Source of the DNA: Actinomycetota bacterium
GTDB taxonomy: Bacteria; Actinomycetota; Actinomycetes; Actinomycetales; Microbacteriaceae
DNA length: 51,473 nt
NCBI GenBank assembly: GCA_018268455.1
Contig: JAFDWM010000296.1
Location: forward strand, 1-51,473
Direction: 5' to 3'
The notes under the pieces were generated by a model. That model saw only the letters and a list, made by a program, of their open reading frames with translations, made no database searches and was not told where the DNA came from. Position 1 is the stretch's first letter; the number at the start of each line of letters is the position of its first letter. The position numbers and the translations under genes are program-made. This document shows, piece after piece, positions 1 to 51,473 of the stretch.

Positions 1-492
1 CTGCAGTCCACGGCCGGCGTCATCACCTCACTGCCGATCATGGAGGTGATGCCGTGGGTGGCCATCCCTCAGCCCACGATCCGTGTGGTCAGCGGAGGCC
101 GGATCCATCAGGTGCAGGCACACCCCAGCGGACGGGTGTTCGGGGCGGTGGTCGAGCTGGATCAGCCGCTTGTCCCGGGGGCGACAACCCTACTCGAGAC
201 AGAGGTCGAGTTCTCCCCCGATGGGCCTCCGGTCCAGGAGACAGGCAACGGAGTCGGCCGAGCGATTCGCGAACTCCTCATCTGGGTGCGGTTCACGCCC
301 GGCTTCCTTCCACACTGGTGCAATCTCGTCGAGGATCTGCCGGGCGAGCCGATCGCCGTGCAGCCGTTCCCGCTCGGGCGCGGAGGTGCGGCGCACGTGG
401 TCCGGGCGCCGTTCGGGCCCGGAGCGCTCGGCGTGCACTGGGGCATGAGCGGGGACTCGGGCACAGCAGCCTTCAGCACGCCGCGATCGTGA
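1..492 (+). CDS. Hypothetical protein, 5'-truncated by window edge
   Basis: An open frame runs from base 1 to a TGA at 490-492. It is already open at the window edge, so the first residues seen are the interior or C-terminal part of a longer protein. Codon third positions are G/C-rich in this frame, which supports it over the overlapping frames. The visible 163 residues are rich in Gly, Pro and Val and predicted to be mostly beta. They include the phrases WVRFTPGFLPHW and VRAPFGPGALGVHWG. I do not recognise the family; the tail vaguely resembles C-terminal domains of some actinobacterial XRE-type regulators, but no HTH is visible in the part present. The first in-frame ATG is at 40, but conserved-looking sequence precedes it, so I do not take it as the start. 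Confidence 0.55.
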   Translation: MQSTAGVITSLPIMEVMPWVAIPQPTIRVVSGGRIHQVQAHPSGRVFGAVVELDQPLVPGATTLLETEVEFSPDGPPVQETGNGVGRAIRELLIWVRFTPGFLPHWCNLVEDLPGEPIAVQPFPLGRGGAAHVVRAPFGPGALGVHWGMSGDSGTAAFSTPRS

Positions 493-533
493 ACGCGATC
501 CGTCAGAGGGGAGAGGGGTGCGGGGCCGCTGCG

Positions 534-1133
534 TCAGGCCAGCTCGGCGAGGATCGGCCGGATCGCCGCGTCGAAGGCCATCGGATCCCGGCGCAGCCCG
601 TCGGTGACCGCGATGCTGCACGCGCCGACCCGCCACAGCCCGCGCTGGACGAACGGCACGACGTGCACGTTCAGCTCGAAGGAGTGCGCGCGCCGGCCGG
701 CCTCGCGCTCGAACTCGGCCAGCGCCGCGGCGTAGGCGCGGTACGGGTCACCGGCGCCGGCGTGACCCCTGTCGTAGCGGTTCTGCGCATCGCGGGCATA
801 GCGCAGCACGTCGGCGGCGAGGGGCAGGATCGCCGCCTGCAGCCGTTCGGCGCCGCGTGCGGGCAGCGCGACGATCGTGTCGAAGCCCTCCACGAGCTCG
901 AGCGGCGCCGCGGAGGGGTGTGTGACCGGCTCGACCGTCATCTCCCAGTACGCCAGCCACTGGCTTTCGAGCTCGTCATCCGCGCCGACGGCGTCCGGCG
1001 GCGGCATCCGCCGATCGCGTAGCGCCGGGAGTCCCTCCGGGGCGCGGATCCCCAGATCCTGCCGCAGGGCGAGCGCGACGAGCACCGGGATCCCGGCCTC
1101 TTCGCGCACGAGCCACTCCGGCTTCGCTGTCAT
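534..1133 (-). CDS. Hypothetical protein (199 aa)
   Basis: A 199-residue protein starting with ATG at 1133 (MTAKPEWLVREEAG). A TACGAT box (1140-1145) ends six bases before the ATG, the same leaderless arrangement seen at several other genes here, so it probably has its own promoter although it lies 52 bases downstream of the serine hydrolase gene. The product looks soluble with alternating helix and strand and no signal peptide or membrane segment. I do not recognise a family or catalytic motif. Notable stretches are a Trp/Tyr-containing segment (SQWLAYWEMTVEP) and a C-terminal segment of predicted strands (FELNVHVVPFVQRGLWRVG). Function unknown. Confidence 0.75.
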   Translation of the reverse strand: MTAKPEWLVREEAGIPVLVALALRQDLGIRAPEGLPALRDRRMPPPDAVGADDELESQWLAYWEMTVEPVTHPSAAPLELVEGFDTIVALPARGAERLQAAILPLAADVLRYARDAQNRYDRGHAGAGDPYRAYAAALAEFEREAGRRAHSFELNVHVVPFVQRGLWRVGACSIAVTDGLRRDPMAFDAAIRPILAELA

Positions 1134-1139
1134 GCGCCC

Positions 1140-1145
1140 ATCGTA
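1140..1145 (-). promoter_or_regulatory. -10 box of leaderless promoter, hypothetical gene
   Basis: TACGAT on the minus strand, followed by exactly six bases and then the ATG at 1133. Transcription would start at or within a base of the start codon. No convincing -35 element is seen. Confidence 0.5.
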
Positions 1146-1185
1146 CGGATTCCCGGGGCCCGGCGGGCGGTCGCGCCGGATCCGA

Positions 1186-2448
1186 TCAGGCGATGGTGCG
1201 GGCGACGGCGTCGAACGCCCTGATGGTCCAGAGCAGACGCTCGGCATCCTGCGGCGTCGGCCAACTGGAGAGCTTGGCCGCCACGACGTTCGCGGGGCGG
1301 TTGATGTAGACCATCTGGCCGTGGATGCCGAGGGCGAGGAACACGTCCGATCCCGGGTAGGGGAACCAGAAGCCGTTGCGGTACATGCCGCCGGGCATGA
1401 GCGTCGGCTCCGACGCGTTCGCGAACGCGACCCGCGAATCCGGGGCTCCCGCAAGGGTGTCCGCGATCCAGGACGACGACAGCACCTGACGTCCGTCCAA
1501 GGCCGCACCGTCGCGCAGGAACAGCGTGCCGAAGCGCACCAGGTCGCGCAGCGACGCGGAGACGCCGCCGTCGAACATGCCGGATCCGACCGCGTCGACG
1601 CCGACGTTGGCGCCGAACTCGGCCCCCATCGGCTCCCACAGCCGTTCCGACATGAGGTCGGCCGCGTGGATCCCCGTCGCACCCTCGAGCACGAACGCGA
1701 GGGCGTCGGTCTCGCATGACTTGTAGTCGAAGCGTCCGCCGTGCGGTCCGTCGGCACGCAGCGACGCGAGGAAGTCGCGCAGGGTCGCGGGGGTGTCGGG
1801 ATGGCGCCGGGGCGCCCAGCCGATCGCCTCCTCGAGCAGGCGCACCTCGGCGTTCTCGTCGAGGTAGGCCTCGGAGAAGTGCACGCCGGTGCGCATGTCG
1901 AGCAGATCGCGCACCCGCGCGCCGTCGTAGCCGGAGCCGACCAGCGCCGGTACGTAGGCGGTCACCAGCCCGCCGGGGTCGAGAGCGCCCGACCCCGTGA
2001 GCGCTCCCGCGACCGCGGTCGTGAGCGACTTGCTCACCGACATCAGCAGGTGCTGCGTACCGGGGGACATCGACCCGAAGTACTGCTCGCCCATCACGGC
2101 GCCGTCGCGCGAGACGATCCACCCGTCGGTGTAGGTCGATGCCATCACGTCCTCGAACGGCGCGGAGCGCGGCTCCCACGGGTGCGGCACGTCGATGTGG
2201 GCGAGATCGGCCGGCACCGAGGGCAGCGCCAGCGAACGCCCCCGCGAGGAGATCGGGTGCACGGGCAGGAAGTCCGCCATGTGCTGCATCGACCAGCGCA
2301 GGTTCGGCTCCTGCTGCCACGCCTCCAGCGGAGGGATGAACCCGTCCATCGGGCGCAGACCGTCCTGTGCGACGACCGGCACGGCCCCGGTCGGGGGTGT
2401 CGTACCGGCCCAGATCTCGGTCGAGGGGGGTGTCACATCACCGCTCAT
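1186..2448 (-). CDS. Serine hydrolase, beta-lactamase/NylB-like
   Basis: A 420-residue serine hydrolase of the beta-lactamase class C / 6-aminohexanoate-dimer hydrolase type. The SxxK nucleophile motif is SVSK at residues 137-140, the second catalytic Tyr is in FDYKSCETDAL at about residue 242, and the third motif is HGQ near residue 380 in place of KTG. This combination resembles NylB-type amide hydrolases more than penicillin-binding proteins. No signal peptide is visible, so it is probably cytoplasmic. Its ATG overlaps the TGA of the upstream ATP-grasp gene (ATGA), so the two are translationally coupled and probably share a pathway. A hydrolase acting on an amide or peptide made or modified by the ligase is an inference; the substrate is unknown. 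Confidence 0.85.
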   Translation of the reverse strand: MSGDVTPPSTEIWAGTTPPTGAVPVVAQDGLRPMDGFIPPLEAWQQEPNLRWSMQHMADFLPVHPISSRGRSLALPSVPADLAHIDVPHPWEPRSAPFEDVMASTYTDGWIVSRDGAVMGEQYFGSMSPGTQHLLMSVSKSLTTAVAGALTGSGALDPGGLVTAYVPALVGSGYDGARVRDLLDMRTGVHFSEAYLDENAEVRLLEEAIGWAPRRHPDTPATLRDFLASLRADGPHGGRFDYKSCETDALAFVLEGATGIHAADLMSERLWEPMGAEFGANVGVDAVGSGMFDGGVSASLRDLVRFGTLFLRDGAALDGRQVLSSSWIADTLAGAPDSRVAFANASEPTLMPGGMYRNGFWFPYPGSDVFLALGIHGQMVYINRPANVVAAKLSSWPTPQDAERLLWTIRAFDAVARTIA

Positions 2449-4190
2449 GAGGTGGATGGGTTTCCGATCATCTCGTTCTCATCGGCCACCGGGGCAGGCG
2501 CCAGCTCGGTGGCGGCATACATCGCCCGGATGGACTCGATGAGGTGCTTCGCGCGGATGGACAGTCTGCCGGTAGGCGTCTGCAGCCGACCCTTGGTGAC
2601 AAGGATCCCCAGATCCGCTCCCTTCCAACGGTAGTCGCCCGGGCCGTAGATCCGCAGGAAGAACGATTCGGACTCGGATCCGAGCAGGTGCCAGTCCAGG
2701 TCGCCCTGTGAGAACGCGAGGCGCCCGTAGGCGTCGAGCACGTAGCGGCCGGTGGGCGGAGCGACGTCGATGTGCTCCACGGTGGCGTCGGTGTGCTTGA
2801 TGATCATGTGGCTCCACTGGTCGGCGGCGGCGAGCTCCTCCCAGCGGTCGTTGATCTCGTCGACGTCGAGGTCGAACTCGACCCCGGCGTACTCGAGCAG
2901 ATGGAACACGAACAACGGGATGTCCGCATACGCGCCCGCGGTGACATTCGTGATCGCGGACGCGCCGGAGATGCGGGGGTTGAGCTCACCCAGGTACACG
3001 TCGCCCGTGTCGGTGTCCAGCAGCACGTCGACCTCGAAGAACCCGCGGTAGCCCTCGGCGCTCAGCGCGTCGCCGAGCTTGCGCACGAGGCTGGTGGCGG
3101 CATGGCGGGTGGGCTCGTCGAGCACCCCGGGGAACATCTCGTTGCCGGCCCAGCCGCCGCGGTAAGGCGTGAGCTCCTTGTGCCCGGTGATCTCGGTCAT
3201 GAACGGGCCGACGACGGTGCCGTGCCGCGTGAGCACGGCCTCCACGGCGATCGGGCGGTTGTTGATCCGCTTCATCACCTTGATCTCGTGCCCGATGATG
3301 TCGTCCTTGTTCTTATTGAACGAGGAGGCGTCGGCGATGAAGTACGTGGTCTTGCCCGAGTCGCCGTAGGCGGTCTGCACGACGAGATCGGATCCGAGAC
3401 CGGCCGCCTCGGCCTGCGCCATCAGGTCGTCGAAGGACTCTGCCTTCGTGATCACGTTCGGCACGCTCGGCACCCCGACCGCCGCGGCGATCCGGGTGGT
3501 CACCATCTTCGAGTCCAGGTGCTCACGGAGCTTCGCCGAGGGCAGGATCAGCTCGTATCCGAGCTCCTCGCAGATCGCCTCGGTCTCCTCGTCGAAGAAC
3601 ACCATCGCGATCCGCGGCTTCTCGCCCGCGGGCGTGAGCCGGGCGATGTGCGCGCGCACCTCGTGGTGGCGCAGCAGCCAGTTGTTGATCTCCTCGCCGC
3701 TCTGCCACTCGATGTACGGCTTGTGGATCGGGCTGAACACGCGCGGGTGCGCGCCCTGCCAGCTGTCGTAGTAGGTGATGTAGGAGAAGCCGCGTACCCA
3801 GCGGTCCAGGCCGAGCAGGTTGAACGCGGAGGCGCCGACGAAGAAGATCGGCGTGCGGTTGGTGCGGAAGTAGTGCCGGATCTCCGACATGTTCCGCAGG
3901 CCGTGCGTGCGGGAGGGCGGCGCGCCCGCGACGATCTCGGGGTCGAGCGCGGGCACGGCCACGGGCAGCGGCCCGGTGTGATGCGCGGTGGCCGCCTTGG
4001 GCACGGGCCGGCGCGCGCGGGATCCGCTCTTCGGCGCCGCCTTCGCGCTCTTCGCCGGAGCCGCCTTCGCGTCCTTCGCCGGAGTCGCCTTGGCGGCGCT
4101 CGCGGTTCTGCGGGGAGTACGGCGGGGGCGCGGGGTCTCGGCGCCCTCGCTCGGGTCGTCGTTCGATGCCGGCGTGTTGTTGGATGCCAC
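2445..4190 (-). CDS. ATP-grasp ligase (biotin carboxylase-like) with Lys/Ala-rich N-terminus
   Basis: I take GTG at 4190 (VASNNTPASND) as the start because an AGGAAGG ribosome binding site lies seven bases upstream; this gives 581 residues. Residues 1 to about 90 are low-complexity, rich in Ala, Lys, Pro and Arg (for example PAKDAKAAPAKSAKAAPK), resembling a histone H1-like tail. The rest is an ATP-grasp fold: a pre-grasp region, the ATP-binding lysine region (DLVVQTAYGDSGKTTYF) and a metal-binding Glu/Asn segment (VYLGELNPRISGAS). It would form a carboxyl-phosphate and condense it with an amine; no biotin carrier is nearby. It is translationally coupled to the NylB-like hydrolase downstream. 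The peptide or amide ligase role is inferred from family and context; the substrate is unknown. Confidence 0.85.
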   Translation of the reverse strand: MASNNTPASNDDPSEGAETPRPRRTPRRTASAAKATPAKDAKAAPAKSAKAAPKSGSRARRPVPKAATAHHTGPLPVAVPALDPEIVAGAPPSRTHGLRNMSEIRHYFRTNRTPIFFVGASAFNLLGLDRWVRGFSYITYYDSWQGAHPRVFSPIHKPYIEWQSGEEINNWLLRHHEVRAHIARLTPAGEKPRIAMVFFDEETEAICEELGYELILPSAKLREHLDSKMVTTRIAAAVGVPSVPNVITKAESFDDLMAQAEAAGLGSDLVVQTAYGDSGKTTYFIADASSFNKNKDDIIGHEIKVMKRINNRPIAVEAVLTRHGTVVGPFMTEITGHKELTPYRGGWAGNEMFPGVLDEPTRHAATSLVRKLGDALSAEGYRGFFEVDVLLDTDTGDVYLGELNPRISGASAITNVTAGAYADIPLFVFHLLEYAGVEFDLDVDEINDRWEELAAADQWSHMIIKHTDATVEHIDVAPPTGRYVLDAYGRLAFSQGDLDWHLLGSESESFFLRIYGPGDYRWKGADLGILVTKGRLQTPTGRLSIRAKHLIESIRAMYAATELAPAPVADENEMIGNPSTS

Positions 4191-4258
4191 TGTCTTGCCT
4201 TCCTGGTGAGTGCTTCGGCTGCGGAGGCCGGATTCGCGCCGCCGCGGGATTACTGATC

Positions 4259-4492
4259 TCAGTGCGGGCATGCCTCGTGCAGATCGTCGCGGGCGCGTCG
4301 GCGGATGACGCCGATCACGACGAGCGTCAGGGTGACGCTGAGCGGCACGAGTGCGCCCGCGTGCGGGAAGACGGAGACGGAAGCGAACACGATCACCGGC
4401 GGAAGAGAGCCGAGGGCGACGATCCGCCGGAGCCCCGGGCTCGGCTTCAGCGTCCGGCCGCCGTGCGCCGGCGGTTGCACGTCGAGTGCCAC
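4259..4492 (-). CDS. Small membrane protein (77 aa)
   Basis: Starts with GTG at 4492, preceded by a near-ideal ribosome binding site (AAGGAGG, four bases away). The 77 residues contain two hydrophobic segments, roughly residues 25-44 (IVALGSLPPVIVFASVSVF) and 46-63 (GALVPLSVTLTLVVIGVI), followed by a basic RRRARDD turn, so it is predicted to be a two-helix inner membrane protein. It ends about 70 bases upstream of the ATP-grasp gene on the same strand and may be cotranscribed with it and the hydrolase. I recognise no family. Confidence 0.65.
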   Translation of the reverse strand: MALDVQPPAHGGRTLKPSPGLRRIVALGSLPPVIVFASVSVFPHAGALVPLSVTLTLVVIGVIRRRARDDLHEACPH

Positions 4493-4644
4493 AGTGCCTC
4501 CTTCAGGAACGACGGTGTTCTCTCAGGATCGGGGGAGTCCAGATTTACCAGGTGCAGGGCCGGCGCGCCAGCCCGGCAGGCTCGTCCCTCGCTGCGGGCC
4601 CCGTGCAGGGCGGACACCCGGGCGCTCACCCAGCCCCGCGCCGG

Positions 4645-4650
4645 TAGGAT
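4645..4650 (+). promoter_or_regulatory. -10 box of leaderless purM promoter
   Basis: TAGGAT followed by six bases and the GTG start of purM at 4657, so the transcript should begin at the start codon. There is no ribosome binding site upstream of the GTG, consistent with leaderless translation. No clear -35. The stretch 4493-4644 otherwise holds only the promoter of the divergent small membrane gene and nothing else I recognise. Confidence 0.6.
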
Positions 4651-4656
4651 TGCGGG

Positions 4657-5796
4657 GTGTCCTCCCGCACCTATGCTGAGGCCGGCGTCGATACGGCGGC
4701 CGGCGATCGCGCCGTCGAACTCATGAAGTCCGCCGTCCGTGCCACGCACGGACCCGAGGTGCTCGGCGGGGTCGGCGGATTCGCCGGTCTCTTCGACGCC
4801 TCGGCCCTGCTCGGCTATCGCCGGCCGCTGCTCGCCTCGAGCACCGACGGCGTGGGCACGAAGGTCGCGATCGCGCAGGCGATCGACAAGCACGACACGA
4901 TCGGGCACGACCTGGTCGGCATGGTCGTCGACGACATCGTCGTGGTGGGCGCGAAGCCGCTGTTCATGACCGACTACATCGCCTGCGGCAAGGTGTTCCC
5001 CGAGCGCATCGCCGACATCGTGCGCGGCATCGCCGAGGCCTGCGAGCTCACCGGCACGGCCCTCGTCGGTGGCGAGACGGCCGAGCATCCCGGCCTGCTG
5101 GGCGTCGACGACTACGACGTCGCGGGCGCCGCGACCGGCATCGTCGAGGCCGACCGGATCCTCGGATCCGAGCGCGTGCAGGACGGCGACGTGGTGCTCG
5201 CCCTCGCCTCGAGCGGCCTGCACTCCAACGGCTACTCGCTGGTGCGCCACATCCTCGCGAAGGCCGGCATAGGGTACGGCGACCGCTCCGACGACCTGGG
5301 CGCGACCTGGGGCGAGGCGCTGCTCACGCCCACCCGCCTCTACACATCCCCGCTGCTGCGCGTGATCGACGAGTTCGCCGGTGCCGGCGCCGGCGGTGCC
5401 GACGCGATCCACGCACTCAGCCACGTGACCGGCGGCGGCATCGCAGCGAACCTGGCCCGCGTGCTCCCGCAGGGATCCTGGGCAGAGGTCGACCGGTCCA
5501 CCTGGTCGCCCGCACCCGTGTTCCGCGTGCTGAGCGACATCGCCGGCACCTCGCTCGAATCGAGCGAGGGCACCTGGAACCTCGGCATCGGCTTCGTCGC
5601 CGTCGTGGATGCGGGATCCGCGGCCGCGATCGCGCAGAGCCTCACCGCCGGCGGGATCGACACCTGGCAGATCGGCACGGTGCGCCTGGACAGTGCCGCC
5701 GCCCGCCCGGCCGGAGACTTCGAGCAGGGCGCGAAGGGCGTCGACGGCGGCGCGGTGCGCCTGGTCGGCGCCTATGCGGACGCTGCACGAGCCTGA
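4657..5796 (+). CDS. purM: Phosphoribosylformylglycinamidine cyclo-ligase (AIR synthetase)
   Basis: PurM converts FGAM to AIR with ATP in step five of purine synthesis, in the cytoplasm. The 379-residue length is slightly above the usual 330-350. Visible family features are the early Tyr-Ala-Glu-Ala-Gly-Val-Asp motif (TYAEAGVDTAAGDRAVELMK), the STDGVGTK segment, GHDLVGMVVDDIVVVGAKPLFMTDY cut here only for description, the GGETAEHPG motif and the HVTGGGIAANL motif. It is followed 35 bases later by purF on the same strand. The order purM then purF is the reverse of the purF-purM order familiar from mycobacteria and streptomycetes. GTG is chosen because the leaderless -10 box ends six bases before it. 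Confidence 0.97.
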   Translation: MSSRTYAEAGVDTAAGDRAVELMKSAVRATHGPEVLGGVGGFAGLFDASALLGYRRPLLASSTDGVGTKVAIAQAIDKHDTIGHDLVGMVVDDIVVVGAKPLFMTDYIACGKVFPERIADIVRGIAEACELTGTALVGGETAEHPGLLGVDDYDVAGAATGIVEADRILGSERVQDGDVVLALASSGLHSNGYSLVRHILAKAGIGYGDRSDDLGATWGEALLTPTRLYTSPLLRVIDEFAGAGAGGADAIHALSHVTGGGIAANLARVLPQGSWAEVDRSTWSPAPVFRVLSDIAGTSLESSEGTWNLGIGFVAVVDAGSAAAIAQSLTAGGIDTWQIGTVRLDSAAARPAGDFEQGAKGVDGGAVRLVGAYADAARA

Positions 5797-5831
5797 GCAC
5801 GACATCAGAGAACGGATGAGCTGAAACCCCT

Positions 5832-7310
5832 ATGTGCGGCATCGTCGGAATGGTCGGGAACAGCCCGGTCAACCAGGACATCTACGACGCGCTCCTGCTC
5901 CTGCAACACCGCGGCCAGGACGCGACCGGCATCGCCACGGCCGAGCCGAACGGCGTCATGCACATGGCCAAGGCGCAGGGCATGGTGCGCGAGGCGTTCC
6001 GCACCCGCGACATGCGGTCCCTGCTCGGCAACGTCGGCCTCGGCCATGTGCGGTATGCGACCAAGGGCACCGCGTCGAGCGAGGAGGAGGCGCAGCCGTT
6101 CTACGTGAACGCGCCCTACGGCATCATCCTCATCCACAACGGCAACCTCACGAACACCCGCGAGCTCACCGAGGACATGGCGCGGCGCGACCGCCGGCAC
6201 CTGAACTCCTCGAGCGACACCGAGCTGCTGCTGAACGTGCTCGCGCACGAACTGCAGACCACCACCTCGGCGGTCGATCTCGACTCCGCGCGCATCTTCG
6301 AGGCGGTCACCCGCACGCACGAGCGCATCGAGGGCGCCTACGCCGTCATCGCGATCATCGCCGGTCATGGCCTGCTCGCGTTCCGGGATCCGTTCGGGAT
6401 CCGCCCGCTCATCCTCGGCAGGCGCGTGCGCCCGGCATCCGGATCCGCGACCGGGGACGCCGACGAGTGGGTCGTCGCGAGCGAGTCGCTCGTGCTCGAG
6501 AACGCCGACTACGAGATCGTGCGCGAGGTCGAGCCCGGCGAGGCGATCTTCATCGCGAACGACGGCACGCTGTACTCCCAGCAGTGCGCGGCGAACCCGC
6601 AGCTCACCCCGTGCGCGTTCGAGTACGTCTACCTCGCCCGTCCCGACTCGGTCATGAACGGCATCTCGGTGTACGAGTCGCGGCTGCGCATGGGCGACCG
6701 TCTCGCCGACACGATCGCGAAGCACGTGCCGCTCGACGAGATCGACGTGGTCATGCCCATCCCCGATTCCTCCCGACCCGCGGCGATGGAGGTCGCGCGC
6801 AAGCTCGGCATCGAGTACCGCGAGGGCTTCTACAAGAACCGCTACGTGGGCCGCACCTTCATCATGCCGGGGCAGGCGGTGCGCAAGAAGAGCGTGCGGC
6901 AGAAGCTGAACGCCATGTCGACGGAGTTCAAGGGCAAGAACGTGCTGCTCATCGACGACTCGATCGTGCGCGGCACCACCAGCAAGCAGATCATCCAGAT
7001 GGCCCGCGACGCCGGTGCGGCCTCGGTGATCTTCGCCTCCGCCGCCCCGCCCATCCGGCACCCGCACGTGTACGGCATCAACATGCCGAGCAAGCACGAG
7101 CTCGTCGCGCACGGCCGCACGATCCCGGAGATCGCCGAGGAGCTCGGCGCCGACCGGCTCGTGTACCAGGAGGTCGAGGATCTCAAGGCCGCCATCATCG
7201 AGGGATCCGAGATGACCGACCTCGACCTCAGCCCATTCGACGGCCGGTACGTGACCGGAACGGTCACCGACGAGTACCTGGAGTGGCTCGAGGGATCGCA
7301 GACCTCGTGA
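5832..7310 (+). CDS. purF: Amidophosphoribosyltransferase
   Basis: PurF catalyses the first committed step of purine synthesis, moving glutamine amide nitrogen onto PRPP. The 492-residue protein starts MCGIVG, so Cys2 is the N-terminal nucleophile of the class II glutaminase domain (about residues 2-240, with the RYATKG and HNGNLTN segments). The phosphoribosyltransferase domain follows, with the PRPP loop VLLIDDSIVRGTTS near residue 375. The start is fixed by the requirement for Cys after Met. The MFS exporter gene begins 13 bases after its stop, so they may be cotranscribed. Confidence 0.97.
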   Translation: MCGIVGMVGNSPVNQDIYDALLLLQHRGQDATGIATAEPNGVMHMAKAQGMVREAFRTRDMRSLLGNVGLGHVRYATKGTASSEEEAQPFYVNAPYGIILIHNGNLTNTRELTEDMARRDRRHLNSSSDTELLLNVLAHELQTTTSAVDLDSARIFEAVTRTHERIEGAYAVIAIIAGHGLLAFRDPFGIRPLILGRRVRPASGSATGDADEWVVASESLVLENADYEIVREVEPGEAIFIANDGTLYSQQCAANPQLTPCAFEYVYLARPDSVMNGISVYESRLRMGDRLADTIAKHVPLDEIDVVMPIPDSSRPAAMEVARKLGIEYREGFYKNRYVGRTFIMPGQAVRKKSVRQKLNAMSTEFKGKNVLLIDDSIVRGTTSKQIIQMARDAGAASVIFASAAPPIRHPHVYGINMPSKHELVAHGRTIPEIAEELGADRLVYQEVEDLKAAIIEGSEMTDLDLSPFDGRYVTGTVTDEYLEWLEGSQTS

Positions 7311-7323
7311 CGGGCGGCGAGCG

Positions 7324-8643
7324 GTGAACGCCCGTCCGCTCTGGCAGGGCCGCACGCTCGCGGTTCTCGGCATCGTGCTCGTGGCGTTCTCGCTGCGCTC
7401 CGCCGTCGCCTCGCTCTCCCCGGTCGTGGATCACGTCGCCCGGGACTACCCGATGCCGGCCGCCGTGGTCGGCCTGATCGGCACCGCGCCCCCGGTGTGC
7501 TTCGCGCTGTTCGGCCTGCTCACCCCGGTGCTCGAGCGCCGGCTCGGGCTGGAGCGGGTCACGGTGCTCGCGCTCGCCGCGGTGACCGTGGGCCTGATCG
7601 CCCGCGGCGTCTCCGTGAACTCGACGACGCTGCTGCTCGCGACCGCGCTGGTGTTCGCCGGCGTGGGGATGGCGAACATCCTCATGCCGCCGCTGGTGAA
7701 GAAGTACTTCCCCGACCGGCTCGGCCTCATGATGACGCTGTACACGACGGTGATGGCGTTCTCGACGTTCCTGCCGCCGCTCGTGGCCGTGCCCGTCGCC
7801 GACGCCGCGGGCTGGCGGTTCTCACTCGCGATGTGGGCGGTGTTCGCGCTCGCGGGGACGATCCCGTGGGTGCTGATGCTGCTGCGGGAGCGCCGCGGAT
7901 CCGCACCGGTGCTCGGCGCCGAGGAAGCCGTGCTCGGGCAGGCGGGGCGGGATCCCGAGCACGCGACCTTCGAGGACGCCGCCGCGATCGCCACCGGCCC
8001 GATCGTCGTGGCGCCGTCGAACTCCGGCGCGTTCGCGCGGCTCACCCGGATCCCGCTGGCCTGGACGCTCGTGCTCCTGTTCGGCACCTCGGCGAGCATG
8101 GCCTATACGGCGTTCGCCTGGCTGCCGTCGATCCTGGTGCAGCATGCGGGGGTCACGGCGCAGGAGGGCGGGTTCCTGCTCTCCGTCTTCGCGTTCACGG
8201 GCCTGCCCGCCTCGCTCATCGTGCCCGTGCTGGTCGTGCGGTTCCGCGCCACGGGCGTGCTGTACGTCGTCGGCGCGCTCGGCGCGGCCGTCGGCCTGCT
8301 GGGTCTGCTCTTGTGGCCGGTGCCGGCGCTCGTGTGGCTGTGGGTGGTGCTGTACGGCCTCGCCGGCCTGCTCTTCCCGCTGGCGCTGGTGCTGATCAGC
8401 ATCCGCGCCCGCGAACCCGAGACCGCGGTCGCGCTGAGCGGCTTCGTGCAGAGCCTCGGCTACGTGATCGCGGCAATATTCCCGTTCATCGTCGGTGTCG
8501 TGCACACCGCGACCGGCGGCTGGCAGGCACCGCTCGCGGTCCTCATCGCGCTGCTGATCGTCTCGATCCCCGCCGGCGTCTATGCCGGCCGGCACATCAC
8601 CGTCGAGGCGGCCTGGGAGCGCCGGCACGGCAGGCGCTGGTAG
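7324..8643 (+). CDS. MFS transporter, CynX/NimT-like
   Basis: A 439-residue major facilitator with about twelve hydrophobic helices. The opening segment (AVLGIVLVAFSLRSAVASLSP) with its SLRSA motif, and the later LMPPLVKKYFPDRLGLMMTLYT segment read in pieces, match the CynX/NimT branch that exports cyanate-like or nitroimidazole-type small molecules. The actual substrate cannot be told. A cytoplasmic loop of about 60 residues (RERRGSAPVLGAEEAVLGQ onward) divides the two halves. GTG at 7324 lies 13 bases after purF. Only three bases separate its stop from the stop of the convergent beta-galactosidase gene, leaving no room for a conventional terminator. Confidence 0.85.
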   Translation: MNARPLWQGRTLAVLGIVLVAFSLRSAVASLSPVVDHVARDYPMPAAVVGLIGTAPPVCFALFGLLTPVLERRLGLERVTVLALAAVTVGLIARGVSVNSTTLLLATALVFAGVGMANILMPPLVKKYFPDRLGLMMTLYTTVMAFSTFLPPLVAVPVADAAGWRFSLAMWAVFALAGTIPWVLMLLRERRGSAPVLGAEEAVLGQAGRDPEHATFEDAAAIATGPIVVAPSNSGAFARLTRIPLAWTLVLLFGTSASMAYTAFAWLPSILVQHAGVTAQEGGFLLSVFAFTGLPASLIVPVLVVRFRATGVLYVVGALGAAVGLLGLLLWPVPALVWLWVVLYGLAGLLFPLALVLISIRAREPETAVALSGFVQSLGYVIAAIFPFIVGVVHTATGGWQAPLAVLIALLIVSIPAGVYAGRHITVEAAWERRHGRRW

Positions 8644-8646
8644 AGC

Positions 8647-10398
8647 TCACTCCTCGGTCGGGCCGAGCAGCGCGGCCGGGACCAGTCGCAGCGTCGGATC
8701 CTCCAGGTGGTCCAGCTCCAGCACCGTGATGGTGTTGGCTCCGGTGCGCGTCACGGGTGCGGGCGCGAACAGCGTGCGCTGCGGACCGGTGCGCCGATAG
8801 CGGCCCAGCAGGAATCCGTTGACGAGCGCGTAGCCCTCGCCCCAGCCCGCGGTGTCCAGGAACAGGTCGGAGGGCGCGTCGAGCGCGATCTCGGCCGTCC
8901 AGCCCGTGGGGCCCGCGGTGGCGGCGGACGTGCCGTCGCCGGAGCCGGCGGCCTCGAGCTCGGAGGCCACGACGGTGGGGTCGATCGGCGTGGCGGTCCA
9001 GGAGCGCAGGGGAGCGCCGTCCAGCTCCGCGCCGCCCATGAGCCCCTTCGGCTCGCCGAGGCGGTGGTCGTAGTTCACGCGCCCCTGCTCCTCGACGAGC
9101 ACCGTGATCCGGCGCCCGGGCGGGATCCGCAGCGACCGCTCGCCGGCGGTGCGGGAGATCCGGCCGACCGGGATGCCGTCGACCTGGACATGCGCGGCGT
9201 CGCGCACTTCGCCGAACACGAGAAGCTGCGGTTCGTCGCCGGGCGGCAGCTCGGCCTCGTAGCGCACGAGCGGGGCGAGCGTGTCGAGCGCCTCGAAGGT
9301 GGGCGGATCCGCATGCACCGCGCCACTGGCCGGCGCATCGGTCCAAGCCCCGAGCGGGCGCAGTCGCGCCTCGGCAGCCGGACGGGGCGCGGACGGCGGC
9401 ACCTCCGCGTCCGGCACCGGCGCGTACTTCGCGATCACGGCGCGGAACGCGTGGAACTTCGCGGTCGGATCTCCGGCCTCGTCGAGCGGGGCGTCGTAGT
9501 CGTAGGAGGTGGTGATGGGCAGGTAGCGGCCCTTGTGATTGGCGCCGTTGGTGACGCCGAAGTTGGTGCCGCCGTGGAACATGTAGATGTTGACCGAGGC
9601 GCCGGCGGCGAGCAGGCGGTCGAGCTCGGCGGCGGCGTCGTCCGGCGAGGTGGTGTGGTGCACGCCGCTCCACCAGTCGAACCATCCGTCCCAGAACTCG
9701 GAGCACATCAGCGGTCCCGTGCTCTGGTGCGCGCGCAGCGTGGCGAGCCTCCGTTCGACGTGCGATCCGAAGGATCCGGTGCGATGCAGCCCGGGGATGC
9801 TGCCATCGCGGAGCATCCGGTCCTGCGGCTGATCGACCGTGGTCAGCGGCACGGTGATGCCGCTGGCGCGCGTGATGCGCACGAGTTCGGCGAGATAGGC
9901 GGCGTCGTCGCCGTAGGCGCCGTACTCGTTCTCGATCTGCACGAGCACGACCGGACCGCCGTGATCCACCTGGCGGGGAGCGACGATCTCGTACACGCGC
10001 CGCAGGAACGCCCCCACCTCGGCGAGGAAGAGGGGGTCGGAGCTGCGCAGCCGGATCCGCTCATCGCGGGTGAGCCAGACCGGGAGACCCCCGTTGTGCC
10101 ACTCGGCGCAGATGTAGGGGCCCGGTCGCACGATCGCGTCCATGCCCTCCGCGGCGACGAGGTCGAGGAACCGGCCGAGGTCGTTGGCGCCGGTCGCATC
10201 CCACGCGCCGCGCCGCGGCTCGTGCGCGTTCCAGGCGACATAGGTCTCGATCGTGTTGAGCCCCATCAGCCGGGCCTTGCGGATCCGGTCCGCCCATTGG
10301 TCCGGATGCACGCGGAAGTAGTGGATCGCACCGGACAGGATCCGGTGCGGCTCTGCGTCGCGGAGGAAATCGGTCTCGCCGATCGAGAAGGTGGTCAC
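8647..10398 (-). CDS. Beta-galactosidase, glycoside hydrolase family 35
   Basis: A 583-residue cytoplasmic GH35 beta-galactosidase (no signal peptide). The TIM barrel occupies about residues 10-330. The acid/base is Glu158 in QIENEYGAYG and the nucleophile is Glu234 in MCSEFWDGWFDWW; IHYFRVHP and RPGPYICAEW near the start are also typical. Two beta-sandwich domains follow, ending with the jelly-roll typical of BgaC-type enzymes. GTG at 10398 is preceded by GGGAG. It is the last gene of the LacI-regulated transport operon, so it should hydrolyse the imported beta-galactoside oligosaccharide inside the cell. Confidence 0.93.
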   Translation of the reverse strand: MTTFSIGETDFLRDAEPHRILSGAIHYFRVHPDQWADRIRKARLMGLNTIETYVAWNAHEPRRGAWDATGANDLGRFLDLVAAEGMDAIVRPGPYICAEWHNGGLPVWLTRDERIRLRSSDPLFLAEVGAFLRRVYEIVAPRQVDHGGPVVLVQIENEYGAYGDDAAYLAELVRITRASGITVPLTTVDQPQDRMLRDGSIPGLHRTGSFGSHVERRLATLRAHQSTGPLMCSEFWDGWFDWWSGVHHTTSPDDAAAELDRLLAAGASVNIYMFHGGTNFGVTNGANHKGRYLPITTSYDYDAPLDEAGDPTAKFHAFRAVIAKYAPVPDAEVPPSAPRPAAEARLRPLGAWTDAPASGAVHADPPTFEALDTLAPLVRYEAELPPGDEPQLLVFGEVRDAAHVQVDGIPVGRISRTAGERSLRIPPGRRITVLVEEQGRVNYDHRLGEPKGLMGGAELDGAPLRSWTATPIDPTVVASELEAAGSGDGTSAATAGPTGWTAEIALDAPSDLFLDTAGWGEGYALVNGFLLGRYRRTGPQRTLFAPAPVTRTGANTITVLELDHLEDPTLRLVPAALLGPTEE

Positions 10399-10434
10399 GG
10401 GGATGCTCCCTGGGCGCGCGGGCGCGCTGGACGG

Positions 10435-10464
10435 ATCGGGGAGGGGCGGGCGCCCCTCCCCGAT
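10435..10464 (-). terminator. Strong hairpin between binding-protein and beta-galactosidase genes
   Basis: A perfect inverted repeat with 14-base arms (10435-10448, ATCGGGGAGGGGCG, and 10451-10464) lies in the 73-base gap after the binding-protein stop. No T-run follows. In the operon direction it would either terminate part of the transcripts or protect the upstream mRNA end, giving more binding protein than enzyme; that is inference. Confidence 0.6.
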
Positions 10465-10471
10465 GCGGCGG

Positions 10472-11809
10472 TTACTTGTTGACGGTGAAGCCCTGGGCGT
10501 TGCCGTACTTGACCAGTGCGTCCTGCCAGGCCTTGAGGCCCGCGTTCAGGTCGCTCTTGTTCTGGTACGCCTGGCCGACGGTGTCGCCGAAGATGCTGTT
10601 CGCGTAAACCTGGAATGGCAGGTAGCTCCAGCCGCTGCGCACGTCCTTCGAGCCCTGGGTGAGCACCTCGTTGATCTTCTGACCGCCGAAGTACTCCGGG
10701 GCGGAGGCGAGGAACGTCGGGTCCTCCAGGTCGGCGGTGGTGGACGGGAATCCGCCCGACTTCAGGAAGACGTCGATCGAGGCCTTGTCGCTGTTCAGCC
10801 AGCGCAGGAACGCCGCAGCCAGCGCCGGGTTCTTCGACTGCTTCGTGACAGCCTGGCCGCCGCCGCCGTTCTCGGAGTTCGCCGCGGTGCCGTCGTAGGT
10901 CGGCGTCGGCGCGACCCGCCAGTCACCGGAGGCGCTCGCGACGCTCGACTCGAGCACGCCCGGCATCCAGGCGCCGATCACGAGCGAGGCGATCGAACCG
11001 TCGCCGAGGCCCTTGTACCACTCGTCCGACCAGCCCGGGGTCGTGGAGAGCAGTCCCTCCTGGGAGAGCTGGTTCCAGACCGAGGTCCACTTCTTGGTGC
11101 CCTCGTCGGCCAGGTTGATCGTGACCTTGGTGCCGTCCGTCGTGAACGGCGTGCCTCCGGCCTGCCAGATCATGCTCGTGGCGAAGCCCGAGTCGCCGGT
11201 GTCGGCGGTGATGTACTTGGTCGGGTCGGCGGCGTGCAGCTTCTTGGCGGCCGCGACATACTCGTCCCAGGTCTTCGGCACGGCGATGCCGTAGGTGTCG
11301 AACACCTTCTTGTTGTAGAACAGCGCCATGGGGCCCGAGTCCTGCGGCAGCCCGACGAGCTTGCCACCGATGTTCACCGAACCCCACGTGGAGGCGCTGT
11401 ACTTCGACTTCAGATCGGCCATGCCGTACGTCGAGAGATCGACCAGCGAGTCCGAAAGGGCGAACTGCGGCATCGCGTAGTACTCGATCTGCACGACGTC
11501 AGGGGCGCCGGATCCCGCCTTGATGGCGTTCTGCAGCTTCGTGTACTCCTCGGTGTTGGTGCCGGCGTTGACGAGCTTGACCTTGACGTTCGGGTAGGTC
11601 TTCTCGAACGCGGCGACCTGGGCCTCGGCGCTGGGCGTCCACGACCAGTACGTGATCTCGCCGCCCTTCTTCAGCGCCGCGTCCAGATCCGAGGCGGATC
11701 CGGATCCGCCGGACGCGCCTCCGGTGGAGCAGCCGGCCAGGGCGCCGATCGTGGCGATGACGGCGGTCGCCGCGATCAGGGTGCGGCGCACCGTGCGAGT
11801 GCGTGCCAT
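10472..11809 (-). CDS. Sugar ABC transporter substrate-binding lipoprotein
   Basis: A 445-residue family 1 extracellular solute-binding protein. I choose ATG at 11809 (MARTRTVRRTLIAA) because AGGAGA sits six bases upstream. The signal peptide ends in the lipobox ALAGC, then a Gly/Ser-rich linker, so it is a lipoprotein on the outer face of the membrane. The mature part has the typical family sequence order (ITYWSW, FEKTYPNVKVKLV, VDLSTYG, LFYNKKVFDTYGI). It delivers a sugar, probably a galactoside or galacto-oligosaccharide judging by the GH35 partner, to the two permeases encoded upstream. No ATPase gene is in the cluster; a shared MsiK-type ATPase elsewhere is likely. Confidence 0.93.
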   Translation of the reverse strand: MARTRTVRRTLIAATAVIATIGALAGCSTGGASGGSGSASDLDAALKKGGEITYWSWTPSAEAQVAAFEKTYPNVKVKLVNAGTNTEEYTKLQNAIKAGSGAPDVVQIEYYAMPQFALSDSLVDLSTYGMADLKSKYSASTWGSVNIGGKLVGLPQDSGPMALFYNKKVFDTYGIAVPKTWDEYVAAAKKLHAADPTKYITADTGDSGFATSMIWQAGGTPFTTDGTKVTINLADEGTKKWTSVWNQLSQEGLLSTTPGWSDEWYKGLGDGSIASLVIGAWMPGVLESSVASASGDWRVAPTPTYDGTAANSENGGGGQAVTKQSKNPALAAAFLRWLNSDKASIDVFLKSGGFPSTTADLEDPTFLASAPEYFGGQKINEVLTQGSKDVRSGWSYLPFQVYANSIFGDTVGQAYQNKSDLNAGLKAWQDALVKYGNAQGFTVNK

Positions 11810-11852
11810 GGGTTTCTCCTTCACTTCGTTGTGGTTGCGGTGCAGGGTCGCG

Positions 11853-12725
11853 TCACTGCTTGACGCTGCCAGCGCTGAGACCCGCCTGCCAGAAACGCTG
11901 CAGCAGGAGGAATGCGATGACGATCGGGATGATCGTGAGGACGGACCCCATGATCACGAGGTTGTAGATGGGCTGGGCGCTCACACCCGAGGCCTGCGCC
12001 GCCCACTGGTTCAGGCCGACGCTGAGCGGATACCAGGAGGGGTCGCTGAGCATGATGAGCGGCAGGAAGTAGTTGTTCCAGGTCGCGACGACGGTGAACA
12101 GGATCACCGTCACGACGCCGGGTGCGAGCAGGCGCAGCGCGATCGTGAAGAAGATCCGGAACTCGCCGGCGCCGTCGATCCTCGCGGCCTCCAGCAGCTC
12201 GGCGGGAATGGCGTCCGAGGCGAACACCCACATCAGGTAGAGACCGAACGGGCTGATCAGCGAGGGGATGATCACCGCCCACGGGGTGTTCGTGAGCCCC
12301 ATCTGGCTGAACAGCAGGAACGTCGGAACCGCGAGAGCCGTACCGGGCACCGCGACCGCACCGAGCACGACGGCGAAGACCGCGCGCCGGCCGGGGAAGC
12401 GGTACTTCGCCAGCCCGTACCCGGCGAGCGTGGCGAGCAGCGTCGCGCCGCCCGCGCCGATCACGACGTACAGCACGGTGTTGCCGAGCCAGCGCAGGAA
12501 GATGCCGTCGCGATAGGTCAGCGTCTGGACGAGGTTGTCGAGCAAGGCGAAGTCGTTCGAGAACCAGAGCCCGAACGACCCGAACAGGCCTGCCTGGGTC
12601 TTGGTCGCGCTGATCAGCAGCCAGGCGAGGGGCACGAGCGTGTACAGGGCGTACAGCACCATGACGAGGAGCAGGAGCTTCGAGCTGCGAGTGCGCGGTC
12701 CGCGCGCGGTCGTGACGGCGGTCAT
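11853..12725 (-). CDS. Sugar ABC transporter permease (MalG-type)
   Basis: A 290-residue inner membrane permease with six predicted helices. The EAA loop that docks with the ATPase reads EAARIDGAGEFRIFFTIALR near residue 190, and TVVATWNNYFLPLIML is the usual following segment. It pairs with the permease encoded one base upstream to form the channel of the sugar importer. The ATG at 12725 is one base past the upstream TGA region, so translation is probably coupled. Confidence 0.93.
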   Translation of the reverse strand: MTAVTTARGPRTRSSKLLLLVMVLYALYTLVPLAWLLISATKTQAGLFGSFGLWFSNDFALLDNLVQTLTYRDGIFLRWLGNTVLYVVIGAGGATLLATLAGYGLAKYRFPGRRAVFAVVLGAVAVPGTALAVPTFLLFSQMGLTNTPWAVIIPSLISPFGLYLMWVFASDAIPAELLEAARIDGAGEFRIFFTIALRLLAPGVVTVILFTVVATWNNYFLPLIMLSDPSWYPLSVGLNQWAAQASGVSAQPIYNLVIMGSVLTIIPIVIAFLLLQRFWQAGLSAGSVKQ

Positions 12726-12726
12726 G

Positions 12727-13626
12727 TCAGCGCACCTCCGCCCGAGAGCCGCGCAACTGCACGACGTAGGCGATCACGGCGGTGATCACGCCCATCACGA
12801 TCGCGATGGTCGCCGCGTAGTTGAACTGCTGACCGGCGAACGACAGGTTGTACGCGTACATGTTCGGCGTGAAGTACGTGGTGATCACGTTCGGCGCCAG
12901 GGGCCGCAGGATGTTCGGCTCGTTGAACAGCTGGAAGCTGCCGATGAGGGAGAAGATCGTGGCGATCACGAGCGCGCCGCGGACCGCGGGGATCTTGATC
13001 GCCGTGACGATGCGCCACTGCCCCGCGCCGTCGAGGGCGGCTGCCTCGTAGAGGTCGCCGGGGATGGTCTTCAGCGCCGAGTAGAAGATCAGCATGTTGT
13101 AGCCCACGAACTCCCAGGTGACGATGTTGCCGATCGACGCGAGGATCCATTCCCGCGCGAACGGGCTGAGTAGTTCGAAGCCGACGAGGTGGTTGATGTT
13201 GCCGGCGAGTCCGAACTGATCGCCGTAGATGTAGCCCCACATGAGCACGGCGACCACGGCCGGCACCGCGTAGGGGAGGAAGACCAGGATCCGGAAGAAC
13301 GATGCGCCGCGCAGGCGACCGCTGTCGATCGCGAGCGCCGCGCCGAGGGCGAGGATCAGCATGATCGGCACCTGCACGACCAGGAACAGCAGCACGCGCC
13401 CGAACGACTCCCAGAACTGCGGGTCGGTGAGGGCCGCGACGTAGTTGTCCAGGCCCACGAACGCGTTGCCGCCGATGAGCTGCTGCCGGAACAGGCTCAG
13501 GTAGACCGAGTAGACGAGCGGCGCGAGGAACACGAGGGCGAACACGATCAGGAACGGCCCGACGAAGGCCCATCCCCGCCAGTCCGCCCGGTCGCGCCGC
13601 GGCGCCCGGTGCTGCAGTGTCGTCAT
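12727..13626 (-). CDS. Sugar ABC transporter permease (MalF-type)
   Basis: A 299-residue permease with six predicted helices. I start at ATG 13626 (MTTLQHRAPRRDRADW) because GAGGAGA precedes it; a longer reading from 13680 would run through the operator. The EAA motif is EAAALDGAGQWRIVTAIKIP near residue 207. It is the first gene of the operon transcribed away from the LacI regulator gene, and its promoter overlaps both regulator operators. Confidence 0.92.
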   Translation of the reverse strand: MTTLQHRAPRRDRADWRGWAFVGPFLIVFALVFLAPLVYSVYLSLFRQQLIGGNAFVGLDNYVAALTDPQFWESFGRVLLFLVVQVPIMLILALGAALAIDSGRLRGASFFRILVFLPYAVPAVVAVLMWGYIYGDQFGLAGNINHLVGFELLSPFAREWILASIGNIVTWEFVGYNMLIFYSALKTIPGDLYEAAALDGAGQWRIVTAIKIPAVRGALVIATIFSLIGSFQLFNEPNILRPLAPNVITTYFTPNMYAYNLSFAGQQFNYAATIAIVMGVITAVIAYVVQLRGSRAEVR

Positions 13627-13659
13627 CGACGTTCTCCTCAGGTCGGGATCGGGTCCCTG

Positions 13660-13677
13660 TATGTCAACGTCAACATA
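13660..13677. promoter_or_regulatory. LacI-family operator 1
   Basis: TATGTCAACGTCAACATA is an imperfect palindrome centred on ACGT with matching TATGT and ACATA ends. The 14-base core TGTCAACGTCAACA recurs exactly at 13696-13709. It lies 34 bases upstream of the permease ATG. The divergent LacI-family gene makes it the likely binding site. Confidence 0.75.
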
Positions 13678-13701
13678 CACACATCCGCGCTAATGTGTCA
13701 A
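13672..13701 (-). promoter_or_regulatory. Promoter of the sugar transport operon
   Basis: On the minus strand TTGACA (13696-13701) and TATGTT (13672-13677) are separated by 18 bases. The -35 is inside operator 2 and the -10 inside operator 1, so repressor binding would cover both elements. Expected transcript start is near 13665. Confidence 0.7.
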
Positions 13702-13709
13702 CGTCAACA
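13696..13709. promoter_or_regulatory. LacI-family operator 2
   Basis: An exact repeat of the operator core TGTCAACGTCAACA, 34 bases from the first copy and 14 bases before the regulator ATG. Binding here should block both the transport operon and the regulator itself. Confidence 0.75.
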
Positions 13710-13722
13710 GAAATGAGGACGG

Positions 13723-14799
13723 ATGAGTGCGAAGGATGAGGCGCGGACCTCGGATCCCGTCGCGTCGGCCGTGCGCCGGCGCGACCCCTCGCTCGAGGAC
13801 GTCGCCCGGGCGGCGGGCGTCTCCGGCCAGACGGTCTCCCGTGTGGCCAACGCGAAGGGGTACGTCGGAGCGGCGACGCGCGCCAAGGTCGAAGCGGCGA
13901 TGGCGGAGCTCGGGTACCGGCCCAACAGTGCCGCGCGGGCACTGCGCTCCGGCCGGTTCCGCGCGATCGGCGTGATCATGTTCACCCTCGCGCCGTACGG
14001 CAACCACCGCACTCTCGACGCGATCGCCGTGCGCGCCGCGCAGGCGGGGTATGCGCTCACGCTGATCCCGGTGGATCCGGGCAATCTGTCGACAGTCAGC
14101 GGCGCCTTCCACCGGCTGGCAGAGCACGCCGTCGACGGGATCATCATCCTCATCGAGGCGCAACAGCTGGACGGATCCGAGATCGAGATCCCGCCGGGTC
14201 TCCCGATCGTCGTGATCGACTCGAATCAGCGGTTCTCGCATCCGTTCGTCGACAACGATCAGGCCCTCGGCGCGCGCCAGGCCACCGAGCACCTGCTCGA
14301 TCTCGGCCACGACACGGTCTGGCATGTGGCGGGGCCGGCGTCGTCCTTCGCGGCGACCCGTCGGCGCGAGGCGTGGAAGGCGGCTCTCGAGGAGCGCGGC
14401 CGGACGGTTCCCGAGGTCGCCTGGGGCGACTGGTCCGCCGAGGCGGGGTACGCCGCGGGCCGTGAGCTGGCCGCGCGCGATGAGGTGACCGCCATCTTCG
14501 CGGCGAACGACAGCATGGCGATCGGCGTGCTCCACGCCCTGCACGAGGCCGGCCGCAGGGTGCCCGAAGAGGTGAGCGTGGTCGGCTTCGACGACGTCGC
14601 CGATGCGGGCCACATCTGGCCCCCGCTCACCACGGTCCGCCAGCGCTTCGAGGACATCGGCGCGCTCGCGGTCGACGCGCTCATCGCCGAGCTCGAGGGC
14701 CCGGCGGAGGAAGGCGCGAGCGCCGCAGGGCCCGGCGATCCGCAGCTCATTCCGACCGAGCTGGTGGTGCGGGCGAGCACGGCCGCACCCCGGGACTGA
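13723..14799 (+). CDS. LacI-family transcriptional regulator
   Basis: A 358-residue repressor. The HTH is at about residues 25-45 (LEDVARAAGVSGQTVSRVAN), followed by the hinge helix (YRPNSAARALRSGR) and a periplasmic-binding-protein-like effector domain ending in the usual VVGFDDVADAGHIWPPLTTV segment. ATG at 13723 is preceded by GAGGAC. It is divergent from the galactoside transport operon and most likely represses that operon and itself through the two operators between them, released by the imported sugar or a breakdown product. Confidence 0.93.
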   Translation: MSAKDEARTSDPVASAVRRRDPSLEDVARAAGVSGQTVSRVANAKGYVGAATRAKVEAAMAELGYRPNSAARALRSGRFRAIGVIMFTLAPYGNHRTLDAIAVRAAQAGYALTLIPVDPGNLSTVSGAFHRLAEHAVDGIIILIEAQQLDGSEIEIPPGLPIVVIDSNQRFSHPFVDNDQALGARQATEHLLDLGHDTVWHVAGPASSFAATRRREAWKAALEERGRTVPEVAWGDWSAEAGYAAGRELAARDEVTAIFAANDSMAIGVLHALHEAGRRVPEEVSVVGFDDVADAGHIWPPLTTVRQRFEDIGALAVDALIAELEGPAEEGASAAGPGDPQLIPTELVVRASTAAPRD

Positions 14800-14820
14800 T
14801 CGACCCTCGCGCGATCAGGA

Positions 14821-15645
14821 TCAGCCGACCAGGACCTCGTCGCCCACGCGGATCGTGCCGCCGATGCCCGCGTCGTCGCCGACGGCGCCGCTCACTCCGG
14901 GGAGGATCAGCAGGCGTCCGAGCGTCGGCTCCGCCTGGCCGAAGGATCCGGTGAGCGTCGTGAGCACGCGCGCGTCGCGCTCGCCGGTGTCGGGGTTGGC
15001 GTGGGTCGCGAGGCAGCGGACGATCGGCCCGGCCGTCGTGAGCCGCACGCCGCCGATCGTGACATCGCCCTCCCAGTCCAGCTCCTGCCAGGCGTCGACG
15101 CCGCCGATCACCACGTTGGATCGGAAGCGGCGGTCGTCGACCTCCTGCGCGAGTGCGGCGCCGAGCGCGGTCACGCTCGCGGCGCTGTGCACGCTGACGA
15201 AGCCGCGTGAGCGGTCCTGGAAGCGCGACGTGCTGCCGTCGCCGACGAGCGTCAGCGGCAGCCTGCCGGGTCGTTTCAGGCGCTTGCCGTCGGGGGAGTC
15301 CTGCACGAAGGCGGTCACGGCGTCCACGAGTGCCGAGCGTCCGGCGTCGTCCAGGCCGGTCTCGGCCAGGACGGATCCGTCATGCACGATGCGCACCCGC
15401 TGCCGTTGCTCGTCGTACGTCAGGCGCAGCGCCGCGAGCGCCGGGAACGACTCCAGCGCGAGCCCCTTCGACTTCGGCCAGTAGTCCAGTCCGTCGCGGT
15501 CCTCGGGGCGGGCGGCCTCGGCGAAGCGGAACGCCAGCACGCGGTCACCCGCGATGCGCCCGTCGGCCTGCACGGTCAGCGCGGGCAGCGACTCGGGGGT
15601 GAAGCCCTTGATCGGATAGCGGTACAGCGCGACGACATGGGGCAT
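14821..15645 (-). CDS. MOSC domain protein
   Basis: An N-terminal beta-barrel (VVALYRYPIKGFTPESL) followed by a MOSC domain with the conserved Cys in GPIVRCLATHANPDTGERD. MOSC proteins carry or transfer sulphur bound to molybdenum cofactor or act as mARC-like reductases. The gene sits apart from the Mo cluster 17 kb away. I choose ATG at 15645 (MPHVVALYRYP) as the family usually begins just before this strand; ATG at 15654 would add three residues. It converges with the LacI gene, leaving 21 bases between stops. Confidence 0.85.
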   Translation of the reverse strand: MPHVVALYRYPIKGFTPESLPALTVQADGRIAGDRVLAFRFAEAARPEDRDGLDYWPKSKGLALESFPALAALRLTYDEQRQRVRIVHDGSVLAETGLDDAGRSALVDAVTAFVQDSPDGKRLKRPGRLPLTLVGDGSTSRFQDRSRGFVSVHSAASVTALGAALAQEVDDRRFRSNVVIGGVDAWQELDWEGDVTIGGVRLTTAGPIVRCLATHANPDTGERDARVLTTLTGSFGQAEPTLGRLLILPGVSGAVGDDAGIGGTIRVGDEVLVG

Positions 15646-15684
15646 GGACCCCATCCTCGCAGGATCCCGGGGCCACCAACGACG

Positions 15685-15715
15685 AACCCCGCCACGAGCG
15701 GACTCGGGCGGGGTT
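15685..15715 (-). terminator. Terminator hairpin downstream of the DUF3073 gene
   Basis: Arms AACCCCGCC (15685-15693) and GGCGGGGTT (15707-15715) enclose an inner CGAG/CTCG stem, making an almost continuous 13-base-pair hairpin. It lies 16 bases past the DUF3073 stop and 40 bases before the MOSC start. No T-run follows. Confidence 0.65.
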
Positions 15716-15730
15716 GGCAGAAGGGCGGAC

Positions 15731-15919
15731 TCAGGCCTTCTCGAGCTCGTCCTCGTCTTCGTCGGTGTACTGATCAGCCCACTTGTCGACGTACTGGTCC
15801 TCCTCGGAGGACGGGTGACCCAGCTCGCGCTCCAGCGCGGAGTAGTTCACCGTCGGGCTGTACGACTTCAGTTCGCGAGCGATCTTGGTGTGCTTTGCCT
15901 TCTGACGGCCACGGCCCAT
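15731..15919 (-). CDS. DUF3073 family protein
   Basis: A 62-residue highly charged protein beginning MGRGRQKAKHTKIARELKSY, followed by YSALERELG and an acidic C-terminus (DEDEDELEKA). This is the actinobacterial DUF3073 family of unknown function. AAGGGGG lies nine bases before the ATG. In many actinobacteria this gene lies next to purM/purF and convergent with it; here it is convergent too but about 8.4 kb away from purF, with the MFS, galactoside and MOSC genes between. Confidence 0.92.
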   Translation of the reverse strand: MGRGRQKAKHTKIARELKSYSPTVNYSALERELGHPSSEEDQYVDKWADQYTDEDEDELEKA

Positions 15920-16098
15920 GCGCGAGACCCCCTTACTGTGAGCAGTGGGCGAAACGGGGCCCGCTGTCTATTTCCGGCACCGGCTCGCGGCCGGTAAGAG
16001 TAGCATCCAGGATAGCACGCGGGCCACCTCGCCTCGCCGTGGTGAGCCGTCCGACACACACCTGCGGACCCGGGTCCGCGAGCCGAAGGGATCCCGAG

Positions 16099-16641
16099 AT
16101 GAGTGAGAGCGTCGAACACCCCGAGGACGCGCAGATGCAGGACGCGCAGCTGCAGAAGGCGGTGATCGTCGGGCTCCGACCGGGTCAGCCGCCTCGGGTG
16201 CTCTCGGAGGCTGTGCGCTTCGCGAAGCTGCTGCAGTCGCCGCTGGTGATCGTGCACGTCGACGTGACCCGCTTCGTGACCTTCGAGGATCCCGACGGGA
16301 TGGTGCATTCGGCGCCCATCGATCTGAACATCGACGCGGGGGCGGAGGAGTTCGCGGAGCTCCGCGCCGAGGTCGAGCAGGCTCTCACCGGATCAGGCCT
16401 GGTGTGGACTGCCCGGCAGCTCGTCGGAGACCCGGCACTCGCGATCAAGCACCTCGCCGGAGCCCTCGACGCGCAGCTCATCGTCGTCGGCACGCGCAAC
16501 CGAGGCCTGGGAGAGTCGATCCGCGAGTTCTTCACCGGATCCGTCGCCGCACGGCTGTCGCACCGCCAGCAGCGCCCGATCCTGATCGTGCCGCTCGAGG
16601 AACCCATCCCCGACGACAAGAAGGATCCCTGGAGCGAGTAG
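16099..16641 (+). CDS. Universal stress protein (UspA family)
   Basis: A 180-residue single-domain Usp. The ATP-binding glycine motif is GTRNRGLGESIREFFTGSVA, and the C-terminal strand is RPILIVPLEEP. ATG at 16099 is supported by GAAGGG about nine bases upstream. The N-terminus has an extra acidic segment of about 18 residues before the first strand (AVIVGLRPG). It stands alone; its stop is close to the stop of the convergent PadR gene. Confidence 0.88.
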   Translation: MSESVEHPEDAQMQDAQLQKAVIVGLRPGQPPRVLSEAVRFAKLLQSPLVIVHVDVTRFVTFEDPDGMVHSAPIDLNIDAGAEEFAELRAEVEQALTGSGLVWTARQLVGDPALAIKHLAGALDAQLIVVGTRNRGLGESIREFFTGSVAARLSHRQQRPILIVPLEEPIPDDKKDPWSE

Positions 16642-16651
16642 CTCGAGGCGC

Positions 16652-17287
16652 TCAGGCCTTGAGAGCCGCCAGGGCCCGCGTCACCGCGTGCGCCGCGGCG
16701 TCGAGCGCCGAATCCAGATCGGTCACGACCGACGCGGGGAGGGTTCCGCCGCGAGCCACGAACGTGCGCAGGTCGGCACGCACCTGGGCGCGGAACGAGT
16801 TGATCGAGGCATCGGCCCTGCGCAGCTCCTCGCGACTGGCGATGCGCTCGTCGGCGCGGGCCGAGGCCTCGCGGTAGGACGACGCCGCCGCGCCGTCGCG
16901 CTCCTCGCGGGCGGCGGCGGCCAGATCCGCGCGGAGGCTCTTCATGGCCTCCTGCACGCTCTGGCGCACCTCGTTCGCGATCAGGCGCACGGAGTCGCTC
17001 AACCCCGCCTCGATGCCCTGCAGGTCGCCCTCGCGGGCGGCGAGCTCGGCACGGCCGGCGTCGGTGATCGCGTAGATGGTGGTGCGGCCGTCGACGGTCT
17101 TGGTGACGAGCCCCTCCTCCTCGAGCTTGGCGAGACGGGGGTAGATCGTGCCGGCGCTGGGCGTGTACGTGCCTCCGGTGCGGTCGGTCAGCGCCTGGAT
17201 GATGCCGTAGCCGTGCTGGGGCGACTCGGCGAGCAGCGCCAGCAGGTACAGACGGAGATCGCCGTGGGAGAAGACTGCGGGGCTCAC
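16652..17287 (-). CDS. PadR family transcriptional regulator
   Basis: A 211-residue PadR repressor. The winged helix is at about residues 8-90 (LYLLALLAESPQHGYGIIQA, SAGTIYPRLAKLEEEGLV, TIYAITDAGRAEL) and a long helical, Ala/Arg/Glu-rich C-terminal part follows, probably for dimerisation. The GTG start overlaps the stop of the DUF4097 gene (GTGA). The pair is likely autoregulated through the palindrome at 18174-18225. Confidence 0.92.
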   Translation of the reverse strand: MSPAVFSHGDLRLYLLALLAESPQHGYGIIQALTDRTGGTYTPSAGTIYPRLAKLEEEGLVTKTVDGRTTIYAITDAGRAELAAREGDLQGIEAGLSDSVRLIANEVRQSVQEAMKSLRADLAAAAREERDGAAASSYREASARADERIASREELRRADASINSFRAQVRADLRTFVARGGTLPASVVTDLDSALDAAAHAVTRALAALKA

Positions 17288-18135
17288 AGCAGGTCCTCCC
17301 CCTCGGCGGTGAACGACACCGGCGCCTCGGCGGCGTCGCGGCGCAGCACCGTGATGTCGCCGGAGACGGTGTTCACGCGCACGTCGGCGAAGGATCCGGA
17401 CAGCTCGCCGCGGGATCCGGCGAAGTTCGACGGACCAGAGGATCCGCGCGGGATGCCGTCGATCGTGATCCGGCCACTGAGCGCGCGGGCCACGTAGTTG
17501 GCGGCGAGATTCTCGTCCAGCCGCACGGTGGCGTCGCCGGAGACGCTGTTCAGCGCGACGGTGTTGACGTTGCCGGTGGCGTCGATGAGCATCGCGCCGG
17601 AGACGCTGTCGACGGTCGCCTTGCGCACCTGCCCGGTCAGCGCGACGCTGCCCGAGACCGTGTTGGCCGTGGCGGTGCCGTCGAGCCCGCGCACCTGCAC
17701 GTCACCCGACACGGTGTTCACGTTCAGGTCGCCGGAGTGCGTGTCGACGATGAGATCGCCCGACACGGTGTTGAGCCGGGCGTCCTCGGTGAGCCCGGAC
17801 ACCAGCGCGCCGGCGCTGACCACGCCGAGGGTCAGCGCGATGTCGCGGGGCACCGCGACGCTGATCTCGGCCTTAGGGCCGCCCGCGCCGAAGTTGCGGA
17901 ACACCTCGAGGAAGTTGTCCCAGCCGATCTGCGGGTGGTCGATCTCGATCTGGGTGCCGTCGGATTCGATGCGCAGGTCCTTGACGGTGACGTTGTGCAC
18001 CTCGATCCGGATGCCCGGTTCGTCGTGCGCGATGACGTCGACCTGTCCGCCGACGAGTCCGATCTTGAGCTTGCTCGCGCGCTCGATGTCGATCACGCGC
18101 TCCTGTCCGGGGGCGATGAGCCACTTCTCGGTCAT
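17284..18135 (-). CDS. DUF4097 beta-repeat protein
   Basis: A 283-residue protein made of short beta repeats, many containing NTVSGD or NSVSGD, spaced about 20 residues apart between residues 120 and 270. This is the DUF4097 (putative adhesin-like) beta-helix family, often encoded next to a PadR regulator in actinobacteria. No signal peptide or membrane helix is seen, so it is probably cytoplasmic despite the adhesin label. Function unknown. It is the first gene of a two-gene operon with padR. Confidence 0.9.
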   Translation of the reverse strand: MTEKWLIAPGQERVIDIERASKLKIGLVGGQVDVIAHDEPGIRIEVHNVTVKDLRIESDGTQIEIDHPQIGWDNFLEVFRNFGAGGPKAEISVAVPRDIALTLGVVSAGALVSGLTEDARLNTVSGDLIVDTHSGDLNVNTVSGDVQVRGLDGTATANTVSGSVALTGQVRKATVDSVSGAMLIDATGNVNTVALNSVSGDATVRLDENLAANYVARALSGRITIDGIPRGSSGPSNFAGSRGELSGSFADVRVNTVSGDITVLRRDAAEAPVSFTAEGEDLL

Positions 18136-18173
18136 GTCTGTTCTCCTGAATGCGGGGAGGGATCCCGGATCCG

Positions 18174-18225
18174 CAGATTCGAGATATATCGTGTTCTGAG
18201 GATAACACGATATATCTCGAATCTG
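18174..18225. promoter_or_regulatory. PadR operator, perfect 22-bp inverted repeat
   Basis: Two arms (18174-18195 and 18204-18225) are exact reverse complements, separated by eight bases. Each arm contains the palindrome GATATATC, so it may hold two PadR dimer sites. On the minus strand TTGACA (18224-18229) followed 18 bases later by TTATCC places the DUF4097-padR promoter across the repeat, so binding should repress it. It is the most AT-rich stretch in the neighbourhood. Confidence 0.75.
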
Positions 18226-18238
18226 TCAAGAGAAGTCC

Positions 18239-18307
18239 GCGAGAAACCAGATTCAGCATGAGACACACGTCCACGACGCGGGTCTCATGCCGGATCTGGT
18301 TTCTCAC
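18239..18307. repeat. Palindromic repeat family 1, copy 1
   Basis: Arms 18239-18264 (beginning GCGAGAAACCAGATTCAGCA) and 18282-18307 pair with three mismatches over 26 bases. It lies between the padR operator and the glgP stop, and may act as the glgP terminator. A second copy, with very similar arms, is at 45306-45374 inside a coding region. Confidence 0.75.
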
Positions 18308-18353
18308 CCGAAGTGCCGCGCGCCCCGAAGCGCCGCGCACTTCCGGGCGTCGG

Positions 18354-20813
18354 TCAGGTCGTCGGCGGGGTGTGCCAGATCCGGTCGATGTAGTCGCGGA
18401 TCGACCGGTCGGAGCTGAAGAAGCCGCAGCGGGCGACGTTGAGGATCGCGGAGCGGATCCAGCCGTCCTGGTCGGCGTAGGCGGCGTCGACCCGCTGCTG
18501 CACGGCGACGTAGTCGGCGAAGTCGGCGAGCACCATGAAGCGGTCGTCGTAGAGCAGGTTCGACACGATGGGCTCGAACACCGAGCGGTCGCCGCCCGAG
18601 AAGGCGCCCGAGGCGATGAGGTCGATCGCGCGGCGCAGCTGCTCGTCGGCCTGGTAGAACGCCGCCGGGTGGTAGCCGGCCCGGCCGAGTGCGTCCACCT
18701 CGGGTTCGGTCATGCCGAACAGGAAGAAGTTGTCGTCGCCGACGAGCTCGCGGATCTCGACATTCGCCCCGTCGTCGGTGCCGATCGTGAGCGCGCCGTT
18801 CAGCGCGAACTTCATGTTCCCGGTGCCCGACGCCTCCTTGCCGGCGAGCGAGATCTGCTCGCTGAGGTCGGCGGCCGGGATCACGCTCTCCGCGAGGGTG
18901 ACGTTGTAGTTCGGCGGGAACAGCACCTGCAGCCGTCCCTCGAGGCGGGCGTCGGCGTTGACGACGGATCCGACCGCGTTGATGAGGTGGATGATGCGCT
19001 TGGCCATCGCATAGCCCGGGGCCGCCTTGGCCCCGAACAGCACGGTGCGCGGCTGCAGGTCGGCCACGGGGATCCGCCCCGACAGCACGCCCTCGTACTC
19101 GCTCACCACGTGCAGCACCTTGAGCAGCTGCCGCTTGTACTCGTGCAGACGCTTGACCATCACGTCGACGAGGTGCCCCTCGCCCACCTGGAAGCCGTCC
19201 CTGGCCTGCAGCACGTCGTTCAGCCGGCGCTTGTTCGCGGCCTTCACCTCGGCGAAGGCGGTGCGGAACGCGGTGTCGTCGGCGAGCGGCTCGAGCGCGC
19301 GCAGGCGCTCCAGGTCGGTGACCCAGCCGTCGCCGATCGCCTCGGTGATCAGCCCGGAGAGCCCCGGGTTCGCGAGTCGCAGGAACCGCCGAGGGGTGAC
19401 GCCGTTGGTGACGTTGGTGAACTTGTCCGGGAAGAACTCCGCGAACTCGGGCAGCACCTTGTCGCGCAGCAGCTGCGAGTGCAGCTCGGCGACGCCGTTC
19501 ACCCGGGATCCGGCGACCGTGGCGAGGTACGCCATCCGCACCGATCGCTCGGGGTGCTCACCGATGATCGACATGTCGCGGATCCGCATCTCGTCGTCGC
19601 CGAACTGCGCGCGCACGGCAGCGAGGAACTCCTCGTTGATGCGGTAGATGATCTCGAGATGCCTCGGCAGCAGCCGGCCGAGCAGCTGGACCGACCACAC
19701 CTCGAGCGCCTCCGGCAGCAGGGTGTGGCAGGTGTATGCGAAGCACTGCTGTGCGATCGCCCAGGCGCCGTCCCAGTCGAGGCCCCGCTCGTCGACGAGC
19801 ACGCGCAGGAGCTCGGGAACGGCGATCACCGGGTGCGTGTCGTTGAGCTGGAAGATCACGCGCTCGGGGAGGCGGGCCAGGTCGAAGTCCTCGGGGAGGG
19901 AATCGAGGAAGTCGGCGATCGAGGCCGCGACGAAGAAGTACTGCTGCTGCAGCCGCAGCTCCTTGCCCTGCGGGGTGGAGTCCTCGGGGTAGAGCACCTT
20001 GGAGATGTTCTCGGCGAACGTCTGCGCGCGCACGGCCTGCTCGTAGTCGCCGGAGTTGAAGATGCGCAGGTCGAAGGCGTCGGTGGCCTTGGCCCGCCAG
20101 AGCCGCAGCGTGTTCACGCGGGCGTTGCGGTAGCCCGGCACGAGGTAGTCGCAGGGCACCGCGCTGACGTTCCAGCCGGGGATCCAGCGGCTCGTGCCCG
20201 CCGCGTCGGTCTCGGTGTGGCCGCCGAAGGAGACCGTCTGCGCCCGCTCCGGGCGGGTCAGCTCCCACGGCGCACCGAGGGTGAGCCAGGCGTCGGGCTG
20301 CTCGACCTGCTGGCCGTCCTCGAAGGTCTGCCGGAAGATGCCGTATTCGTAGCGGATCCCGTAGCCGATGCTCGGCACGCCCAGCGTCGCGAGGGAGTCG
20401 ACGAAGCACGCGGCCAGGCGTCCGAGACCGCCGTTGCCGAGCCCCGGCTCGATCTCCTGCGCGCGCAGTTCGTCGATGTCGACGCCGACGGAGGCCATCG
20501 CCGTCGTGGCGATCTCGGTGAGGCCGGCCGCGAGCAGGCCGTTGTCGAGCTGACGGCCCAGCAGGTACTCCGCCGACAGATAGCAGACGGTCTTCGCCTG
20601 CAGGTCGTTCTGGCGCACCTCGTCGCGCAGCCGGTCGACCATGAGGTAGTGCCGCACGGTGCGGGCCAGCGCCAGGTACAGGTCGTTCGTGCTGGCGTCG
20701 GCGAGTCGCGCGCCGCGATCGAAGCCGAGGTTGCGCTGGAACTGCGCGGCGAACGCCTCGGCGGTCAGCGGCAGCAGGGGAGCGATCGGGAGCGCGGAGT
20801 CTGCGGTGGTCAC
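18354..20813 (-). CDS. glgP: Glycogen/alpha-glucan phosphorylase
   Basis: An 819-residue GT35 phosphorylase, the usual length. It removes glucose-1-phosphate from alpha-1,4-glucan ends. The PLP-binding lysine is in EASGTGNMKFALNGA, followed by TIGTDDGANVEI; the N-terminal YLSAEYLLGRQL, GNGGLGRLAACF and GIRYEYGIF segments are typical. GTG at 20813 is six bases after a TACGGT box, so it is probably leaderless. No other glycogen gene is near. Confidence 0.96.
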   Translation of the reverse strand: MTTADSALPIAPLLPLTAEAFAAQFQRNLGFDRGARLADASTNDLYLALARTVRHYLMVDRLRDEVRQNDLQAKTVCYLSAEYLLGRQLDNGLLAAGLTEIATTAMASVGVDIDELRAQEIEPGLGNGGLGRLAACFVDSLATLGVPSIGYGIRYEYGIFRQTFEDGQQVEQPDAWLTLGAPWELTRPERAQTVSFGGHTETDAAGTSRWIPGWNVSAVPCDYLVPGYRNARVNTLRLWRAKATDAFDLRIFNSGDYEQAVRAQTFAENISKVLYPEDSTPQGKELRLQQQYFFVAASIADFLDSLPEDFDLARLPERVIFQLNDTHPVIAVPELLRVLVDERGLDWDGAWAIAQQCFAYTCHTLLPEALEVWSVQLLGRLLPRHLEIIYRINEEFLAAVRAQFGDDEMRIRDMSIIGEHPERSVRMAYLATVAGSRVNGVAELHSQLLRDKVLPEFAEFFPDKFTNVTNGVTPRRFLRLANPGLSGLITEAIGDGWVTDLERLRALEPLADDTAFRTAFAEVKAANKRRLNDVLQARDGFQVGEGHLVDVMVKRLHEYKRQLLKVLHVVSEYEGVLSGRIPVADLQPRTVLFGAKAAPGYAMAKRIIHLINAVGSVVNADARLEGRLQVLFPPNYNVTLAESVIPAADLSEQISLAGKEASGTGNMKFALNGALTIGTDDGANVEIRELVGDDNFFLFGMTEPEVDALGRAGYHPAAFYQADEQLRRAIDLIASGAFSGGDRSVFEPIVSNLLYDDRFMVLADFADYVAVQQRVDAAYADQDGWIRSAILNVARCGFFSSDRSIRDYIDRIWHTPPTT

Positions 20814-20819
20814 GTCATG

Positions 20820-20825
20820 ACCGTA
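20820..20825 (-). promoter_or_regulatory. -10 box of leaderless glgP promoter
   Basis: TACGGT on the minus strand ends six bases before the GTG at 20813. No ribosome binding site is present. The promoter is back to back with that of the tipA-like gene. Confidence 0.5.
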
Positions 20826-20862
20826 CCGTGCGGGGCCGCGGCGAAGAGTTTCCCGAGATCTC

Positions 20863-20893
20863 TTGACCTTGACGTAACGTCAACTTCTACCGT
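20863..20893 (+). promoter_or_regulatory. MerR-type promoter and operator of the tipA-like gene
   Basis: TTGACC (20863-20868) and TACCGT (20888-20893) are separated by 19 bases, the overlong spacer typical of MerR-activated promoters. The spacer holds the perfect palindrome TTGACGTAACGTCAA (20869-20883). The regulator encoded just downstream should bind here and activate its own gene. Confidence 0.8.
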
Positions 20894-20922
20894 GGAGATA
20901 TCGACGACGGAAGGAGGATCCG

Positions 20923-21753
20923 ATGACCGCACAGGACTGGTCGATCCAGGAGATCGCCCGGCTCGCGGGCACGACGAGCCGCACCCTGCGGCACTACGAC
21001 GGCATCGGGCTGCTGCCGCCCACGCGCATCGCGTCGAATGGCTACCGGCACTACGACGAGACCGCGCTGGTGCGCCTGCAGCGCATCCTGCTGCTGCGCG
21101 AGCTCGGGCTCGGGCTGCCGCAGATCGCGGAGGTCGTCGAGACCGATCCGCGACCGCGGCCCGGCGGCCCCGCCGACGCGACTGCGCTCGAGCGGCACCT
21201 CGTGCAGCTGCGCGCGGAGCAGGACAGGCTGGCGCGGCAGATCGCGTCGGTCGAGCACACCATCAACGCACTCAGAGAAGGAGAGGAACTCATGCCAGAG
21301 AACATGTTCGACGGCTTCGACCACACCCAGTACAAGGAGGAGGTGGAGACGCGCTGGGGCGAGAAGGCCTACGCCGACAGCGACCGCTGGTGGCGCGGCC
21401 TCGGCAAGGATGGCCAGGACGCCTGGAAGGCGACGGTCGCCGAGCTGAACGCATCCTGGATCGCGCTCGCCGAGGCGGGAGCGGATCCGGCGTCCGCCGA
21501 GGCCCAGGACGTCGCCCGCCGCCACGTGGGCTGGCTCACCGGGATCCCCGGTACGCCGGCATCCGACGAGCGCGGCGACCGCAAGGGCTACGTGATCGGC
21601 CTCGGCGAGATGTACGTGGCGGATCCGCGCTTCGGCGCGAACTACGCCACATCCGCCGACCGTGCGACTGCGGCCTCGGGCGGCACGGCGGGGACGGCGG
21701 GTGCGGAGTTCGTGCGTGACGCGCTCCGCATCTACGCCGAGGCGAACCTGTAA
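20923..21753 (+). CDS. MerR family regulator, TipA-like
   Basis: A 276-residue TipA-type regulator. The MerR HTH is at about residues 7-75 (SIQEIARLAGTTSRTLRHYD, then LLPPTRIASNGYRHYDE), a coiled dimer helix follows to about residue 118, and a TipAS ligand-binding domain runs from residue 124 (MPENMFDGFDHTQYKEEVET) to the end. GGAAGGAGG precedes the ATG. A second strong Shine-Dalgarno (GGAGAGG) lies seven bases before the in-frame ATG at 21292, exactly at the start of the TipAS domain, so a separate 153-residue ligand-binding protein is probably also made, as known for Streptomyces TipA. It likely senses a small toxic compound. Confidence 0.92.
   Translation: MTAQDWSIQEIARLAGTTSRTLRHYDGIGLLPPTRIASNGYRHYDETALVRLQRILLLRELGLGLPQIAEVVETDPRPRPGGPADATALERHLVQLRAEQDRLARQIASVEHTINALREGEELMPENMFDGFDHTQYKEEVETRWGEKAYADSDRWWRGLGKDGQDAWKATVAELNASWIALAEAGADPASAEAQDVARRHVGWLTGIPGTPASDERGDRKGYVIGLGEMYVADPRFGANYATSADRATAASGGTAGTAGAEFVRDALRIYAEANL
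21284..21294 (+). promoter_or_regulatory. Internal translation start for a TipAS-like short form
   Basis: The run AAGGAGAGGAACTC ends at the in-frame ATG at 21292. Translation from here would give only the C-terminal ligand-binding domain (153 residues). Confidence 0.6.
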
Positions 21754-21840
21754 GCGCTCGGATCCCCCGAGCCGGTCCGCACTCACGCCGATCCGGCCGC
21801 TGTCCCGCTGCGATCACGCGGCCGGGTGCGGGCTGCGGGA

Positions 21841-21846
21841 TAGGCT
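21841..21846 (+). promoter_or_regulatory. -10 box for the amine oxidase-like gene
   Basis: TAGGCT ends nine bases before the ATG at 21856, giving a leader of only about two to three bases. No ribosome binding site is seen. Confidence 0.5.
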
Positions 21847-21855
21847 GGCTCCACC

Positions 21856-23256
21856 ATGGGCATCTCGCGGCGAACCCTGCTCGTCGGCGCCGGAGCCGGC
21901 GCCGTCGCCGTCGTCCTCGCGGCCTGCACACCCGAGCCCGCACCGACGCGCACTCCCACGCCGACGCCGTCCACGCCGGGGCCGATCCCCGTCGATGCGG
22001 TGCCCGCGCCGACGGCGTTCCTGCGCAGCACCTGGTCGACGGATCCGTACGCCCGGGGCGCGATGAGCTACCTGCCGGTCGGTGCGACACCCCAGCACCG
22101 CGCGGATCTCGCGGCGCCGGTTCAGAATCGGGTGTTCCTGGCGGGGGAGACGACGGACCGGGATCACCCGGGCACAGCTCCCGGAGCCATCGCCGACGGC
22201 CGACGCGCGGCAGCGGCCGTCATCGCCGCGTCGACCGGCGGCGAACGCATCGCCGTGGTCGGCGCCGGGGTTGCGGGGGCGGCCGCGGCGCGCATGCTCG
22301 TGGACGCCGGCCGCACCGTGACCGTGCTCGAGGCGCGCGAGCGCACGGGCGGGCGGATCCAGTCGGTCGTCGACAAGAACTGGCCGATCCCCGCCCAGCT
22401 CGGCGCATGGCTCTCCGCGCCGCACGACACCGATGCGCTCGACGGCGTGCTCGCCGCGCAGGGCATCCACCGCGTCTCGTTCGGCACGCCCACCGGGTGG
22501 TCGAAGGACGGCGCGGCGCCGAGCGTCGACGCAGGCCCGATCACGAAGGCTGTCGCCCAGGCCGCGAACGCGCCCGGCGACATCGCGCTCGACGCCGCAC
22601 TCAAGGCTGCCGGTGCGAATCCGGAAGACCCGGCGCTTGCATCAGCGCTCGCCTGGCTGCAGGCGACGACGGGCGTGGACGCTGCGAAGGCCTCCAGCTG
22701 GTACCCGCCGGTGTTCGCACCCGACGCGCTCGTCGGCGCCGACGGCGATCTCGGAGTGCTCGTCGACGATGCGCTCAAGGGCGTCAAGGTCACGCTCGCC
22801 TCGCCCGTGATCCGGGTGGCCTACGACGCCTCCGGAGTGAGCCTGCGCCTGGGCACGGGGGAGTCGCTGTCGTTCGACCGGGTGATCGTGACCGTGCCGC
22901 TGGGTGCGCTGCAGCACAACGCGATCGAGTTCGCGCCGCCGCTGCCGTTCCCGCACCGCACCGCGATCACGGCACTCGGATCCGGGTATGCGGAGACCGT
23001 CTGGCTGCGTTTCGACAGCGTGTTCTGGAACGTCGACGCCGACCTCTGGCACGTCGTCGGCGGGGACGGTCCGATCCGCACCTGGCTGAACCTGCAGCCG
23101 GTCACCGGCGCACCCGTGCTCGTCGGGCTCGTCGGTGGACCCGAGGCGGAGGCGTTCGCGAAGCTCTCCGACGGCGATGCCGAGGCGACGGCGCGCTCTT
23201 CGCTGCGGTACTTCGTCGCCGCGACGGCGAGCCCGAGTCCGAGCCCGACGCCCTGA
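21856..23256 (+). CDS. Flavin amine oxidase-like Tat lipoprotein, circularly permuted
   Basis: A 466-residue FAD protein. It begins with a twin-arginine motif (SRRTLLVG) and a lipobox (VLAAC, Cys24), then a Pro/Thr linker, so it is probably exported folded and lipid-anchored. The order of motifs is unusual. The segment normally at the C-terminus of flavin amine oxidases (W60..DP, GAMSYLPVG, then FLAGE at 94-98 and DGRRAA at 114-119) comes first. The dinucleotide-binding GxGxxG (136-141), VLEARERTGGRI and the substrate-domain segments follow. The protein ends where a normal family member would enter the W-DP segment. The substrate is unknown; catalysis is inferred from the retained FAD motifs. 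Confidence 0.85.
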   Translation: MGISRRTLLVGAGAGAVAVVLAACTPEPAPTRTPTPTPSTPGPIPVDAVPAPTAFLRSTWSTDPYARGAMSYLPVGATPQHRADLAAPVQNRVFLAGETTDRDHPGTAPGAIADGRRAAAAVIAASTGGERIAVVGAGVAGAAAARMLVDAGRTVTVLEARERTGGRIQSVVDKNWPIPAQLGAWLSAPHDTDALDGVLAAQGIHRVSFGTPTGWSKDGAAPSVDAGPITKAVAQAANAPGDIALDAALKAAGANPEDPALASALAWLQATTGVDAAKASSWYPPVFAPDALVGADGDLGVLVDDALKGVKVTLASPVIRVAYDASGVSLRLGTGESLSFDRVIVTVPLGALQHNAIEFAPPLPFPHRTAITALGSGYAETVWLRFDSVFWNVDADLWHVVGGDGPIRTWLNLQPVTGAPVLVGLVGGPEAEAFAKLSDGDAEATARSSLRYFVAATASPSPSPTP

Positions 23257-23451
23257 GCCCTACTCCCTGAGCCGCGGCGTCCTGGTCGCGAGGCCGGAAC
23301 GCGCTCGCTCAGATCGCGGTGCGCGCGTTCGGGCGCGGTGTCTTCCCTCCACTCAACGACCGGGAGGACCGCGATTCGTGCCGCTCATCGCCGCGCTGGG
23401 TGCTCGCTCAACGACCGGGACGGCCGTTACTTCGCCGCGCTCGAGATCAGC
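23257..23451. repeat. Convergent intergenic spacer with direct and inverted repeats
   Basis: This 195-base stretch between two convergent genes has no credible gene. GAACGCGC and GCGCGTTC (23297 and 23323 region) form a hairpin, and CTCAACGACCGGGA occurs twice (near 23352 and 23407) with similar bases after it. It resembles the degenerate repeat spacers common between actinobacterial gene ends. Termination is a plausible role. Confidence 0.45.
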
Positions 23452-24120
23452 TCAACGGCGCCGAGCATGCGCTTCGTCGGGCGGCTCGGCCACGCGGGCT
23501 GACGTGTGCAGCCGGCTCAGCCCGATGAGCCCGCAGGCGACCGCCGCGAAGATCAGAAGCGCGATCGCGCTCGTGCCGAACAGCTCGATCGGTCCCGACA
23601 CCTGCCGCGGATCCAGGAAGTAGTACGGGTACCAGCCGACCAGCCCGCCGCGCCAGATCGTGAAGATGCCCCAGACCACGGGGAAGGCCAGCACGTACGG
23701 CACGATCCGCCACGACGCCGTGCGACGGCCCGGACCGAACAGCCACGCGCCGAGCGTCCACACCGGCATGACGAAGTGCAGCACGATGTCCGACCACGGA
23801 ACCGTGATCGGGATCCCGCGCATCCCCGCCTGCCACACGATCAGCGCGAACGCGAGGCCGGCGGTCGTCGTCCAGCTCAGTACGATCGCGCGCGCCGTGG
23901 TGAGCCATCGAGGATCCTCCGGGCTGCGCAGTGCAATGACGCCGGCGATCACGGCGAGCACCACGAACACGATGTTCGACTCGATCGTGAGGTATGCCAG
24001 GAAGTTCTGTCCGGCGATCGTCTGCGAGCTCAGCCCCCAGAACAGGCGAGAGACGAGGGCGACGGCGCAGACGGCCGCGGCGAGAAGGCGCGACCAGCCG
24101 AAGGCCTTCCTCCACCTCAC
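23452..24120 (-). CDS. Pr6Pr family membrane protein
   Basis: I start at GTG 24120 (VRWRKAFGWSRLLAAAVCAV), about 26 bases after the expected transcript start of a TAGACT box at 24153-24158 and with GAGGGG upstream. This gives 222 residues with six predicted helices, including FLAYLTIESNIVFVVLAVIA, IVLHFVMPVWTLGAWLFGPG and YPYYFLDP. These features match the Pr6Pr (FAR-17a/AIG1-like) family of unknown function. The His in the DIVLHFVMP helix and the Thr in YLTIESN are family-typical. Longer readings run into an intergenic repeat and are not credible. Confidence 0.8.
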   Translation of the reverse strand: MRWRKAFGWSRLLAAAVCAVALVSRLFWGLSSQTIAGQNFLAYLTIESNIVFVVLAVIAGVIALRSPEDPRWLTTARAIVLSWTTTAGLAFALIVWQAGMRGIPITVPWSDIVLHFVMPVWTLGAWLFGPGRRTASWRIVPYVLAFPVVWGIFTIWRGGLVGWYPYYFLDPRQVSGPIELFGTSAIALLIFAAVACGLIGLSRLHTSARVAEPPDEAHARRR

Positions 24121-24152
24121 GCGCGCATCGTCCCCTCGGATCCTCTCCGGCG

Positions 24153-24158
24153 AGTCTA
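24153..24158 (-). promoter_or_regulatory. -10 box for the Pr6Pr gene
   Basis: TAGACT on the minus strand, about 33 bases upstream of the GTG at 24120. Confidence 0.4.
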
Positions 24159-24242
24159 CGGAAACCGGTGCGAGCCGTCCGGACGGGCGGCCTGGCAGGG
24201 CGAGCGGTCTCGCCTGGCAGGGGCGCCCGTCCTGTCTGGCAC

Positions 24243-24322
24243 CACACGCTCGCGCGGTCGAAACCTGAGGCCGCGCCTGATAACTGTGCAGCGCTTTCAG
24301 GAATCGACAGCGCGAGCGTGTG
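24243..24322. repeat. Palindromic repeat family 2, copy 1
   Basis: Arms 24243-24268 (CACACGCTCGCGCGGTCGAA start) and 24297-24322 pair with three mismatches over 26 bases. The interior contains GCAGCGC. A second copy with similar arms and interior is at 29561-29639. GCAGCGCTTTC recurs just downstream at about 24337-24347, a partial third copy. A further inverted repeat (GGACGGGC with GCCCGTCC) lies at about 24180-24235. Confidence 0.7.
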
Positions 24323-24356
24323 CGGATCCGCAATCTGCAGCGCTTTCGGCCGGGCA

Positions 24357-24362
24357 TAGGCT
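24357..24362 (+). promoter_or_regulatory. -10 box of leaderless crcB operon promoter
   Basis: TAGGCT is followed by six bases and the GTG at 24369. The leaderless arrangement leaves no room for a fluoride riboswitch. Confidence 0.55.
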
Positions 24363-24368
24363 GACGGC

Positions 24369-24776
24369 GTGAACTCCTCGCTCCCGGCCCGTCTCGTGCT
24401 GGTCACGGCGGGCGGGGCGATCGGCACCGCGGCGCGGATCGGTCTCGGGCTCGCCCTTCCCGCGCCGGCCACGACCGGGATCGGCACGATCCCCTGGGCG
24501 ACGCTCATCGCCAATGTCGTCGGCGCGTTCCTCATCGGGGTGCTGGCCGCGCGCCTGCCCGGATCCAGCTCTCGCCGGCTCTTCCTCGGCACCGGGGTGC
24601 TCGGCGGCTTCACGACCTACAGCTCGTTCGCGGTCGGCTCGGTGACGCTGTGGCATGCGTCGCCCTGGCTCGCCGCCGGGTACGCGATCGGAAGCCTCGT
24701 GGTGGGCCTTGCCGCCGCAGCCCTCGGCCTCGCCATCGCTCGCCCTCGCCGCCCGCACGCGCAGGTGCGCGGATGA
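24369..24776 (+). CDS. crcB: Fluoride channel CrcB, first of a pair
   Basis: A 135-residue Fluc-type fluoride channel subunit with four predicted helices. Family motifs are GGAIGTAARIGL near the start, ATLIANVVGAFLIG, and the pore motif GVLGGFTTYSSFAVG. It overlaps the second crcB by four bases. Actinobacteria often encode two non-identical halves that form a heterodimeric channel protecting the cytoplasm from fluoride. Confidence 0.93.
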   Translation: MNSSLPARLVLVTAGGAIGTAARIGLGLALPAPATTGIGTIPWATLIANVVGAFLIGVLAARLPGSSSRRLFLGTGVLGGFTTYSSFAVGSVTLWHASPWLAAGYAIGSLVVGLAAAALGLAIARPRRPHAQVRG

Positions 24777-25138
24777 CGCCGCTGATCTTCGTGCTGGCCG
24801 CCCTCGCCGGTGGAGTCGGTGCGGCGCTGCGCTACCTCATCGACCGGCTGGTCGCCCGGCTCGCCGGAACCCGCTACCCGTGGGGCGTGCTGGTCATCAA
24901 CGTGACTGGATCCTTCGTCCTCGGACTCGTCAGCGGCGGCTTCCCCGGCGCCGCATTCGTCGTCGGCGCAGGCCTCCTCGGCGGATACACCACGTTCAGC
25001 ACGGCCATGCTCGACACCGTGGCGCTGTGGCGGGACGGATCCTCCCGGGCGGCGGCCTTCAATGCCGTCGGCATGCTGATCCTGGGCGTCGCGGCGGCGG
25101 TCGCCGGCCTCGCGCTCGGCGCCGCGATCGCCGGCTGA
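24773..25138 (+). CDS. crcB: Fluoride channel CrcB, second of a pair
   Basis: A 121-residue partner subunit starting at the ATG of the ATGA overlap (MTPLIFVLAALAGGVGAALRY). It has GVLVINVTGSFVLG and LLGGYTTFSTAMLDT, the counterparts of the motifs in the first subunit. Four helices are predicted. It probably assembles with the upstream product as a dual-topology dimer. Confidence 0.93.
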   Translation: MTPLIFVLAALAGGVGAALRYLIDRLVARLAGTRYPWGVLVINVTGSFVLGLVSGGFPGAAFVVGAGLLGGYTTFSTAMLDTVALWRDGSSRAAAFNAVGMLILGVAAAVAGLALGAAIAG

Positions 25139-25174
25139 AGCACCGACGGAACTCGGGCTGAGGTCGTCTCGCTG

Positions 25175-25268
25175 TGAGTGCGACGATCAGCACACGATGT
25201 GACGATCAGCACACGGATCCGCGTCGCCACGTGTGCGGATCGTCACATGCTGTGCGGATCGTCACATC
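25175..25268. repeat. Quadruple half-site repeat family 4
   Basis: Two direct copies of a GACGATCAGCACACG unit (25181 and 25202 region) are followed by two inverted copies, GTGTGCGGATCGTCACAT (25231) and TGTGCGGATCGTCACAT (25251), forming an A-A-A'-A' palindrome with one mismatch in the inner pair. It fills the gap between the convergent crcB and DDAH genes and could act as a bidirectional terminator. Confidence 0.65.
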
Positions 25269-25309
25269 ATGGACGGAGAACGCGACGGTCCTGATCGCGG
25301 CGGATCCGC

Positions 25310-26071
25310 TCAGTCGCGCACCCGCACGGACAGGCAGGTCACGCAGCCCTCGAGCTTCTCGAACTCGCTGATCGGCGTCTCGAGCACGGTGAGTCCGCGG
25401 TCGCGGAACAGCTGCGCGCTCTGCGGTGCGTCGGACGACATCAGCACCGTGTTCTCGTCGAGCACGACCACGGCCGTGCCGTGCTCCTCCGGCACAGCGA
25501 GGAACTTCGGGTAGATCGAGGGGTCGTCCACGAGCGGCGGGTAGCCGATCACGGTGCCGTCGGGGAGCGCGGTGACGCCGCTCTTCAGGTGCAGCACCCT
25601 GGTGACCTCGACCGGGACTACGGTCCAGCCGCGCGGAGCGAGCAGCGCGTCCATCTGGCGGATGCCCTCGACATTCGTGCGCAGGGTCTGCCCGACATAG
25701 ACGGTGCGGCCGACCTTGAGCACATCGCCGCCGTCGAGAGTCCCCGGGTCTTCGATCGCCGCGAAGGGGATCCCCGCCCGCTCCAGGGCCGTGCGGGTCG
25801 TGTCGATCTCGCCGCGTCGTGAATCGGCGCCGGGGCGGGTCAGCAGCGCGAGGTCGCCGAACATGACCACGGTGTCCTCGACGAACACCCCGTCGGCGTG
25901 CGCGTCGTCGGGCTCGATGTCGATCACGTCCCAGCCGAGCGACCGGTACACGTCGACATACGCCTCCCACTGGCGCTGCGCGAGCTGCGGATCCACGGGC
26001 ACCCGCTCGAGGTGGGTGAGCTCGCCTTCTGCGAGGCGGGGCGAGGGGCGACGGACGAGCAGGCGGGACAT
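25310..26071 (-). CDS. Dimethylarginine dimethylaminohydrolase-like (amidinotransferase superfamily)
   Basis: A 253-residue guanidino-group-modifying enzyme. Catalytic features are the Glu-Asp pair in FVEDTVVMF, the GTLDGGDVL motif, the His in VLHLKSGVTALPDG and the C-terminal nucleophilic Cys in EGCVTCLSV. DDAHs hydrolyse methylated arginines to citrulline and amines; other members deiminate arginine, so the exact substrate is open. ATG at 26071 is chosen as a TACCCT box ends six bases before it; an upstream ATG at 26164 would place coding sequence across this promoter. Confidence 0.88.
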   Translation of the reverse strand: MSRLLVRRPSPRLAEGELTHLERVPVDPQLAQRQWEAYVDVYRSLGWDVIDIEPDDAHADGVFVEDTVVMFGDLALLTRPGADSRRGEIDTTRTALERAGIPFAAIEDPGTLDGGDVLKVGRTVYVGQTLRTNVEGIRQMDALLAPRGWTVVPVEVTRVLHLKSGVTALPDGTVIGYPPLVDDPSIYPKFLAVPEEHGTAVVVLDENTVLMSSDAPQSAQLFRDRGLTVLETPISEFEKLEGCVTCLSVRVRD

Positions 26072-26077
26072 GTTCCC

Positions 26078-26083
26078 AGGGTA
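26078..26083 (-). promoter_or_regulatory. -10 box of leaderless DDAH promoter
   Basis: TACCCT on the minus strand, then six bases and the ATG at 26071. Confidence 0.5.
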
Positions 26084-26177
26084 GACGCGCGCCAGGGCGG
26101 CCGAAACGGGGGAGCGCGCGTGACGCTGTTCGTCTGCGCTCCACGTCGCCGACATCGGATGCAATGCTCCGGGTGTC

Positions 26178-26183
26178 TACGAT
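26178..26183 (+). promoter_or_regulatory. -10 box of leaderless RND transporter promoter
   Basis: TACGAT, then six bases and the GTG at 26190. Divergent from the DDAH promoter about 95 bases away. Confidence 0.55.
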
Positions 26184-26189
26184 GAGCAC

Positions 26190-29100
26190 GTGTCCATCCT
26201 CGCCGCGCTGAGCCTGCGCAATCGAGCGCTGATCGCGCTCATCACGATCGTCGCCGCCGTGTTCGGCGGCCTCGCGCTCACGAACCTCAAGCAGGAGCTG
26301 ATCCCCTCGATCGAGTTCCCGCAGCTCGCGATCGTCGCAAGCTACCCGGGTGCGTCCCCCGAGGTGGTCGAGCACGACGTGTCGACGCCGATCGAGACCG
26401 CGATCCAGGGGGTTCCGGGGCTCGACACGTCGACGGCCACGAGCACGACGAACTCGTCGGTGATCCAGGCGTCGTTCACCTACGGCACGAACCTCGCCAC
26501 CGCCGAGCAGAAGATCAACCAGGCGATCGGGCGCATCAAGTCCCAGCTGCCCGACGGGGTGGATCCGCAGGTGATCACGGCCTCGATCGATGACTTCCCG
26601 GTGATCCAGCTCGCGGTCACGGGATACTCCGACGCGGAGAGCGCGCAGCGCATCCTCACCAACACGGTCATCCCCAAGATCGAGCAGCAGAAGGGCGTGA
26701 ACGCGGCCTCGCTCGTCGGCGCGCAGGGCAAGCGGGTCACGATCACGCCGGACAGCGCCGCGCTCGCCGCGGCCGGACTCTCCTCCTCCGCGATCAAGGA
26801 CGCCCTGCAGCAGAACGGCACGCTGTTCCCGGGCGGCTCGGTCACGGAGGGCGACAAGACCCTCACCGTGCAGACGGGAGACAAGCTCACCAGCGTCGAG
26901 CAGATCCAGGCCATCCCGCTCATCCCGTCCGCGACCGGTGTGACGATCCCCGGGGCGCCCGCCCCCGCGCCGACCACGATCGGCGCGGTCGCGAAGGTCG
27001 CGATCGACGGGGATCCGATCACCTCGATCTCCCGCGTCGACGGCAAGGCGGCACTCACGATCGCGGTCACCAAGCTGCCGTCGGCGAACACCGTCGACGT
27101 GTCGAAGGCCGTCACCGCGCTCCTGCCGGAGATGAAGAAGGACCTGCCCGGCGCGACCTTCACGACCGTCTTCGATCAGGCGCCGTTCATCCAGCAGTCG
27201 ATCGACTCGCTCGCGCAGGAGGGCCTGCTCGGCCTCGTGTTCGCGGTGATCGTGATCCTCATCTTCCTGCTCTCGGTGCGCTCGACGCTCGTCACGGCGA
27301 TCTCGATCCCGACCAGCGTGCTGATCACCTTCATCGGCATCCAGACCTTCGGCTACTCGCTGAACATCCTCACCCTCGGCGCGCTCACGATCGCGATCGG
27401 CCGCGTCGTCGACGACTCGATCGTCGTGATCGAGAACATCAAGCGGCACTACGTCGCCGGATCCGACAAGAAGACGGCGATCCTGCTCGCCGTGCGCGAG
27501 GTCGCCACCGCGGTCACGGCCTCGACGGTCACCACCGTGGCGGTGTTCCTGCCGATCGCGTTCGTCGGCGACATGACGGGAGAGCTGTTCCGCCCGTTCG
27601 CGCTCACCGTGACGATCGCCATGCTCGCATCGCTGTTCGTCGCGCTCACGATCGTGCCGGTGCTGGCCTACTGGTTCCTCCGCCCGGGCAAACAGCTGCT
27701 CGATGCGCAGGGTGCGCCGATCGACCCCGAGCACCCCGATGCGCCGCCGTCGCGGCTGCAGAGGGCGTACCTGCCGATTCTGCGCTGGACGCTGCGGCAC
27801 TCCTGGACGACGCTCGCGCTCGCCGTGGTCGTGCTCATCGTGACGATGGCGGCCGCGCCTCTCATGAAGGTGAACTTCCTCGGATCCAGCGGGCAGAACA
27901 CCTTCACCATGACCCAGTCGCTCGGCGCGTCGCCGAGTCTCGACGCCGAGGACGCCGCCGCGCAGAAGGTCGAGGAGGCGATCAAGGACATTCACGGGAT
28001 CAGTACCGTGCAGGTGTCGATCGGATCCAGCGGATCCGCCCTGCGCGACGCATTCTCCGGCGGTGGCGCCGGCATCACCTACTCGATCACCACGGATCCG
28101 TCTGCGAATCAGGAGACGGTGCAGGCCGACGTGCGCGCGGCGGTGAAGAAGCTCGACGGCGTCGGCGACATCACGATCGCCGCCTCGCAGGGGTTCGGGT
28201 CGTCCGACATCCAGGTGAAGGTCACCGCGCCGGACGAGAAGACCCTGAACGACGCGAGCGACGCGCTCGTCACGAAGCTGAAGACGCTGTCGACCGGATC
28301 CGGCGCGACCGTGAACCAGGTCACGAGCAACCTCTCCGCCTCGCTGCCGTACATCGCGGTGCAGGTCGATCGCGACGCCGCCGCGAAGGCGGGGCTGAGC
28401 GAGGTCGCGGTCGGCGGGATCGTGTCGCAGGCGATGCGGCCGCAGCAGGTCGGATCCGTGGAGATCGACGGATCCTCGCTCACCGTCTACGTGCAGTCGG
28501 CCAATCCGCCGACCACCGTCGACGAGCTCAAGGCCCTCACCGTGCCGACCAGGGCAGGACTCGTTCCGCTCAGCCAGATCGCGACCGTGCAGCAGAGCGA
28601 GAGCCCGGCCTCGGTCACCACGCAGCGCGGTCAGCGCACCGCGACGGTGTCGGCCACGCCCAAGGGCAACGACCTCGCCTCCGCGAGCGCGGCGGTGTCG
28701 AAGGCGATCGCCGACGTGAAGCTCCCGGCCGGGGCGAACGCGTCACTGGGCGGCGTCGTGACGCAGCAACAGGACGCCTTCGGTCAGCTCGGGCTCGCGA
28801 TGCTCGCGGCGATCCTCATCGTCTACATCGTGATGGTGGCGACCTTCAAGTCGCTGCGTCAGCCGATCCTGCTACTGAGCTCGGTGCCGTTCGCGGCCAC
28901 CGGTGCCATCGTGCTGCAGATCGTCACCGGCGTGCCGCTCGGCGTCGCCTCGCTCATCGGCGTGCTGATGCTCATCGGCATCGTGGTGACGAACGCGATC
29001 GTGCTCGTGGATCTGGTGAACCAGTACCGGGAGAAGGGCATGGACGCGCACGCCGCGACCCTCGCCGGGGGATCGAGGCGACTGCGCCCGATCCTGATGA

Positions 29101-29528
29101 CGGCGCTCGCGACGATCTTCGCGCTCACCCCGATGGCGCTCGGCATCACCGGCCACGGCGGGTTCATCTCGCAGCCGCTGGCGATCGTCGTCATCGGCGG
29201 GCTCGTGTCGTCAACCGTGCTGACCCTGCTCGTGCTCCCGACGCTGTACAACCTCGTCGAGGGTGCGAAGGAGCGCCGGGCGGCCAAGCGCGCGGCGAGG
29301 GGCGGGGGATCGACGGACGGTACGGGCACCTCGGATCCGGATGCCCCCGCGGCACCGGAAGCGCCGTCGGGCGCCGCGGAATCGGCGACGGAGGCTGCGG
29401 CGACATCCACCTCGCAGCTGTCGGCGATCGCCGCGGCCTATGCGGAGGGTGCGGATGCGGCAGAGCACCATCCGACCCGGCGCGAGCTGCGCGAGCACAC
29501 GGAAGGTCCCGCCGCTCCCGAGCGCTGA
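26190..29528 (+). CDS. RND family efflux transporter permease (HAE1-like)
   Basis: A 1112-residue proton-driven RND pump. Helix 1 is followed by the ELIPSIEFPQL segment and a large extracytoplasmic porter domain, then helices 2-6 with the charged-pair helix GRVVDDSIVVIENIKRHYV. A second porter domain (residues 560-860) and six more helices follow, including IVVTNAIVLVDLVNQYREKG. The C-terminal tail of about 80 residues is Ala/Ser/Thr-rich and hydrophilic. HAE1-type pumps extrude lipophilic drugs or lipids, but no membrane fusion protein or regulator lies next to it; it may work alone as in other Gram-positives. Confidence 0.93.
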   Translation: MSILAALSLRNRALIALITIVAAVFGGLALTNLKQELIPSIEFPQLAIVASYPGASPEVVEHDVSTPIETAIQGVPGLDTSTATSTTNSSVIQASFTYGTNLATAEQKINQAIGRIKSQLPDGVDPQVITASIDDFPVIQLAVTGYSDAESAQRILTNTVIPKIEQQKGVNAASLVGAQGKRVTITPDSAALAAAGLSSSAIKDALQQNGTLFPGGSVTEGDKTLTVQTGDKLTSVEQIQAIPLIPSATGVTIPGAPAPAPTTIGAVAKVAIDGDPITSISRVDGKAALTIAVTKLPSANTVDVSKAVTALLPEMKKDLPGATFTTVFDQAPFIQQSIDSLAQEGLLGLVFAVIVILIFLLSVRSTLVTAISIPTSVLITFIGIQTFGYSLNILTLGALTIAIGRVVDDSIVVIENIKRHYVAGSDKKTAILLAVREVATAVTASTVTTVAVFLPIAFVGDMTGELFRPFALTVTIAMLASLFVALTIVPVLAYWFLRPGKQLLDAQGAPIDPEHPDAPPSRLQRAYLPILRWTLRHSWTTLALAVVVLIVTMAAAPLMKVNFLGSSGQNTFTMTQSLGASPSLDAEDAAAQKVEEAIKDIHGISTVQVSIGSSGSALRDAFSGGGAGITYSITTDPSANQETVQADVRAAVKKLDGVGDITIAASQGFGSSDIQVKVTAPDEKTLNDASDALVTKLKTLSTGSGATVNQVTSNLSASLPYIAVQVDRDAAAKAGLSEVAVGGIVSQAMRPQQVGSVEIDGSSLTVYVQSANPPTTVDELKALTVPTRAGLVPLSQIATVQQSESPASVTTQRGQRTATVSATPKGNDLASASAAVSKAIADVKLPAGANASLGGVVTQQQDAFGQLGLAMLAAILIVYIVMVATFKSLRQPILLLSSVPFAATGAIVLQIVTGVPLGVASLIGVLMLIGIVVTNAIVLVDLVNQYREKGMDAHAATLAGGSRRLRPILMTALATIFALTPMALGITGHGGFISQPLAIVVIGGLVSSTVLTLLVLPTLYNLVEGAKERRAAKRAARGGGSTDGTGTSDPDAPAAPEAPSGAAESATEAAATSTSQLSAIAAAYAEGADAAEHHPTRRELREHTEGPAAPER

Positions 29529-29560
29529 CATCCGAGCGCACCGTGACCGGGGATCGCCAT

Positions 29561-29639
29561 CCACGCTCGCGCTGTCGAAACCTGACGACGCGGCAGATAG
29601 ACACGCAGCGCCGCCAGGAAACGACAGCGCGAGCGTGCC
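29561..29639. repeat. Palindromic repeat family 2, copy 2
   Basis: Left arm about 29561-29585 (CCACGCTCGCGCTGTCGAAA start) pairs with 29615-29639. The interior carries GCAGCGC as in copy 1. It occupies most of the gap between the convergent RND and yaeQ genes. Confidence 0.7.
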
Positions 29640-29663
29640 CGCAGTCAGGAAAAGGGCGCGGTC

Positions 29664-30203
29664 TCAGTCCAGCTCGTGCTCGTACACGGCGGTCGTGAGC
29701 GTCGTGCCGTTGAGATCGAGGTACAGCATGCGCTCGGTGACGGTCATGATGACCGTGTTGCGGCGTTCGAGCAGCGGCACGGCCTGCTCGATGAAGCCGG
29801 GGTCGAAGCTGTAGACCCGGATCTGCTCCGAGCGATGGATCCGCTTGCCCGCCCACGGCGCGATCACCTTGACCGGGTCACGATGCGTGTAGACGACCGT
29901 GCGGTCGGCCAGCCGCGAGCCGTGGTGCAGCCGTTCCGCGTCCGGGGCGCCGACCTCGATCCAGGCGGTGAGACGCCCGGTCAGATCCCGCACGACGACC
30001 GCGGGCTCCTCCGCCTGTGAGATCCCGTCACTGAACGCGATGCCCTCGGCGAACTCGAGGCCGTACGCCAGCAGCCGGGTCAGCATGTACGCGTCGGTCT
30101 CGGAGGGGTGCCGCGCGACGCGCAGCGAGTACTCCTCGTAGACGCCGCGGTCGGTGTCCGCCAGCTGCACGTCGAAGGTGTGGATCGTCGCCCCGATAGC
30201 CAT
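29664..30203 (-). CDS. YaeQ family protein
   Basis: A 179-residue protein starting MAIGATIHTFDVQLADTDRG. The whole length matches the YaeQ family: an N-terminal strand with VQLADTDR, RHPSETDAYMLTRLLAY, and the C-terminal ISEQ-like strand region RIRVYSF read here as EQIRVYSFD. YaeQ has a PD-(D/E)XK nuclease-like fold of unknown biological role. A TAGGGT box lies eight bases before the ATG, giving a near-leaderless transcript. Confidence 0.85.
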   Translation of the reverse strand: MAIGATIHTFDVQLADTDRGVYEEYSLRVARHPSETDAYMLTRLLAYGLEFAEGIAFSDGISQAEEPAVVVRDLTGRLTAWIEVGAPDAERLHHGSRLADRTVVYTHRDPVKVIAPWAGKRIHRSEQIRVYSFDPGFIEQAVPLLERRNTVIMTVTERMLYLDLNGTTLTTAVYEHELD

Positions 30204-30211
30204 AGGGGTCA

Positions 30212-30217
30212 ACCCTA
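30212..30217 (-). promoter_or_regulatory. -10 box of near-leaderless yaeQ promoter
   Basis: TAGGGT on the minus strand ends eight bases before the ATG at 30203 and overlaps the last bases of the upstream lipoprotein gene. Confidence 0.4.
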
Positions 30218-31519
30218 CGGGGTGCTGAGACCTCGTCCCAGCGCCGTCGCCACGGCGGCGAAGATCGCGTCGGCCGGTGTCAGACCGCTCGCCGTCGGAT
30301 GGTCGCCGTTGACCTCGACCACCACGGTCGTGTCGGTGCGGGTGTCGTACGACAGCGAGGTGTTGTAGCCGGGCACCTGGCCGTTGTGCCCGATCCACCC
30401 CTGGGCGCAGCTCATCCCGATGCCGTAGCCCCCTGAGCCGGGGAAGGACGTCAGTCGGGTGATCTGCACGTCGCGGGAGAGCAGGCCCTGTCCGGTGCCG
30501 AGTGCGCGGCCGTAGGTGAGAAGGTCCTCGACGCGGCTGACGATCTCGCCGGAGGCGCCGGCCTGGGACACGTTCCAGGCGGTGGAGTCGCGCGTCGGGG
30601 CGTCCCCGCTGATGGCGCCATCGACGATCCCGAGGTTGGTGTAGCCGTGCGCGTGCGGTTCTGGCAGCACGGCAGAGCCCACCGGGTATGAGCTGTCCTT
30701 CATCCGCAGCGGATCGAAGATCCGCTTCTGCAGCTCCTCGGCGAGGTTGTGCCGCGTGACCTTCTCGATGACCTCGCCGAGCAGCACGGTGTTGGTGTTG
30801 GAGTAGTGGAACGCGGCGCCGGGTGCTGAGGTGGGCGGCATCGCGAACGCCGTGGCCAGGCGTTGGTCGACGGTCCAGATGATGCTGAAGTCGGTGAGGT
30901 AGAGCTTCATGAACTCCAGGTCATCCGTGTAATTGGCGATACCGCTGGTCATGTTCGCCAGTTCCAGGAGCGTGATGTCGGATCCGTTCGGCACATTCGG
31001 CACGTAGGTGCTGATCGGATCGCTCAGCGACAGCTTCTTCTCCGCGGCCAGCTGCATGATCATGGTCGCCGTGAACGTCTTCGTGACCGAGCCGATGCGG
31101 TGGTAGACGTCGGTGGTCATCGGCTCGTCCGTCGCCGTGTTCGCGACGCCGTACGCGCTCATCCAGGTGCCCTTCGGGGAGCGCACCGCGACCACAGCGC
31201 CCGGCACGCCCGCCGTCGCGAAGGCCGCGGCGGCGGCGGCCTCGAGCGGGGTGGACTGCGCGTCGGGCAGTTTCCCGACGGCGGCCTTGCTCTGTGTGCG
31301 ATCGACCACGGCTCCCGGATCGGGCACGCAGGCCGACGGATCGATCGCGGCGGATGTCGACGCGGATGACGACGCGGCGGGTGTGGACGGCGGCGTCGCG
31401 CCCGTGGCTGTGCACCCGGTCACGGTGATCAGCGCGCACACCAGCACCACCAGGCCACGCGATCGCGCGCGTCGGCGGATCCGCCTTTCCGGCGCGCGCG
31501 TGTGCTGCGAATCGACCAT
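30215..31519 (-). CDS. Serine hydrolase lipoprotein (D-Ala-D-Ala carboxypeptidase/beta-lactamase class C type)
   Basis: A 434-residue exported serine hydrolase. After a basic N-terminus (RRIRRRARSR) a hydrophobic segment ends in the lipobox TVTGC, then a Ser/Ala/Thr linker, so it is anchored outside the membrane. Motifs are SVTK (nucleophile Ser), the Tyr-Ser-Asn triad in FHYSNTN, and HNG in GHNGQVPG replacing KTG. It probably acts on peptidoglycan stem peptides or small esters. ATG at 31519 (MVDSQHT) is preferred over the GTG at 31579, which lies inside the promoter. Not related in position to the other serine hydrolase at 1.2 kb. Confidence 0.88.
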   Translation of the reverse strand: MVDSQHTRAPERRIRRRARSRGLVVLVCALITVTGCTATGATPPSTPAASSSASTSAAIDPSACVPDPGAVVDRTQSKAAVGKLPDAQSTPLEAAAAAAFATAGVPGAVVAVRSPKGTWMSAYGVANTATDEPMTTDVYHRIGSVTKTFTATMIMQLAAEKKLSLSDPISTYVPNVPNGSDITLLELANMTSGIANYTDDLEFMKLYLTDFSIIWTVDQRLATAFAMPPTSAPGAAFHYSNTNTVLLGEVIEKVTRHNLAEELQKRIFDPLRMKDSSYPVGSAVLPEPHAHGYTNLGIVDGAISGDAPTRDSTAWNVSQAGASGEIVSRVEDLLTYGRALGTGQGLLSRDVQITRLTSFPGSGGYGIGMSCAQGWIGHNGQVPGYNTSLSYDTRTDTTVVVEVNGDHPTASGLTPADAIFAAVATALGRGLSTP

Positions 31520-31577
31520 GGGAGCGGACCACCCCTCAGCGCGGAGCGCCGCACCCAGCACAGCGCCTGTTGTGCAC

Positions 31578-31606
31578 ACTGTAGAGCGAGCGCCCCACCG
31601 TGTCGA
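31578..31606 (-). promoter_or_regulatory. Promoter of the serine hydrolase lipoprotein gene
   Basis: On the minus strand TCGACA (31601-31606), a 17-base spacer and TACAGT (31578-31583). Transcript start would be near 31571, about 52 bases before the ATG. Confidence 0.55.
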
Positions 31607-31665
31607 TGGTCGAAGGCGTTCCCGTGACCCGGCCCCGTCCGCGGGTATCGCCGCCGCGGCACAGG

Positions 31666-32166
31666 TCAGTGGTCGCGGCGCCCGCTCAGCTGGCCGAGCA
31701 GGTGGTCCAGGATCGGATCCAGCACGGCGAGTCCGTCGCGCACGCCACCGCGGGATCCGGGCAGGTTCATCACGACGGTGCGGCCCGCGACCCCGGCCAC
31801 ACCCCGTGTGAGCAGCGCCATCGGCGTGGACGCGAGCCCGCGCCGACGCAGCTCCTCGATGAGACCCGGGATCTCGCGGTCGAGCACCCGCGCCGTCGCC
31901 TCGGGCGTGCGGTCGTCGGGGCTGAGGCCGGTGCCGCCGGTGGTCAGCACCACGTCCGGCCCGCTCGCGAGGGCTTCGCTGAGCGCCGCGGCCACGGAGG
32001 CGTCGGGCACGACCACCGGATCCGCGACCGCGAATCCGCGGGCGTCGAGCCAGTCGCGGATGAGCGGCCCGGTCTCATCGGCGTACACCCCGGCGGCGGC
32101 CCTGGTCGAGACGACCAGTACGACCGCGGTGCGGGGTGCGCGAAGCGGATCCGCGTCGGCACTCAT
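31666..32166 (-). CDS. mog: Molybdopterin adenylyltransferase-type protein (MogA/MoaB)
   Basis: A 166-residue MogA/MoaB-family protein that adenylylates molybdopterin before molybdenum insertion. The signature is [18 protein letters not shown] and the C-terminal part has [14 protein letters not shown]. Its ATG overlaps the TGA of moaC (ATGA), so they are coupled. A moeA gene, needed for the next step, is not in this window. Confidence 0.92.
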
Positions 32167-32633
32167 TCGGCGACCCAGTCGCCGCTCTTGCCGCCCGACT
32201 TCGCGAGCACGCGGATGTCGCCGATCACGGCGTGCTTGTCGACGGCCTTGATCATGTCGTAGAGCGTGAGCGCGGCGACGCTCGCCGCGGTGAGCGCCTC
32301 CATCTCCACGCCCGTGACGCCCTTCGTGACCGCCGTCGCGAGGATCCGCACCCGATCGCCCTCCGGGACGAGATCGATCTCGACCCTGCTCAGCGGCAGC
32401 GGGTGGCAGAGCGGGATGAGCGCCGAGGTCTGCTTGGCCCCCATGATCCCGGCGATGCGCGCGGTGCCGAGCGCCTCGCCCTTGGGCAGCGTGCCGTCGG
32501 CGATCTGCGCCACCACCTCCGCGGTGGTCTGCAGCACGGCCTGCGCGCGGGCCTCGCGCCGCGTGACGGCCTTGTCGGTCACATCGACCATGTGCGCGGA
32601 TCCGTCGGCCCGCAGGTGCGTCAGCTCGCTCAT
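32163..32633 (-). CDS. moaC: Cyclic pyranopterin monophosphate synthase
   Basis: A 156-residue MoaC. It turns the product of MoaA into cyclic pyranopterin monophosphate. Motifs are [40 protein letters not shown] and the terminal Lys-rich segment [12 protein letters not shown], which includes active-site lysines. It is between moaD and mog in a minus-strand operon. Confidence 0.96.
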
Positions 32634-32672
32634 CGCGTCTCCCGTTCATGCCGGCGGCGCCGGCGTCTCGTC

Positions 32673-32915
32673 TCAGCCGCCGGCGAAGGGCGGCAGGATG
32701 TCGACGGTCGTGCCGAGGGGGCGGGCGTCGTCGCGGCTGACCGTGCCGTCGACGAGGAAGGACCCGGACTTCAGCACCTTCGCCATCGGGGCGCCGTAGC
32801 GGGCGAGCAGCTCCGCGCGCAGGGCACCCAGCGTCGCCTCGACGCTCAGCTGCTCCTCGTCGCGGCCTGCGGCCTCGGCAGCGGCGGCGAAGTACCGCAC
32901 AGTGATGGTGCCCAT
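32673..32915 (-). CDS. moaD: Molybdopterin synthase small subunit, MoaD/ThiS-type
   Basis: An 80-residue ubiquitin-like sulphur carrier starting MGTITVRYFAAAAEAAGRDE and ending in the required Gly-Gly (LPPFAGG), which is activated by MoeB and carries the thiocarboxylate. I use the ATG at 32915; the longer reading from 32999 is inside the divergent promoter region. Gene order moaD-moaC-mog on the minus strand. Confidence 0.93.
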   Translation of the reverse strand: MGTITVRYFAAAAEAAGRDEEQLSVEATLGALRAELLARYGAPMAKVLKSGSFLVDGTVSRDDARPLGTTVDILPPFAGG

Positions 32916-32994
32916 GTTCTCAATCCCGTCCACATCGCGGAATACAGATCCCGCTGAATGGAATATACCCGGCCTTGCCGGGGGTTCCCGGCCG

Positions 32995-33000
32995 TACACT
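32995..33000 (+). promoter_or_regulatory. -10 box of leaderless moeB promoter
   Basis: TACACT, then seven bases and the ATG at 33008, with no ribosome binding site. The intergenic gap to the divergent moaD also holds AT-rich GGAATA and GGAATATA motifs (32939-32967) that could form the moaD promoter. Confidence 0.55.
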
Positions 33001-33007
33001 CGATCCT

Positions 33008-34126
33008 ATGGTCGCCCTCGTCGAGCCGGGGCCGGAACTGAGCCCCGACCGCATCGCCCGGTACAGCCGGCAGCTCATGCTGCCCGGTTTCGGCGAGAGC
33101 GCGCAGCGCCGCCTCGCCGCCTCCCGCGTACTGGTGATCGGCGCCGGCGGACTGGGCAGCGCCCTCGTGCCGGCGCTGGCCGGCAACGGCGTCGGCACCA
33201 TCGGCATCATCGACGACGACACCGTCGAGCTGAGCAACCTGCACCGTCAGCTGAGCCACGGCGTCGCCGACCTCGGCCGGGCCAAGGTCGACTCCCTCGC
33301 CGACACGGTCGCGGCGATCGATCCCGACATCGTGGTGCATCGGATCCGCGAACGCGCGACCGCCGAGACCCTGCCCGCGCTGCTGGCCGACTACGACCTG
33401 CTCGTCGACGGCAGCGACAACTTCCCCACCCGCTACCTCGCCGACGACGCCGCGCGCCTGGCCGGAAAGCCCCTGGTCTGGGGGTCCATCCTGCGCTTCC
33501 AGGGGCAGGTCGGCGTCGCCATGCCCGAGGTCGGCTTCCGCGATCTCTTCCCCGCCCCTCCCGACGCGAGCGAGGTGCTCTCCTGCGAGCTCGGCGGGGT
33601 GCTCGCGAGCCTGTGCACCGCGATCGGATCGTTCCTGGCGACCGAGGTCGTGAAGCTCATCACCGGCATCGGCGAGCCGCTCATCGGCCGCGTGCTGTTC
33701 TACGACGCGCTCACCGCGCGCACCCGCGAGATCGCGTACGAGCGGGCCGCCGATGCGGATCCGGTGACCGCTCTCGTCGACTACGAGCTGTTCTGCGGCA
33801 CGGCCGCGTCCGATTCCGAGCCGAGCCTGTCCGCCGCCGAGCTGCTCCGGCTCGCCCGGGAGAGCGACGTGCGGCTCGTCGACGTGCGCGAGCCGCACGA
33901 GGTGGCGCTCCGGGGAATCCCCGGCGCCGAGGCGCTGCCGCTCGCGGTGCTCGAAGACGGACAGGATCCGGTTGCCGGCGACGGCGAACTCGTCGTGTTC
34001 TGCGAGCAGGATCCGCGTTCGCGCCGCGCCGTGCGGGCACTGCGCGCGCGCGGCATCGACGCCCGCTACCTCGTGGGCGGGATCAGAGCGTACGCCGCAG
34101 TCGGCGGCAGGACGGAGAGCCTGTGA
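33008..34126 (+). CDS. moeB: Molybdopterin synthase adenylyltransferase with rhodanese domain (MoeZ/MoeB-type)
   Basis: A 372-residue E1-like enzyme. The adenylation domain (about residues 15-250) has RYSRQLMLPGFGE, the nucleotide loop VIGAGGLGSALVPALAGNG, DDDTVELSNLHRQ and LVDGSDNFPTRY. The C-terminal rhodanese domain (about 275-370) has the sulphur-carrying Cys in VVFCEQDPRSRRAV. It adenylates the MoaD C-terminus and supplies sulphur. An upstream in-frame start at 32975 is rejected as it precedes the leaderless promoter. GTGA overlap with moaE. Confidence 0.94.
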   Translation: MVALVEPGPELSPDRIARYSRQLMLPGFGESAQRRLAASRVLVIGAGGLGSALVPALAGNGVGTIGIIDDDTVELSNLHRQLSHGVADLGRAKVDSLADTVAAIDPDIVVHRIRERATAETLPALLADYDLLVDGSDNFPTRYLADDAARLAGKPLVWGSILRFQGQVGVAMPEVGFRDLFPAPPDASEVLSCELGGVLASLCTAIGSFLATEVVKLITGIGEPLIGRVLFYDALTARTREIAYERAADADPVTALVDYELFCGTAASDSEPSLSAAELLRLARESDVRLVDVREPHEVALRGIPGAEALPLAVLEDGQDPVAGDGELVVFCEQDPRSRRAVRALRARGIDARYLVGGIRAYAAVGGRTESL

Positions 34127-34533
34127 GCGAGCGGGCGATCATCAGCGACCAGCCGCTGGACGAGGCGGTCATCCGCGCGGCCGTGGGCGACGCCGCGCAC
34201 GGGGCGACCGTGATGTTCTGCGGCATCGTGCGCGACCACGACGGCGGGCAGGCGGTGAGGGCGCTCGACTACCGCGCACACCCCGACGCGGAGCGTTTCC
34301 TGGAGGAGATCGTGGCCCGGATCGGTGCCGAGACGGGACTCCCGGTTGCGGCCGCGCACCGGGTGGGCGACCTGCGGATCGGCGACGTCGCGCTGTTCGC
34401 CGCCGCGTCGGCCGGGCATCGCAAGGAGGCGTTCGAGGCCTGCGAGCTGCTCGTCGAGGAGATCAAGCGCGGTGTCCCGATCTGGAAGCGCCAGCACTAC
34501 GCCGACGGCGTCTCGGAGTGGGTCGGGCTGTAA
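34123..34533 (+). CDS. moaE: Molybdopterin synthase catalytic subunit
   Basis: A 136-residue MoaE starting at the GTG in the GTGA overlap with moeB. Motifs are ATVMFCGIVRDHDGGQAV, LDYRAHPDAE, AAAHRVGDLRIGD and VPIWKRQHYADG with its active-site lysines. With MoaD it inserts the two sulphurs of molybdopterin. Confidence 0.96.
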   Translation: MSERAIISDQPLDEAVIRAAVGDAAHGATVMFCGIVRDHDGGQAVRALDYRAHPDAERFLEEIVARIGAETGLPVAAAHRVGDLRIGDVALFAAASAGHRKEAFEACELLVEEIKRGVPIWKRQHYADGVSEWVGL

Positions 34534-34539
34534 CGAGTC

Positions 34540-34740
34540 TGGCTGCTCCCGTCGCGTCTGGCTGCTCCCGTCGCGAAATCTGCCGCTGGTCGGGCAGATG
34601 AGCGGCGTTTTCTGCGACGGGAGCGGATCCTGGGGTCGTGTTTGGTTCCCGTCGCAAAAAGTGCCGATCTGACGGCGCGGGAGCCGCGTTTTCTGCGACG
34701 GGAGCGGATCCGGCCTCGTTCCCGTCGCGAAAGGTGCGGG
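34540..34740. repeat. Palindromic repeat family 3, tandem copies
   Basis: The whole spacer between convergent moaE and moaA is repeat. One hairpin joins GCTCCCGTCGCGAAATCTGC (34564 on) to the TTTTCTGCGACGGGAGC ending near 34624. A second joins GGTTCCCGTCGCAAAAAGTG (34645 on) to TTTTCTGCGACGGGAGC near 34704. Single half-units GCTCCCGTCGCG (34545) and GTTCCCGTCGCG (34717) flank them. The same family occurs at 41633-41740. Confidence 0.8.
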
Positions 34741-34741
34741 C

Positions 34742-35836
34742 TCAGCCCCCGATGTAGCTCATCTCGATGCGGGCGCGGTCGGCGCGCAGCTCGGGAGTGA
34801 GGCTCGATCGGATCTCGCTGTAGCGGTCGTCGCGCACGCCCCAGATGTCCGCCAGCGTCGCCGTGAGCTCGGCGTCGGTGGCCCCGCCGCGCACGAGCGC
34901 ACGCAGGTCGTGGCCCTCGCTCGCGAACAGGCACGTGAACAGGCGCCCCTCCGTCGACAGCCGCGCGCGGCTGCAGGATCCGCAGAACGCGTTCGTGACC
35001 GAGGAGATCACGCCGATCTCGCCGGATCCGTCCACGTACCGCCAGCGCTTCGCGGTCTCTCCGGGGGCGGTCGGCGCCAGCGGTTCGAGCGGGAACCGCG
35101 CATGGATCTGCGCCACGATCTCAGCCGAGGGAACGACCTCGTCGAGGCTCCACCCGTTCGTCGCGCCGACGTCCATGTACTCGATGAAGCGCAGCACATG
35201 TCCGGTGCCGCGGAAGTGCTCGGCCAGGCTCAGGATCTCGCCGTCGTTGAGTCCGCGCTTCACGACGGTGTTGAGCTTGACCGGCAGACCGGCGTCGCGG
35301 GCGGCGTCGATGCCGGCGAGCACGCGGCGCACCGGGAACTGCACGTCGTTCATGCGGCGGAACAGCGCATCGTCGAGCGAATCGATCGAGACCGTCACGC
35401 GATCGACACCGGCGGCCTTCAGCGCCTCGGCCTTGACGGCGAGGGCGGATCCGTTCGTCGTGAGCGCGATCTCCGGCTTGTCGCCGTCGAGCGTGCGGAG
35501 CGCGGCGAGCCGGGCGACCAGATCCTCGACGCCGCGCCGCAGCAGCGGTTCTCCGCCGGTCAGACGGAGTTTCCGCACGCCGTTGGCGAGGGCGGCGCGG
35601 GAGATGCGCTCGATCTCCTCGAACGTGAGCAGTTCATGCCGTTCCAGGAATGCATAGTCGCGACCGAACACCTCGCGCGGCATGCAGTACACGCAGCGGA
35701 AGTTGCAGCGATCGGTGACCGAGATCCGCAGATCGTGCAGAGGGCGCCGACGGGCGTCGAGCACACCGGTCGACGGCAGCCGCCGTGCGCCCGCACGGGC
35801 GGCACCGGCGGAGTGCGACTCCGGCGCGATCGTCAT
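34742..35836 (-). CDS. moaA: GTP 3',8-cyclase
   Basis: A 364-residue radical SAM enzyme that starts molybdenum cofactor synthesis from GTP. The SAM cluster is C44, C48, C51 in [13 protein letters not shown]; the second 4Fe-4S cluster is in [31 protein letters not shown] is the glycine motif and the conserved C-terminal Gly-Gly is present (YIGG). AAAGGGGG lies eight bases before the ATG. A TACCGT box at 35861-35866 gives a leader of only about 18 bases, too short for a Moco riboswitch. Confidence 0.96.
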
Positions 35837-35860
35837 CGGTCAGCCCCCTTTCGAGTGGCC

Positions 35861-35866
35861 ACGGTA
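35861..35866 (-). promoter_or_regulatory. -10 box for moaA
   Basis: TACCGT on the minus strand, 25 bases upstream of the ATG. No strong -35. Confidence 0.4.
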
Positions 35867-35914
35867 GCACCGTCGCGTGGGTCCGGGATCCGTGCGAGGC
35901 GGGGATAACAGGTC

Positions 35915-35951
35915 GGACACCCGGCGGCGGGGGTTCCTCGGGGAGGTGTCC
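35915..35951 (-). terminator. Hairpin downstream of modC
   Basis: GGACACC (35915-35921) pairs with GGTGTCC (35945-35951); CACCCGG and CCGGGTG nearby offer an alternative pairing. It begins 30 bases after the modC stop, in the right place to end the mod operon transcript. Confidence 0.5.
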
Positions 35952-35980
35952 CGGGTGCGTTCTTCCGGTCGATCAGCCGC

Positions 35981-37078
35981 TCAGCGCACCCCGCGGATCG
36001 AGACGTCGGCCGGGTCGAGGTCGAAGCGCACCCGGAGCCCGATCTGCAGACCGAGGGCGACCGCGTGGGTCGAGGGGCAGTCGACGGCGACCTCGGGCTG
36101 CTCGGCGGTGCGCAGGCGCAGGCCGCCGGCGATCGGATCCAGCTCCGCGACCGTACCCGACCACGTTCCGAACCCGCCTGAACCCTCCGCACCGGCTCCA
36201 CCGCCCGCACCGTCGGCCGAGACCCGCACCGAGCCCGGCGCGAACACGACGCTGCCCGCCTCACCGACGGCGAGCGCTTCGCCATGTCCGCGCAGCGTGA
36301 GCCCCGCGGCCCGCACGGTCCCGTCGCCGTCGCCGACGGCGTCCAGCCGGTTCACCCCGGACAGCGCCGCCACGAACTCCGACGGCGGATGTCCGAGCAC
36401 CTCGGCGGTGCGGCCGCTGTGCACGACGGATCCGCCCTGCATCACCAGTGTGCGGGCGGCGAGGATCAGCGCGTCCATCGGGTCGTGCGTGACGAGCACG
36501 ATGGGGATCGGACGATCGCCGGCGCCGACCTGCGCCGCGATCAGCCGCCGCGCCTGCGCGGCGGAGGGCGCGTCGAGGGCGGCGAACGGCTCGTCCAGCA
36601 GCAGCGCATCGGGCTCGGCGGCGAGCGCCCGGGCGATCGCGACGCGCTGCTGCTGCCCGCCGGACAGCTCCGCCGGGCGCCGCCCCGCGTACTCGGCGAG
36701 CCCCACCTCGGTGAGGCGTCGCTCCGCCCGCTCCCGGGCCTGGGCGCGCGGAACGCCCTGCGCGCGGGGGCCGAACGCCACGTTCTCGCGCACGGAGAGG
36801 TGCGGGAACAGCAGCGGTCGCTGCCCGAGCAGCGCGAGGCGGCGCTTCGCCGGCGGCACGTGCACGCCGCGCGTGGCGCCCGGGCCCGCAGGAGCGTCGA
36901 GCACCCGGTCGCCGACCACGACGGAACCGGCGGCGGGCAGGAGGCCCGCGATCGCGTGCAGCAGGGTCGACTTGCCGGATCCGTTCGGCCCGATCACCGC
37001 GAGGATCTCGCCCGGCTCCGCCTCGAAGGCCGCGTCGAGTGCGAACGCACCCCGGTGCAGTCGCAGATCGACCTTCAT
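35981..37078 (-). CDS. modC: Molybdate ABC transporter ATP-binding protein
   Basis: A 365-residue ModC. Walker A is GPNGSGKS (30-37), the signature LSGGQQQR, Walker B ALLLDEPFAALD and the switch His in VLVTHDP. A C-terminal Mop/TOBE domain (about residues 250-365) is present, as in ModC proteins that sense molybdate. ATG at 37078 overlaps the modB stop (ATGA). Last gene of the operon. Confidence 0.95.
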   Translation of the reverse strand: MKVDLRLHRGAFALDAAFEAEPGEILAVIGPNGSGKSTLLHAIAGLLPAAGSVVVGDRVLDAPAGPGATRGVHVPPAKRRLALLGQRPLLFPHLSVRENVAFGPRAQGVPRAQARERAERRLTEVGLAEYAGRRPAELSGGQQQRVAIARALAAEPDALLLDEPFAALDAPSAAQARRLIAAQVGAGDRPIPIVLVTHDPMDALILAARTLVMQGGSVVHSGRTAEVLGHPPSEFVAALSGVNRLDAVGDGDGTVRAAGLTLRGHGEALAVGEAGSVVFAPGSVRVSADGAGGGAGAEGSGGFGTWSGTVAELDPIAGGLRLRTAEQPEVAVDCPSTHAVALGLQIGLRVRFDLDPADVSIRGVR

Positions 37079-37926
37079 CGCACGGCCCCCGCCCGCCAGC
37101 CGCGCACGAGCACGAGCACGGCGATCGCGACGAGGATGAGCATGAGCGACAGCGCGATCGCGGTGTCCTCCTCGACGCCCGCGCCGTTGAACGCGGTGTA
37201 GATCGCGAGCGGCATCGTGCGGGTGATCCCGGCCGCGTTGCCGGCGAACAGCGCCGTCGCGCCGAACTCGCCGAGTGCACGGGCGAAGCACAGCACGGTG
37301 CCGGCGACGAGCCCGGGCGCGGCGAGCGGCAGCGTCACCCGGCGGAACACGGTGAACCGGCTCGCGCCGAGTCCGGCGGCGACGCGCTCGTGCTCGGTGC
37401 CGGTCGCGCGCAGCGCGCCCTCGATCGAGATCACGAGGAACGGCAGCGCGACGAACGACTGCGCGATGACGACCGCCGCGGTCGTGAACGGGATCTGGAT
37501 CCCGGCGACGGAGAGCGCGCCGCCGAGCAGTCCGTTGCGGCCGAGGAGCGCCAGCAGCGCGATGCCGCCGACGAGCGGGGGCAGCACGAGGGGGAGCGTG
37601 GTGAGCGTGCGCAGCACCGAGGCCAGCCAGCCGGGGCTGCGCGCGATGGCGACCGCGAGCGGCACGCCGAGCACCGCGCAGATGGCGGTCGCGACGGTCG
37701 CGGTCCAGAGCGAGAGCCCGAGCGCCTGGAGCGCCGCGGGCGAGGTGATGGCGGCGGGGACCGCCGCCCAGTCCAGCCGCACGAGCAGTGCGACGAACGG
37801 CAGCACGAGCAGTGCGACCGCGATGCCCGCGGGGATCAGCAGCCAGGCAGGGAGGGCGCCGTCACCGCGCGCGGCATTCGCCGTGACCGACGATGCCGCG
37901 CGCGGATCCGCCCCTTCCCCCGTCAT
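37075..37926 (-). CDS. modB: Molybdate ABC transporter permease
   Basis: A 283-residue permease with five to six helices. The EAA-type loop is HERVAAGLGASRFTVFRRVT, followed by LPLAAPGLVAGTVLCFARAL and GEFGATALFAGN, the ModB/CysT-type signature. Overlaps modA upstream and modC downstream by four bases each, so it is tightly coupled. Confidence 0.95.
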   Translation of the reverse strand: MTGEGADPRAASSVTANAARGDGALPAWLLIPAGIAVALLVLPFVALLVRLDWAAVPAAITSPAALQALGLSLWTATVATAICAVLGVPLAVAIARSPGWLASVLRTLTTLPLVLPPLVGGIALLALLGRNGLLGGALSVAGIQIPFTTAAVVIAQSFVALPFLVISIEGALRATGTEHERVAAGLGASRFTVFRRVTLPLAAPGLVAGTVLCFARALGEFGATALFAGNAAGITRTMPLAIYTAFNGAGVEEDTAIALSLMLILVAIAVLVLVRGWRAGAVR

Positions 37927-38732
37927 TCGCTGCCGAAACCGAGGTCCGTGAGGACCTTCTGCCCCGCCTTCGACAGGACGAACGCCTGGAACGCCGCCGC
38001 GGCGGCGCTGTTCTTCGATGCCTTCAGCACGGTGATCGGGTACTTGTTCACAGCCTTGTCGGCGTTCGCGATCCTCACCCCGGTGACGGCGGATCCGGCG
38101 GCGGTCACATCCGTCGTGTAGACGAGGCCGGCGTCGGCCTCGCCGGCCTTGACCTTGGCGAGCACCGCGGTGACGTTCTGCTCCTCGCTCGCGGGGGTGA
38201 GCGTGACGCCGTCGGCGTCAAGCAGCGTCTTCGCCGCGCTGCCGCACGGCACGGCCGGGGCGCACAGCACGACCTTGAGGGCCGGGTCGGCGAGAGAGGC
38301 CAGATCCTTGATCTTGCGCGGGTTGCCCGGGGCGACCGCGATCTGCAGCACGTTGGTCGTGAAGACCGGAGCGTCGCCGGCGAGTCCCGCCTGGGTGACC
38401 TTGTCCATGTTCTTCTGGTCGGCCGAGGCGAACACGTCCACGGCCGCACCCGCGGTGATCTGGGTCGCGAGCGTGGAGGATCCGTCATAGGTGATCGGAT
38501 TCACATGCACGCCGGGGTTCGCGGCCTCGAAATCGGCGCTGATCGTGTCGAAGGCCTTGCTGAGCGACGCGGCGGCGAACACGGTCAGCTCGCCGCTCAG
38601 CGCGGCGTGCGACGCCGCCGAGGTCGGGACGGCCGCCGGGGTGCTGCTGCCCGCGCAGGCGGTCAGGGTGAGGGCCGCGGCGAGGGCGGTCGCGGCGAGG
38701 GCGGGAAGGCGCAGCCGCATGCCCTGGGTCAT
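37923..38732 (-). CDS. modA: Molybdate-binding lipoprotein
   Basis: A 269-residue periplasmic-type binding protein. The signal peptide ends in the lipobox TLTAC. Family segments are GELTVFAAASLSKAFDTISA, YDGSSTLATQITAGA and VFASADQKNM, which hold the Ser and Tyr/Asp ligands of oxyanion binding. The ATG at 38732 overlaps the upstream gene's TGA; ATG at 38720 is an alternative. Confidence 0.95.
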   Translation of the reverse strand: MTQGMRLRLPALAATALAAALTLTACAGSSTPAAVPTSAASHAALSGELTVFAAASLSKAFDTISADFEAANPGVHVNPITYDGSSTLATQITAGAAVDVFASADQKNMDKVTQAGLAGDAPVFTTNVLQIAVAPGNPRKIKDLASLADPALKVVLCAPAVPCGSAAKTLLDADGVTLTPASEEQNVTAVLAKVKAGEADAGLVYTTDVTAAGSAVTGVRIANADKAVNKYPITVLKASKNSAAAAAFQAFVLSKAGQKVLTDLGFGSE

Positions 38733-39130
38733 GACGACGTCCTCTCGGTCTCGATGATCATCATGGTGGCCTTGGTGACGGCGGTGGCCTTGCTGCCGAC
38801 TTCGAGGTCGAGCTCGCGGGCAGCCTCCGCCGACATCAGCGACACGACGCGGTGCGGGCCGCTCTGCAGCTCGATCTGGGCCATCAGGCCGTCGATGTGC
38901 ACGGCGGTGACGAGCCCGACGAAGCGGTTGCGGGCACTGCGCAGCATGTCGTCCGGATCCGGTTCGCCGGCGAGCGACTGGGCGCGCTCGGCGAGTTCGG
39001 CGCCGGGGACGACCTGGTGTCCGCTGGCGTCGACGGACACGGTGAGGATGCCGTCGGCGGCCCAGCGGCGGACGGTGTCGTCACTGACCCCAAGCAGGCT
39101 CGCGGCCTCTCGGATCCGAAAATGCGTCAT
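38729..39130 (-). CDS. HTH plus Mop/TOBE molybdate-binding protein
   Basis: A 133-residue protein with a MerR/excisionase-type HTH (about residues 3-50, RIREAASLLGVSDDTVRRWA) fused to a single Mop/TOBE domain (about residues 65-130, ARNRFVGLVTAVHIDGLMAQ). This fits a molybdate-responsive regulator or storage protein. It is the first gene of the mod operon and overlaps modA by four bases, so it probably senses molybdate and controls its own operon; this is inferred. TATCGT ends seven bases before the ATG. Confidence 0.9.
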   Translation of the reverse strand: MTHFRIREAASLLGVSDDTVRRWAADGILTVSVDASGHQVVPGAELAERAQSLAGEPDPDDMLRSARNRFVGLVTAVHIDGLMAQIELQSGPHRVVSLMSAEAARELDLEVGSKATAVTKATMMIIETERTSS

Positions 39131-39137
39131 GAAACTG

Positions 39138-39166
39138 ACGATAGCGCCGCAGGTGCGGAACAAACA
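39138..39166 (-). promoter_or_regulatory. Promoter of the mod operon
   Basis: On the minus strand TTGTTT (about 39162-39167), an 18-base spacer and TATCGT (39138-39143), seven bases before the ATG at 39130, so leaderless. Confidence 0.55.
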
Positions 39167-39225
39167 AGTCGGCTATCGCGATGTGGAAGTGGTATTCCAA
39201 AAAAGTTCTCGACGGATGGCGATCC

Positions 39226-39375
39226 GGTTGTTACAGTCGGTCCCAGCCCGAGATCGCAAAAGCCGTCTCAGGCGGGATGACAACCTAGCGGTTCGACGTA
39301 CTTATCTCGAGGAAGGGCCCGACGAAGGGCCCGACCGGAAGCCGTATCACTGCGACGACAGCAAGGAAGCTCTCC
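39226..39375 (+). promoter_or_regulatory. Structured leader upstream of guanine deaminase
   Basis: GGTTGTTA (39226-39233) pairs with TGACAACC (39278-39285), enclosing a nested hairpin (AGCCCGAGA with TCTCAGGC). A tandem 12-base repeat GAAGGGCCCGAC follows at 39312-39335. A TACAGT (39232-39237) could be a -10, which would place the transcript start inside the first stem, so it is unclear whether the full structure is transcribed. No purine-riboswitch core is recognisable. A plausible GGAAG site precedes the ATG. The rest of 39131-39225 holds only the divergent mod promoter. Confidence 0.4.
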
Positions 39376-39906
39376 ATGAACAGCACCTCTGTGCCCGCCC
39401 ACAGCAGCGCGTCTTCATCCGCTGCTGCGACCACGCCGGCCGAGTATCTCGCGCAGGCCGTCGCCCTCGCCACGGACAACGTCCGAAACGCCGGAGGTCC
39501 GTTCGGCGCCATCATCGTCTCGGCCGACGGCCGGGTCTTCGAGGGCGTCAACCGGGTCACCGCGAATCTCGATCCGTCGGCGCACGCCGAGGTGACCGCG
39601 ATCCGCAACGCGTGCCAGCAGCTCGGCACGTTCGACCTCTCCGGCGCCACCCTCTACACGAGCTGCGAGCCGTGCCCGATGTGCCTCGCCACATCGCTGT
39701 GGGCGCGCATCGACCGCGTCTACTTCGCGGCGAACCGCGACGACGCCGCCGATGCCGGCTTCGACGATGCGGTGTTCTACCGCTACTTCGAGGGCGGGCC
39801 GGAGGACAGGGCGATCATGCCTGTCGCTGACATCGCCCTGCCGGCCGAAGAGCGCGTGGCGCCCTTCACCGAATGGAACCTCACCACCACCCGCATCGAG
39901 TACTGA
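39376..39906 (+). CDS. Guanine deaminase (nucleoside deaminase family)
   Basis: A 176-residue zinc deaminase of the CDA fold. The first Zn motif is His70-Ala-Glu72 (SAHAEVTAI) and the second is PCxxC with Cys100 and Cys103 (TSCEPCPMCLATSLWARI). The pattern and the C-terminal acidic segment (DDAVFYRYFEGG) match bacterial GuaD, which converts guanine to xanthine. The N-terminal 20 residues are a Ser/Ala-rich extension. The purine permease gene follows 28 bases later, and xanthine oxidation genes lie nearby, which supports guanine over cytosine or adenosine as the substrate. Confidence 0.88.
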   Translation: MNSTSVPAHSSASSSAAATTPAEYLAQAVALATDNVRNAGGPFGAIIVSADGRVFEGVNRVTANLDPSAHAEVTAIRNACQQLGTFDLSGATLYTSCEPCPMCLATSLWARIDRVYFAANRDDAADAGFDDAVFYRYFEGGPEDRAIMPVADIALPAEERVAPFTEWNLTTTRIEY

Positions 39907-39934
39907 CCCGACCCGAAGAAACCTGGAGCAGACA

Positions 39935-41473
39935 ATGACGTCCCACACTCCCTCTCCCGAGACCGAGGGCATGCCCGCCGTCTCCGGCGGTGATGTGTTC
40001 TCCCGCAGCACGGAGGACCTGCCGCCGCTGCAGACCGGCACCAGCACCACCGTCGACGCCGAGCCGAAGAACGCGATGGACCGCTTCTTCGAGATCACGC
40101 GCCGCGGATCCACCGTCGGCCGCGAGATCCGCGGCGGCATCGTGACGTTCGTCACGATGGCCTACATCGTGATCCTGAACCCGCTGATTCTCGGCGGCAC
40201 GAAGGATGTCGCGGATCACGCGCTGCAGGCCGCGCAGATCGGCGCGGCCACCGGCCTCACCGCCGGAGTCATGACGATCCTGTTCGGCGTGATCGCCCGC
40301 CTCCCGTTCGCACTCGCCGCGGGTCTGGGCATCAACTCCTTCCTCGCCGTCTCGGTCGTCGGCCAGGTGACGTGGCAGGAGGCCATGGGCCTCGTCGTCA
40401 TCAACGGCGTGCTGATCGTGGTGTTCGGAGCCACCGGCATCCGGACCGCGATCTTCAAGGCCGTGCCGCAGGCGCTCAAGGCCGCGATCACGGTCGGCAT
40501 CGGCCTCTTCATCGCCTTCATCGGCTTCGTCGACTCCGGCTTCGTGAACCGTACGCCCGCCGGTCCTCCGGTGCAGCTCGGCAACGGCGGATCCATCACC
40601 TCGGTTCCGACGCTCATCTTCCTGCTGGGCGTGGTGGTCATCGCGATCCTGGTGGCGCGGAAGGTGCCCGGTGGGATCCTGATCGGCATCGTGGCGACCA
40701 CGATCGTCGCACTCATCGCGCAGGCGGTGCTGAACCTCGGACCCTCCGTCAAGGACCCGAACGGCTGGCACATGACCATCCCGCAGCTGCCGAGCTCCTG
40801 GGTGACCGTCCCGGACTTCGGCCTCGTCGGTCAGTTCGACCTGTTCGGCGCCTTCGGCCGGATCGGCGCCCTGTCGGCCACGATGCTCGTCTTCACCCTG
40901 GTGTTCTCGAACTTCTTCGACGCGATGGGCACGATGACGGGCCTCGCGAAGAACGCCGGCCTGGCGTACAAGGACGGCACGTTCCCCCGCCTGCGCTCCG
41001 CGTTCGTCGTCGAGGGCTTCGGCGCGGTCGCAGGTGGCGTGACCTCCACGTCGTCGAACACGGTCTACGTCGACAGCGCCTCCGGCATCGGCGAGGGTGC
41101 GCGCACCGGTCTCGCCTCTCTCGTGGTCGGCGTGCTGTTCCTGCTGTCGATGTTCCTCACCCCTCTCACGCTGGTCGTGCCGATCGAGGTCGGATCCGCG
41201 GCGCTGGTCGTCGTCGGTGCGATGATGATGGCCCAGATCCGCGAGATCAAGTTCGACAAGTTCGCGGTGGCGCTGCCGGCCTTCCTCACGATCGTGACGA
41301 TGCCGCTGACCTACTCGATCGCCAACGGCATCGGCGTCGGCTTCATCTCCTGGGCCCTCGTGAACGCGCTGTCCGGCCGGGCGCGCAAGGTGCACTGGCT
41401 GATGTGGGTGGTCGCCGCCGGGTTCGCGCTCTACTTCGTGCGCGGTCCGGTGGAGCAGCTGCTCGGGCACTGA
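39935..41473 (+). CDS. NCS2 family purine permease (AzgA-like)
   Basis: A 512-residue purine transporter with about 12-14 helices. ATG at 39935 follows a GGAG. The cytoplasmic N-terminus of about 60 residues is longer than usual. Family features are the GGIVTFVTMAYIVILNP opening, GLGINSFLAVSV, DAMGTMTGLAKNAGL in the core and the TSSSNTVYVDSASGIGEGAR segment, as in AzgA/GhxP-type adenine, guanine and hypoxanthine transporters. Cotranscribed with guanine deaminase, so it probably brings in guanine or hypoxanthine. Confidence 0.93.
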   Translation: MTSHTPSPETEGMPAVSGGDVFSRSTEDLPPLQTGTSTTVDAEPKNAMDRFFEITRRGSTVGREIRGGIVTFVTMAYIVILNPLILGGTKDVADHALQAAQIGAATGLTAGVMTILFGVIARLPFALAAGLGINSFLAVSVVGQVTWQEAMGLVVINGVLIVVFGATGIRTAIFKAVPQALKAAITVGIGLFIAFIGFVDSGFVNRTPAGPPVQLGNGGSITSVPTLIFLLGVVVIAILVARKVPGGILIGIVATTIVALIAQAVLNLGPSVKDPNGWHMTIPQLPSSWVTVPDFGLVGQFDLFGAFGRIGALSATMLVFTLVFSNFFDAMGTMTGLAKNAGLAYKDGTFPRLRSAFVVEGFGAVAGGVTSTSSNTVYVDSASGIGEGARTGLASLVVGVLFLLSMFLTPLTLVVPIEVGSAALVVVGAMMMAQIREIKFDKFAVALPAFLTIVTMPLTYSIANGIGVGFISWALVNALSGRARKVHWLMWVVAAGFALYFVRGPVEQLLGH

Positions 41474-41553
41474 CGTCCGCAGCCGTCTCAGACCGGCCGG
41501 GTCTCCGCACGCCCGGCTGCTGAGCCCGGCTGTCGGGAGCCGGCTCGCCGGAA

Positions 41554-41579
41554 GCCCCGATCCCTCGAGGGATCGGGGC
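41554..41579 (+). terminator. Terminator downstream of the purine permease
   Basis: A perfect 26-base palindrome with the 13-base arm GCCCCGATCCCTC, followed by CTTCGG. It lies about 80 bases after the permease stop. Confidence 0.75.
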
Positions 41580-41632
41580 CTTCGGCATGTCTGGGGACGG
41601 GTCGAGGACGCCCTGGGGGCGTTGAGCGAGCG

Positions 41633-41740
41633 AGTGGTTCCCGTCGCAGAATCTGTCGTTGTGACGGCGCGTGAGGGGCCTCTTTTGCGACGGGAGCGTC
41701 GGGTGCGTGGTTCCCGTCGCAGAATCTGTCGTTGTGGCGG
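41633..41740. repeat. Palindromic repeat family 3, second locus
   Basis: GGTTCCCGTCGCAGAATCTG (41636 on) pairs with TTTTGCGACGGGAGC ending near 41699, and the same GGTTCCCGTCGCAGAATCTG half-unit recurs at 41709. It sits between the convergent permease and mocA genes, like the family 3 cluster between moaE and moaA. Confidence 0.75.
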
Positions 41741-41746
41741 ATCCGG

Positions 41747-42367
41747 TCAGCGGCCGGCGGACTCCTTCGCGAGCCAGCGCTGCAGATCCGCGGGCTCGTC
41801 GATGTCGTCGCCGTGACCGAGGTCACCGCACTCCACCGCGTCGACGAGCCGGCGGTTGCGGGAGATCCACGCCCGCGCGCCCGCGTCACCCTCCGCGCAG
41901 GCGGCGGCGGAGAGCAGGTGCGCGGTGTCGAAGACCACGGGGTTCCCCGGGATCCCGTTCCACATTGCGCGGGTGACCCGCCCCGGCACGTGCGCGGCGA
42001 AGAGCCGGCGGATGACCTGCTCGTCCACACCCGGCTGATCGACGAGCAGCACGATCACGGCCTGCGGCGGGGCGTCGGTCATCACCAGCGGCAGCACCGC
42101 GGCGCGCAGGGATGCCGACATGCCCAGGTGCGCGTCGTGCACGCCGATGGGGTGCGCGGCGGGGCAGCGGTCGCGCAGCCAGGCGCGGGCCGTGCGCGCA
42201 CGCGGCCTGAGCGTCACGGCCACGGTGCATCCGGCCTGGGCCGCCGCGCGCGCCGCCCGGGTGACGAGCACCTCGTCGCCCCAGGGCAGCAGCGCCTTCG
42301 GGCCGCGGCCGAGGCGAGAGCCTCGTCCAGCCGCGAGCACGATCGCATGCCGGGGCAGGGTCGTCAT
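41747..42367 (-). CDS. Molybdenum cofactor cytidylyltransferase (MocA-like NTP transferase)
   Basis: A 206-residue nucleotidyltransferase with the GT-A type nucleotide motif VLAAGRGSRLGRGPKALLPW near the start and VLLVDQPGVDEQVIRRL (metal-binding DQP). MocA adds CMP to molybdopterin to make MCD, the cofactor form used by xanthine dehydrogenase-type enzymes. ATG at 42367 overlaps the TGA of the upstream Mo subunit gene (ATGA). It is the last gene of the operon, so it is dedicated to maturing that enzyme. Confidence 0.9.
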   Translation of the reverse strand: MTTLPRHAIVLAAGRGSRLGRGPKALLPWGDEVLVTRAARAAAQAGCTVAVTLRPRARTARAWLRDRCPAAHPIGVHDAHLGMSASLRAAVLPLVMTDAPPQAVIVLLVDQPGVDEQVIRRLFAAHVPGRVTRAMWNGIPGNPVVFDTAHLLSAAACAEGDAGARAWISRNRRLVDAVECGDLGHGDDIDEPADLQRWLAKESAGR

Positions 42368-45300
42368 GAGAGCCATGCCCCGACGGTTTCCGCTGAAGCC
42401 GAAGCCGAAGCCGAAGCCGAAGCTGAAGCCGAAGCCGAAGCCGAAGCCGAAGCCGACGCCGAAGCTGAAGTCGAAGCCGGATCCGGCTCCGATGCTTCGG
42501 CATCGCGCTCCAGGATCGCGGCGTGGATCCGGTCGCGCGTGAACGGCGTCGTGGTCATGCGGATCCCGGTCGCGTCGCGGATCGCGGACGCCAGCGCGGG
42601 CGCGATCGGGTTGAACGGGGACTCGCTCATGGACTTCGCGCCGAGCGGCCCGAGCACGTCCGAGGTCTGCGCGAACCGCACCTCGGAACGGGGGATGTCG
42701 GCGTAGGTCGGCACATGGTATTGGCGCAGGATGTCGCTGGTCACCGTGCCGGACTCGTCGATCCGCACGATCTCGTGCAGCGCGGCGCCGATGCCCTGGG
42801 CGATGCCGCCCTCGACCTGGCCGCGGCACTGCTCCGGGTTCACCACGACGCCGGCGTCGGCGGCGTGGATCGAGCGCAGGATCCGCAGCTCACCCGTGCC
42901 CTCGTCGATCGCGACCCGGAAGCCCTGCACGTTGAAGGCCACCGAGCGCGGCGTACCGCCCCAGTACCCCTTCTCCTCGAGCGGCTCGCCACGGAGCTCC
43001 GCGTCGACGGCGATGTCGACCAGCGAGACCGACTGCTCGCCGCGGATCACCCGGTCGCGCACCAGCACGCACTCCTCGACGGGTGCATCCAGCAGCGACG
43101 CCGCTCGGGCGAGGATGCGTCCGGCCAGCGAGGTGGCGGCGGCGTGCGTGGCCCGGCCCGCAACGACCGTGCCGGTGGATCCGAAGGCCCCGGTGTCGTG
43201 CGGCACCAGATCCGAGTCCGCCTGCCGCAGCCGCACCCGCCGGGTCGTCGTGCGCAGCACGGTCGCGGCGATCTGCTGGTGCACCGTGGAGGTGCCGTTG
43301 CCGAACTCGGCCGTGCCGACGTCGAGCCCGAAGGCGCCGTCGGCCTCGAGCCGGATCGCCGTGTGCGAGTGGTGACCGCGCGGCGGGACGGTCGCGATCA
43401 TCGCGACCGCGGATCCCTCGCCGATCCGCCAGCCCGGTCCCGGAAGAGCGGCGGCGTCCTCGTCGCGGGTGCGGCCGAGGCTGTCGCGCACGATCTGCAC
43501 GCACTCGTCGAGCCCGTAGCTGCCGATGATGAGGTCGGGCTCCTCGTGCGCGGCGATCATCGCATCCTGCTCGCCGATGAGGTTCCTGGCGCGGAAGTCG
43601 AGCGGATCGATGCCGAGCCGGCGTGCGACCTCGTCGACGGCCGACTCCACCGCGAAGATCATCTGGCTCAGGCCGTAGCCGCGGAAAGCACCCGAGGGCA
43701 CCGTGTTCGTGTAGACCACGTCGGCGTCGATCCTCTTCGCGTCCGCGCGGTACACCGCGATCGACTCGCCCACGCCGTGGAACATCACACCGGGGCCGTG
43801 GTTGCCGTACGCGCCGGTGTTCGAGCGCACATCGACGCCGATGCCGGTGATGCGCCCGTCGCTCGTCGCGCCCAGGCGCACCCTGATCCGGAACGGATGG
43901 CGGGTACTCGTCGCGGTCAGCACCTCCTTGCGGGAGAACTCGACGCGCACGGGGCGGCCGGTCGCCATCGTCGCGAGCAGCGCCAGGTCCTCGGTGAACA
44001 GCTCCTGCTTGCCGCCGAAGCCGCCGCCGACGCGCGCGGAGTAGACGCGCAGCTGCGCCTTGTCGATGCCGAAGATGCGGGCGAGGGTGCGGCGGGCGAG
44101 GAACGGAACCTGGGTGCTGCTGCGGACCACGAAACGGCCGTCGGGATCCTGCCAGGCGATGGATCCGTGCGTCTCCAGTGCCGTGTGCGAGACACGGTGG
44201 GTGTGGAAGGTGCGCTCCTCGACGACATCGCTCGCCGCCAGGGCGGCGGCGAGGTCGCCGACCTCCGAGTGCATCTCCATCACGATGTTCGCGTCGGCGC
44301 GGGCGACGCCCTCCGGATCCGCCACGGGGCGGCCCTCGGCCGTCGCGCGGCGCCCGCCGGGCGAGGCCGTGCCGTGCAGTGCGGTCGTGTCGGGGTGGTC
44401 GGCGAGCTCCGGATCCGTGTTCGCGGGGAGGATCTCGTACTCGACCTCGACGAGCCGGGCGGCGCGGTCGGCGAGGCGCTGGCTCTCGGCGACGACCAAG
44501 GCGACGCGCTGACCGACGAAGCGCACGTACTCGTCGAACACGCGGGTGTCGGAGGGATCGTCGGCCTCGATCTCGTGCTGCGCGGTGGAGAACACCGTCG
44601 TCGGGGCGTCGTCGCGGGTGAGCACGCGCACGACGCCGTCGGCGGCGAGCGCGCGGGCCGCGTCGACCCGCACGACGCGGGCGTGCGCGTGAGGACTGCG
44701 TACCACGGCCGCATAGAGGAGAGGTGCGGGAAGCTCCGCCGGATCCATGTCCATGGTGTACCGCTCGGTGCCGGTGACCACGCCCAGCGCCGCCGGGGTG
44801 CCGGTCGACCGGCCGACGCCCCCTGCGCGGTCGTCGATGTTGACGGTGCCGCGCACGGCGTCCTCGATCGCGCGGTAGCCCGTGCAGCGGCAGATGTTGC
44901 CCTTGAGCGTGCGGTCGAGGTTCGCCTCGGCGCCGTCCGGCATCGCGGCGACCGTGGTGACCATGCCGGCCGTGCAGAACCCGCACTGGAAGCCGGCCGC
45001 GCGACGGAACCGCTCCTGCACCGGATGCGGCTGCTCCGGCGTGCCGAGGCCCTGGATCGTGGTGATCTCGCGCCCGGCCGCGCGGTGCGCCGGATACACG
45101 CAGCTGTGCACGGCGTCGCCGTCGACGATCACGGTGCACGCGCCGCAGTCGCCGCCGTCGCAGCCCTTCTTCACGCCGTACGAGCCCTGGTCGCGCAGCC
45201 AGGTGCGCAGGCACTGGCCGGGCTCGGGGTCGACCGCGACCGGGCGCCCGTCGAGCAGGGCGCTCGGGCCGGTGCCGCAGACGGTGTGCGTGCCGCAGGA

Positions 45301-45432
45301 TCCCCGCGAGAAACCACTTTCAGCATGAGACCCGCCCACAGGCGTGGTGTCTCGTGCGGAATCTGGTGTCTCGCAGGAGGAGCGGTCCGCGGGTCCGGCC
45401 GATCCGCCACAGGTGCTGTCAGCGATGGTCAT
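42364..45432 (-). CDS. Molybdenum hydroxylase, fused 2Fe-2S and Mo-binding subunit
   Basis: A 1022-residue fusion. After about 55 residues of variable sequence comes a 2Fe-2S domain with C91, C96, C99 (KKGCDGGDCGACTV) and the second cluster in FQCGFCTAGM and NICRCTGYRAIEDA. The Mo domains fill the rest (SPHAHARVVRVDAARALAA, RVGGGFGGKQEL, GAFRGYGLSQMIFAVE). The active-site Glu lies in GAKSMSESPFNP, where xanthine dehydrogenases usually have GVGEPP. Residues 20-43 come from an inserted palindromic repeat, and residues about 985-1014 are a Ser-Ala repeat tail. ATG overlaps the FAD-subunit stop. The substrate may be a purine, inferred from neighbours. Confidence 0.92.
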   Translation of the reverse strand: MTIADSTCGGSAGPADRSSCETPDSARDTTPVGGSHAESGFSRGSCGTHTVCGTGPSALLDGRPVAVDPEPGQCLRTWLRDQGSYGVKKGCDGGDCGACTVIVDGDAVHSCVYPAHRAAGREITTIQGLGTPEQPHPVQERFRRAAGFQCGFCTAGMVTTVAAMPDGAEANLDRTLKGNICRCTGYRAIEDAVRGTVNIDDRAGGVGRSTGTPAALGVVTGTERYTMDMDPAELPAPLLYAAVVRSPHAHARVVRVDAARALAADGVVRVLTRDDAPTTVFSTAQHEIEADDPSDTRVFDEYVRFVGQRVALVVAESQRLADRAARLVEVEYEILPANTDPELADHPDTTALHGTASPGGRRATAEGRPVADPEGVARADANIVMEMHSEVGDLAAALAASDVVEERTFHTHRVSHTALETHGSIAWQDPDGRFVVRSSTQVPFLARRTLARIFGIDKAQLRVYSARVGGGFGGKQELFTEDLALLATMATGRPVRVEFSRKEVLTATSTRHPFRIRVRLGATSDGRITGIGVDVRSNTGAYGNHGPGVMFHGVGESIAVYRADAKRIDADVVYTNTVPSGAFRGYGLSQMIFAVESAVDEVARRLGIDPLDFRARNLIGEQDAMIAAHEEPDLIIGSYGLDECVQIVRDSLGRTRDEDAAALPGPGWRIGEGSAVAMIATVPPRGHHSHTAIRLEADGAFGLDVGTAEFGNGTSTVHQQIAATVLRTTTRRVRLRQADSDLVPHDTGAFGSTGTVVAGRATHAAATSLAGRILARAASLLDAPVEECVLVRDRVIRGEQSVSLVDIAVDAELRGEPLEEKGYWGGTPRSVAFNVQGFRVAIDEGTGELRILRSIHAADAGVVVNPEQCRGQVEGGIAQGIGAALHEIVRIDESGTVTSDILRQYHVPTYADIPRSEVRFAQTSDVLGPLGAKSMSESPFNPIAPALASAIRDATGIRMTTTPFTRDRIHAAILERDAEASEPDPASTSASASASASASASASASASASASASAETVGAWLS
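42392..42480. repeat. Hexanucleotide tandem repeat coding for a Ser-Ala tail
   Basis: About 15 imperfect copies of GCCGAA (plus strand), read on the minus strand as alternating Ser and Ala codons near the C-terminus of the fused molybdenum hydroxylase. A gain or loss of units keeps the frame, so the tail length can vary without breaking the gene. Confidence 0.85.
45306..45374. repeat. Palindromic repeat family 1, copy 2, inside a coding region
   Basis: Arms 45306-45331 (GCGAGAAACCACTTTCAGCA start) and 45349-45374 pair with five mismatches over 26 bases. The left arm differs from copy 1 at 18239 by three bases. It lies in frame near the start of the fused hydroxylase gene. Confidence 0.75.
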
Positions 45433-46391
45433 GATGCTGTCCTCTCGATGCGCAGATCGCCGGTGACCCGCCCGATCGCGTCGTGGATGCCGGTGGCGTG
45501 ATCGGGCAGGAGCTCGGCGAGGATCTCCTCGCCGAGGCGGTGGGTCATCAGCCGCCGCCAGGCGGGCTCGCCGTGGATGTCGTCGTACCAGCCGCGGGTC
45601 AGTTCGACGGTGGTGTCGATCGCGTCGCGCCAGGCGGATCCGTCGGCGGGGATCTGGCCCACGGCCGGATCCGCGGCGAGGTCGAGCACGATCGGGTGGA
45701 ACGTCGAGGCCGTGACGGTCAGCCGCACGGTGGTCGGCGAGGTGCGACGGCCGATGAGGAGAGCCGCGGAGCGGCCCCTCTCGGTGAGGGAGATACGGCG
45801 GAACGCGGGCATCTGTGCGAGCACGGATCCGGACACATGGAAGCTGCGGATCAGGTCGCCGTCGCCGAGGCCGGTGCGGGCGGGCCCGACGACCAGCTCC
45901 GCGACGGGCACGCACCGCGCGGATCCGTCGCGTCCGAGGATCAGCACGGTCGCGTCCCAGCTGCTCAGCAGCGAGATCATCGGGCCCGCGGGCAGGGCCG
46001 TGGCGACGTTTCCGCCGACCGTGGAGACGTTCCAGATCTTCCACGAGGCGACGAACGCATCGCACGCGGGTGGGATGAGGTCGAGCCCCGGCAGGTCTGC
46101 GCGCGCGACGCCGCCCGGCGCGGCCTCATCGGCGAGGGCGCGCAGGTCCGCGATGCGGCAGGTGGCGGCGATCTCCAGATCGGGGAAGGCATCCGGGGCA
46201 TCGGCGTGCGGGTGCCAGGTGAGCGGTGTCCAGCCGGCGCCGGTGATGTCGAGCAGCCGGGTGGGGGCGCCGCGGGTGATGTCGGTGCCGTAGGAGAAGG
46301 TGACGGTGCCGCCGGCGAGCCACGAGTCGCCCGGCCGCCACGCGGACGGATCCGCGCACATCAGCACGGCGTCGACGCTGGTCACATCCAT
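45429..46391 (-). CDS. Molybdenum hydroxylase FAD-binding subunit
   Basis: A 320-residue CoxM/XdhC-type FAD subunit. FAD motifs are SWLAGGTVTFSYG near residue 25 and the second motif STVGGNVATALPAG near residue 125. The C-terminal CO dehydrogenase flavoprotein domain is present (FRRISLTERGRSAALLIGRR). ATG at 46391 (MDVTSVDAVL) has GAGG upstream and overlaps the end of the XdhC-like gene by ten bases. Electrons pass from Mo through 2Fe-2S to this FAD. Confidence 0.9.
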   Translation of the reverse strand: MDVTSVDAVLMCADPSAWRPGDSWLAGGTVTFSYGTDITRGAPTRLLDITGAGWTPLTWHPHADAPDAFPDLEIAATCRIADLRALADEAAPGGVARADLPGLDLIPPACDAFVASWKIWNVSTVGGNVATALPAGPMISLLSSWDATVLILGRDGSARCVPVAELVVGPARTGLGDGDLIRSFHVSGSVLAQMPAFRRISLTERGRSAALLIGRRTSPTTVRLTVTASTFHPIVLDLAADPAVGQIPADGSAWRDAIDTTVELTRGWYDDIHGEPAWRRLMTHRLGEEILAELLPDHATGIHDAIGRVTGDLRIERTAS

Positions 46392-47677
46392 GCGAGGGCC
46401 TCTTCGCCGATCGCGGGGGTTCTCGTGGGGGTGATCGCGCACGTGCGTGCGGGGGTGGGGCGGCGCCGGGTGCCGGGGATCCGATCCGCCGTGCGGCGGG
46501 CGTCGTGCACGTCGCCGGCGGTGTCGCGCAGTCGCGCGGGCAGCGGGGTGGCGGAGCGCTGCGCGTGGGGCGCATCGATGGCGGTTGCGCGGCGCGCGAC
46601 GGACTCGACGAGGATCAGCTCGGCCAGGATCGACACGGCGACCTCGGCGGGCGTGCGGGCGCCGAGGTCGAGCCCGATCGGGGAGTGCAGGCGTTCGAGG
46701 TGCGCTGCCGTCAGGCCGCCCGCGCGCAGCTCCTGCACCCGTTTGTCATGCGTGACGCGCGAACCCATCGCGCCGACGTACGCGAGGCCGTGGCGCAGCG
46801 CCGCGTCGAGCACCGGCAGGTCGAAGCGCGGATCGTGCGTGAGCACGACGACCGCGGTCCGGGCGTCGATCCGCCCCGCGGCGAGCTCACCGGCGAAGTG
46901 CTCCGCCGGATGCGCGAGCACGACCTCGTGCGCGCCAGGGTGGCGGGCTGCGGTGGCGAACACGGGCCGGGCGTCGCACACCGTGACGTGCCGGCCGAGC
47001 GCGGCCGCGGCCTGCGCGAGCGCGGCGGAGAAGTCGTTCGCGCCGTAGATGATCACGCGGGCAGGCCGTGCGGTCGATTCAACGAGCAGTCGGCGCACGA
47101 CCGGGCACTCCGGTGTCGAGCGGTCGGTGATGTCGACGACGTGCACGCCGCCGGCGCGGAGCGCGGCGCGCACCCGGTCTGCGGACGACCCCGCCGCAAG
47201 GGCGACCTCGGCGGGCAGCTCCTCGCCGTCGAAGGCGGCGCACAGGGAGTGCGAGGCACCGTCCGCGCCGGCCGCGAGCGCCTCCACGGTGACGACGGAT
47301 CCCGCCGTCGTGTCGTGCAGCGGGAGGTCGCGGACGAGGTGCTCGGCGGGCCAGACGGATCCGAAGGCGCGCAGCGGCTGCACGAGCACGCGCACGTCGC
47401 CGCCGCACATCAGGCCGATCGAGATGCCGTCGTCGTCCGCATAGCCGAACGAGTGCAGCTCGGTCGCGCCGGTCGCGAGGCACCCGAGGGCCGCATCGAC
47501 GACGGCGCCCTCGACGCAGCCGCCGGAAACGGATCCGATCGTGCGGGCGTCGTCGCGCACGGCCATCGACGTGCCGGCGGGGCGGGGGACGGATCCGGAG
47601 ACCTCGACGATCGTGGCGATCGCCCAGCGTTCCGGCTCGGCGAAGCACTCGCCGTACTCGTGGACGCGATCCAGCAT
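46382..47677 (-). CDS. XdhC/CoxI family maturation factor
   Basis: A 431-residue XdhC/CoxI protein. The N-terminal domain has ATIVEVSGSVPRPAGTSMAV and SVSGGCVEGAVVDAAL; the Rossmann domain has VIIYGANDFSAALAQAAAAL and VVVLTHDPRFDLPVL, then LAYVGAMGSRVTHDKR. XdhC binds sulphurated cofactor and inserts it into the hydroxylase. The last 55 or so residues are an Arg/Thr/Pro-rich tail without family similarity. First gene of the operon, with a long leader. Confidence 0.92.
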   Translation of the reverse strand: MLDRVHEYGECFAEPERWAIATIVEVSGSVPRPAGTSMAVRDDARTIGSVSGGCVEGAVVDAALGCLATGATELHSFGYADDDGISIGLMCGGDVRVLVQPLRAFGSVWPAEHLVRDLPLHDTTAGSVVTVEALAAGADGASHSLCAAFDGEELPAEVALAAGSSADRVRAALRAGGVHVVDITDRSTPECPVVRRLLVESTARPARVIIYGANDFSAALAQAAAALGRHVTVCDARPVFATAARHPGAHEVVLAHPAEHFAGELAAGRIDARTAVVVLTHDPRFDLPVLDAALRHGLAYVGAMGSRVTHDKRVQELRAGGLTAAHLERLHSPIGLDLGARTPAEVAVSILAELILVESVARRATAIDAPHAQRSATPLPARLRDTAGDVHDARRTADRIPGTRRRPTPARTCAITPTRTPAIGEEALAWM

Positions 47678-47866
47678 GGGGCACCTTCCTCATCCAGGTG
47701 CCGGCCGTCGGCTCCTGATCAGGGCGATGCATCGGGACTGTGCCGGAGAGCCTCGTGCGGGAGGAACCTCTTTGGCGAGGAGGAACCCCGGGTCACAATC
47801 CACGACGTCACCGCCTGGGATGCCCGGTAGATGGTTCACTGTCGTAACCCGCCTAGGCCTGCGACG
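47678..47866 (-). promoter_or_regulatory. Long structured leader of the molybdenum hydroxylase operon
   Basis: From the expected transcript start near 47860 to the ATG at 47677 there are about 183 untranslated bases. The last 25 fold into a hairpin (GGCACC with GGUGCC, 47680-47702) that holds the ribosome binding site GAGGAAGG. Further up are a CCGGG/CCCGG stem with an inner AUCC/GGAU pair and two GGUUCCUCC repeats. This is the layout of a translational riboswitch or attenuator. I could not match it to a known class. Confidence 0.45.
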
Positions 47867-47895
47867 ATTCTACGAAAGCCGGGTCCGCCGCGCAA
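47867..47895 (-). promoter_or_regulatory. Promoter of the molybdenum hydroxylase operon
   Basis: On the minus strand TTGCGC (47890-47895), a 17-base spacer and TAGAAT (47867-47872). Confidence 0.6.
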
Positions 47896-48005
47896 GCGAA
47901 AATCCGTTATCCGGGTGTTTCCTTCCGTTCTGCGGGAACTGGAGTATGTCCAGAGCGAAGCGCAGTGTTGATCGCGTTCGAAAGGGTGGGTTCGGCTCGA
48001 TCGTC

Positions 48006-48142
48006 TCACCACTGCCGCAGCACGGTCGCCTTCGGGCCGGCGACGAGCGAGGCGGCGGGCACGTCGTCGGCGACGACCGCTCCGGCCGCGATCACGCGTC
48101 ATCCGACCAGTATCGGGCCGGCCTCGGACACGATGAGCGCCG
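48006..48142 (-). pseudogene. Remnant of a hexapeptide-repeat acyltransferase
   Basis: A minus-strand reading frame ends at 48006 with IAAGAVVADDVPAASLVAG followed by PKATVLRQW. This is the typical C-terminal end of left-handed beta-helix acetyltransferases. Upstream it continues as EAGPILVG but is cut by an in-frame TGA at 48099-48101. The rest of the gene is missing; the VapC stop lies at 48143. It is probably a decayed gene truncated when the toxin-antitoxin pair arrived. The remaining gap from 47896 to 48005 shows nothing I recognise. Confidence 0.55.
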
Positions 48143-48562
48143 TCACGGGGTGAAGGGATTGCGCACGTGCACACCGGCGATGCGCTGTCCGGCGTTGAGG
48201 TCCTCGCTCCAGAGCGTGGAGCACCCGCTCACCGCAGCGCTTCGCACGATCATCGCGTCCCAGAACGAGAGCTGCGCGTGCTCGGCCAGTTCGCTCGCGG
48301 CCAGCACGTCATCGGGAGTCGGCGTGTGGACATGCCACAGGGAGAGGACTCGGACTCGATCACGCGCCGCCGACGGCGTGAGCGGCACGGCGATCTTGCG
48401 CGTCGCGTTCACGTGGAACTCCTGGAGCACCTGCACGCTGATCACGCCGGTGCGGGCACGCCCAAGGCGAGTGAGCAGCTCGGCCGCCTGGTCGTGCCGC
48501 ACTCCCGCGCCCACGTCGTACGCGTGGAGGAGGATGCTGGTGTCGACGAACTCCAGCGTCAT
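48143..48562 (-). CDS. VapC-type PIN domain toxin
   Basis: A 139-residue PIN-domain ribonuclease. The first acidic residue is in EFVDTSILLHAYD, the conserved Glu in VLQEFHVNA, and the further acidic residues in LSFWDAMIVRSA and TLWSEDLNAG. ATG at 48562 overlaps the TGA of the antitoxin gene (ATGA). The toxin would cleave RNA when free of its partner. Confidence 0.9.
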   Translation of the reverse strand: MTLEFVDTSILLHAYDVGAGVRHDQAAELLTRLGRARTGVISVQVLQEFHVNATRKIAVPLTPSAARDRVRVLSLWHVHTPTPDDVLAASELAEHAQLSFWDAMIVRSAAVSGCSTLWSEDLNAGQRIAGVHVRNPFTP

Positions 48563-48792
48563 CGCGCGTGCGCGTCGTCGCGGCTCGGGGTGGAGCGGCC
48601 GATGCTCAGCCCGACACCATCGTGCATCGCGCGTTCCTCTTCGGCCCATGCTCGGGCATAGTCGACGCTCACGCGCGAGGTGAGCAGATCGGCGACGAGC
48701 GCGGACACGGAAGTGTCGTGCTCGGCCGCGTAGATCCTGGCGCGCTTGAACAGGTCCTCGGGGAGGGACAGCGTGACGTTGCGGTTCGCCAT
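48559..48792 (-). CDS. VapB-type antitoxin
   Basis: A 77-residue antitoxin. The N-terminus is a ribbon-helix-helix DNA-binding segment (ANRNVTLSLPEDLFKRARIY AAEHDTSVSALVADLL in two parts), and the C-terminal part (DYARAWAEEERAMHD) should wrap the toxin. ATG at 48792 lies seven bases after a TACACT box, so it is leaderless; a longer reading from 48825 would run through that box. It probably represses its own promoter. Confidence 0.88.
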   Translation of the reverse strand: MANRNVTLSLPEDLFKRARIYAAEHDTSVSALVADLLTSRVSVDYARAWAEEERAMHDGVGLSIGRSTPSRDDAHAR

Positions 48793-48799
48793 GTGAACC

Positions 48800-48805
48800 A
48801 GTGTA
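48800..48805 (-). promoter_or_regulatory. -10 box of leaderless toxin-antitoxin promoter
   Basis: TACACT on the minus strand, seven bases before the ATG at 48792. Confidence 0.55.
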
Positions 48806-48887
48806 CCCGTGTCACACGGGATCACGGTCGAGATTCGTCCGGGCTCGTAGCCTTCGACTTGCGCTCACCTCAGCTGCGAGGACGGGC

Positions 48888-49895
48888 CTACTCGGCAGCG
48901 GCCTCGTCGATGAGCTGCAGGATCCGCGCGGCGACGCTCACGGCGATCACGGCCGGCTGCTTGCCGTTCACCTCGGGGATGCCGATCGGGGTGGTGACGC
49001 GGGCGAGGTCGGCGTCGGTCTGCCCGTGCTCGCGCAGCTTCTTCTGGAAGCGCACCCACTTCGAGGCGGATCCGATGAGGCCGATGGATCCGAGTCCCTC
49101 GGTGCGCAGCGCCTGGTCGACGATGGCGAGGTCCTCGACGTGGTCGTGCGTCATCACGAGCACATGCGCTCCCGGGGTGAGCGAGGCGAGCGCGGTCTCC
49201 GGCACGGGCGCGTGCACGAGGTGGATCCGGGCGACAGCGTCGCCGAGTGGACCGGCGCCCTCCAGCGCCCCGACACGGTCGGCGGCGAGCATCTCCGCGC
49301 GGGAGTCGACCAGCGTGAGGTCGAGCTCGTGCCGGGCGAGGATCCGGGCGAGTTCGAGGCCGACGTGACCGAGGCCGAACACCGCGACGGCGGGTGTGAC
49401 CCGGATCGGCTCGAGCAGCATGGTGACCTCTCCTCCGCAGCACTGCACGCCGTACTCGGTCGTGGCCTTGTCGCTGAGCGTGAGTGTGAGCAGTTCCGGT
49501 TCGGCGGATCCGGACGCGAGCATCCGCCTGGCGCGCTCGATCGCGGTGGCCTCGAGGTTGCCGCCGCCGACGGTGCCCTGCACGGACGAGGGGGAGACCA
49601 CCATCTTCGCGCCGCCGTTGCGCGGTGCGTGCCCGCGGACCACGGCGAGCGTCACGATCACCGCCGGGGTGCGCCGGGCTCGCAGGTCCTGCAGCGCATC
49701 GATCCAGTCCATCGCGTGGAGCGGGGTGGGGCGGGCGGATCCGGCCGCGGCGGGCGCGGATTCTGACTCGGTCACGGCCTCCTCCTCTCCATCGTGCTCA
49801 CGGGGCCGGTCCGGCTCCGCCCCGCCGTCGCCGACCAGGCCTCCCTCGGCGGCGAGGGCGGCCAGGCGCAGCGAGCGGCGGGTGGGTTCGGACAT
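48888..49895 (-). CDS. xdhC: Xanthine dehydrogenase accessory protein XdhC
   Basis: Read from ATG at 49895 it is 335 residues; from GTG at 49775 it is 295. The GTG has an excellent GGAGAGGAGGAGG site just upstream, but the extra 40 codons have coding-type third positions, so I keep the longer form with reservation. The family core starts at MDWIDALQDLRARRTPAVIV, with GHAPRNGGAKMVV, the cysteine motif GVQCCGGEVTMLLEP and the Rossmann VAVFGLGHVGLELARIL. It sulphurates and inserts cofactor into XdhB, whose gene ends 20 bases upstream. Confidence 0.92.
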   Translation of the reverse strand: MSEPTRRSLRLAALAAEGGLVGDGGAEPDRPREHDGEEEAVTESESAPAAAGSARPTPLHAMDWIDALQDLRARRTPAVIVTLAVVRGHAPRNGGAKMVVSPSSVQGTVGGGNLEATAIERARRMLASGSAEPELLTLTLSDKATTEYGVQCCGGEVTMLLEPIRVTPAVAVFGLGHVGLELARILARHELDLTLVDSRAEMLAADRVGALEGAGPLGDAVARIHLVHAPVPETALASLTPGAHVLVMTHDHVEDLAIVDQALRTEGLGSIGLIGSASKWVRFQKKLREHGQTDADLARVTTPIGIPEVNGKQPAVIAVSVAARILQLIDEAAAE

Positions 49896-49915
49896 TCTCT
49901 CCGAGGGTCGGTACC

Positions 49916-51473
49916 TCAGCGGACGGCGGCGAGCTCGGCGTCCGCCGTGGCGGGCAGCGCATCCTGGGCGGCGCGCACGGCCCAGAACACGGCCTCGGGC
50001 GTCGCCGGGGATCCGAGTTCGACCGAGTGGCCGACCGGACCGAACGCCGCAACCGCATCGCGCAGAGCCTCGCGGGCGCTGAACGCGAGCATGAACGGCG
50101 GCTCACCCACGGCCTTGGAGCCGTAGACCGCGCCCTCCTCCCGCGCGTTGCGGAACAGCCGCACGTTGAACTCCTCCGGCATCTCGGAGAAGCTCGGCAG
50201 CTTGTACGTCGATGCGGACTGGGTCTGCAGCCGGCCGCGCGCAGGGCCGTCGGTCTCGTCCCAGCGCAGCTCCTCGAGGGTCAGCCAGCCGACGCCCTGC
50301 ACGTATGCGCCCTCGATCTGGCCGATGTCGATCATCGGGGAGAGCGAGTCGCCCACGTCGTGCACGATGTCGACCCGGCGCACGCGGTATGCGCCGGTGA
50401 ACTCGTCCACCTCGACCTCGGTGGCCGCGGCGCCGTAGGCGAAGTACTTGAACGGGGATCCCTGCATGATCTCGGGATTCCAGTGCAGGCCCTCGGTGCG
50501 GTAATAGCCGGCGGCGAACAGCTGCACGCGCTGGAAGTACGCGGCCTTGACCACCTCGGCGAAGGACACCTGGTTCACCGGTGCGCCCAGCGCGGTGACG
50601 AAACCGCCGCCGAAGCGCACGTCGCGCTCATCGACGCCGAGCATGCGCCCGGCGACCTTGGCGAGGCGATCGCGGATCTGCTCGCAGGCGTTCTTGACCG
50701 CACCGCCGTTGAGGTCGGCGCCCGACGAGGCAGCCGTGGCCGAGGTGTTCGGCACCTTGTCGGTGCGGGTCGGCGCGAGGCGCACCTGGTGCAGCTCGAC
50801 GCCGAGTGCGGTCGCGGCGACCTGCAGCATCTTCGTGTGCAGACCCTGGCCCATCTCGGTGCCGCCGTGGTTGACCAGGATCGAGCCGTCCTTGTACACG
50901 TGCACCAGCGCGCCGGCCTGGTTGAATGCGGCGAAGTTGAACGAGATCCCGAACTTGATCGGCGTCATCGACAGCGCGCGCTTGATGTGCGGGCTGGTCT
51001 CGTTGAACGCGGCGATCTCCGCGCGCCGGGCGTCGACGTCGGCCTCGTCCCGGAGCTGGCCCCAGATCGTCTCGAGCCGGTCGGCGTCCTTCACGAGCTG
51101 GCCGTACGGCGTGCTCTGGCCCGGCTTGTAGAAGTTGCGGCGGCGCAACTCGAGCGGATCGATGCCGAGCGTCGGGGCGACCCGGCCCAGGATGTCCTCG
51201 ATGAGGAAGACGCCCTGCGGGCCGCCGAACCCGCGGTAGGCGGTGTTCGAGGTCTTGTTGGTCTTCACGATCTGCCCGTAGGCGCGCACGTTCGGGATCC
51301 AGTAGGAGTTGTCCAGGTGGCAGAGCGCACGACCCAGCACCGGCTCGGACAGGTCGATCGACCAGCCGCCGTCGCAGGTGAGGGTGGCGTCGAGGGCCTG
51401 CAGCAGACCGTTCTCGTCGAAGCCGACCTTCCACGCAATGTGGAAGGGATGGCGCTTGCCGGTCATGGTGAGA
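49916..51473 (-). CDS. xdhB: Xanthine dehydrogenase Mo-binding subunit, partial at window end
   Basis: The C-terminal 519 or so residues of XdhB are seen; the frame is open at base 51473, and the start lies beyond the window. Features include NTAYRGFGGPQGVFLIEDIL (cut for length), VHVYKDGSILVNHGGTEMGQGLHTKMLQ read in parts, and the catalytic Glu in YGSKAVGEPPFMLAFS. It is a true xanthine dehydrogenase by the GEPP motif, unlike the fused hydroxylase at 42-45 kb. It is expected to oxidise hypoxanthine and xanthine to urate. It is cotranscribed with xdhC. Confidence 0.93.
   Translation of the reverse strand, partial: LTMTGKRHPFHIAWKVGFDENGLLQALDATLTCDGGWSIDLSEPVLGRALCHLDNSYWIPNVRAYGQIVKTNKTSNTAYRGFGGPQGVFLIEDILGRVAPTLGIDPLELRRRNFYKPGQSTPYGQLVKDADRLETIWGQLRDEADVDARRAEIAAFNETSPHIKRALSMTPIKFGISFNFAAFNQAGALVHVYKDGSILVNHGGTEMGQGLHTKMLQVAATALGVELHQVRLAPTRTDKVPNTSATAASSGADLNGGAVKNACEQIRDRLAKVAGRMLGVDERDVRFGGGFVTALGAPVNQVSFAEVVKAAYFQRVQLFAAGYYRTEGLHWNPEIMQGSPFKYFAYGAAATEVEVDEFTGAYRVRRVDIVHDVGDSLSPMIDIGQIEGAYVQGVGWLTLEELRWDETDGPARGRLQTQSASTYKLPSFSEMPEEFNVRLFRNAREEGAVYGSKAVGEPPFMLAFSAREALRDAVAAFGPVGHSVELGSPATPEAVFWAVRAAQDALPATADAELAAVR

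Follow-up and report, generated by a model that had tools for sequence, protein, structure and literature searches.

The window, the whole stretch of 51,473 nucleotides of actinomycetal DNA analysed here, carries a gene for a lipoprotein with a circularly permuted flavin amine oxidase fold, which faces a convergent gene for a membrane protein of the Pr6Pr family. The features of this locus are the following:

21856..23256, plus strand: circularly permuted flavin amine oxidase-fold lipoprotein, 466 residues (open reading frame with ATG start; Pfam, phmmer and profile matches)
21856..21927, plus strand: Tat-like signal (R5, R6) and lipobox ending in C24 (conservation among permuted proteins)
21928..21993, plus strand: Pro/Thr-rich linker, residues 25-46 (sequence; low model confidence)
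21994..22230, plus strand: former C-terminal segment (W60, D63, AGE 96-98), residues 47-125 (LSD2 and profile alignments)
22243..23226, plus strand: FAD head and substrate domain, residues 130-457
22261..22278, plus strand: GAGVAG dinucleotide-binding motif, residues 136-141 (G136, G138 and G141 in 75/75 permuted proteins)
22996..22998, plus strand: T381, at the position of the LSD1/PAO catalytic lysine (LSD2 alignment; K in 39/39 conventional relatives)
23452..24357, minus strand: Pr6Pr family membrane protein, convergent neighbour, true start probably further in (NF038065, 92.2 bits, cut-off 30)

The protein matches the Pfam Amino_oxidase model (PF01593) with 176 bits against a cut-off of 19.8, in three stretches, and its matches to HpnE and other NCBIfam models lie far below their cut-offs. 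The motifs reported in the preliminary description are all found where it placed them (W60, D63-P64, SYLPVG at 71-76, FLAGE at 94-98, DGRRAA at 114-119, GAGVAG at 136-141 and LEARERTGG at 158-166), and the reversed order it described is upheld by alignments of the whole protein. A phmmer comparison with PDB sequences aligned residues 48-123 with 699-774 of LSD2 (4gu0), 130-169 with 337-376 and 296-438 with 531-679, placing the tail before the head. Similarly, on a profile of 39 conventional-order relatives (length 428), residues 47-126 occupy positions 343-422 and the remainder forms two stretches running from position 2 to 345; the head, substrate domain and C-terminal FAD segment do not follow each other in the order conventional for PF01593. 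The same profile reveals inverted segment order in all 74 permuted proteins tested, and each of them scores higher for its best domain once the front piece is placed last (median gain 90 bits, minimum 1.8). In the window protein the relocated piece joins the substrate domain (213 versus 113 bits), with the head remaining a separate stretch. In all 82 proteins measured, the front piece begins at a median profile position of 343 (305-363) and the body ends at a median of 339 (302-365), with a joint of 0-9 residues (median 4) between front piece and head; these positions and the short joint indicate one complete domain opened at a single place, which is the boundary between the substrate domain and the last FAD segment, as had been proposed. 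Each permuted reading frame has a single tail match, and no intermediate with a tail at both ends was seen among them. The protein is thus a circularly permuted form of the LSD1/polyamine-oxidase-type FAD fold, passed on by inheritance.

AlphaFold supplied with seven close sequences gave a pLDDT of 34.5, and a usable model was obtained once partial sequences of conventional relatives, taken from viral contigs, had been added. The confidence of this model is 84-94 in blocks over residues 71-160, apart from a drop to 72 at 101-110, and falls below 50 over residues 1-40. In agreement with the earlier suggestion that the fold could survive the permutation, the predicted model retains the three-dimensional amine-oxidase fold of PF01593. 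Its structural alignments span residues from about 123 onward, and packing of the front piece at the FAD site is a prediction from homology and model confidence.

Homologues with the same order are both close and distant, and their distribution could be mapped across genus, family, order and phylum. The permuted gene is present in 59 of the 149 genomes of the window's genus, with front piece and body both matched in 57 of these and the gene cut by a contig end in the others (G103, G108); four of six named close relatives are from Microbacterium (72-77% identity). At E 1e-30 the family sample yielded matches in 100 of 299 genomes and 30 of 85 genera, each match extending from residue 1-4 to beyond residue 250. 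Fourteen of 198 genomes of the order sample match, including three from two other families, all three permuted. In the phylum sample 9 of 396 genomes match, and four of these lie beyond the class of the window. The two classes to which those four belong contain matches at E 1e-30 in 16 of 198 genomes in one and 12 of 199 in the other, many of them conventional. The survey covered this one phylum together with plasmid and viral collections; of 72,556 plasmid records 8 match, none covering more than 80% of the query. The reading frames in 96 loci comprise 80 permuted, 11 conventional and 8 undecided cases. By contrast, the conventional order is found in all 20 additional amine oxidases that were chosen from weaker matches in the genus. 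Conservation counts (n=75) exclude L070, L071 and L085, which repeat other loci, the fragments L072 and L095, and two identical rows; residue counts, the FastTree analysis and the order test (n=74) further exclude L074, a fragmentary sequence that lies at the start of a contig and has R in the lysine column. As side observations, in one genus (g432; L088, L090, L091) an amine oxidase of conventional order is encoded close to the permuted gene, on the other strand, and a 4147-base contig of the viral collection, possibly chimeric, encodes a 638-residue reading frame (L133) with an amine oxidase in frame with another domain, which we take to resemble an AAA/DnaC-like ATPase.

Phylogenetic trees bear on how often the permutation arose. 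In a FastTree phylogeny 66 of the 74 permuted rows form one clade (0.998), and the other 8 lie elsewhere among conventional rows. We then have two careful trees, the first with 29 of the 74 permuted and 31 of the 39 conventional rows, the second with those 60 minus 7 permuted and 8 conventional rows plus 6 added ones; five of the 8 conventional rows left out were on long branches, including the pair L079/L084, which lies beside the main permuted clade in the first tree. The careful trees show 4 changes between orders, and a single origin is recovered in 0% of 200 bootstrap trees; the changes forced by well-supported branches number at least 1 in the first and 2 in the second, and a single permuted clade is not rejected in either (p-AU 0.159 and 0.169). 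The trees therefore suggest, but do not establish, multiple origins, while the shared cut favors one. The permutation itself is likely to have arisen when the gene of a conventional Tat-lipoprotein amine oxidase was duplicated and then partly deleted.

The signal proposed in the preliminary description stands as far as the twin arginine and lipobox are concerned, as R5 is conserved in 74, R6 in 73 and C24 in 70 of 75 aligned permuted proteins. It does not reach the Pfam TAT_signal cut-off (14.8 against 22.7 bits), and the Tat assignment hence rests on the conserved motif. From these motifs the protein would be exported in folded form by the Tat system and held by a lipid anchor at the outer membrane face. 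When 33 conventional relatives were scanned for such motifs, a Tat-lipoprotein-like signal was flagged in four (L075, L092, L093 and L149, the last of which looks spurious); as some conventional relatives possess such a signal, export may predate the permutation.

In most of the Microbacteriaceae carriers sampled, Pr6Pr is encoded next to the permuted gene. In the genus sample 58 genomes have a Pr6Pr match of 179 bits or more, every one of them among the 59 carriers of the permuted gene, and the next match below is a partial one of 109 bits; in the remaining carrier (G108) the permuted gene is at a contig end. Weaker Pr6Pr paralogues are widespread (123 of 149 genus genomes at E 1e-10). The two genes are convergent in 58 of 58 genus genomes, with a median of 51 bases between match ends but 1.6-1.9 kb in three pairs (Fisher's p 4.9e-41, kinship ignored), and a convergent pair is seen in 93 of the 100 family-sample carriers. 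The oxidase gene in G712 and the Pr6Pr gene in G584 lie at most 140 bases from a contig start, so the pair could be split there. Among the family-sample matches no Pr6Pr was found for G742, G823, G786, G578 and G754; the visible downstream side lacks it in G823, G578 and G754 (L169-L171) and is cut by the contig start in G742 (L168). All 10 loci compared from the family outside the genus carry the pair, with the other flanking genes mostly unshared. Outside the family the pair was seen in none of the examined loci, and any Pr6Pr is found in 1 of 10 genomes. Seven family genomes have a Pr6Pr match of at least 115 bits and no permuted gene at E 1e-30 (G547, G569, G629 and G820, corresponding to L164-L167, and G690, G739 and G783); six belong to genus g243, and L164-L167 show no oxidase piece nearby. 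We infer that the oxidase and Pr6Pr work together; convergent genes are not co-transcribed, so the neighborhood could also be linkage without function.

Several other connections were considered and set aside. Residues T79 and H149 of Pr6Pr are present in 80 of 80 rows, some loci being repeated, and prompted a comparison with the human AIG1/ADTRP hydrolases; searches for such a relationship gave only a weak Pfam match to DDE_Tnp_1_assoc (E 0.14) and none in the PDB. For a defence system PADLOC returned a desaturase-like match over oxidase residues 131-171 and nothing for Pr6Pr. An upstream TipA-like regulator and a glycogen phosphorylase were rejected as partners, since among 24 loci compared they were seen only in the window itself and in one or three near loci of Microbacterium. 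The former is a MerR-type gene just upstream (20923-21753, plus strand, PF07739), found also in L038 and in no other compared locus. Elsewhere in the window are a dimethylargininase gene (25310-26164, minus strand, NF045660, 404 bits), common to three near Microbacterium loci, and two overlapping small reading frames (24369-25138, plus strand), which we take to resemble halves of a CrcB/FluC fluoride channel.

We term coupled those permuted proteins with Pr6Pr in the locus, or 1.9 kb away in the case of L015 (n=63). Their FAD-binding apparatus is invariant: GAGxxG, E159, GGR at 165-167 and G97-E98 are found in 63 of 63, and the GxGxxG, E, GGR and AGE motifs likewise in 11 of 11 other permuted members. 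W410 is also a tryptophan in 63 of 63. The catalytic center is different. T381 of the window protein aligns with the LSD2 residue that we assume to be the catalytic lysine, and the window protein thus lacks the lysine of the lysine-water-flavin motif typical of LSD1/PAO-type enzymes. In the column of LSD1 Lys661 the coupled members have T in 50, K in 5 (L057, L058, L062, L064, L068), V in 4, A in 2, and L and S in 1 each. All 11 other permuted proteins and all 39 conventional relatives have K. So do seven more permuted proteins for which no adjacent Pr6Pr was seen (L168 being cut by a contig end), so that the lysine is present in all 18 counted permuted proteins lacking a visible Pr6Pr neighbor. 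The tryptophan of the (S)WIHG motif follows the same trend, being present in 36 of 39 conventional relatives and 11 of 11 other permuted proteins versus 8 of 63 coupled ones. H104 aligns with Tyr761 of LSD1, and as this column varies in conventional relatives as well, we draw nothing from it. In a quick tree of 43 rows (SH-aLRT only), partner state and lysine state change once each and the coupled clade has four of its five lysine-bearing members at its base, from which the order of events would be permutation, then Pr6Pr pairing, then lysine loss. With one change each, the association is a single historical event and not independent support, and the five coupled members that keep the lysine indicate that pairing does not require its loss. 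Together, the Pr6Pr neighbor and the loss of the catalytic lysine make the plain label "amine oxidase" doubtful for the window protein.

On balance, we lean slightly towards a permuted FAD-fold protein that is exported by Tat, lipid-anchored and partnered with Pr6Pr, with its chemistry moved away from O2-dependent amine oxidation. The last FAD-binding segment comes first, joined by a linker of about 4 residues to the GxGxxG head, and the flavoprotein would cross the membrane folded and be tethered on its outer face, where, together with Pr6Pr, it might act on a membrane-near substrate or exchange electrons with a membrane component. Replacement of the lysine in most of the clade alongside invariant FAD motifs suggests that the flavin is retained and that the chemistry has shifted; proposals for the substrate and electron acceptor are guesses. 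A narrower version, a membrane-tethered lysine-less flavin subunit acting with Pr6Pr on a non-O2 acceptor, with a permutation that may have arisen more than once, is more tentative.

It is also conceivable, though we think it unlikely, that the protein is an ordinary, active extracytoplasmic amine oxidase that happens to be permuted, with changes at residue 381 tolerated and Pr6Pr an unrelated neighbor. The intact fold and FAD motifs would fit this, as would the lysine in the 18 permuted members without a visible Pr6Pr and in five coupled ones; its retention in 39 of 39 conventional relatives against 5 of 63 coupled proteins and the parallel loss of the (S)WIHG tryptophan speak against it. Moreover, the passages of PMC3184146 that deal with Lys661 describe its role and call the lysine-water-flavin motif pivotal in LSD1. 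An equally unlikely reading is a pseudoenzyme that keeps FAD as a mere structural leftover, with the lipoprotein serving Pr6Pr as a binding or scaffold subunit. A remodelled active site, conserved cofactor motifs and a conserved neighbor are compatible with it, but the invariance of W410 and of the FAD motifs in the coupled members suggests continued chemistry. Neither for an assembly artefact, an objection that the preliminary description had itself raised, nor for a chance motif order was any supporting point found. Both are exceedingly improbable and are refuted by the identical order of all 74 proteins, which come from different genomes, close and distant, and by the presence of the gene in 59 of 149 genus genomes.

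The permuted order affects a large flavoenzyme fold of two domains and occurs naturally in several families and classes of one phylum. Such a fold offers a clean test of how far an FAD site tolerates new termini, and the conventional, permuted lysine-bearing and permuted lysine-less members form a comparison set, while the undescribed Pr6Pr membrane family gains a testable candidate redox partner. In the open full-text literature searched, a scope that leaves out most subscription papers and preprints, the word Pr6Pr does not occur and no permuted amine oxidases appear among the matches listed; literature on Tat lipoprotein amine oxidases likewise had nothing on permuted ones among the 8 of 28 matches listed. 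Among known systems, the neighbor at 23452-24357 belongs with the Pr6Pr family NF038065. The oxidase itself is closest in kind to LSD1/LSD2 (KDM1) and maize polyamine oxidase (PF01593), and differs from them in its permuted order and lipoprotein signal. Where LSD1 and PAO have the catalytic lysine it has T381, and where LSD1 has Tyr761 it has H104. L075, L092 and L093, from other classes of the phylum, resemble it in having a twin arginine and lipobox before the amine oxidase, and share the lysine with the lysine-bearing relatives; unlike the window protein, they retain the conventional order.
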